A stretch of DNA of 32,413 nucleotides, from NCBI GenBank assembly GCA_900472785.1, contig UCJH01000087.1, positions 1 to 32,413 of the forward strand, read 5' to 3'. The first letter of the stretch is position 1, and each line of letters opens with the position of its first letter. Source of the stretch: Hyphomicrobiales bacterium. Its GTDB lineage: Bacteria; Pseudomonadota; Alphaproteobacteria; Rhizobiales; Rhizobiaceae. Positions 1 to 32,413 of this stretch are shown in pieces. Both the position numbers and the translations under genes were made by a program. The notes beneath the pieces are model-generated. The model was given only the letters and a program-made list of their open reading frames with translations, searched no databases and was not told the origin of the DNA.

Positions 1-897
1 CGTCTGGAGCGCATTGCCGCGGACCCGATCGACGATGGAGCCGAGCGTGCGGACCGTTTCGCCAAGCGCTTCCGATTGAACCTGCGTCGTTTCCGACAGG
101 CGTTGCGTGCGCGAACCAAGCGATGCGCTGGAGGTTTCGATCGTTGCTGTCCGCTCCGTAATCGAAAGCAGGTTTCGCTCCAGGCCGTCGAGCGCGCCAT
201 CGAGCCGGCGGGCGATCGCCTGATAGCTTTCCGGAACCTCAGTCGGCGTGCGAACGGAGGTGTTGCCATCGGACAATCCCTCGACGACGGCGTCAAAGAC
301 GGCGATGGCCTCGGCCTCACCGGCCTTGCGCTGATCTGCCAGTTGGCGATGATGCGCATGGCGCTGTTCGTTGAAGCGCAACGAAACGGCAATTTCAGTA
401 TCGACGAAGACCGTGCGAACCAGGGCCGAAACAAGCTCCATCAGCTCGCCCTTGCGGGATTTTCCGAGCGGAAGCATGGATTTCGGCCAGAAATCCTCGA
501 TCGTCGCACAGAGCAGGCGCTCCAGCACGACGGCATGGCCGGCGATCTGCCAGCGCGGATCGAGCCCCATCTTGCTTTCGGTATCGGACAGGACCTTGAC
601 GCGTTCAGCATAGAGGCTGTCGAAACGCGCATCGGTGAGCACGCTCCAGTGGGAAGACTGGAGATCGTGAAGGCGCTCGATCTGGCGGTCGCTGGTAAAA
701 TGCCGGGCGGCTTCGGGGAATGTCTGCAGGCGCTGAAAGAGATCGCGGAGGGCGAGTTCGACCTCGGGACCGAGTGCCTGGCGATGCCGGCGAATGACGT
801 CGGTCTGGCCGTCATCGAGACCAGCAAAGCGCAAACGCTCAAGCAGACTGCCTGCCTGGGCCTTTCGCGACTGATCTGTTGACGTATCCTGCCTCAA
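1..897 (-). CDS. Globin-coupled sensor, methyl-accepting chemotaxis-type protein (5' part, runs off left edge)
   Basis: The reverse strand is open from a TTG at 897-895, with a GGGGA Shine-Dalgarno 6 nt upstream, to the window edge, giving the first 299 residues. Residues about 15-175 look like a protoglobin/globin-coupled-sensor domain: the stretch with FPEAARHF (about 60-67), SSHW (81-84), GLDPRW (111-116) and AVVLERLL matches my memory of rhizobial McpY/HemAT-type sensors. Residues from about 195 on become a polar, helical region (SLGSRTQRLSETTQ) like the entry to an MCP signalling coiled coil; the signalling tip lies outside the window. No membrane segment is seen, so a cytoplasmic sensor is expected. 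The usual proximal haem histidine position, in the IGEVHARIGL-like motif, is Glu107 here (TESKMGL), so haem binding is doubtful. The TTG start is the best supported, but the frame stays open further upstream. Other-frame ORFs over this region look like shadows. Confidence 0.8.
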   Translation of the reverse strand, partial: MRQDTSTDQSRKAQAGSLLERLRFAGLDDGQTDVIRRHRQALGPEVELALRDLFQRLQTFPEAARHFTSDRQIERLHDLQSSHWSVLTDARFDSLYAERVKVLSDTESKMGLDPRWQIAGHAVVLERLLCATIEDFWPKSMLPLGKSRKGELMELVSALVRTVFVDTEIAVSLRFNEQRHAHHRQLADQRKAGEAEAIAVFDAVVEGLSDGNTSVRTPTEVPESYQAIARRLDGALDGLERNLLSITERTATIETSSASLGSRTQRLSETTQVQSEALGETVRTLGSIVDRVRGNALQT

Positions 898-915
898 CGC
901 TGTTCCCCGGTTCAG

Positions 916-961
916 CGCATGATCCTGAAAAGTAGTTGTGCTTTTCAGACGGGATCATGCG
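916..961. repeat. Short palindromic intergenic repeat (rhizobial RIME-like)
   Basis: An imperfect palindrome: CGCATGATCC plus TGAAAAG (916-932) pairs with CTTTTCA (941-947) and GGATCATGCG (952-961), with a 4-nt bulge (948-951) and an 8-nt loop. GCATGATC...GAAAAG...CTTTTC...GATCATGC palindromes are scattered through intergenic regions of Rhizobium and Agrobacterium genomes. It sits directly upstream of the sensor gene's start. It has no T-tract, so it is not an obvious terminator. Confidence 0.7.
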
Positions 962-1507
962 TAAATTCCATGTCTAGCGCCGATCGTCGCATTCGACCCG
1001 AATGCTTGCGGCGCTGCTGCACTGTCGAACAACATGGGAGACCGGCGTCCATGACGGCGCCGTGTGCGGGATGGCCTCAAGTCCATAGACTTCAGGCATC
1101 AGTCCACGCGATCCGGTTTCCCAAGTCCATTCGTGAAGATTGTCATACCGGACCAGACCCGGTTCGACTGCGCGGCATCATGCCTTGTCGGGACCATCGG
1201 AACTTTCGCATTCCGAGGTGTATGACCATGTTTATGGTTAATTCCTTGCTTGAAGGTTAACGGTTCACGGTCCGTATATGCTTTCGCTAAAATTAAGCCG
1301 GTCGTTCCGCTTTCCTGCGGACCGGGAGAGCAAGCCACACAAGTCTTCCTGACAAAACCACAGGTTCTTAATGGTAAGACTTGGGAATTGAAGTTTGCGG
1401 TTCGCCACTGTACTTCTTGTTCTATTCTGCTTGAGGTCAGCCATGCGCAAGCATCGCGGACCAGTGTAAAGCGGCATCATGATGATGACGTAGGAAGGGA
1501 ATGGACA
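962..1507. other. Non-coding stretch, no gene recognised
   Basis: About 550 bp between the palindromic repeat and a small membrane ORF. Open frames exist on both strands but their translations are low-complexity Arg/Cys/Pro-rich sequences without recognisable motifs, which is typical of shadow frames. AT-rich patches with TTAACC-like words (about 1228-1262) are common in rhizobial intergenic DNA. A promoter for the 37-residue ORF should lie near its right end. I see no tRNA, clear hairpin or transposon remnant. Confidence 0.4.
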
Positions 1508-1621
1508 ATGATTGTTCTTGGATTGTGCGCCATGCTTATCGCCACCCTGACACTGGCTGCTGTCTCCATGCTTTTGAACATCGAAGACGACGGCAAGGCT
1601 ACAAGCTCGCGGGTTTTTTGA
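1508..1621 (+). CDS. Small single-span membrane protein, 37 aa, hypothetical
   Basis: An ATG at 1508 is preceded by a purine-rich AGGAAGGGA ribosome-binding site. The peptide begins MIVLGLCAMLIATLTLAA, runs through one strongly hydrophobic helix (about residues 2-23), and ends in a short polar tail with acidic residues (NIEDDGK). Its family is unknown to me. It stands alone: the sensor gene points away on the left and rhaK converges from the right, with its stop 101 bp away. The only support is the ribosome-binding site and the clean membrane-helix composition; an accidental ORF is possible. The last codons lie inside an inverted repeat (1605-1632). Confidence 0.4.
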   Translation: MIVLGLCAMLIATLTLAAVSMLLNIEDDGKATSSRVF

Positions 1622-1632
1622 GCGTCGCGAGC
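1605..1632. repeat. Inverted repeat overlapping the end of the 37-aa ORF
   Basis: GCTCGCG at 1605-1611 and CGCGAGC at 1626-1632 form a 7-bp stem; the 14-nt loop holds a T6 run and the ORF stop codon. It lies in the convergent gap between the small ORF and rhaK. The T-run is in the loop rather than after the stem, so it is not a canonical intrinsic terminator. Confidence 0.3.
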
Positions 1633-1721
1633 CGCCTTTCATCGGCACGTCGAAGTGTATCGCTCCCCTGAACGCGCCTTCTTCCTGAAAAATTTCCAAT
1701 GACACTTGTCCGCAGCGGATA

Positions 1722-3083
1722 TCAGCCGGCCGTTGCGCGCCATGCGTCCGCATAGGCCGAGTAGGCCTGCGGTATATGCCCGCTGAAAGCGGTCGTTTGC
1801 ACCTGCGCCCGAGCGGAATCCGCAAGACATGCGGCACCGAGGCTTGTGCCGGTTGCGCTTTGGCTGCCGGTCAAGATCGGCCGACCTGTCGCGGCCGCCA
1901 GCATGCGCAGATAGCTGACATTCCCGGCAAACGGCCCTTCGACGACGATGTCACCCCGCGCGCCGACAAGATCAAGACATGTTGCCGTCATCAGTGCGAG
2001 ATGAAAAGACACGATGGCATAACGTTCTTCGAGTGCAAGGCTGGCCTCGTCGCAGGTCCAGCGCGCTCTAGCGCCGGGAAACGGGCCGGAGCCTTCCGGA
2101 ACGGAAGGCAAAAGCATCCACTGGCGCCTGATAACTTCGGCCTCTGTTTCGATGGAAGCGGAAATATCCGGATCCGGCATCAGCGTGGCAAATGCCCGAC
2201 CGCCCATGAAACGGGCCGACGGCACGGGATCTCCGAGTGCGTTGACGTTGATCAGCGTGTCACGTGTTTCATCAAGCACAACCTTCTCTGCGCCGACGGC
2301 CATGATCACCACCCATGTTCCGGTCGAAACCACGGCGAATGGCGATGGCCGCGACAAGACGTGCGGCAGGAGCGAGGCGTTGGAGTCATGGATGCCGCAA
2401 TAGATCGGAAGGCCGGCTGGCAGGCCCGCCTCTTCCGCGACGGGCGGCAGCAGCCCGCCAAGGACATCGCTCGCCTTGCGAACCGATGCAAACAGGGGAC
2501 GCCAGCCGCGCTCGTCCACCATGCTGGAGAAATCGGCGCTGTAGGGGCTCCACAAATCCGTATGGCAGCCAAGCGATGTGAGCTCATTGGCAAGCACGCC
2601 GCTTAGTCGATAGGACCAGTATTGCGCATAGGTGAGAATGGTTGCGACGCCGGCAAACGCTTCCGGGAAGGTCTGCTGCTGCCAATAGATCTGCGCACCG
2701 ATGTTGAGACCCATCGGAAGGCGCGCTGTCCCGGTCTCGGCGAAGGGCGGCCGGAGACGATCATAGTCCGATGCAAGCGTATCCGGGCCGGTGAATTCAT
2801 AGTCGAGCAACGGCAAGGCGAGATCGCCGTGTGCATCGAGAAGAACAGCGGTCGCCCCGTGTGTAGTGACGGAGATGGCATCGATCGGAACTTCGGCATT
2901 CAGGTCGCCAAGACTTTGAATGATAAAGCGCCACAGCCGTTCGACATCGAAATGCGGATAGAGCCCGTCATTCGAGACGCCATTGGCGATCTTACGGACG
3001 GCGATTTCCTCGAAACGATCGAGGTCGACAAGCGCGACCTTGGCATTTGTCTTGCCGATGTCGATGACGGCGATGGTTTTCAT
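1722..3083 (-). CDS. rhaK: L-rhamnulokinase, FGGY family
   Basis: This 453-residue cytoplasmic kinase phosphorylates L-rhamnulose to L-rhamnulose 1-phosphate. The FGGY/actin-like ATPase fold shows in the N-terminal DIGKTNAK phosphate-binding loop (residues 8-15), the GIHDSNASLLPH segment with the likely catalytic Asp (about 230), the STGTW nucleotide-binding motif and the VEGPFAGN stretch near the C-terminus. It is the last gene of the rhaRSTPQMK operon: its ATG follows the rhaM stop by 4 bp, implying translational coupling. The rhizobial operon order and the kinase next to the ABC transporter match the rhamnose locus described in Rhizobium leguminosarum, where RhaK is also needed for transport by the ABC system; that extra role here is inference. 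No canonical terminator is evident after its stop. Confidence 0.93.
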   Translation of the reverse strand: MKTIAVIDIGKTNAKVALVDLDRFEEIAVRKIANGVSNDGLYPHFDVERLWRFIIQSLGDLNAEVPIDAISVTTHGATAVLLDAHGDLALPLLDYEFTGPDTLASDYDRLRPPFAETGTARLPMGLNIGAQIYWQQQTFPEAFAGVATILTYAQYWSYRLSGVLANELTSLGCHTDLWSPYSADFSSMVDERGWRPLFASVRKASDVLGGLLPPVAEEAGLPAGLPIYCGIHDSNASLLPHVLSRPSPFAVVSTGTWVVIMAVGAEKVVLDETRDTLINVNALGDPVPSARFMGGRAFATLMPDPDISASIETEAEVIRRQWMLLPSVPEGSGPFPGARARWTCDEASLALEERYAIVSFHLALMTATCLDLVGARGDIVVEGPFAGNVSYLRMLAAATGRPILTGSQSATGTSLGAACLADSARAQVQTTAFSGHIPQAYSAYADAWRATAG

Positions 3084-3087
3084 GGGG

Positions 3088-3402
3088 TCACGCCATATGG
3101 AAGACAGTGGTCAAGGACACGGCGACGGGCTCGTTGTTCTCTTTCGTCTCCATGATATCGGCCATATAGGCCCACCATTTCTGCATCACCGGATGCGATG
3201 GCAGGTCCGCCATCGTGTGGTCATCCCGTCGCCAGAGCACGCCGAACAGAAGGTTGGTCTCTTCATCCAGATGAATGGAATAGTCGGAGACACCGGCGTC
3301 CGTCAGGAGTTGCGACAGCTCCGGCCAGATCGCATCGTGACGGGCCTTGTATTCCTCGGTCATACCGGGATTGAGCCGCATGCGGAACGCGTATTTTTCC
3401 AT
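3088..3402 (-). CDS. rhaM: L-rhamnose mutarotase
   Basis: A 104-residue protein of the RhaM (formerly RhaU/YiiL) family, which interconverts the alpha and beta anomers of L-rhamnose so that the isomerase receives its preferred form. Length equals the E. coli enzyme (104 aa). The key residues line up: Tyr18 and His22 in [12 protein letters not shown], and the C-terminal WWAYMADIM segment that completes the active site. The ATG at 3402 has a strong AGGAG site 8-9 nt upstream. It lies between rhaQ (11-bp gap) and rhaK (4-bp gap) on the same strand, so it belongs to the rha operon. A much longer ORF covering it in the same frame is only upstream read-through across rhaQ. In rhizobial literature this gene is called rhaU. 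Confidence 0.95.
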
Positions 3403-3413
3403 GGGCCGTTCTC

Positions 3414-4418
3414 CTAGCGGGCCGCGCGACGGCGGGTGCGCGACCAGATGATCGGCAGGGCAATGACGCAGATCAAGAGCGCGCCGATGAAAATCGACAT
3501 GACGATGCCGGGCACGTTCAAAAGGCCAAGGCCGAAAGTGACGAGCCCCATGATGAAGGCGGCGATGACGACGCCCTGAATGGTGCCGGAACCCCCGAGG
3601 ATCGAGACGCCGCCGAGAACGACCATGGTCACCACTTCCAGTTCCCATCCGACTGCAATCGACGGGCGGGTGGAGGCAAGGCGCGAGGTCAGCAGCACAG
3701 CCGCGATGCCGGACATCAGGCCCGTCAGGCAGAACAGGATGAACTTCACCCGCTCGACCCGGACGCCGGAGAAGCGGGCCGCAACGGGGTTGTTGCCTAT
3801 GGTGAAGACCTGCCGGCCAAAGTTGGTGTGGTGCAGCAGCACATAATAAAGAAGCGCGAAGATCAGGAAGAGGGCGAACTCGAAGGAAACCACCCACCAG
3901 ACATAGCCCTGGCCGAAATAGTCGAAGCCTGCGGGATAGCCTTTGAACGCCTGATCCCCCAGCACGATGTAAGAGATGCCGCGAAAGAAACTCATCGTGC
4001 CGATGGTCACGACGATCGAGGGCAGGCCAAGGCCGGTGACGAGGAAGCCGTTGAAAAAGCCGCAGAGAAGGCCGGTCAGGATGCCGATGGTCACCAGACC
4101 CGGCACGCCGACGCCGAACTGCAGGGCCACACCCATCGCCGTCGAGGCAAGCGCGATGATCGAGGCGACCGACAGATCGATTTCGCCGGAGATGATCAAG
4201 AGCGCCATGGCAAGCGCGATGATCGCCTTTTCCGTGAAGTTGAACGTCGCATCCGATAGCGACCACGGCGACAGGAAGTAGGGCGAAGCCAGCGAGTTGA
4301 CGATGAACAGCACGACCCCGACGATCAGCAGTAGCGTCGGCCACGAGAATACGGCCCCGCGCAGAGGGCTGTCGAGACGATCGGGAATATGACGCGCTTC
4401 GTGTGCTGTATCAGTCAT
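3414..4418 (-). CDS. rhaQ: Rhamnose ABC transporter permease RhaQ
   Basis: A 334-residue inner-membrane permease of the ribose/rhamnose-type (RbsC/BPD_transp_2) importer family. After a roughly 25-residue polar N-terminus there are about eight to ten hydrophobic helices. Typical family motifs are [19 protein letters not shown] (about 75-93), the cytoplasmic [17 protein letters not shown] loop (about 208-224) and the [14 protein letters not shown] loop (about 256-269) expected to contact the ATPase. The ATG at 4418 overlaps the rhaP stop by 4 nt (ATGA), so the two permeases are translationally coupled. Which permease is called rhaP and which rhaQ follows the gene order of the R. leguminosarum locus; the two are paralogous and probably form a heterodimeric channel. 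Confidence 0.9.
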
Positions 4419-5395
4419 GACGTGGCCTCTGCTTCACGAAGGATAAGCCGGCTGCCGCGCTTTTCGCCACGGGCGTTGAGAACGACAGCCAGGATGATGG
4501 CGGCCCCGGAAATCGCCATCTGCCAGAAGGGCGAGACGTTGATGACCGGCAGCGCCGAATTGATGACGCCGAGGAAGAGAGCGCCGAGGAGCGCGCCGGC
4601 GACGGTGCCGACCCCGCCCGAGATGGAAATGCCGCCGATCACGCAGGCTGCGATGATGGTGAGTTCATAGCCCTTGGCGACCTCGACCGAGCCGATGACG
4701 TAGCGCGAGACCCAGAGGTAACCACAGAAGCCGGAGAGCAGGCCCGATATCAGGAAGGTCGCGAACTTGGTGCGGCCAACATCGATGCCGGCATAGACGG
4801 ACGCCGTCGGGTTGACGCCGACCGCATAGATGGCCCGTCCAAGCGAGGTGCGCGTCATCAGAATGAAAAAAGCCACGGCCACGACAATCGCGTACCAGGA
4901 GAGAGCCGGCAGACCGAGGAACTCGATGCGGGTATACTGCACGAAGGCCGGGCTCAGCTTGTCGGCATTCACCCACTGACCGCCGGCAATCAGGAAGATG
5001 ATGCCGCGATAGATTGTGAGCGTGCCGAGCGTCACGACAATGGCGGGGATGTTCAGGAGCCAGATCAGGATACCGTTGAAGGCGCCGAGCGCGAGGCCGC
5101 AAAGGCAGGCAAAGAGCATCAGTGCCGGGATCGGAATCCCCGGAAACGCGGCGTTGATCAGCGCCACGATCATGCCCGTCAGCGCCAGGTTGGACGCCAT
5201 GGACAGGTCGATCGAGCGCGTCAGGATGACCGACATCTGGCCGAGCGCCAGGATCATCAGCATCGCCGTATCATTGAAAATGCCCGCGAGCTTGCCAGGC
5301 GCTGCAAATCCAGGTGCGCGCAGATTGGTTGCGACGACCATGACCGTGACGATGACCGCCAGCCAGAATTCGCGGGATCGGATGACGGTTTTCAT
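4415..5395 (-). CDS. rhaP: Rhamnose ABC transporter permease RhaP
   Basis: A 326-residue permease paralogous to its neighbour. It begins with a short cytoplasmic tail (MKTVIRSREFW) and a first membrane helix, then shows the family motifs LTRSIDLSMASNLALTG (about 59-75), GVNPTASVYAGIDVGRTKF (about 192-210) and GGISISGGVGTVAGALLG (about 253-270). It ends in a basic tail (RGEKRGSRL). Its start overlaps the rhaT stop by 4 nt and its stop overlaps the rhaQ start by 4 nt. It would form the membrane channel of the RhaSTPQ importer with RhaQ. Assignment to rhamnose rests on the operon, not on the permease sequence itself. Confidence 0.9.
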   Translation of the reverse strand: MKTVIRSREFWLAVIVTVMVVATNLRAPGFAAPGKLAGIFNDTAMLMILALGQMSVILTRSIDLSMASNLALTGMIVALINAAFPGIPIPALMLFACLCGLALGAFNGILIWLLNIPAIVVTLGTLTIYRGIIFLIAGGQWVNADKLSPAFVQYTRIEFLGLPALSWYAIVVAVAFFILMTRTSLGRAIYAVGVNPTASVYAGIDVGRTKFATFLISGLLSGFCGYLWVSRYVIGSVEVAKGYELTIIAACVIGGISISGGVGTVAGALLGALFLGVINSALPVINVSPFWQMAISGAAIILAVVLNARGEKRGSRLILREAEATS

Positions 5396-6939
5396 GCCGC
5401 TTTCTCCCCAATGCCGGCGGCGGCGCGGACAAGCGTCTCCGCGTCGAAGCCGTTGTTCTTTTCGATGGTGGCGGCAATGCGACCTTCGCGCATCACGATG
5501 ATGCGATCGCTCATGCCCATGACTTCCGGCAGTTCGGACGAAACCATGATGACGGCGAGGCCCTGGCCGGCAAGCTCACTCATGAAGGCGTGAACGGCGG
5601 CCTTGGAACCGATATCGATGCCCTTGGTCGGCTCGTCGAGAATGATGACCCGCGGCTTGGTGGCGAGCCACTTGGCAATGACCACCTTCTGCTGATTGCC
5701 ACCGGAAAGTGTGCCGGCATTCTGGCTGAGCGAGGCGGCGCGCAGGTCAAGGCGCGTCGCATATTCGCGCGCCAGGGTAAATTCCTCTGCGAGGCGCAGG
5801 AAACCGCTTTTGGACGTGCGGCGCAGCGAGGGAAGCGAGATATTCTGGACGATGGGCATGTCGACCACGACGCCCTGCTTGCCGCGCTCTTCCGGCACAT
5901 AGACGATACCGTTCTCGATCGCCGCCGCCGGGCTGCGGATCACGGCGATATCCTCACCGATCCGGACCGCACCCTTGGATGGCCTGGTAATACCGATCAG
6001 CGCCTGCATCAGCTCGCTGCGGCCGGCACCGACCAGGCCGTAGAAGCCCAGGATCTCGCCCTTTCGCAGCGTGAAGTTGATGTCGGCGAATTCGGTCGGG
6101 TGGCAATAGCCGGAAACGGTCAGCACGGTTTCGCCGAGCGTGGCTTCCTGCTTGGGGAAGACATGCTCGACAGAGCGACCGACCATCATGCGCACGATGG
6201 TATCCTGATTGGTATCGGCGATCAGACCGCTGCCGACCATCTCGCCGTCGCGGAAGACAGTGTAGCGATCGGCGATGCGGTAGATCTCGTCGAACTTGTG
6301 CGAGATGAACAGGATCGCCTTGCCGTTCTTCTTCAGGAGCTCCATCAGCTCGAAGAGGTCCTGGATTTCCTTGTAGGAGAGAGCCGCCGTCGGCTCGTCC
6401 ATGATCACCACGTCGGCGTCGATCGATAGCGCGCGCGCCACCGCGACCAGATGCTTGTTGGCGATGCTCAGGTCCTTGAGGCGGGTCTCCGGCGCGATAT
6501 GGCCGGCGCCGATCTCTTGCAGAAGCTTACTCGACTTCTCGCGCATCGCGCCCCAGTCGAGCGTCTTGAAGCGGGTCTTCGGCGCGTGGCCGAGATAGAT
6601 GTTTTCCGCGACGCTCAGCTCGTCGAAAAGCACCGTTTCCTGATGGATGGCGGTGATGCCGAGCTTGAAGGCGGCATGCGGAGAAGACAGCGTCACCAGC
6701 TCGCCATCGATGCGGATCTCGCCTTCATCGGGCTGGTAGATGCCCGTCATGGTCTTGACCAGCGTCGACTTGCCGGCGCCGTTTTCACCGATCAGCGCTG
6801 TCACCTGGCCGGGGTAAAGCTCAAGCGCGACCTTGTGCAGCGCGCGAACCCCGGGAAAGGACTTGGTGATGCCGGACAGCGTGATCTTCGGCGTCGAGCG
6901 ACCAGGCACGGTCTCGGGCGTGGGTTGGGGCAATGTCAT
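5392..6939 (-). CDS. rhaT: Rhamnose ABC transporter ATPase (two ATP-binding domains)
   Basis: A 515-residue tandem ABC ATPase of the sugar-importer class (RbsA/XylG-like). Domain 1 has Walker A GENGAGKST (51-59), a degenerate signature LSIANKHLVAVARAL and Walker B VIMDEPTAALS. Domain 2 has the reduced Walker A GLVGAGRSEL usual for this class, the signature LSGGNQQKVVIAKWL and Walker B VIILDEPTKGIDIG. One half-site is therefore probably hydrolytically weak, which is normal for the family. It powers uptake of rhamnose through RhaP/RhaQ at the inner membrane. The ATG at 6939 lacks an obvious Shine-Dalgarno sequence, and a 128-bp gap with a hairpin separates it from rhaS. It differs from E. coli RhaT, which is an unrelated proton symporter with the same symbol. 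Confidence 0.93.
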   Translation of the reverse strand: MTLPQPTPETVPGRSTPKITLSGITKSFPGVRALHKVALELYPGQVTALIGENGAGKSTLVKTMTGIYQPDEGEIRIDGELVTLSSPHAAFKLGITAIHQETVLFDELSVAENIYLGHAPKTRFKTLDWGAMREKSSKLLQEIGAGHIAPETRLKDLSIANKHLVAVARALSIDADVVIMDEPTAALSYKEIQDLFELMELLKKNGKAILFISHKFDEIYRIADRYTVFRDGEMVGSGLIADTNQDTIVRMMVGRSVEHVFPKQEATLGETVLTVSGYCHPTEFADINFTLRKGEILGFYGLVGAGRSELMQALIGITRPSKGAVRIGEDIAVIRSPAAAIENGIVYVPEERGKQGVVVDMPIVQNISLPSLRRTSKSGFLRLAEEFTLAREYATRLDLRAASLSQNAGTLSGGNQQKVVIAKWLATKPRVIILDEPTKGIDIGSKAAVHAFMSELAGQGLAVIMVSSELPEVMGMSDRIIVMREGRIAATIEKNNGFDAETLVRAAAGIGEKAA

Positions 6940-7026
6940 GGGGTCAGCTTCGTTTCAATCGGTTACGGCAATCGCCAACCGTGAGGGTGGCGCGCAAGGT
7001 AATCCGTGGGCCGCCTGCGCGGGTGA

Positions 7027-7063
7027 GGCCGGCGGCGAGAACGCCACCGGCCAGATTTTTTTT
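7027..7063 (+). terminator. Strong hairpin after rhaS with a T8 tract in the antisense direction
   Basis: An 11-bp GC-rich stem (7027-7037 with 7042-7052, one G-T wobble, AGAA loop) is followed by T8 at 7056-7063 when read on the plus strand. Read in the rha operon direction, the A8 comes 4 nt after the rhaS stop and the stem follows, without a downstream U-tract. As RNA in the operon direction it would be a 3' stem protecting rhaS mRNA; as DNA it is an intrinsic terminator for antisense transcription. Confidence 0.65.
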
Positions 7064-7067
7064 GGGA

Positions 7068-8057
7068 TCAGTAGATCTTCGAGAATTCCTCGATGTTCGA
7101 CTTGTCGAACGTGAACGGGGCAGCCATGGCGGCCGAGTTCGTATCGTCGAGCGTGATTTCACCGACCTTGCCGATCGAGAACTTCGCGCCCGGCTTGGCT
7201 TCGGTGCCGCCGATCAGCTGGTGGCTGAGGTAGACGGCGGAGTAGCCGAGATCGATCGGGTTCCACAGGGCAACGGCCTGCGACGAACCGTTGTCGATGA
7301 ACTGCTTGAACTCGGACGGCAGAGCGAGACCGGTGACATTGACCTTGCCGATCAGGTTGCCGTCGGTGACGACCTGTGCGGCAGCGACGACGCCGACGGT
7401 GGTCGGAGCGATGATCGCCTTGAGGTTCGGATAGGACGAGATCAGGCCCTTGGCTTCATTGGTGCTCTTGACCGAGTCGTCGTCACCGTAGACGACCGAA
7501 ACCAGGTTGATCTTCGGGAACTTCTCCGGAAGGATCTTCTTGGCAGCCTCGATCCAGGCGTTCTGGTTGGTCGCCGTCGAGGACGCCGACAGGATGGCGA
7601 CGTCGCCGCCTTCCGGCAGATAGTCGGCGGCGAGCTTGATGATGGTTTCGCCGATCAGGTTGGTGTCGGACGGGTTCAGGTGCAACTGGCGACCTTCAGC
7701 AGCAACGCCGGAATCCCAGGAGATGACCTTGATGCCGCGATCCATGGCCTTCTTCAGAACCGGAACGAGCGCGTCCGGATCGTTCGACGAAATCGCGATG
7801 GCGTTGACGTTCTGGGCGATCAGCGAGTTGACGATTTCGATCTGGCCTTCGGCAGTTGCCGAGGTCGGGCCGGTGTAGATCACTTCGATGCCGCCGATTT
7901 CCTTCGCGGCATTTTCAGCGCCCTTGGCTGCGGCGTCGAAGAAGCCGTTGCCGAGCGATTTCACCACGAGAGCGATCTTTTCCGCAGCCATTGCGGGGGC
8001 GGCAAGCATGGTTGCCGCAAGCGCAGTCGTCAGAGCCAAAGTCTTCAGAAATTTCAT
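7068..8057 (-). CDS. rhaS: Rhamnose ABC transporter periplasmic binding protein
   Basis: A 329-residue type I periplasmic sugar-binding protein (LacI/RbsB-like fold). The N-terminus is a classical Sec signal peptide (MKFLKTLALTT... AAPAMA, cleavage expected after residue 24, leaving AEKIALVVKS). The mature part has the alternating two-lobe pattern of the family: GNGFFDAAAKGAENAAKE early, a VNAIAISSNDPDALVPVLKK strand-helix, and VAAAQVVTDGNLIGKVNVTG in the second lobe. The ATG is preceded by a strong GGGAGGAG site. It is the first transporter gene after rhaR (gap about 134 bp) and is followed by a stable hairpin, consistent with higher expression than the membrane components. It is not related to the E. 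coli AraC-type regulator also named RhaS. Confidence 0.93.
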   Translation of the reverse strand: MKFLKTLALTTALAATMLAAPAMAAEKIALVVKSLGNGFFDAAAKGAENAAKEIGGIEVIYTGPTSATAEGQIEIVNSLIAQNVNAIAISSNDPDALVPVLKKAMDRGIKVISWDSGVAAEGRQLHLNPSDTNLIGETIIKLAADYLPEGGDVAILSASSTATNQNAWIEAAKKILPEKFPKINLVSVVYGDDDSVKSTNEAKGLISSYPNLKAIIAPTTVGVVAAAQVVTDGNLIGKVNVTGLALPSEFKQFIDNGSSQAVALWNPIDLGYSAVYLSHQLIGGTEAKPGAKFSIGKVGEITLDDTNSAAMAAPFTFDKSNIEEFSKIY

Positions 8058-8191
8058 TGACGTTCTCCTCCCAATAAACCGCGCGCAACCCCGATGGCCC
8101 GCCTTGACCGGCTTGTTCTATCAATTTTGCCCCATGCTTCCGGCTGAAATGCCTTGGCCATATGGCGGTTGAACTCCCCGCTTCCTGCCAG

Positions 8192-9004
8192 TCATGCCGA
8201 CGAGGAAGCATTCTCCTCAACGATGCCCGACCGCGTATTGGCAATGACCAAACCGACGCCTGCATCTTCGAGCATCTGGACGTGCCTGTCCTCGATGCCC
8301 GAATCCGTGATCACCGTGGTGATGCGCTTCAGCCCGCACAGAATGAGGCTGGAGCGCTTGTGAAATTTCGACGAGTCGATCAGCACGACCAGTTCGTCCG
8401 CCTGGTCGATCAGCTTCTGCTCCGCCTGGATGAGCAGCGGATCAGCCTCCATCAGACCGAGCGGCCCCAGGCCCTGCGCACCCATGAACATGCGGCGTGC
8501 ATAGAAATTGCGCGTCACGTCATTGTCGAAAGGGCTCAAAATGATGTTCTGCTCGCGGTAGATCGTGCCGCCGGACAGCATCACCGTGTTCTTCGAATGC
8601 TTGAGCAGATGCTCGGCGATCGGGAAGGAATTGGTGAACACCTGCATGCGACGGTTGGCCAAAAAATGCACCATCTGAAAGGTGGTCGTGCCGCCATTGA
8701 TGATGATCGGCTCGCCGTCCTGGCAAAGCGCCACGGCCTCCTTGGCGATTGCCTGCTTCTGGCGGGCATGCAGGCCTTCGTTGACGCTGAAGGGGCGGCC
8801 GGCAAGGCCGACGAATTGCGGCGGATTGATCGCTTCGGCACCGCCACGCACCCGGCGGAGACGCTTCTGCACGTGCAGCGCCGCGATATCCCTGCGGATC
8901 GTCGCTTCGGAACTGTCCGTCAGATCGACCAGTTCAGGCACGGTGATGACCGGCTTGTCCTGGACCGCCGACAGGATAATCCTGTGTCGCTCTTTTTCGT
9001 GCAT
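8192..9004 (-). CDS. rhaR: DeoR-family transcriptional regulator of the rhamnose genes
   Basis: A 270-residue DeoR-type repressor with an N-terminal winged helix-turn-helix: VITVPELVDLTDSSEATIRR (about 19-38) and the LRRVRGGA wing. It is followed by a DeoRC sugar-phosphate sensor domain with IIINGGTTTFQM (about 99-110), VMLSGGTIYRE and a VVLIDSSKFHKRS motif. I place the start at ATG 9004, where GGAGGAG sits just upstream; the frame stays open to a TTG at 9016 that overlaps that ribosome site. It is the first gene of the transporter operon and divergent from rhaD, with two repeat arrays in between that are probable operators. The ligand is probably a phosphorylated rhamnose intermediate; this is inference from the family and operon. 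Confidence 0.92.
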   Translation of the reverse strand: MHEKERHRIILSAVQDKPVITVPELVDLTDSSEATIRRDIAALHVQKRLRRVRGGAEAINPPQFVGLAGRPFSVNEGLHARQKQAIAKEAVALCQDGEPIIINGGTTTFQMVHFLANRRMQVFTNSFPIAEHLLKHSKNTVMLSGGTIYREQNIILSPFDNDVTRNFYARRMFMGAQGLGPLGLMEADPLLIQAEQKLIDQADELVVLIDSSKFHKRSSLILCGLKRITTVITDSGIEDRHVQMLEDAGVGLVIANTRSGIVEENASSSA

Positions 9005-9023
9005 GTACTCCTCCAACCTTGCC

Positions 9024-9066
9024 TATGCTTCCATCACGATCGCGCATTGTCAATCACGTTCGCTCA
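9024..9066 (-). promoter_or_regulatory. Probable rhaR promoter with minus-strand 10-bp-phased operator repeats
   Basis: On the minus strand, units starting TGAGCGA, TGATTGA, TGCGCGA and TGATGGA recur with exact 10-bp spacing (plus-strand TCA/GCA cores at 9064, 9054, 9044 and 9034). The second unit contains a perfect -35 hexamer TTGACA (plus-strand TGTCAA, 9048-9053). Any -10 element is weak (AAGCAT/AGCATA at about 9024-9030). Repressor bound here would cover the rhaR promoter. Confidence 0.5.
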
Positions 9067-9091
9067 TAATTTTTCATTGTGCAGTGCAATA

Positions 9092-9143
9092 TGATTGTTT
9101 TTGATCGTTTATGATTGACACCAGTTCGAATTTTATGTGATCT
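9092..9143 (+). promoter_or_regulatory. Probable rhaD promoter with plus-strand 10-bp-phased operator repeats
   Basis: Three direct repeats, TGATTGTTT, TGATCGTTT and TGATTGACA, start at 9092, 9102 and 9112, one helical turn apart. The third contains a perfect -35 TTGACA (9115-9120), followed after 17 bp by a weak -10 (TGATCT, 9138-9143). Multiple phased direct repeats are typical of DeoR-family operators. The array faces the one in front of rhaR, so one regulator could control both transcripts. Confidence 0.55.
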
Positions 9144-9205
9144 GACGGCAACGAAGGCGCTTGCGGCTGCTGGCCGAGCGCAGAATTGACCGGGAGGAAA
9201 TTGAG

Positions 9206-11305
9206 ATGCTCGACAAGCAACAAGGCTCGCGCCTTGCCAATCTTTGGGACGACAGCAAGGCAGCGGCGATGAGCGAACCGGAGCGGCTTCTGTACCGCTC
9301 GAACCTTCTCGGTTCCGACAAGCGCATCACCAATTACGGCGGCGGCAACACCTCTGCAAAGGTCATGGAAAAGGATCCGCTCGGCGGCGGCATAGTCGAG
9401 GTGCTGTGGGTCAAAGGCTCGGGCGGCGACGTCGGCACCATCAAGATGGACGGCTTTTCGACGCTCTACATGGAAAAGCTGGAAGCCCTGAAGGGTCTCT
9501 ATCGCGGTCTCGAACATGAAGACGAAATGGTCGGCTACCTGCCGCATTGCACCTTCAATCTCAATCCGCGCGCGGCTTCGATCGACACGCCTCTGCATGC
9601 CTATGTGCCGAAGAGGCATGTCGACCACATGCATCCCGACGCGATCATCGCCATCGCCGCCTCCCAGAACAGCCGCGAACTCACCCAGAAGATTTTCGGC
9701 GACGACATCGGCTGGCTGCCCTGGAAGCGTCCCGGCTTCGAGCTCGGCCTCTGGCTGTCGAAATTCTGCGCCGAGAACCCGAACGCACGCGGCCTGATCC
9801 TGGAAAGCCACGGTCTGTTCACCTGGGGCGACACCGCCAAGGAAGCCTACGAGACGACGATCGAAATCATCAACAAGGCGATCGCCTGGTTTGAAGAGAC
9901 GAACACGGCGCCGGTCTTCGGCGGCGCGGTCAAGCCCGTGCTTGCTGCCGAGGAACGCCGCGCCATCGCGCAGAAGCTGATGCCGGTCATTCGGGGCATG
10001 ATCAGTGCCGACGAACGCAAGCTGGGTCACTTCGACGACAGCCAGGCTGTTCTCGATTTCGTAACGTCAAAAAACCTCGCGCCGCTGGCAGCGCTCGGCA
10101 CCTCCTGCCCCGACCATTTCCTGCGCACCAAAATCTGCCCGCTGGTGATCGATTTCGATCCGGCCAGCCCGGATATCGACAAGACGCTCGCCGGCCTTGA
10201 AGCCGCGATCGCCGAATACCGCGCCGGTTACGCTGCCTATTACGAGCGCTGCAAGCGCGACGACAGCCCGGCAATGCGCGATCCGAATGCCGTCGTCTAT
10301 CTCATCCCCGGCGTCGGCATGATCACCTTTGCCAAGGACAAGGCAACCGCGCGTATTTCCGGCGAATTCTACGTCAACGCCATCAATGTCATGCGCGGCG
10401 CGTCCGGCGTCTCGACCTATGTCGGCCTGCCGGAACAGGAAGCCTTCGACATCGAATACTGGCTGCTCGAGGAAGCAAAACTACAGCGTATGCCGAAGCC
10501 GAAGATGCTGGCCGGCAGAATAGCGCTCGTCACCGGCGGCGCCGGCGGCATCGGCAAGGCAACCGCCCACCGCCTGATGCAGGAAGGTGCCTGCGTGGTT
10601 CTGGCCGATATCGACGAGGCAGCGCTGGCCTCGGCATTGAGTGAACTCGGCGGCCGCTACGGCAAGGATTTCGTCCGTGCCGTTTCCATGAACGTCACCG
10701 ATGAAGCCGCCGTCGAAAAGAGCTTCGCAGACACGCTGCTCGAATTCGGTGGGCTCGATATTCTCGTCTCCAATGCTGGCCTCGCCTCCTCCGCACCGAT
10801 CGAAGATACGACGCTGGCGCTGTGGAACAAGAACATGGATATCCTCGCGACGGGCTACTTCCTCGTGTCGCGCGAAGCCTTCCGCATTTTCCGCAACCAG
10901 AAGGCCGGCGGCAACGTCGTCTTCGTCGCCTCCAAGAATGGCCTTGCCGCCTCGCCCGGCGCATCCGCCTATTGCACGGCGAAGGCGGCCGAAATCCATC
11001 TCGCCCGTTGCCTGGCGCTCGAAGGCGCATCCGCCCAGATCCGCGTCAACGTCGTCAACCCGGATGCGGTCCTGCGCGGCTCGAAGATCTGGTCCGGCGA
11101 ATGGAAGGAACAACGCGCCGCCGTCTACAAGACGGACATGGAAGGGCTGGAAGCCATGTACCGCGAACGCTCGATGCTGAAACTCAGCGTCTTCCCGGAA
11201 GACATTGCCGAAGCGATCTACTTCCTCGCCTCCGACATGTCGGCCAAGTCGACCGGCAACATCATCAATGTCGACGCGGGCAACGCCCAGTCATTCACAC
11301 GCTGA
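9206..11305 (+). CDS. rhaD: Bifunctional rhamnulose-1-phosphate aldolase / short-chain dehydrogenase
   Basis: A 699-residue fusion. Residues about 20-400 are a class II (zinc) aldolase/adducin domain, with the zinc-binding HMH (His141, His143) in HVDHMHPDAII and a third His202 in ESHGLFTWG. It cleaves L-rhamnulose 1-phosphate to DHAP and L-lactaldehyde. Residues about 435-699 are an NAD(P)-dependent short-chain dehydrogenase: TGGAGGIG cofactor loop (443-450), SNAG (522-525), and catalytic Ser576, Tyr589 and Lys593. This domain would oxidise L-lactaldehyde to L-lactate, channelling the aldehyde. The start is ATG 9206, chosen because GGGAGGAAA lies at 9192-9200; a longer reading from 9161 adds 15 residues with no ribosome site. 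It is first in the divergent rhaDI operon. This fusion replaces the separate E. coli RhaD and aldehyde dehydrogenase. Confidence 0.94.
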   Translation: MLDKQQGSRLANLWDDSKAAAMSEPERLLYRSNLLGSDKRITNYGGGNTSAKVMEKDPLGGGIVEVLWVKGSGGDVGTIKMDGFSTLYMEKLEALKGLYRGLEHEDEMVGYLPHCTFNLNPRAASIDTPLHAYVPKRHVDHMHPDAIIAIAASQNSRELTQKIFGDDIGWLPWKRPGFELGLWLSKFCAENPNARGLILESHGLFTWGDTAKEAYETTIEIINKAIAWFEETNTAPVFGGAVKPVLAAEERRAIAQKLMPVIRGMISADERKLGHFDDSQAVLDFVTSKNLAPLAALGTSCPDHFLRTKICPLVIDFDPASPDIDKTLAGLEAAIAEYRAGYAAYYERCKRDDSPAMRDPNAVVYLIPGVGMITFAKDKATARISGEFYVNAINVMRGASGVSTYVGLPEQEAFDIEYWLLEEAKLQRMPKPKMLAGRIALVTGGAGGIGKATAHRLMQEGACVVLADIDEAALASALSELGGRYGKDFVRAVSMNVTDEAAVEKSFADTLLEFGGLDILVSNAGLASSAPIEDTTLALWNKNMDILATGYFLVSREAFRIFRNQKAGGNVVFVASKNGLAASPGASAYCTAKAAEIHLARCLALEGASAQIRVNVVNPDAVLRGSKIWSGEWKEQRAAVYKTDMEGLEAMYRERSMLKLSVFPEDIAEAIYFLASDMSAKSTGNIINVDAGNAQSFTR

Positions 11306-11318
11306 TCCGGAGAACGAT

Positions 11319-12611
11319 ATGACACGGATGATCACACAGGACGTCATCGAGGCCGACAATGCCAAGCGCATCGCTGACCTGAAAGCCGACTACGACCATC
11401 TCGGCGCACAGCTTGCGCGCCGGGGCGTGGATATTCATGCGATCAAAGCGAAAGTCTCCGCTTACGGTGTTGCCGTTCCGTCCTGGGGTGTCGGCACCGG
11501 CGGTACGCGCTTTGCCCGCTTCCCCGGCGCCGGCGAGCCGCGCAATATCTTCGACAAGATCGAGGATTGCTCGGTCATCCAGCAGCTGACCAAGGCAACA
11601 CCGACCGTGTCGTTGCATATCCCGTGGGACAAGGTCGACGACCTGACGGGGCTGAAGGAAAAGGGCAACGCGCTCGGTCTCGGTTTCGACGCGATGAACT
11701 CCAACACCTTCTCGGACGCAGCCGACCAAAAGCATTCCTACAAGTTCGGATCGCTCTCCCATACGAATGCTGCAACGCGCCAACAGGCCGTCGATCACAA
11801 TCTCGATTGCATCGAGATCGGCAAGGCGCTGGGCTCCAACGCGCTCACCGTCTGGATCGGCGACGGCTCCAACTTTCCGGGCCAGAGCAACTTCACCAAG
11901 AGCTTCGAGCGTTACCTCGACGCGATGAAGGCGATCTACAAGGGCCTGCCGGAAGACTGGAAGATCTTCTCCGAACACAAGATGTTCGAGCCTGCTTTCT
12001 ATTCGACCGTGGTGCAGGACTGGGGCACCAACTATCTGATCGCCCAGGAACTCGGCCCCAAGGCGCATTGCCTCGTCGACCTCGGTCACCATGCGCCGAA
12101 CGTCAATATCGAAATGATCGTCGCCCGGTTGATCCAGTTCAAGAAACTCGGCGGCTTCCATTTCAACGATTCGAAATATGGCGACGACGATCTCGATACG
12201 GGCTCGATCGATCCCTACCGCCTGTTCCTCGTCTTCAACGAACTGGTGGACGCAGAGACACGACAGGCAGACGGTTTTGCGCCGATGCACATGCTCGACC
12301 AGAGCCACAATGTCACCGACCCGATCGAAAGCCTGATGAACTCGGCGACCGAGGTCAGCCGCGCCTATGCGCAGGCACTGCTCGTCGATCGCAAGGCGCT
12401 GGAAGGCTACCAGGACGGCAACGACGCGTTGATGGCGACGGAGACGCTGAAGGCCGCGTTCCGTACCCATGTCGAGCCGATCCTCGCCATGTCGCGCTAC
12501 GAGGCCGGCGGCGCGATCGCGCCTATTTCGGCCTATCGCGCCAGCGGTTACCGCGCCAAGGTCTCGGGCGAACGCCCGGCATCGAAGAGCGGCGGCGGCG
12601 GCATCGTCTGA
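11319..12611 (+). CDS. rhaI: L-rhamnose isomerase, Pseudomonas stutzeri type
   Basis: A 430-residue metal-dependent isomerase converting L-rhamnose to L-rhamnulose. It is of the P. stutzeri RhaI type, not the E. coli RhaA type. The length and the metal-site residues agree with that enzyme: Glu219 and Lys221 in EHKMFEP, Asp254 and His257 in VDLGHHAPN, His281 in GGFHFND, Asp289 and Asp291 in KYGDDDLDTGS, and Asp327 in HMLDQSH. The ATG at 11319 follows the rhaD stop by 13 bp, with CCGGAGAA as ribosome site, so the two are cotranscribed. A glycine-rich C-terminus (KSGGGGIV) ends the protein. A hairpin terminator follows 32 bp after the stop. Confidence 0.95.
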   Translation: MTRMITQDVIEADNAKRIADLKADYDHLGAQLARRGVDIHAIKAKVSAYGVAVPSWGVGTGGTRFARFPGAGEPRNIFDKIEDCSVIQQLTKATPTVSLHIPWDKVDDLTGLKEKGNALGLGFDAMNSNTFSDAADQKHSYKFGSLSHTNAATRQQAVDHNLDCIEIGKALGSNALTVWIGDGSNFPGQSNFTKSFERYLDAMKAIYKGLPEDWKIFSEHKMFEPAFYSTVVQDWGTNYLIAQELGPKAHCLVDLGHHAPNVNIEMIVARLIQFKKLGGFHFNDSKYGDDDLDTGSIDPYRLFLVFNELVDAETRQADGFAPMHMLDQSHNVTDPIESLMNSATEVSRAYAQALLVDRKALEGYQDGNDALMATETLKAAFRTHVEPILAMSRYEAGGAIAPISAYRASGYRAKVSGERPASKSGGGGIV

Positions 12612-12643
12612 TCCATCGACGCCTATCGGTACACGACCGTCAG

Positions 12644-12677
12644 CCCCCGGCATGAAAATGCCGGGAGCGTTTTTTTT
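12644..12677 (+). terminator. Rho-independent terminator of rhaDI
   Basis: An 8-bp stem CCCGGCAT (12646-12653) with ATGCCGGG (12658-12665) and a GAAA tetraloop is followed by T8 (12670-12677). It lies about 35 bp after the rhaI stop, the ideal place to end the rhaDI transcript. Confidence 0.9.
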
Positions 12678-12795
12678 GCGGATGTTGGCATGTCATCACA
12701 GCAAGATATATTCGGAAATTGTCACATGCTCCCCTAACCATCGGGCTGTGTCGCACTATGTCGAATTGTGAAATGCAACAGGAAAGGAACCATCC

Positions 12796-13050
12796 ATGGG
12801 CATTGAAAGCATTCTCATATTCATCCTGATCGGCGCCATCGCCGGCTGGCTTGCAGGCCTGATCGTCAAGGGCTTCGGCTTTGGTCTTCTGGGCAATATC
12901 GTCGTCGGCATCGTCGGCGCCTTCATCGCCGGTGCACTGTTTCCACGGCTCGGCGTGCCGCTCGGCGACGGGATTCTGGGTGCGATCCTTGCCGCCACCC
13001 TCGGCGCGGTGATCCTTCTCCTGCTGATTCGCGTCATAAAGCGCGCCTGA
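12796..13050 (+). CDS. GlsB/YeaQ/YmgE family small membrane protein
   Basis: An 84-residue inner-membrane protein of the transglycosylase-associated (PF04226) family. Three hydrophobic helices (about 4-24, 31-50 and 58-80) carry the glycine-rich signature: IGAIAGWLAGLIVKG, then LLGNIVVGIVGAFIAG and ILGAILAATLGAVI. The C-terminus is basic (RVIKRA). The ATG is preceded by AGGAAAGGA. Family members are often stress-responsive; the molecular function is not settled. It appears to be its own transcription unit: the rhaDI terminator is upstream and a hairpin follows. Confidence 0.9.
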   Translation: MGIESILIFILIGAIAGWLAGLIVKGFGFGLLGNIVVGIVGAFIAGALFPRLGVPLGDGILGAILAATLGAVILLLLIRVIKRA

Positions 13051-13065
13051 CCCCGATACACAGCC

Positions 13066-13095
13066 CGGCCCGCATTTTTACTGCGGGCCGTCATC
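13066..13095 (+). terminator. Hairpin after the GlsB-like gene, possible weak terminator
   Basis: CGGCCCGCA (13066-13074) pairs with TGCGGGCCG (13082-13090), a 9-bp GC-rich stem with a 7-nt loop, 15 bp after the GlsB-like stop. The T5 run only begins at about 13101, so termination efficiency is uncertain. Confidence 0.5.
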
Positions 13096-13121
13096 GATCG
13101 TTTTTCAGTGACGGAGCATAT

Positions 13122-13310
13122 ATGTCGGAGCCATATAAAACGGACATCGAACAGGCCCTGAAGGCTTTCATCGCCGATCACCCCGGCATCCATTCGCGTG
13201 AAGCGGCGATCGCCGCCGTGCTGGAAAACTGGTTCAGCACCCATGGATATCTGCCGGCCGGTCAGACGGGGACCCGTCCCGAGGACCTTGACGCGACCAA
13301 CGACGACTGA
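13122..13310 (+). CDS. Hypothetical protein, 62 aa
   Basis: A small acidic, soluble protein of unknown family. The first part looks helical (DIEQALKAFIADHPGIHS, then REAAIAAVLENWFSTHGY), reminiscent of the helix pairs in short DNA-binding or antitoxin-like proteins, but I cannot assign it. The C-terminal 15 residues are polar and probably disordered. The ATG at 13122 has a weak CGGAG site. Composition and codon use fit its neighbours. It lies between the GlsB-like gene and the YbaK-like gene on the same strand. Confidence 0.6.
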   Translation: MSEPYKTDIEQALKAFIADHPGIHSREAAIAAVLENWFSTHGYLPAGQTGTRPEDLDATNDD

Positions 13311-13354
13311 AAAAAATCGACAGCACTGCATCCGATCCTGTTTTCGTGAGTGTC

Positions 13355-13816
13355 ATGAGCCTTTCCTCTGTCAAAGCCTTCTTCGCCGAAAAAGCCCCGG
13401 ATATTACCGTCATAGAGCTTGAGCAAAGCACGGCAACGGTCGCGCAGGCCGCAGAAGGCCATGGCGTCACGCCGGGCCAGATCGCCAAGACGCTGGCTTT
13501 GCGGGTGGGGGACGAGGTTATCCTGATCGTTACGCGCGGCGACGCCCGGCTGGACAACAGGAAATTCAAGGCAAAATTCGCAACCAAGGCCAAGATGCTG
13601 GGTTTCGATGAAGTGGAAGCCGAGACCGGCCATCCGGTTGGTGGCGTCTGCCCCTTCGGCCTTGTGAAACAACATACGATCTATTGCGATATCGCGCTCA
13701 GGGCCTTTGATGAAGTGGTGCCCGCAGCCGGTGCGACCAATGCCGCCGTGCGGATCAGCCCGGTGCGCATGGCCGAACTTTCCGATGCCGCCTGGATCGA
13801 TGTTTCGGACGTCTGA
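13355..13816 (+). CDS. YbaK/aminoacyl-tRNA deacylase-domain protein
   Basis: A 153-residue protein of the YbaK/EbsC/ProX superfamily, cytosolic domains that hydrolyse mischarged aminoacyl-tRNAs (for example Cys-tRNA-Pro or Ala-tRNA-Pro). Family features are the GVTPGQIAKTLALRVGDEVILIVTRGD core with its conserved lysine, LDNRKFKAKFATKAKML, and the GHPVGGVCPFGL loop before a final strand-helix segment. Which tRNA it edits cannot be told from the sequence. The frame is open to a GTG 9 nt upstream (13346). I prefer ATG 13355, preceded by GTGAG, though neither start has a strong ribosome site. Confidence 0.88.
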   Translation: MSLSSVKAFFAEKAPDITVIELEQSTATVAQAAEGHGVTPGQIAKTLALRVGDEVILIVTRGDARLDNRKFKAKFATKAKMLGFDEVEAETGHPVGGVCPFGLVKQHTIYCDIALRAFDEVVPAAGATNAAVRISPVRMAELSDAAWIDVSDV

Positions 13817-13936
13817 CACATTGCTGCCGTTCAATGACCACAAAGGTTGACTTCAAGTAAATGGGCTTTGCTGCATCGTCGCGTTGCGGCGGGCAAAGCA
13901 TGCATTTTTTGGAAAGACAGTGGAGTTGACGTGCTT

Positions 13937-14326
13937 ATGAGACAATTTGCCTGGCCCGCGCTGGCAGTGTTTTTCGCTGCCACGGCGACATCGGCCATGG
14001 ATCAAAGGCTTGTGCGGCAGTTTGAAAAGCTCGACCCGGAGACCCGCCTGGAACAGCGATGCGATACCGAAGCGATGGAGCAGATCAGCGCCGACAAAAG
14101 CGTCTACCGGCCGGACAAGGTGATCGCCTACACCTTTGCCGATCCCATTATGGAGGACAACGCCATGAAGGCTCCGGGTGCGGTTTTCCGCAGCAAGGGT
14201 GAGTGGTACAGGCTGAAATTCAAATGCAGCACCGGACCCGACCATATCGAGGTCCTGTCCTTCAAGTATAAAATCGGCGACATCGTTCCACATGACGAAT
14301 GGGAACGGCACTACCTCTATCCTTGA
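13937..14326 (+). CDS. DUF930-like secreted protein
   Basis: About 129 residues. The N-terminus MRQFAWPALAVFFAATATSA is a probable Sec signal peptide cleaved near residue 20, so the mature protein should be periplasmic. The mature part (LDPETRLEQRCDTEAMEQI, then YRPDKVIAYTFADP, and EWYRLKFKCSTGPDHIEVLSFKY) resembles the DUF930 proteins of Rhizobiales, with two cysteines that could form a disulfide. Function is unknown. A GTG at 13931 is an alternative start with better spacing from GGAG (13922-13925). The longer reading from 13847 adds a Cys/Trp-containing leader without support. Confidence 0.75.
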   Translation: MRQFAWPALAVFFAATATSAMDQRLVRQFEKLDPETRLEQRCDTEAMEQISADKSVYRPDKVIAYTFADPIMEDNAMKAPGAVFRSKGEWYRLKFKCSTGPDHIEVLSFKYKIGDIVPHDEWERHYLYP

Positions 14327-14395
14327 CATCAGCGAGATTGAACAAAGCAAAGTGAGCGCGGCGATGCCTGCGCGGTGTCGTTGCTGCGGCTGCGC

Positions 14396-14482
14396 TTAAA
14401 GCACGAGGAAGATCAGCATCATAGACCCGACCGAAAGTGCCGCGAAAATGTTCAGAAGCGTTTTCATGATATGAACGGTCAT
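14396..14482 (-). CDS. Small membrane peptide, 28 aa, hypothetical
   Basis: An ATG at 14482 has AAGGA 8 nt upstream on the minus strand and encodes MTVHIMKTLLNIFAALSVGS and a further eight mostly hydrophobic residues before TAA. The result is one membrane helix with a short polar N-terminus. An internal ATG at 14467 (MKTLLNIF) is an alternative start. It converges on the DUF930-like gene, whose stop is 69 bp away. Support is limited to the ribosome site and the helix; I do not recognise a family. Confidence 0.4.
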   Translation of the reverse strand: MTVHIMKTLLNIFAALSVGSMMLIFLVL

Positions 14483-14775
14483 GCCACACGTCCTTGCTCG
14501 ACAGGTCGAAACCCTGAACGGATGCACTTGCGTCCGTCCTCAAGGGCAACAACGAACAAACTGTGGTTTTGATCCATTGTTGGAACCAGTCAAAGCTAAT
14601 TTACCCCATGGACATTAAGAATACGTCACCAAAGGAACGGGATCGCCGCCGTTAACCTCGTTCTTTAACGAAATGGCAAGTTTGTTGTTTTTCCGAACTG
14701 CGGCCGACCAGTGGACATGCCAGGACAAAACCTTAGGATGGCACTTGAACAAACACGAAAAAACATGAGGCTACC
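14483..14775. other. Intergenic region upstream of the LysR gene
   Basis: No convincing gene on either strand. It is AT-richer than its surroundings, with TTAACC- and TTTAACG-like words, and should hold the promoters for the 28-residue ORF (leftward) and the LysR gene (rightward). A GGAAC at 14634-14638 is not followed by a CGTT at the distance needed for an extracytoplasmic general-stress promoter. Confidence 0.35.
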
Positions 14776-15759
14776 ATGCCCCGGCCGAGACGCCGCTTCG
14801 TCTGGGAACTAGACTGGAACCTGCTGCGCACCTTCACGGTCATCGTCAAGGAGAAAAGCCTGACGGCCGCTGGCGAAAAACTGTCGCTGAAGCAGCCGAC
14901 CATCAGCAATGCCCTGCGACGCCTGGAGGACCAGATGGGCTGCCGGCTCATCGAGCGGACCTCCAGCCATTTTCAGGTGACGGCGGCGGGGACGCGGCTC
15001 TATACGGAATGCGCCCGCATGCTCGATATCGTCTCCGCCTTGCCCGACCTTGTCGACGAGACTGACGAAGACATATCCGGCCCCATCGAAATGGCTTTTG
15101 CAAGCCACATCGAGTGCCCTTTTCTCGATCGCTTTCTGGCCGATTTTCAAGCGGAGCATCCCGATATCAGCTATGCCACGACGGTGATGCCGAGCCGGCA
15201 GGCGGCAGCGTCGGTGCTGGCGCAGGAGGTCAGCCTCGCCATCTGCCTTGCGCATGAACACCATCCCGAACTCGACCATGCGATCCTGTACCGCGAGCAT
15301 TTCGGCTATTTCTGCGCGCCGGGACACCCCTTGTTCGGCCAGACAAACCTGACGCTCGAGGCGTTGCGCCGGCTCGACTATGTGACGTTCAAGACAGACC
15401 AGATGACCGACGCACTCAGCCCCGTCGCAAACCTGCGGCAACAGGCCGGCTTCGAAGGCCGGCTGCTGGGAACCTCGTCCAGCCTGGAGGAAGTGAAGCG
15501 GCTGATCAAGATCGGCTCGGGCTTCGGCCCGCTGCCGATCCATGTCGTGGCGGACGAGATTGCCGCCAAGCAGCTCTGGCAGCTGCCGCCCTATGACAAT
15601 CAGCCGGTTGTCGACGTGTACATTATATCCAGACCGGATGCCCGGCGCAGCAAGGCGGAACGGGTGTTTCTGCAGCATCTGCTTGCCGCCATCGATACGG
15701 TGCCGCTCAGTGAGCGCACCTATCCGCAGACCCTCGCCCCAGCCGAAAATGCGGCCTGA
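14776..15759 (+). CDS. LysR-family transcriptional regulator
   Basis: A 327-residue LysR regulator. The winged HTH is at about residues 15-75 (LLRTFTVIVKEKSLTAAGEK, then KQPTISNALRRLEDQMGCRL), followed by a two-lobed effector domain beginning near SGPIEMAFASHIE. The end contains a short Pro/Glu tail. A basic N-terminal extension (MPRPRRRFVWELD) precedes the HTH. The ATG has GAGG 6 nt upstream. It converges on the five-gene minus-strand operon with only 3 bp between stop codons, so it may control that operon, but the operon promoter is 5.5 kb away and the effector is unknown. Confidence 0.88.
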   Translation: MPRPRRRFVWELDWNLLRTFTVIVKEKSLTAAGEKLSLKQPTISNALRRLEDQMGCRLIERTSSHFQVTAAGTRLYTECARMLDIVSALPDLVDETDEDISGPIEMAFASHIECPFLDRFLADFQAEHPDISYATTVMPSRQAAASVLAQEVSLAICLAHEHHPELDHAILYREHFGYFCAPGHPLFGQTNLTLEALRRLDYVTFKTDQMTDALSPVANLRQQAGFEGRLLGTSSSLEEVKRLIKIGSGFGPLPIHVVADEIAAKQLWQLPPYDNQPVVDVYIISRPDARRSKAERVFLQHLLAAIDTVPLSERTYPQTLAPAENAA

Positions 15760-15762
15760 TCG

Positions 15763-16791
15763 TTAGCGACCGGCATTGGTAAAACCGGTGAGGAACGAGG
15801 TGAGGTTGTCGGAAAGCGCATCGCAAAGGTAACCGCCTTCCTGGACGATGACGCTCGGCAAGCCGAGTGTGGCGATTGCCTGTGCAATTTTCGCAAAGCC
15901 CGGCGTCGAAACCGATAGTCCACCAAACGGATCGTGCTCGTAGGCATCCAGACCAAGCGCCACCACCAAGGCATCCGGCGCATAGGCCTCGATCCGGCGC
16001 AAGGCAACAGACAAGGCCTGCAGAAAACCCTCATCGCCAGTCTTGCGCGGCAGCGGAAGGTTATGGTTGTAGCCAAGGCCCAACCCCTCGCCGCGCTCGT
16101 CGGCATGGCCCCAGAAGAACGGATAGAAGCGTACCGGATCGGCATGCAGAGAAACCGTCAGGACATCGCCGCGACCGTAGAAGATCCCCTGCGTGCCATT
16201 GCCGTGGTGCAGGTCGACATCGAGGATAGCCACGCGCCTGCCGCCTTTCAGCAGATGCTGTGCGGCGATCGCGGAATTGTTCAGAAAGCAGAAACCGCCG
16301 GCGACATCGGCAAAGGCATGGTGCCCCGGCGGGCGGCAAAGCGCATAAGCGGAACGGTCGCCGGCGAGAACGGCATCTGCCGCCTCGATCGCGCTCCACG
16401 CGCTCCAGCAGGCGCTGATCCAGGTATCTGCGGAAATCGGGCAGGCCGTATCGGCCATGTGGTAGCCCGCCTGCCCGACCGCGGAGGCGGGATAGCTGCC
16501 GCTGCGGGCGAGCGGATGAATGTTGGGAATGACCTCTTCCGACGCGCCCTCGATCCTCTGCCAGCGCAGGAATATGTTCTGCAGGAATTCCAGATACTCC
16601 GGCGTATGCACGGCCGCGATGGGTTTCAGCCCGTGATTGCGCGGCCGGTGAATTTCCGAACCGGCGGCCTTCGCCCCCGCCAGCAGCCGCTCGATTCGTT
16701 CCGGTTTTTCCGGATTTGGCTGCGGCGCGCCGCTCGACAGGAACATCTTCGGATCATGCGTCTTCTGCTCGTCGGCATAGAAGGTCTTCAC
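15763..16791 (-). CDS. Acetylpolyamine amidohydrolase / HDAC-family deacetylase
   Basis: A 342-residue zinc deacetylase of the bacterial HDAC/acetylpolyamine amidohydrolase (APAH) family. From the chosen start the residues are: general-base pair His157/His158 in RPPGHHAF, zinc ligands Asp193 and His195 in LDVDLHHGNG, third ligand Asp282 in GLDAYEHDPFGG, and transition-state Tyr321 in EGGY. All catalytic residues are present. I use GTG 16791 because family proteins begin MKTFY-like there; GTG 16809 adds six residues and lies 6 bp after the GNAT stop. It is the last gene of the operon with the GNAT, BKACE, aminotransferase and DMFase-like genes. APAH enzymes remove acetyl groups from acetylputrescine, acetylcadaverine or similar amines; the substrate here is not known. 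Confidence 0.9.
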   Translation of the reverse strand: MKTFYADEQKTHDPKMFLSSGAPQPNPEKPERIERLLAGAKAAGSEIHRPRNHGLKPIAAVHTPEYLEFLQNIFLRWQRIEGASEEVIPNIHPLARSGSYPASAVGQAGYHMADTACPISADTWISACWSAWSAIEAADAVLAGDRSAYALCRPPGHHAFADVAGGFCFLNNSAIAAQHLLKGGRRVAILDVDLHHGNGTQGIFYGRGDVLTVSLHADPVRFYPFFWGHADERGEGLGLGYNHNLPLPRKTGDEGFLQALSVALRRIEAYAPDALVVALGLDAYEHDPFGGLSVSTPGFAKIAQAIATLGLPSVIVQEGGYLCDALSDNLTSFLTGFTNAGR

Positions 16792-16815
16792 AGGCTTTGC
16801 CTTTCGCACATCATC

Positions 16816-17319
16816 TCAGACACCACTCTCATGCTGGCCGGCCAGCGCCTCGAAGGCATCGCCATGGACGGCGTGGATATGCTCGTCCTTTGACCATTGA
16901 AGCCCCATGCGTTCGTAGAAATGCTGCGCCGACACATTCTTCGCATCGACGGACAGACGCAGATAGGCACCGCCGTTTTCCCGCACATGGGCAGCTGTTG
17001 CCCGAAGCAGGGCGACGCCGATGCCGGCACCGCGGAAGTCTTCGCCGACCACGATATCCTGAATATAGGCGCCTGGCCGGCCGCGCCATGTCGAGAAACT
17101 CGGAAAGAACAGCGACATGCCCGCGAACGACCCGCCAACCTCGGCGATCAGCACCATGAAGGCGGGTCGGTCCCCGAAGCCATGGCGGCGGATATCGGCA
17201 GGCGTCGCCGTGACCTTTTCTTCCTCGCCGACATGGCGGGCGATCATCATAAGCCCGGAATGGATGATGTCGGCGTCGCCGGCTTCGGCCAACCGGATGC
17301 GCAGGGGAGCGTCTACCAT
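16816..17319 (-). CDS. GNAT-family N-acetyltransferase
   Basis: A 167-residue GCN5-related acetyltransferase. The acetyl-CoA loop is IVVGEDFRGAGIGVALLRA (about 90-108, RGAGIG pyrophosphate motif), and the C-terminal motif B region NVSAQHFYERMGLQ (about 127-140) completes the fold. It likely acetylates a small amine. The ATG at 17319 overlaps the BKACE stop by 1 nt (TGATG), and the downstream deacetylase follows within a few bp. Having an acetyltransferase beside a deacetylase suggests that the operon handles an amine that is acetylated and deacetylated; this is inference. Confidence 0.88.
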   Translation of the reverse strand: MVDAPLRIRLAEAGDADIIHSGLMMIARHVGEEEKVTATPADIRRHGFGDRPAFMVLIAEVGGSFAGMSLFFPSFSTWRGRPGAYIQDIVVGEDFRGAGIGVALLRATAAHVRENGGAYLRLSVDAKNVSAQHFYERMGLQWSKDEHIHAVHGDAFEALAGQHESGV

Positions 17320-18248
17320 CAGAACGCCACCCGATCGCCGCCCTTGAGCGCAAGGATCGTGCGCGCCTCGTCGGGTGTCGCAACCTCCAGCGACAGGTTT
17401 TCAAGGATGGTACGGATGCGCGCCACCTGCTCGGCATTGGACTTCGCCAGTTCGCCGCGGCCGAGATAAAGGCTGTCCTCCAGCCCAACCCGCACATTGC
17501 CTTTCATTGTCGCCCCCATGGTGATCAGCGGCATCTGCTGGCGTCCAGCCGCCAGCACCGAGAAACGATACTGGTCGCCGAACAACTTGTCTGCAATGCG
17601 CTTCATATGCATCAGGTTCTCCGGATCGGCACCGATGCCGCCGAGAATGCCAAGCACGAACTGGATGAACAGCGGCCCTTTGACAAGCCCCCGGTCATGA
17701 AAATGCTTCAGCGTGTAGAGGTGGCCAACATCATAGCATTCGAACTCGAAACGCGTGCCGCAGCCTTCGCCGAGCTGCTGCAGGATGCTTTCGATATCGG
17801 CGAAGGTGTTCTTGAAGATCGTGCCGCGCGTCGCTTCCAGCAGCTTTGGCTCCCATTCGTGCTTCCAGACCATATCGGCCTTGGCGAGCGGGAAGATACC
17901 GAAATTCATCGAGCCCATGTTGAGCGAGCACATTTCCGGCTCGGCCCGCAAGGCTGCGGCCAACCGGTCTTCCAGCGTCATCAGCGAACTTCCACCCGTC
18001 GATATGTTGATGACCGCATCCGTCGCCTGCTTGATGCGGGGCAGGAACTGCATGAATACCGCCGGGTCAGCCGTCGGCCGGCCATCGTCCGGATTGCGTG
18101 CATGCAGATGCAGGATGGAGGCCCCGGCCTCGGCGGCGGCAATCGCCTGTTCCGCAATCTCGTCCGGCGTCACCGGAAGATGCGGGCTCATGGATGGCGT
18201 ATGCACGGAGCCGGTGACCGCGCAGGTGATGATGACCTTGTTTTTCAC
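17319..18248 (-). CDS. BKACE family enzyme (3-keto-5-aminohexanoate cleavage-type)
   Basis: A 309-residue beta-keto acid cleavage enzyme (PF05853, formerly DUF849), a zinc-dependent TIM barrel that condenses a beta-keto acid with acetyl-CoA to give acetoacetate and a CoA ester. Visible landmarks are the N-terminal IITCAVTGSVHTPSMSPHLP, the zinc pair His47/His49 in ILHLHARNPDDGRP, INISTGGS, LGILGGIGADPENL and the C-terminal VRVGLEDSLYLGRGELAKSN. The start is GTG 18248 (GAGGGG upstream), 11 bp after the aminotransferase stop; a longer frame upstream is read-through. BKACE members differ widely in substrate, and the one used here cannot be read from motifs. It shares its stop with the GNAT start. 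Confidence 0.92.
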   Translation of the reverse strand: MKNKVIITCAVTGSVHTPSMSPHLPVTPDEIAEQAIAAAEAGASILHLHARNPDDGRPTADPAVFMQFLPRIKQATDAVINISTGGSSLMTLEDRLAAALRAEPEMCSLNMGSMNFGIFPLAKADMVWKHEWEPKLLEATRGTIFKNTFADIESILQQLGEGCGTRFEFECYDVGHLYTLKHFHDRGLVKGPLFIQFVLGILGGIGADPENLMHMKRIADKLFGDQYRFSVLAAGRQQMPLITMGATMKGNVRVGLEDSLYLGRGELAKSNAEQVARIRTILENLSLEVATPDEARTILALKGGDRVAF

Positions 18249-18259
18249 CGTTTCACCCC

Positions 18260-19615
18260 TCACCCGTTGACCGGCAGATCGAGGTCCCGTGCCAGAACCT
18301 CCAGCGCATCGCCGAGAATGGAGACCATTTCGCCGACTTGCTCGGCGTTGATGATGAGGGGTGGCGCCAGAATGAAATTGTCGGCTTCGATGCCATCGCC
18401 CCGGATGCGCCGCGAATAAATGATCAGGCCGCGTTCGTAGCAGAGATCGACGAGCCGCTGGTTGGTGCCCTTGGACTTGGGCAGAGATTCGAAAGTGACG
18501 GGATTGGCGACCAGATCGGCGCCGAGCAGCAGACCCTTGCCGCGCACCCCGGCGATGAACGGAAACCGCTTCGAAAGCCGTTCCATTTCGCCTTTCAGCA
18601 AATCGCCCATGGCCGTCGCATTGCCCTCGCAATCCAGCCGTTCCATTTCTTCCATCACCGCCAGACCGGCCGCGCAGGCGAGTGGATTGCCGGCATAGGT
18701 ATAGCCGTGCTGGAAGCCACCCATGTCGAGCACCGGCTTCACCAGCCGCGACGAAGCGGCCATGGCCCCAAGCGCTGCATAGCCGGAGCCGATGCCCTTC
18801 GACATCGTGACGATATCAGGCGTGCAATTCCAATGATCGCCGCCGAGATAGCGGCCGGTGCGCGCCGCACCGCTCATCACCTCGTCATGGATGAGAAGGA
18901 TGCCGTATTTGTCGCAGATTTCGCGGATGCGGGCGAAGTAGCTATCCGGCGGAACGAGGGCTGCGGTCGCGGCGCCGCCGATCGGCTCCATAATGAAGGC
19001 GACGACGCTGTCTGCCCCCTCCTCCAGGATTTTTGCCTCCAGCATGTCGGCATAGCGCAGTCCGCGCTCTTCCATCGAAAGATTGTCGCGGTCGCGATAG
19101 GCGCGTGGCGCCGGGATCGCAGGCATCGGCTGGATCTGCGGCGCGAAGGTCTCGGTCAGCGCCAGGTCGCCGGTGACGCCGAGCGCCCCCATCGTGCCGC
19201 CGTGATAGGACGGGAACCGGCAAATGACCTTCCAGCGCTTTGTCTGACCGGTGGCGACCGCCCATTGGCGGGCGAGCTTGATGGCAGATTCAACAGCTTC
19301 GGAACCACCGGAGACGAAGAAGATCCGGTCGAGATCGCCGGGCATCTTGCCCGCCATGCGCCGCGCCAGTTCCTCGGCCGGTTCGTTTTCGAAATGCAGG
19401 CGGTAGGCAAACGTGGTCTTTTCCATCTGCCGCTTCATCGCCTCGATCACATGTCGGTTGCCGTGGCCGATATTGCTGACCATCGGGCCGCTCGACCCGT
19501 CGATGAAACGCCTTCCGTCGGCTGTCCAGAAGTAGATGCCCTCGGCGCGATCGACCAGAGGGCGACGCAGGCGCGTTACATAGAAGAGATGGGAGGCCGG
19601 ACGATCGATGCTCAT
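18260..19615 (-). CDS. Class III PLP-dependent aminotransferase
   Basis: A 451-residue aminotransferase of fold type I, class III (omega-amino acid / beta-alanine:pyruvate / acetylornithine group). Landmarks: SGGSEAVESAIKLAR (102-116), YHGGTMGALG (137-146), LIHDEVMSGAARTG (241-254, with Asp244 contacting the PLP pyridine N) and the Schiff-base Lys273 in TMSKGIGSGY. These enzymes move an amino group from an omega- or beta-amino acid, or a diamine, to pyruvate or 2-oxoglutarate. It starts 19 bp after the DMFase-like stop and ends 11 bp before BKACE. A plausible role is to turn a beta-amino acid into the beta-keto acid that BKACE cleaves. Confidence 0.92.
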   Translation of the reverse strand: MSIDRPASHLFYVTRLRRPLVDRAEGIYFWTADGRRFIDGSSGPMVSNIGHGNRHVIEAMKRQMEKTTFAYRLHFENEPAEELARRMAGKMPGDLDRIFFVSGGSEAVESAIKLARQWAVATGQTKRWKVICRFPSYHGGTMGALGVTGDLALTETFAPQIQPMPAIPAPRAYRDRDNLSMEERGLRYADMLEAKILEEGADSVVAFIMEPIGGAATAALVPPDSYFARIREICDKYGILLIHDEVMSGAARTGRYLGGDHWNCTPDIVTMSKGIGSGYAALGAMAASSRLVKPVLDMGGFQHGYTYAGNPLACAAGLAVMEEMERLDCEGNATAMGDLLKGEMERLSKRFPFIAGVRGKGLLLGADLVANPVTFESLPKSKGTNQRLVDLCYERGLIIYSRRIRGDGIEADNFILAPPLIINAEQVGEMVSILGDALEVLARDLDLPVNG

Positions 19616-19634
19616 GAAATTTTCTCTGTCGGAT

Positions 19635-21272
19635 TTATCGGTTGAGATAACGGTTCAGGACGTTGGCAGTGACGCGTTCGACCATGGCGTCGTTGCGCAA
19701 AAGCCCTGCCACCCATTCGCAGGTACCGGCGTGGAAGACCTCTCCCCCACCGCGCCTGAAATTGACGATCATGCCGTTGCTGTAGCGAACCTTTTCCATG
19801 TTCTCGTCGCTGGCCTCGCCATAAAGCGTCTCGGCGATGAAGCGGCCATCTTCGTCGCCGAAGAACTGGTCTTCCGGTGACAGGATATCGCTTTCCTCCA
19901 CCTGGCTCGCCATGCCCAACGCCAGGATTTCCAGACCTTCGGGCGCGCCGCTATCGGCCGCGGGATAAGGCAGGCCGTGGCGGATCTCGTAGGAAAGGCC
20001 ATCGACCTCATAGCCATAGATGTGGCTGTCGGCACCGAGCACGTCGCCATAGAACAGGCCGGTTCCGGCGAAAGCCCAATGGCCGGGACGATAGATGGGG
20101 AACCCCTTGACGCCGCGCGGCGCACAGCCGCCCCAGCCGGCATAGACGCCGTTGGTGGCATTCAGCCCAAAGGTCAGCGCGCCGGGCCTGCCGATTTCCG
20201 GCGCTTCCCAGGAGTTTGTGGCGCGCGTCACGTCGCCGTTTGTATAGAAAGGATCTTGCCTGCGGGCGACATATTTGTAGCAGACCTGTCGCTGGCCCTC
20301 GTCCTCCAGCCGCGTCTGCCACATGAAATTGCCGGCAAAGCGCGCAACGCGGCCGCCCTTGTCGACATAGGCATCGATCGCGTCGCGCATCTCCCAGGTC
20401 CAGTATTCGTCGTGACCGACGCAAACGACACAATCATAGCCGTCGAGCAGTTCGGGGCGGAAATGCAGCTCGTCCTGCGAGATCAGGTCGATTCCGTAGC
20501 CCCGCCGTTCGGCCCAGCGGAAGAAATGACTGTCGTAGCTCGCCCAGCCGGACGAGGCGTATTTCTTGGAATAGCCATTGGCATAGGCCCATTCCATATG
20601 CGGATAGCGCGGGATCGTGCCGGGCGGCAGGCTCACAGTCAGTGGCACGCGCGGGGCCTCCGGCGGCAGGACCACGAAGCCGCGGCACCAGGGGCGCTCG
20701 CGGCTGACAGTGGTTGCAAACTGATCGCGGTTCGGCCCGGTGATGCCCTGATAATGATTGGAGCCGCCCCAGGTGTTGTAGGCAGCCCAGGTTCCGGTCG
20801 CCGCCACCTGCAGGATGCGGCCCGGTTTCGGCCCGGCATTCGGAAGGACGATGATCAGATGATGGCAGCGGATCGGCTTGCCGTCACGGCCATCGGCTGT
20901 CAGCGTGATGCGATAGGCGCCGGACGGCCAGCTTTCATGGATTTGGAACGTGAAGGACGGCTCCCAGCCGCAGCCCAGTACGGAGCACTGCTCCGGCGTC
21001 TCCTGCCAGACCGTCGCAATGCCATCAGTGCCGTAGACGCTCGTCTCGACACCCCCGTCCCGGACGATTTCCATCCGGCAGGAGGAGGCCGTTGAGCTGA
21101 TATGAAGATCCACCGTCGCGCCGCGCGCATAGGCAAAGGCGCGCGTATAGCACCAGATCTCGCCGCGCGCACCGTCCATGCCCGGCGTCTCGTAATAATG
21201 CCCGCGCACGGCATGGCGCCGCTCCTCGACGCTCAGCCCGAAATCGGGAAACGGATCGGTCGCTTCTGCCAC
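19635..21272 (-). CDS. N,N-dimethylformamidase large-subunit-like protein
   Basis: A 545-residue protein resembling the beta (large) subunit of N,N-dimethylformamidase, a mononuclear-iron amidohydrolase using two Tyr and one carboxylate. Recognisable stretches are GTWAAYNTWGGSNHY, a core with YDCVVCVGHDEYWTWEMRDA and the GGRVARFAGNFMWQTRLE segment, which look like a glutamine-amidotransferase-like fold. It is shorter than the roughly 760-residue Paracoccus subunit, and no small-subunit gene is adjacent, so the natural substrate may not be dimethylformamide. I could not place the iron ligands with certainty. No signal peptide is seen. The start is GTG 21272 with GAGGAC 6 nt upstream. It heads the five-gene operon, 131 bp after bioZ. 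Confidence 0.82.
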   Translation of the reverse strand: MAEATDPFPDFGLSVEERRHAVRGHYYETPGMDGARGEIWCYTRAFAYARGATVDLHISSTASSCRMEIVRDGGVETSVYGTDGIATVWQETPEQCSVLGCGWEPSFTFQIHESWPSGAYRITLTADGRDGKPIRCHHLIIVLPNAGPKPGRILQVAATGTWAAYNTWGGSNHYQGITGPNRDQFATTVSRERPWCRGFVVLPPEAPRVPLTVSLPPGTIPRYPHMEWAYANGYSKKYASSGWASYDSHFFRWAERRGYGIDLISQDELHFRPELLDGYDCVVCVGHDEYWTWEMRDAIDAYVDKGGRVARFAGNFMWQTRLEDEGQRQVCYKYVARRQDPFYTNGDVTRATNSWEAPEIGRPGALTFGLNATNGVYAGWGGCAPRGVKGFPIYRPGHWAFAGTGLFYGDVLGADSHIYGYEVDGLSYEIRHGLPYPAADSGAPEGLEILALGMASQVEESDILSPEDQFFGDEDGRFIAETLYGEASDENMEKVRYSNGMIVNFRRGGGEVFHAGTCEWVAGLLRNDAMVERVTANVLNRYLNR

Positions 21273-21403
21273 GCACAGTCCTCACATCTTCCATCCGCAA
21301 CGCATATGCGCATGTCCGGGAGAGAATGACGGCGGATGAGGCCGGCTGCAAATACATAGTGGCAATGGGGCCCATAAGCCGGGAGAATGCAGATGCGTGA
21401 TCC

Positions 21404-22387
21404 TCAGACAACCATGACGCAGGCGCCGCCTGTCAACCCCGCGCCTGCCGCCGTCAGCAGCAGTTTTTCGCCCACCGCGAAAGGCCGCTGGCGATGGGCG
21501 AGCGACAGGGACAACGGAATGGTCGCAGCCGACGAATTGCCGTAATCCTCGATGGTTCGCACAGCCCGTTGCGGATCGATCCGCAAGCCGACACAGACCG
21601 CATCGGAAATCCGGCCATTGGCCTGGTGCGGCACGAAACGGTCGATTTCCCCGGCGTCCGCACCGGCCCGGGCAAGCGCGCGGCCGGCGCAATCCGTCAT
21701 CATCTGAACAGCCTGGCTGAACATCTCCCGGCCATCCAGCATCGTCATCAGGCATTCCGCGGCTGCCACGTTCGGGCCGAAGGGACGGCTGCTGCCGCCG
21801 GCCGCAATCGATATCAGATCGTAGTGGCCCCCATCGGAAGCGAGATCCGTTCCGATTACGCCCTGCCCCGGATTGTCAGAGGGGACAAGGACAACGGCGC
21901 CCGCCGCATCGGCAAAGAGAACCGCGGTGCCGCGCTCCACCGGATTGATGCGCCGGCTGAGGATGTTGGCCGCAACCACCAGCACCGGCCGGCCCTGAGC
22001 TCGAACGAAGCCGTCGGCGAGCGTCAGCGCGTAGAGAAATCCCGAACAGGCCCCAGCAAGGTCGATCGCTCCGGAATTTGGCAGTCCAAGCTTGTGCGCG
22101 AGCAGCGGACCGGACGGCGGCAGCAGATGATCCGGCGTCGAGGTGGCCAGCAGCGTCAGAGCAATCTCACCGCGCCCGACGCCCGCATCATCAAGCGCCA
22201 TCGCCCCGGCTTCGGCGGCAAGACCGGTCAGCGTATCGCCATCCGCCGCCCATCGTCGCGACCGGATGCCGGTTCGGCGCTCGATCCATCCGGGCTCGAG
22301 ATCGAGCTGCCGTTCGATCTCGTCATTCCCGACGCAGCGATCCGGCACCGCATGCCCAAAACCGGCGATCCGGCTGGAACAGCTCAC
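21404..22387 (-). CDS. bioZ: BioZ, KAS III-like enzyme of pimeloyl-moiety synthesis
   Basis: A 327-residue beta-ketoacyl-ACP synthase III homologue. The thiolase-fold catalytic triad is complete: Cys114 in [13 protein letters not shown], His254 in VPHQANGR and Asn284 in [11 protein letters not shown]. In Agrobacterium and relatives BioZ joins glutaryl-CoA with malonyl-ACP, an alternative to BioC/BioH; no bioC or bioH is visible here. The start is GTG 22387, which overlaps the bioA stop in GTGA by 4 nt and fits the family length; the frame is open for 18 more codons inside bioA. It is the last gene of bioBFDAZ. Identification as BioZ rather than FabH rests on the operon. Confidence 0.93.
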
Positions 22388-23664
22388 AACGAACCCACTG
22401 CGGCAAGCGCGGCCGCCTCTTCGATTGCGGAATAGACACAATCCAGTTCCTCGGCTGTCACGCAGTAGGGCGGCATCAGATAGATGACATTACCCAGCGG
22501 CCGGATCAGCAGATTGCGTTTCCGGAAGAAGGCGCGTAGGCGTGGGCCGATTTCGGCAAGATAGCCCCCTGCCGGAACATCCAAGTCGAGCGCGACGATC
22601 GTGCCGGTGCGGCGGGCGTCGGCGAAATGACGATTGTTCCGAAACGGCGCCAGCCGTTCCTCCTGCATCGCCGACAGCGCATTGATGCGTTCGGCGACCG
22701 GTTCGTTCTTCCAGACCTCGAGATTGGCAAGGGCTGCGGCGCAGGCGATCGGGTTGGCCGTGTAGGAGCTGGAATGGAAGAAGGTCCGGCGCCGGTCCGT
22801 GGAAAGATGCGCATCGAAGATCGCGGCGGTGCAGAGGGTCGCCGCGAGCGGCAAGGCGCCGCCGGTCAGGCCCTTCGAGGTACAGAGGATATCGGGCACG
22901 ATCCCGGCCTGCTCGCAGGCAAACATGGTTCCGGTCCGGCCCCAGCCGGTCATGACTTCGTCTGCGATCAAAAGGCTCTGGTGACGTTCCGCGATCCGCT
23001 TCAGCTCGGCGAGAACCGTAGCGGGATACATCTTCATGCCGCCGGCACCGAGAACCAGCGGCTCGACCAAAAGTGCAGCAACCTGGCCCGTAGCGCAGAA
23101 GGTTTCGAAGGCACCGAGCGTATCCTGCTCGTGGCCGGGTGTTGGAAACGGCAGGCGATCGACGCCGAAGAGAAGCGGCTCATAGGCCGCATTGAAGGCA
23201 CCGCGCTCTCCCGTCGACATGGTCCCGATCGTGTCGCCATGATAGCCGTGCTCCATGACCACGACACGGCGGCGGGGCGCGCCGGAATTGTGGAAGAAGC
23301 CCAGCGCCATCTTTAGCGCCACCTCGACGCAGGTCGAACCGCTGTCGGAATAGAACACATGCGCAAGGCCGGTCGGCGCGATATCGATCAGGCCTGCTGC
23401 CAGCGCCTCGGCCGGCTCGTGGGTATATTCGGCGAAAATGATCTGGTCATAGGCTTCGGAAGAGTCGCGGATGGCCTGCATGATCGCCGGATGGCGGTGA
23501 CCGTGGGTGATGACCCACCAGGACGAAATCGCGTCGAGAATGCGGTTGCCCTGCGCATCGACCAGATAGGCGCCCTCGGTGCGGACGATGCGCTTCATCA
23601 CCGGCTCGAGCGCATGCTGGGTGAATGGATGCCAGACCGGCGAGTGGGACGTTGCGGGGCTCAA
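22384..23664 (-). CDS. bioA: Adenosylmethionine-8-amino-7-oxononanoate aminotransferase
   Basis: A 426-residue class III PLP aminotransferase that converts 8-amino-7-oxononanoate (KAPA) to 7,8-diaminononanoate (DAPA) using S-adenosylmethionine as amino donor. Landmarks: WHPFTQH (11-17), [13 protein letters not shown] (47-59) with the aromatic pair of the active site, [29 protein letters not shown] and the PLP Lys264 in [17 protein letters not shown]. The length matches E. coli BioA (429). Both ends overlap neighbours by 4 nt: ATGA with bioD upstream and GTGA with bioZ downstream. Confidence 0.96.
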
Positions 23665-24299
23665 GGCTTTGCCTCCTGAAAGCGGGCAAGTTCGAAGTAA
23701 CTGGAGAAAGCCTGGCGAAGGGTCTCCGGCGTCAGCGGATCGAGCCGCGGCAGGCGACCCAGAACCGGCGCTCCGCCCATTGTCGCGATGATCGCCTGGG
23801 TTTCCGCCTGCTCGTCGCCGATGAAGGCGATCCCGAAGACCGGTATCGCCCGGCGATGCAGAGCCTCGAGCGACAGCAGCGTGTGATTGATCGTCCCAAG
23901 CCCCGTGCGGGCACAGAGAATGACGGGGATCTGCCAGCGGGTGAAGACGTCGGCAAACAAAACATGATCCGTCAGCGGCACGAGCAGGCCGCCCGCTCCT
24001 TCGATCACCAAAGGTCCATCGATTGCAGGGGGCAGCAAAGTCTCCGGTCGGATCATCACGCCGTCGAGGCGCGCGGCAAGATGCGGCGATACCGGTGTCT
24101 TCAGGCGGTAGGCCTCCGGCAGGACGTGGCTGGCCGGAAGTGCGGCAAGCCGGCGAACGGTCTCACTGTCGGTCTCCTCTTCCAGCCCGGACTGCACCGG
24201 TTTCCAGTAATGCGCTTCCAGCGCACCCGCGAGCCCGGCGGCAAATACGGTCTTGCCGATGCCGGTATCGGTGCCCGTGACGACGAAACGCGGCATCAT
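23661..24299 (-). CDS. bioD: Dethiobiotin synthetase
   Basis: A 212-residue ATP-dependent carboxylase that closes the ureido ring of dethiobiotin from DAPA and CO2. The P-loop [15 protein letters not shown] (about 8-22), the substrate KPVQSG motif, [12 protein letters not shown] and the [14 protein letters not shown] stretch are all typical of BioD. Length is close to E. coli (225). The start is ATGATG at 24299; the first ATG overlaps the bioF stop by 4 nt (ATGA). The upstream frame runs further but is inside bioF. Its stop overlaps the bioA start. Confidence 0.95.
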
Positions 24300-25441
24300 T
24301 CCGGCACCTCGGCCATCACATTGGCCAGTTCCGCAAACATGGCCCTTATCAGTGGCTTGTCGACATTCAGCGTGATGGCGATCCTTAGCCGTGCGGTTCC
24401 TTCCGGCACGGTCGGCGGGCGGATGGCGCGGATATCGAAGCCTGCGGTGCGCATGCGTTCGGCGATGCGCACGGCGCGACCGTTGTCGCCGATCATCACC
24501 GGCAATATCTGCGAGCCACTGCTGTCGCAACCAAGCGCCTCTGAAAGTTCCGCATTGGCAAAGACACGCAAAGCCGCGAAATCCCGGTGCCGGGCGGGCT
24601 CATCGACCAGCATGCGGAGCGCCTCCCGCACCGCGACCGCCATCAGCGGCGATGGCGCCGTCGCATAGATGAAACTGCGTGCCCGGTTGACCAGATAGTC
24701 GCAAAGCACCGAGCTTCCGCCCACCAGCGCACCCGATGCGCCGAGCGCCTTGCCGCAGGTATGCAACACGACGATGTTCGGCCGCGCTTCCAGATCGGCC
24801 GCCAGACCCCGGCCGTCCGGTCCGAAAACCCCGGTCGCATGCGCCTCGTCCACGATGAGGAAACCGTCATGCCGGTTGGCCAGATCAGCGAGCGCTTCAA
24901 GCGGCGCGCGGTCTCCATCCATGGAATAGAGGCTTTCGACCGCGATCCACGGATGCCCGGCTCCACCATTGCGCCGCCAATCGAGGATCGCCGCCTCGAA
25001 GGCTTCGACATCATTGTGAGCAGCGGAAACGGCCGGCGCTCGGCTTGCCTGAATGCCATCATGCACACTCGCATGAACAAGGGCGTCATGAACAATGAGG
25101 TCGCCACGCTGCGGCAGGGTCGAAAACAGAGCCATGTTGGCGGTGTAGCCGCTGCCGAAATAAAGTGCGCGCTCCGCACCGAAGAATGCGGCGGCTTCCT
25201 TTTCCAGCGCCGCATGTTCCGGATGGTTGCCACGCAGCAGGCGCGAACCGCCTGCGCCGACGGGCACACCGCGCGCAAGCGCCGCCGAGACCGCAGCCCG
25301 GATGCGGGACGCTCCGGCCAAGGCCAGATAGTCGTTCGAGGTGAAATCCGCGCCGGCCTGCGGCATCAAGCTGCGCAGCCTGCCCTTGCGCTCCAGACCG
25401 GACAGTGATTTCGCGTAGCGCTGAAGCGCCTCTGCGCTCAT
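24296..25441 (-). CDS. bioF: 8-amino-7-oxononanoate synthase
   Basis: A 381-residue PLP-dependent alpha-oxoamine synthase that condenses pimeloyl-ACP (or -CoA) with L-alanine to KAPA. Landmarks: [11 protein letters not shown] near the start, [19 protein letters not shown] (about 62-80), [20 protein letters not shown], and [16 protein letters not shown] carrying the PLP lysine. Length is near E. coli BioF (384). The ATG at 25441 overlaps the bioB stop by 4 nt. Residues about 300-340 carry the [16 protein letters not shown] segment typical of the C-terminal domain. No truncation or frameshift is seen. Confidence 0.96.
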
Positions 25442-26439
25442 TCGGCCGCACCCAGTTGCATCGGCTTCAGCCCGAGACGGCCGAACAGGGCGGCATCCTT
25501 GTCTTCGCCCGGATTATCGGCCGTCAGAAGCGTCTCGCCGACGAAGATCGAGTTTGCGCCGGCGAAAAAACAGAGCGCCTGCATCTCGTCGCTCATGTCG
25601 GTACGCCCCGCGGAGAGACGGACATGCGACCGGGGCATCAGGATGCGCGCCAAAGCGATGGTGCGGATGAAATCGATCGGATCGACCGCCGGCGCGTCGG
25701 CCAGTTTCGAGCCCGGAATCGGGATCAGCATGTTGATCGGCACGCTTTCCGGCGGCACCGGCAGGTTCGCCAGCGTCAGCAGCATGGCGATCCGGTCCTC
25801 GGTGGTCTCTCCCAGCCCAAGAATACCGCCAGCGCAGACCTTCATGCCCGCATCACGGACATTGGCCAACGTCTCCAGCCGGTCGGCGAATGTCCGCGTC
25901 GTGATGATTTCGCCGTAGAAGCGCTCCGATGTATCGACATTGTGATTGTAGTAATCGAGGCCGGCCTCGGCGAGAGCGGCACTTTGCGCCAGCGTCAGCA
26001 TGCCGAGCGTCATGCAGGTTTCCATGCCAAGCGACCGGACGCCGCGCACCATGGCCAGAACCGCCTCCATGTCGCGATCCTTGGGGCTGCGCCATGCCGC
26101 GCCCATGCAGTAACGGGTCGCACCGCCTGCCTTCGCCTTGCGCGCTTCCTCGATAACCCGCTCGACCTCCATCAGCTTGGAAGCCTTCAAACCGGTTGGC
26201 GCGTGGGCGGACTGGCTGCAATAGCCGCAATCCTCCGCACAACCGCCGGTCTTGATCGAGAGCAGCCGGCTCATCTGCACCGCATTGGGATCGAAATTTG
26301 CCCGATGAACAGAGTGCGCACGAAACAACAGATCGTTGAAGGGAAGATTATAGATTTTTTCTGCCTCCTCAACCATCCAGGCTGCACCAGTTGCACAGAA
26401 GGTGTCGGAATCGGCAGTTTCATTGATTTCGGTCAGCAT
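25438..26439 (-). CDS. bioB: Biotin synthase
   Basis: A 333-residue radical SAM enzyme that inserts sulfur into dethiobiotin. The radical SAM CxxxCxxC cluster motif is Cys67, Cys71 and Cys74 ([15 protein letters not shown]), and the sacrificial [2Fe-2S] ligands are the Cys in [21 protein letters not shown] and [12 protein letters not shown] with the Arg of RLSAGR. The ATG at 26439 has GAGGG upstream and is the first gene of bioBFDAZ. A pair of BioR boxes lies 45-75 bp upstream of its start. Length is close to E. coli BioB (346). It couples to bioF by a 4-nt overlap. Confidence 0.97.
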
Positions 26440-26482
26440 TTATTCCCTCAAAGCTCCCAAACGGGTGACTGTTCCGCATCAT

Positions 26483-26512
26483 ATTATAGATATAAATTCA
26501 TATTATCTATAA
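26483..26512 (-). promoter_or_regulatory. Two BioR boxes and -10 of the bio operon
   Basis: TTATCTATAA (26503-26512) is a perfect BioR box, and TTATAGATAT (26484-26493) matches 9 of 10 bases of its inverted form. They are 19 bp apart start to start and make a palindrome with 9-bp arms. On the minus strand a perfect -10 TATAAT (plus-strand ATTATA, 26483-26488) overlaps the bioB-proximal box; no good -35 is visible. Bound BioR would block the bioBFDAZ promoter. Confidence 0.85.
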
Positions 26513-26629
26513 TTTTGGCGCGGACGCGAGGCGCCTGCTGTCCAAGCCATGCGGGGTAACCTGATTGGAACCAGGAATGACGATTGATGCCGCGGACGAA
26601 GGGATTTTGGAACCCAGGAAGGATGCTGC

Positions 26630-27298
26630 TCAGCCGACGATGGCGAAGGCCTCGCGCAGGGAACCGGATGCGCTTCTCACCGGCTTTTGGCCGATCCACT
26701 GCACATGCCGCTCCAGCACGGCGAGCGCATTGTCGACCTTTCCCTGTCGAAGGAAGCCGAGAATCGCGCGGTGATCATGGTCGGTGCGGACTTCCCAATC
26801 GGAGCGCCAGGCAGAAAACAGGAAGCGGGCACTGACGGCATGCAGGTCGTCGATGGCAGCCAGCAGGCGCGGCATGTCGCAAGGCGCCAGCAGCAGGCGG
26901 TGGAAACGGCGGTTGGCCTCTTCCCAGGAGCGGACATCACTGGAATTATCCCCGGCGACCGTCGCCTCCTCGGCCCGGTCGAGGATCGATGCCGTCAGGT
27001 GCGGCGCCGCATGGCGCAGCGCCAGAACTTCAAGCGATGCGCGCATCTGCGCGACTTCGCGCACCTCCTTCAGATCGAAGGAGGCCACCCGGACGCCGCG
27101 GCGTGGTTCGCTGACGGCAAGCCCCTGCGCCTCCAGACGGCGAAAGGCCTCGCGCACAGGCACGTGGCTCGCCCCGAATTCCTCGGCGATATGATCCTGC
27201 CGCAGCTTCGCACCGGGCTCCAGTTGACCGGTGATGATCCTGTCGGCGAGGATACGGCTGATGCGGCTTGCGATCGTGTCTTCATTCGTGGCGGCCAT
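26630..27298 (-). CDS. bioR: BioR-type GntR-family biotin repressor
   Basis: A 222-residue FadR-subfamily GntR regulator: N-terminal winged HTH (IASRISRILADRIITGQ, then LRQDHIAEEFGASHVPVREA at about 36-55), followed by an all-helical FCD effector domain from about residue 85 to the end. Rhizobial and brucellar BioR repress biotin genes through TTATCTATAA boxes. Boxes are present both before bioB and in front of this gene, supporting the assignment. The start is ATG 27298 (MAATNEDTIAS), directly before the box at 27302-27311, with no ribosome-binding site; an ATG at 27340 adds 14 unlikely residues. It lies upstream of bioB on the same strand, 190 bp away. Confidence 0.9.
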   Translation of the reverse strand: MAATNEDTIASRISRILADRIITGQLEPGAKLRQDHIAEEFGASHVPVREAFRRLEAQGLAVSEPRRGVRVASFDLKEVREVAQMRASLEVLALRHAAPHLTASILDRAEEATVAGDNSSDVRSWEEANRRFHRLLLAPCDMPRLLAAIDDLHAVSARFLFSAWRSDWEVRTDHDHRAILGFLRQGKVDNALAVLERHVQWIGQKPVRSASGSLREAFAIVG

Positions 27299-27301
27299 GC
27301 A

Positions 27302-27311
27302 GCATAGATAA
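27302..27311 (-). promoter_or_regulatory. BioR autoregulatory box in front of bioR
   Basis: TTATCTATGC on the minus strand matches 8 of 10 bases of the BioR box. It sits 3 bp before the bioR ATG. A -35-like TCGACA lies 17 bp upstream of TATCTA, so the box overlaps the -10 region and transcription would begin close to the ATG. This implies negative autoregulation. Confidence 0.6.
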
Positions 27312-27616
27312 TTTGCGCCGCCGACCCTGTCGAGCCTCATCGTCTGGACAGAGCGCCGATCGTTTCGGTTTCACCCACAACAGCACAGGATTTCCGTGGT
27401 AAAAATAGAGCAATGGCCCGGATGCGCGCACGCAGGACGAACTTTCTGTCGTGGGGCAAGGACCGCGCCATCGCGCCCAATGCCTCGAAGACCCCGATCG
27501 AACACCGCGTGCGCGGTTTTGAAGTCGCCACCAGCGTCGGTGTGATATTCCATGCAATCCCCGCATGGGCTTTCGGGTGCAAACGGGGTAGTTTTGCATG
27601 CCAGCAGGGAGGCACT

Positions 27617-28522
27617 ATGAGCGAAACACGCCGCAAGCTGACGACCATCTTCTGCGCCGATGTCCAGGACTATACGCGTCTGATGGGCGCGGACGAAGAA
27701 GGCACATTGGCGATGCTGAAGCGATATCGGGATTTGATGTCGCGCCTCATCGCTTCCCATGGCGGACGGGTGGTCAACACCTGGGGCGATGGCTTGATCG
27801 CCGAATTCCCGAGTGTCGTGGAGGCCGTGCGTGCGGCCGTTGATGTTCAAAACGAGCTGTCGGGCATGAACACCGTGCGCCCTGCGGAAGCGCGCATGCT
27901 GTTTCGAATTGGTATCAACCTCGGCGATGTTATCGTCGATGGCGACGATCTCTACGGGGACGGCGTTAATATTGCTGCCCGTCTGCAAACCTCGGCAACC
28001 GCGGGCGGCATCGTGATATCCAGCACCGTTTACGATCAAGTCCGAAACAAGATTTCGGTCGGGTTCGATTTTCTCGGACATTTGACGATCAAGAACGTCA
28101 CGGATGGCGTTCCGAGTTATGCGATACGCATCGGTGCCGACGGCAACAAGGCGGAAAGGCCACCGGCCGCTCCGCATTCTCTCTCGGCCGCTCCTTTGAA
28201 CGCCGCTTCTAAAGTCCCCTGGCGCATGCAGAAGACACTCGGCCTTGTCGCACTGATTGCGACGACCTTGGTCGCCATCAATATCCTGTCCTGGCGCGGC
28301 GTCTTCTGGGCCGGCTGGCCGCTTCTGGCGCTTGGATTTCTGCTGTCGATGACATGGGTTCGGACCCAGAACAAGATCGACCAGCGCATTGCCGCCTTTT
28401 CCGTTACCGGGATCACATTGGTTTTGATCAATTTCCTGGCCTGGAACGGCGTCTTCTGGGCGATATGGCCGATCCTTGCGCTTACCGTAGCAGCGTCTCT
28501 GCGATGGCTGATGCGCAAATGA
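27617..28522 (+). CDS. Class III adenylate/guanylate cyclase with duplicated 2TM tail
   Basis: A 301-residue protein. Residues about 5-175 are a class III cyclase domain: the first metal Asp in TIFCADVQDYTRLMG, the second in VVNTWGDGLIAEF, and the transition-state Asn/Arg in GDGVNIAARLQT. After a Pro/Ala-rich linker come two tandem copies of a roughly 47-residue, two-helix membrane module with the shared motif W-x-GVFWA-x-WP-x-LAL (about 213-250 and 262-300). The cyclase is therefore N-terminal and cytoplasmic, anchored by four C-terminal helices. The start is ATG 27617, with AGGGAGG 6 nt upstream. Rhizobial genomes carry many class III cyclases; whether this one makes cAMP or cGMP is not shown. 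Confidence 0.88.
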   Translation: MSETRRKLTTIFCADVQDYTRLMGADEEGTLAMLKRYRDLMSRLIASHGGRVVNTWGDGLIAEFPSVVEAVRAAVDVQNELSGMNTVRPAEARMLFRIGINLGDVIVDGDDLYGDGVNIAARLQTSATAGGIVISSTVYDQVRNKISVGFDFLGHLTIKNVTDGVPSYAIRIGADGNKAERPPAAPHSLSAAPLNAASKVPWRMQKTLGLVALIATTLVAINILSWRGVFWAGWPLLALGFLLSMTWVRTQNKIDQRIAAFSVTGITLVLINFLAWNGVFWAIWPILALTVAASLRWLMRK

Positions 28523-28598
28523 GGGGTGGTCCAGGCGCAGTCACCATCAGCTTGAACAACCAGTTTCTCCCGTCAGTTCAAGGAGCATCCGAATTCTT

Positions 28599-29774
28599 AT
28601 GAGCAATCTCCACCGCCGCTTTCCCTGCATCCCCGATATGGAAGCCGCCGCCGCCCGGCGTATGCCGGGGTTCGTGCATGACTATCTGATCGGCGGCCTT
28701 GGCCGGGAAAGCAGCGTCCGGCGCAACGCGGCGAACCTTGATGCGGTCGAGCTGATGCCACGATACCTGTCGGAGGCCCCATCTCCGGATCTGAGCGTCA
28801 TCCTTTTCGGCAAGCGCTTCGATGCCCCGTTCGGCGTCGCGCCGCTCGGGCTTGCCGGCCTGCTCTGGCCGGGCTGCGAAGTGCCGTTGGGGCAGGCCGC
28901 AAAAGAGCACAATATTCCGCATGTGCTCTCGACCTTCGCCAACCGGTCGATGGAAACCATAGGCCCCATCGTCGGCGACAATGGCTGGTTCCAGTTCTAT
29001 CCACCAAACGACCCGGCGATGGAAAGCGACATGATCGCGCGGGCAAGACGGGCCGGCTACGAAACACTGGTGCTGACCGTCGATATCCCGGCCCCCACCC
29101 GCCGCGAGCGCGATATCCGCAACGGCATGTCGGTGCCGCCGATCCTCGATGCGCGCACCCTTTTCCAGATCGCGACCCATCCGCATTGGGCACGCCACGT
29201 GCTGCGCCACGGCATTCCCGATTTCGAGAATCTTTCGCCCTATTACCCGAAAGGCGCGTCCCTGAAAGAATCCGCGGCGTTCGTCGGCCGGGTCATGACC
29301 GGTCATCTCGGCGCCGATCGCGTGCGCCGCATCCGCGATGCCTGGAAGGGCCGGATGCTGGTCAAGGGCGTGCTGGATGTGTCCGAGGCGCAGGCTTATA
29401 TGGTGCTGGGCGCCGATGGCCTGATCGTCTCCAACCATGGCGGCCGCCAGCTCGATGCGGCGCCGACGGCGGTATCCGTCCTGCCCGGCATCCGCCGAAC
29501 GCTCGGTCCCGACGTGCCGATCCTCGCCGATGGCGGCATCCGTTCGGGTCTCGATATCGCCCGTATGCTGGCGCTCGGCGCCGATGCCGTGCTGCTCGGC
29601 CGGCCCTTCGTCTTCGCCGGCGCGGCGATCGGCGCTGAAGGCGGCGACCATCTGATGACCATCCTCAAGGCCGAACTGTCCGGCGCCATGGCGCAGCTCG
29701 GCTGCAGGACGGTCGCTGATCTGCCGTCCTTCCTTCACGCGCCTCGGCAAATCGATCCCGAGATTCGGTCGTGA
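28599..29774 (+). CDS. FMN-dependent alpha-hydroxy-acid dehydrogenase (L-lactate dehydrogenase/glycolate oxidase type)
   Basis: A 391-residue TIM-barrel flavoenzyme oxidising L-2-hydroxy acids such as L-lactate, glycolate or mandelate to the oxo acid. Active-site signature residues are present: Tyr29 region (FVHDYLIGG), Tyr134 in WFQFYPP, VDIPAPTRRERDIRNG (161-176), Lys256 in LVKGVL, and the catalytic His280 with Arg283 in SNHGGRQLDAAP. The SNHGGRQ box is the family hallmark. The ATG at 28599 is preceded by AAGGAG. The substrate cannot be decided; L-lactate is attractive because RhaD in the same window can produce it, but no coregulation is visible. No other dehydrogenase subunit is nearby. 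Confidence 0.9.
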   Translation: MSNLHRRFPCIPDMEAAAARRMPGFVHDYLIGGLGRESSVRRNAANLDAVELMPRYLSEAPSPDLSVILFGKRFDAPFGVAPLGLAGLLWPGCEVPLGQAAKEHNIPHVLSTFANRSMETIGPIVGDNGWFQFYPPNDPAMESDMIARARRAGYETLVLTVDIPAPTRRERDIRNGMSVPPILDARTLFQIATHPHWARHVLRHGIPDFENLSPYYPKGASLKESAAFVGRVMTGHLGADRVRRIRDAWKGRMLVKGVLDVSEAQAYMVLGADGLIVSNHGGRQLDAAPTAVSVLPGIRRTLGPDVPILADGGIRSGLDIARMLALGADAVLLGRPFVFAGAAIGAEGGDHLMTILKAELSGAMAQLGCRTVADLPSFLHAPRQIDPEIRS

Positions 29775-30029
29775 CAAGGACAAGGAGCGCTTCGGTCGGT
29801 GCGCGAAGGGCGTGCGATGGACCAGCGACCGCCAGGCATCGTCGATCTCGACATCGGTGTCGAGCCAATTGCGCCACAGTTTGACATCCTCTCAAAGGGT
29901 GGCAAATATGCTCTGGCGTAAAGTGTTTGCAGGCTCCTGAAATTCACGACTCCGCAACCCAAAAAGCTCGGCGCCTTTGCCGAGGCACTTTCTCCTTCAT
30001 TCAGGTTTCCAATCCGGGATGGTCCATCC
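29775..30029. other. Gap with a possible coding remnant on the minus strand
   Basis: About 255 bp. On the minus strand, after a stop, one frame reads EDVKLWRNWLDTDVEIDDAW and on to SLVHRTPFAHRP (about 29792-29891). This looks more protein-like than its neighbours but has no start or ribosome site. It might be a degraded gene; I cannot name it. A 34-codon plus-strand ORF in the same place is less convincing. Confidence 0.3.
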
Positions 30030-30365
30030 ATGACTGATTCAAACACACAGGCGAAGGCACCGATCGCTCTGGCGGCGGTTTCCGGCTACTTGATCCTTCG
30101 GTGTTTGTGGCGGGTGTTCATCCCGGCCACTGAATATTCCCTTCCGCCATGGCCCCTTTTGTCGATCATCTTCGACATCCTCGTGATGATCAGCCTCTTC
30201 ATTCTCAAACCGCAGGTTCCATCAGGCGGCCCAGATGCCCCGATCCATGTCCGCTATGCCACCCCGCTTTTCATCGGCGGCATCGTGGCGACGGCAATCA
30301 TGGTGCTTATCCGGTTTTCAAGCGATAGCGGGTGGTGGACCGGGCATCTCATGTACGGCTTCTAG
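30030..30365 (+). CDS. Hypothetical membrane protein, 111 aa
   Basis: A 111-residue protein with three predicted membrane helices (about 12-28, 44-59 and 78-95) separated by a Pro-rich loop (PQVPSGGPDAPIH). A short polar N-terminus (MTDSNTQAKA) precedes the first helix. The last residues (GWWTGHLMYGF) are aromatic. No family is recognised. The ATG lies in a GGATGGTCCATCC palindrome and lacks a strong ribosome site. It is followed by a 175-bp gap and the gamma-glutamyltransferase gene on the same strand. Confidence 0.65.
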   Translation: MTDSNTQAKAPIALAAVSGYLILRCLWRVFIPATEYSLPPWPLLSIIFDILVMISLFILKPQVPSGGPDAPIHVRYATPLFIGGIVATAIMVLIRFSSDSGWWTGHLMYGF

Positions 30366-30540
30366 GAGGACAAACCGTATCGCAACCGCTGAAGGACGCC
30401 GATCGCCAAGACGGCAGGAAGTCTTGCAAGTTGCAGCAATCAGCTGCAAGCATCGCTGCGATCATGCAATTCCAGGGTAGCATCCGTGGGCGTTCTCAGC
30501 AAAGATGCGCGTCGAACGTCTTGAAACAGGAGGACACTGC
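30366..30540. other. Leader region of the gamma-glutamyltransferase gene with small palindromes
   Basis: Contains three consecutive palindromes: CTTGCAAG (30423-30430), TTGCAGC/GCTGCAA with a 5-nt loop (30431-30449) and ATCG/CGAT with a 3-nt spacer (30452-30462). The gene's AGGAGG ribosome site follows at 30528-30533. These may be operator half-sites or RNA structure; no coding sequence is supported. Confidence 0.35.
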
Positions 30541-32286
30541 ATGTCGCCCGTTGCCCGGAATGTCGCCCGCCTCACCCTGTCCATTGCCCTCGTCCTGCCG
30601 CCTCTGTGGCCAGCCTTTGCCGCGTCGCCGGAGCCGGTCAAGGCCGAGCATGGCATGGTCGTCACCGCCCAGCACCTGGCGTCCGATGTCGGCGTCGAAG
30701 TGTTGAAGAAGGGGGGAAATGCCGTCGATGCCGCGATCGCCGTCGGCTATGTGTTGGCCGTGACCTATCCGACCGCCGGCAATATCGGCGGCGGCGGCTT
30801 CATGACCATCCGGCTGAAGGACGGCACCACGACCTTTCTCGATTTTCGCGAACGCGCCCCGCTTGCGTCCACCAAGACCATGTATCTCGATGCCAAGGGC
30901 GATATCGTCAAGGGGCTGAGCACTGACGGCTACCTCGCCGTGGGCGTTCCCGGTTCCGTCGCCGGTTTTGAAGCCGCACGGATCAAATATGGCACGCAGT
31001 CGCGCGAGGACCTGATGGCGCCGGCCATTCGGTTTGCGAAAGACGGGTTCGTACTGGAACAGGGCGACGTCATTTCGCTGAAAGGCGGCGCAAAAAAGCT
31101 GGCAAAGGACAAGGTGGCTGCGTCGATTTTCCTGAAGCCCGACGGCAAGACCTATGAGGCCGGCGAACGGCTCGTGCAGCCGGATCTCGCGGCAAGCCTG
31201 TCGGCGATTTCAGAGAAAGGCCCGGACGCTTTCTACAAGGGTGTCATCGCGGATGCCATCGTCAAGGCCAGCGGCGAGAAGGGCGGCGTGCTCGCAAAAG
31301 CGGATTTCGAGCAATATGCGGTGCGCGAATTGCAGCCCATCACCTGCAATTACCGCGGCTACGAGATCGTTTCCTCGCCACCGCCCAGCTCCGGCGGCGT
31401 CATTATCTGCGAAATCCTCAATGTGCTGGAAGGCTATCCACTCTCCTATCTCGGTTACGGTTCGGCGGAGACCGTGCATGTCATGGTGGAGGCGATGCGC
31501 CATGCCTATGTGGATCGCAACTCGGCGCTCGGCGATCCGGATTTCGTCGAAAACCCCGTCGAAAAATTCACCGACAAGGCCTATGCCAAGGAAATCCGCG
31601 AGAAAATCAGCCCGTTCAAGGCCGGCGTCTCGCAGGAGCTGATGCCGAAGGGCATGGGTGAAAGCACAGAGACGACGCATTATTCCATCGTCGACGACGC
31701 CGGCAATGCGGTCGCCGTCACCTATACGCTGAACGGCTCCTTCGGTGCCGGCATCGTCGCGCCCGGCACCGGCATCCTGCTCAACAACGAGATGGATGAT
31801 TTCACCGCCAAACCCGGCACGCCGAACCTTTACGGGCTTGTGCAGGGCGAGGCCAACGCGATCGAACCGAAGAAGACGCCGCTGTCTTCGATGAGCCCAA
31901 CAATCGTCTCGAAGGACGGCAAGCCCTTCATGGTGATCGGCAGCCCCGGCGGCGCGCGCATCATCACCATCACGCTCGAAGCCATCATCAATGTCGTCGA
32001 TCACGGCATGAACATTCAGGAAGCGATCGACGCGCCGCGCATCCACCACCAATGGTTGCCGGACAAGGTTTATATGGAGCCTTACGCCCTTTCGGTCGAT
32101 ACACGGCGCGTGCTCTCGGAGATGGGCCACGACGTGGAGATCGACAAAAGCTGGTCGATCTGGGGCCAGGCAGCCGGCATTATCGTCGGCGGCAAGAGCC
32201 TGGCGGACATCGAAAAGGGTGGCGGCGCCCGCTACTCCGGCGCCATCGACAGCCGCGCAGCTTCTGGAGCCGCGCGGGGATATTGA
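30541..32286 (+). CDS. ggt: Gamma-glutamyltransferase (periplasmic, Ntn hydrolase)
   Basis: A 581-residue GGT proenzyme. A signal peptide (MSPVARNVARLTLSIALVLP, cleaved near AFA|ASPEP) sends it to the periplasm. The proenzyme self-cleaves before the catalytic Thr379 (ESTETTHYS) into large and small subunits. Other landmarks: Arg103 in DFRERAP, AGNIGGGGFM (79-88), the NEMDDFTAKPGTPNLYG lid-loop region, PLSSMSPTI and GSPGGARI. The presence of the lid loop makes it E. coli-like rather than B. subtilis-like. It hydrolyses or transfers gamma-glutamyl groups from glutathione and related peptides. The start is ATG 30541 with AGGAGG 7 nt upstream; an ATG at 30505 gives a leader that would spoil the signal peptide. 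Confidence 0.95.
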   Translation: MSPVARNVARLTLSIALVLPPLWPAFAASPEPVKAEHGMVVTAQHLASDVGVEVLKKGGNAVDAAIAVGYVLAVTYPTAGNIGGGGFMTIRLKDGTTTFLDFRERAPLASTKTMYLDAKGDIVKGLSTDGYLAVGVPGSVAGFEAARIKYGTQSREDLMAPAIRFAKDGFVLEQGDVISLKGGAKKLAKDKVAASIFLKPDGKTYEAGERLVQPDLAASLSAISEKGPDAFYKGVIADAIVKASGEKGGVLAKADFEQYAVRELQPITCNYRGYEIVSSPPPSSGGVIICEILNVLEGYPLSYLGYGSAETVHVMVEAMRHAYVDRNSALGDPDFVENPVEKFTDKAYAKEIREKISPFKAGVSQELMPKGMGESTETTHYSIVDDAGNAVAVTYTLNGSFGAGIVAPGTGILLNNEMDDFTAKPGTPNLYGLVQGEANAIEPKKTPLSSMSPTIVSKDGKPFMVIGSPGGARIITITLEAIINVVDHGMNIQEAIDAPRIHHQWLPDKVYMEPYALSVDTRRVLSEMGHDVEIDKSWSIWGQAAGIIVGGKSLADIEKGGGARYSGAIDSRAASGAARGY

Positions 32287-32325
32287 CTGTTCAGAGTGTC
32301 CGGCAATTGCCTTGATGGGCATGCA

Positions 32326-32356
32326 AAAACCCGGTCGCAGGGAACGACCGGGTTTT
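32326..32356 (+). terminator. Hairpin terminator after ggt
   Basis: AAAACCCGGTCG (32326-32337) pairs with CGACCGGGTTTT (32345-32356), a 12-bp stem with a 7-nt loop, 39 bp after the ggt stop. Its symmetric A/T ends would serve both ggt and the convergent gene entering from the right. Confidence 0.7.
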
Positions 32357-32387
32357 CGGGAAGGTCAGTTCGTCGGATGGGTCCGGC

Positions 32388-32413
32388 TCAGTAACCGTAG
32401 TCGTTGCCGTAGC
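32388..32413 (-). CDS. C-terminal end of a gene entering from the right edge
   Basis: Reading the minus strand, the last codons spell YGNDYGY then TGA (32388-32390). Gly/Tyr/Asn-rich tails like this occur in small exported rhizobial proteins, but seven residues are too few to name a family. It converges on ggt, with the shared hairpin between them. Confidence 0.45.

What the first reader, a model, noticed from the sequence alone, without database searches (positions are those of the whole stretch)
15763..21272. Compact five-gene operon joining a DMFase-like amidase, class III aminotransferase, BKACE, GNAT and an acetylpolyamine-type deacetylase
The five genes lie on one strand with gaps of 19 and 11 bp, a 1-nt overlap and a few bp, so they are almost certainly cotranscribed. 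The chemistry can be ordered. An amide hydrolase and a deacetylase free an amino group, the aminotransferase turns a beta- or omega-amino acid into an oxo acid, and BKACE cleaves a beta-keto acid with acetyl-CoA to acetoacetate and a CoA ester; GNAT could protect or activate the amine. I know of no described pathway with this set. The families and catalytic residues are seen; the pathway and substrate are inference.
Basis: partly seen in the sequence, partly recalled or inferred. Interest (0 to 1): 0.8.

Follow-up and report, generated by a model that had tools for sequence, protein, structure and literature searches.

The report
Predicted beta-amino acid breakdown operon
Five adjacent genes in a soil bacterium look like an undescribed assembly line that takes apart an acylated beta-amino acid; related bacteria keep the central steps while swapping the transporters and acyl-removing enzymes around them, but the actual food molecule is still unknown.

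Summary
Of the 80 best related loci, 53 carry all five in the same order. The conserved core is a class III aminotransferase (AT3) followed by BKACE. Of 385 surveyed genomes of the class, 20 carry this AT3 (56% identity or more, window included). BKACE is the next gene in 16; a 3-oxoacid CoA-transferase lies there or one gene further in 3; one has neither. That swap suggests that AT3 makes a 3-oxo (beta-keto) acid, so its substrate is a beta-amino acid. The front end varies: amino-acid ABC importer and DMFase-like hydrolase (nearest solved relative: N-acetyl-(R)-beta-phenylalanine acylase), or Pot-like importer, HDAC and FAD oxidoreductase, or GNAT plus M20 deacylase. A 4HBT thioesterase adjoins the LysR gene in 19 of 80 loci.

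Best reading: catabolism of an N-acylated beta-amino acid, probably with a second amine that is acetylated and later deacetylated. Against strict linearity: 5 loci lack AT3 and 20 of 78 lack BKACE. Substrate unknown. New variant of the BKACE-pathway kind; lysine fermentation is the nearest known logic.

The parts
19635..21272 (-). DMFase-beta-like amide hydrolase (DMFA2_C), predicted N-acyl-beta-amino acid deacylase; Y165, H287, E289 align with DMFase Y399, H519, E521
   Evidence: PF20254 221.7 bits; nearest solved sequences N-acetyl-(R)-beta-phenylalanine acylase 8i5a/8huy and DMFase 6lvb; DMFase iron ligands from PMC7686228, passages
18260..19615 (-). class III (PLP) aminotransferase AT3, predicted beta-amino acid transaminase; PLP lysine K273 (assignment recalled)
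   Evidence: PF00202 297.7 bits; none of the 25 NCBIfam models shown (of 69) reached its cut-off; AT3-BKACE pairing; tree
17319..18248 (-). BKACE, beta-keto acid cleavage enzyme of the 310-aa type; H47, H49, E257 (zinc motif, assignment recalled), E170 base and R253
   Evidence: PF05853 371.5 bits; NF053538 535 bits against cut-off 430 (both run without the first two residues); residue comparison with BKACE15
16816..17319 (-). GNAT acetyltransferase, nearest solved relatives diamine acetyltransferase 2, thialysine and ornithine acetyltransferases
   Evidence: PF00583 58.1 bits; 2bei 58.8 bits
15763..16809 (-). HDAC-fold amidohydrolase of the acetylpolyamine amidohydrolase type (start perhaps 16791)
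   Evidence: PF00850 253.4 bits; 3men acetylpolyamine aminohydrolase 326 bits; HH, DxDxHH, D and Y motifs present (their roles recalled)
14776..15759 (+). LysR regulator, convergent with the cluster; relatives sit next to the same kind of cluster in other genomes
   Evidence: PF03466/PF00126; a LysR relative within 6.5 kb of the hydrolase start in 30 of 80 loci; relatives of 42-50% beside L102-L105, the 10 Pot-type loci and L174, L176

Best explanation
This is a catabolic operon for an N-acylated beta-amino acid, built around an aminotransferase-BKACE core. Proposed order: (1) the DMFase-like enzyme hydrolyses the amide and frees the beta-amino acid; (2) AT3 transaminates the beta-amine, giving a 3-oxo acid; (3) BKACE transfers the acetyl end of the 3-oxo acid to acetyl-CoA, giving acetoacetate and a shortened acyl-CoA; (4) a thioesterase (4HBT, beside the LysR gene in some relatives, not found in this genome) or a general enzyme releases the acid, and acetoacetate goes to acetyl-CoA; (5) GNAT acetylates, and the HDAC-type enzyme deacetylates, a second amine of the substrate. 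Protecting that amine would keep the amino-3-oxo acid from cyclising and present an uncharged substrate to BKACE. Shown by comparison: operon conservation, AT3-BKACE pairing, occurrence of 3-oxoacid CoA-transferase in its place, conserved catalytic residues. Inferred: every substrate, the order of steps 1 and 5, and the protecting-group role.
For: Five genes in the same order in 53 of 80 loci; 16 of 80 have an amino-acid-type importer directly upstream (families read in L053: SBP_bac_3, two permeases, ATPase 338.6 bits to EhuA, cut-off 345.4). Four further surveyed genomes have importer-DMF-AT3-BKACE without GNAT/HDAC beside them. Of 20 surveyed genomes with this AT3, BKACE is the next gene in 16, and a 3-oxoacid CoA-transferase A+B follows in 3 (directly in L172, after GNAT in L174 and L176). 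Of 6 genomes in the neighbouring 50-52% AT group I fetched 5; none has either nearby. BKACEs of these loci separate from 8 other-context paralogues (52/95 support; 96% of bootstrap trees). F229 is in 29 of 29 of them, W in the 8 paralogues and BKACE15; E170, R253 and E257 are invariant. BKACE15 takes uncharged 3-oxo acids (PMC11961710, passages). Nearest solved relative of the hydrolase: an N-acyl-beta-amino acid acylase. A 4HBT gene adjoins LysR in 19 of 80 loci (family confirmed for three copies). M20 deacylases occur in L164-L166, L174, L176, L178.
Against: 20 of 78 loci with downstream sequence lack BKACE in the cluster and 5 lack AT3; the five AT3-less genomes have no class III AT above 37% identity to this one. 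All 18 genomes of the DMF-AT3-GNAT(-HDAC) kind have a 60-64% BKACE elsewhere, one of them partial, but so have 17 of 22 genomes whose cluster contains BKACE, so compensation is only weakly indicated (Fisher 0.04 one-sided, 0.05 two-sided, kinship not corrected). In L172, L174 and L176 BKACE is absent from the fetched stretch only; the rest of those genomes was not searched for it. This genome has no close copy of the ABC binding protein (best 35-36%) or of the 4HBT thioesterase (no match at E 1e-8). No substrate, activity or phenotype is known. The DMF-like protein is remote from DMFase and acylase (36-45 bits); its third iron ligand could not be placed and its structure model is poor (pLDDT 59).
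Confidence: 0.6

Rival explanations
1. Acetylated polyamine or diamine catabolism: GNAT and the APAH-type enzyme add and remove acetyl groups on polyamines, AT3 is an omega-amine transaminase, and the aminopropyl part ends as beta-alanine and malonate semialdehyde.
For: Deacetylase nearest to acetylpolyamine amidohydrolases; GNAT nearest to diamine acetyltransferase 2 and thialysine acetyltransferases; in 10 loci AT3 sits with a Pot-like importer and HDAC, in 9 of the 10 also a DAO-family FAD oxidoreductase and in 4 of the 10 RidA within 1.5 kb. The importer label rests on L121 (ATPase close to, but below, every cut-off shown, e.g. PotA family 351.9 against 355.6) and on SBP_bac_8 proteins in L167 and L169 with weak PotD similarity for L169.
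Against: Polyamine breakdown as generally known (recalled) needs no 3-oxo acid enzyme, yet BKACE or 3-oxoacid CoA-transferase lies beside AT3 in 19 of 20 surveyed genomes; the importer with the DMF version is an amino acid type; the DMF-like hydrolase is unexplained.
Confidence: 0.15
2. Beta-alanine release: the hydrolases free beta-alanine from N-acyl-beta-alanine type compounds, AT3 makes malonate semialdehyde and BKACE converts it to formyl-CoA and acetoacetate.
For: BKACE15, a near relative with studied function, does this reaction in vitro (PMC11961710, passages); class III enzymes include beta-alanine transaminases (e.g. 4b98).
Against: The authors call the malonate semialdehyde reaction new-to-nature; malonate semialdehyde is normally handled by a dehydrogenase (recalled); GNAT and the second deacylase stay unexplained; the F197/F229 pattern suggests another substrate than that of BKACE15.
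Confidence: 0.1
3. AT3 acts after BKACE on a 3-aminoacyl-CoA, as Kat does in the lysine fermentation variant.
For: Kat is a class III aminotransferase that acts on the CoA ester made by Kce (PMC3149608, passages).
Against: A 3-oxoacid CoA-transferase can stand in the place of BKACE, which fits a free 3-oxo acid made by AT3; the residue where Kce has Glu14 (CsTAL Trp16) appears to be V15 here (position by motif, inference), so no amine-binding acid there.
Confidence: 0.08
4. Five enzymes with partly unrelated roles held together by descent and shared regulation, for example detoxification of mixed amines.
For: AT3, BKACE, GNAT and HDAC are each absent from some loci.
Against: The same AT3-BKACE core recurs with at least three different front ends and often the same LysR type across several families of the class.
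Confidence: 0.07

Closest known systems
Lysine fermentation Kce, with Kat in a variant (PMC3149608, passages read)
   Same: The nearest known logic: the beta-amine of an amino acid (3,5-diaminohexanoate) is replaced by a keto group and a BKACE-family enzyme cleaves the 3-oxo acid; the variant also has a class III aminotransferase
   Different: There a dehydrogenase makes the 3-oxo acid and Kat acts after Kce on a CoA ester; aminomutases upstream; this BKACE misses the Kce model's cut-off; no acyl-group enzymes there
Oxidative deoxyribonate catabolism (SDR dehydrogenase + BKACE; PMC6365646, passages read)
   Same: A 3-oxo acid is made and cleaved by BKACE with acetyl-CoA to an acyl-CoA and acetoacetate; in Klebsiella a CoA-bound route is proposed instead of BKACE, parallel to the CoA-transferase here
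   Different: There the 3-oxo acid comes from a hydroxy acid through a dehydrogenase; here it would come from a beta-amino acid through an aminotransferase, with acyl-group enzymes added
Carnitine catabolism (carnitine dehydrogenase, BKACE-family cleavage enzyme, thioesterase; recalled)
   Same: Dehydrogenase or aminotransferase, BKACE and thioesterase logic; BKACE paralogues beside carnitine-dehydrogenase-like genes seen in L124, L125
   Different: Charged substrate, so another BKACE group; no aminotransferase, GNAT or deacetylase
Phloroglucinol degradation triacetate:acetoacetate-lyase (PMC10470551, passages read)
   Same: BKACE of this window passes the NCBIfam model NF053538 named for 3,5-dioxohexanoate
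   Different: No reductase or cyclohydrolase gene named among the neighbours that were annotated here; the model probably covers a broad uncharged-substrate group (inference)
N-acetyl-(R)-beta-phenylalanine acylase (8huy, 8i5a) and N,N-dimethylformamidase (6lvb; PMC7686228, passages read)
   Same: Nearest solved relatives of the first enzyme; H and E of the iron site and one Tyr align
   Different: About 770-residue proteins against 545 here; 36-54 bits only

Membership tests
BKACE (PF05853) | Family profile above cut-off | tested here: met
   371.5 bits against 24.8
BKACE (PF05853) | Catalytic Glu (E171 of BKACE15) and Arg (R254), zinc Glu | tested here: met
   E170, R253, E257, invariant in 29 of 29 linked BKACEs; HLH zinc motif present
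BKACE (PF05853) | Cleaves a 3-oxo acid with acetyl-CoA | not testable with these tools
   needs enzyme assay
DMFase-type amidohydrolase (PF20254) | Family profile above cut-off | tested here: met
   221.7 bits against 27
DMFase-type amidohydrolase (PF20254) | 2-Tyr-1-carboxylate iron site plus His (Y399, Y440, E521, H519) | tested here: inconclusive
   Y165, E289 and H287 align with Y399, E521 and H519; partner of Y440 not located
N,N-dimethylformamidase proper | Enzyme of large and small subunits | not tested
   no small-subunit gene among the five; the rest of the genome was not searched for one
Acetylpolyamine amidohydrolase (HDAC fold) | HDAC zinc and catalytic motifs and closest sequence match to APAH | tested here: met
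   PF00850; best solved hits 3men, 9gkz, 3q9b; motifs
Acetylpolyamine amidohydrolase (HDAC fold) | Deacetylates acetylpolyamines | not testable with these tools
   needs assay
Kce (lysine fermentation BKACE) | NF052387 above cut-off; Glu14 contact to the 5-amino group | tested here: not met
   NF052387 248.8 against cut-off 382; V15 at the apparent position of Glu14 (position by motif, inference)
3,5-dioxohexanoate:acetyl-CoA enzyme (NF053538) | Model above cut-off | tested here: met
   535.2 against 430
3,5-dioxohexanoate:acetyl-CoA enzyme (NF053538) | Phloroglucinol pathway genes alongside | tested here: inconclusive
   the five genes are not of that pathway, and none was named among the neighbours annotated; not every neighbour was annotated
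Ectoine/hydroxyectoine uptake system (Ehu) | EhuA model above cut-off for the ATPase of a relative (L053) | tested here: not met
   338.6 against 345.4, just below

The most novel reading that the evidence does not exclude
A widespread alphaproteobacterial pathway for diamino beta-amino acids of the beta-lysine or beta-ornithine type (including the compatible solute N-epsilon-acetyl-beta-lysine), in which an acetyl group on the distal amine is used as a protecting group during transamination and beta-keto acid cleavage and is then removed, giving for beta-lysine 4-acetamidobutanoyl-CoA, acetoacetate and finally 4-aminobutanoate. The core AT3-BKACE is reused with different importers and deacylases for acylated relatives.
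Probability: 0.22. Interest if true: 0.8.

Novelty: new variant of a known kind. Interest (0 to 1): 0.6.

Why it matters
Many BKACE enzymes have no known natural substrate (for BKACE15 the authors say so). A conserved, transporter-linked operon in which the 3-oxo acid would come from a beta-amino acid gives a specific substrate class to test, an assay order and several genomes to test it in. Beta-amino acids occur in osmolytes and antibiotics. Apart from lysine fermentation, where a dehydrogenase removes the beta-amine before Kce, I found no described bacterial route that takes a beta-amino acid through BKACE, and none with an aminotransferase feeding BKACE. That rests on listings of 10 searches of an open-access library, 9 of them on this question; the key BKACE paper (Bastard 2014) is not held.

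Tried and rejected
Ectoine catabolism: considered because of the EhuA-like ATPase and an M24 peptidase beside 4 loci (L013, L014, L031, L033); the ATPase misses the EhuA cut-off and the L014 M24 protein hits only NF011174 in NCBIfam at the threshold used, 58.6 bits against a cut-off of 487. Biotin link: BKACE making glutaryl-CoA for BioZ was considered because bioZ is next door; the neighbourhood is shared only with L003 among 80 loci, so it is local. The transporter of L004 (SBP_bac_1, with a Cys/Met PLP enzyme and GntR) looks like a separate operon, as do the TRAP and glucuronate genes beside L018. Compensation for lost BKACE: 18 of 18 against 17 of 22, Fisher 0.04 one-sided, 0.05 two-sided, uncorrected for kinship: weak. 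Structure model of the DMF-like protein: pLDDT 59, so only the identity of the top Foldseek hits is used. Distant DMF relatives (32-54% identity) in 11 further regions (L106-L116) show no BKACE or HDAC relative nearby and no close AT3 (42% at 4.5 kb in L106, 28% in L116), so the DMF family as a whole is not tied to this pathway. Literature searches listed no paper on the operon.
Full report
Observation. The five ORFs and their spacing are as described. Each gene hits the named Pfam family far above its cut-off. BKACE starts at GTG 18248 (searches were run from two codons later; one search used the full gene). The deacetylase more likely starts at GTG 16791 than 16809, because the L121 relative begins at that point. 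LysR (14776-15759, plus strand) ends 3 bp from the deacetylase stop; bioZ ends 131 bp upstream of the hydrolase. A simple scan found no terminator-like or promoter-like site between 21200 and 21600, so readthrough from the biotin genes is possible but not shown.

Conservation. With a profile of 19 hydrolase sequences, one scan of the genome collection gave 393 relatives, of which the best 80 were kept; most are Rhizobium/Pararhizobium, Ciceribacter and Mesorhizobium, so they are not independent. One search counts over all 80: 53 have hydrolase-AT3-BKACE-GNAT-HDAC in order (37 plain, 14 with an importer directly upstream, 2 with an M24 peptidase after); 17 have hydrolase-AT3-GNAT-HDAC; 2 hydrolase-AT3-GNAT-M24; 1 hydrolase-AT3-GNAT; 4 hydrolase-BKACE-HDAC (2 with the importer); 1 hydrolase-BKACE-GNAT-HDAC; 2 are cut by the contig end after AT3. 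The importer (16 of 80) was annotated in L053: an SBP_bac_3 protein, two permeases and an ATPase close to EhuA but below its cut-off. A LysR relative lies within 6.5 kb of the hydrolase start in 30 of 80. A 4HBT thioesterase gene adjoins LysR in 19 of 80; the family was confirmed by Pfam for the L053, L017 and L018 copies, the others by similarity.

Wider survey. In 385 genomes of the class, 15 have the hydrolase at E 1e-60 or better (the tool scores only the best few candidates of each genome). Besides the window, four (G057, G162, G033, G260) have LysR divergent from importer-hydrolase-AT3-BKACE, without GNAT or HDAC beside them; G057 has a 71% HDAC elsewhere, beside another ABC importer and RidA. 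The other ten are more distant (32-54% identity) and lack the neighbourhood. The same survey with AT3 gives 20 genomes with a copy of 56% identity or more, window included. I examined all 20 neighbourhoods. BKACE is next to AT3 in 16. In 3 (G194, G222, G117) a 3-oxoacid CoA-transferase A+B pair follows, directly in G194 and after a GNAT gene in G222 and G117. For G222 both subunits pass the NCBIfam cut-offs for pcaI/scoA and pcaJ/scoB, for G194 subunit A was tested and passes, the rest by similarity. BKACE is absent from these three fetched stretches; the rest of the genomes was not searched for it. One genome (G015) has neither. Of the next group of aminotransferases (50-52%, 6 genomes) I fetched 5; none has BKACE or the transferase in the fetched stretch. 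I did not examine the neighbourhoods of the roughly 40% group except G057 C1 (L133), where an AT3 relative overlaps a BKACE of another subgroup, and G327 (L106).

Architectures. (a) hydrolase type with or without amino acid importer; (b) Pot-like importer followed by AT3, BKACE, HDAC and a DAO-family FAD oxidoreductase in L121, L167, L169, L170, L171, L173, L175, L177 and L178 (9 loci), and in L168 without BKACE and DAO hits; RidA lies within 1.5 kb in 4 of these 10 (L168, L169, L177, L178; families). The importer's ATPase in L121 reaches no NCBIfam cut-off shown (PotA family 351.9 against 355.6); its binding protein is SBP_bac_8 in L167 and L169, with weak similarity to PotD for L169. (c) AT3-BKACE-GNAT followed by an M20 ArgE/DapE-family deacylase in L164-L166 (L164 alone of the three scanned against NCBIfam; in L165 an extra ORF lies between BKACE and GNAT). 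(d) AT3-GNAT-CoA-transferase-M20 in L174, L176, and amino acid importer-AT3-CoA-transferase in L172. LysR relatives of 42-50% stand beside L102-L105, all ten loci of (b), and L174 and L176.

Why this points to beta-amino acids. BKACE and 3-oxoacid CoA-transferase share little but the substrate class, 3-oxo acids. That they alternate beside the same aminotransferase clade is the main evidence that AT3 makes a 3-oxo acid. A transaminase that makes a 3-oxo acid acts on a beta-amino acid. A caution: such transferases also activate acetoacetate, a BKACE product, so they could serve downstream of a BKACE encoded elsewhere. Phylogeny: BKACEs of these loci (29 rows) separate from 8 paralogues of other contexts in one step (support 52/95; 96% of 200 bootstrap trees), with long branches elsewhere in the tree and no AU test made. 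AT3 of these loci form a group of 33 against the 50% group (98/86); within it the three Mesorhizobium loci without BKACE that I included nest among those with it, which suggests loss.

Active sites. BKACE: E170, R253 and E257 match BKACE15 E171, R254 and E258 and are invariant in 29 of 29 linked and 8 of 8 other rows; F229 is in 29 of 29 linked rows, W in 8 of 8 others and in BKACE15; F197 is F in 28 and Y in 1, against S, T or M in the others and T in BKACE15. That these two line the pocket is inference. [quoted passage not shown] changing E171 abolishes (Leu) or strongly lowers (Asp) activity (PMC11961710, passages and section 9). BKACE groups by substrate charge are from PMC4922564 (passages). 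DMF-like enzyme: Y165, H287 and E289 align with DMFase Y399, H519 and E521.

Acetyl chemistry. GNAT is nearest to diamine and thialysine acetyltransferases, HDAC to acetylpolyamine amidohydrolases. Both act on distal primary amines in their known relatives (recalled). A free amine three or four carbons from a 3-oxo group would tend to cyclise (established chemistry), and BKACE15 takes uncharged substrates; acetylation would solve both. This is inference. The Pot-type loci have HDAC without a GNAT hit, fitting uptake of an already acetylated compound; the loci of kinds (c) and L174/L176 have GNAT with an M20 deacylase.

Results against. AT3 is missing in 5 of 80 loci, with no close substitute in those genomes (best 35-37%). 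BKACE is missing in 20 of 78. Paralogous BKACEs (60-64%) exist in 18 of 18 of the DMF-AT3-GNAT(-HDAC) genomes, one of them partial, and in 17 of 22 genomes with the cluster BKACE (Fisher). The own genome lacks close copies of the importer binding protein and of the thioesterase.

Verdict. The operon is real and conserved.

Noticed in passing
window 21404-26512: Biotin genes bioB, bioF, bioD, bioA and a KAS III gene in the bioZ position directly upstream on the same strand, with a TTATCTATAA site at 26503-26512 upstream of bioB that fits the BioR box as recalled (1 match, 0.01 expected). KAS III confirmed; the other gene names are by reading of the translations (recalled).
   Followed up: partly
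L133:7249-9463 (G057 C1): A second aminotransferase (40% to AT3) overlapping a BKACE of a different subgroup: the AT-BKACE pairing may have arisen more than once.
   Followed up: no
L121, L167-L171, L173, L175, L177, L178: An operon type for which I found no description: LysR, Pot-like ABC importer, AT3, BKACE, HDAC, DAO-family FAD oxidoreductase, in some RidA (L168 without BKACE and DAO); probably a relative pathway for another substrate.
   Followed up: partly
L124, L125: BKACE paralogues (63-64%) next to L-carnitine-dehydrogenase-like genes that score below that model's cut-off, which suggests other 3-hydroxy acid pathways.
   Followed up: no
L015: A MAG labelled Arenimonas (Gammaproteobacteria) carries a locus like that of Ciceribacter L018 in order (thioesterase 89% identical); transfer or binning contamination.
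   Followed up: no
L014 and L121 (same genome G404): One genome holds both a hydrolase-AT3-GNAT-M24 cluster and a separate importer-AT3-BKACE-HDAC-DAO cluster, so the two are not simple alternatives.
   Followed up: partly
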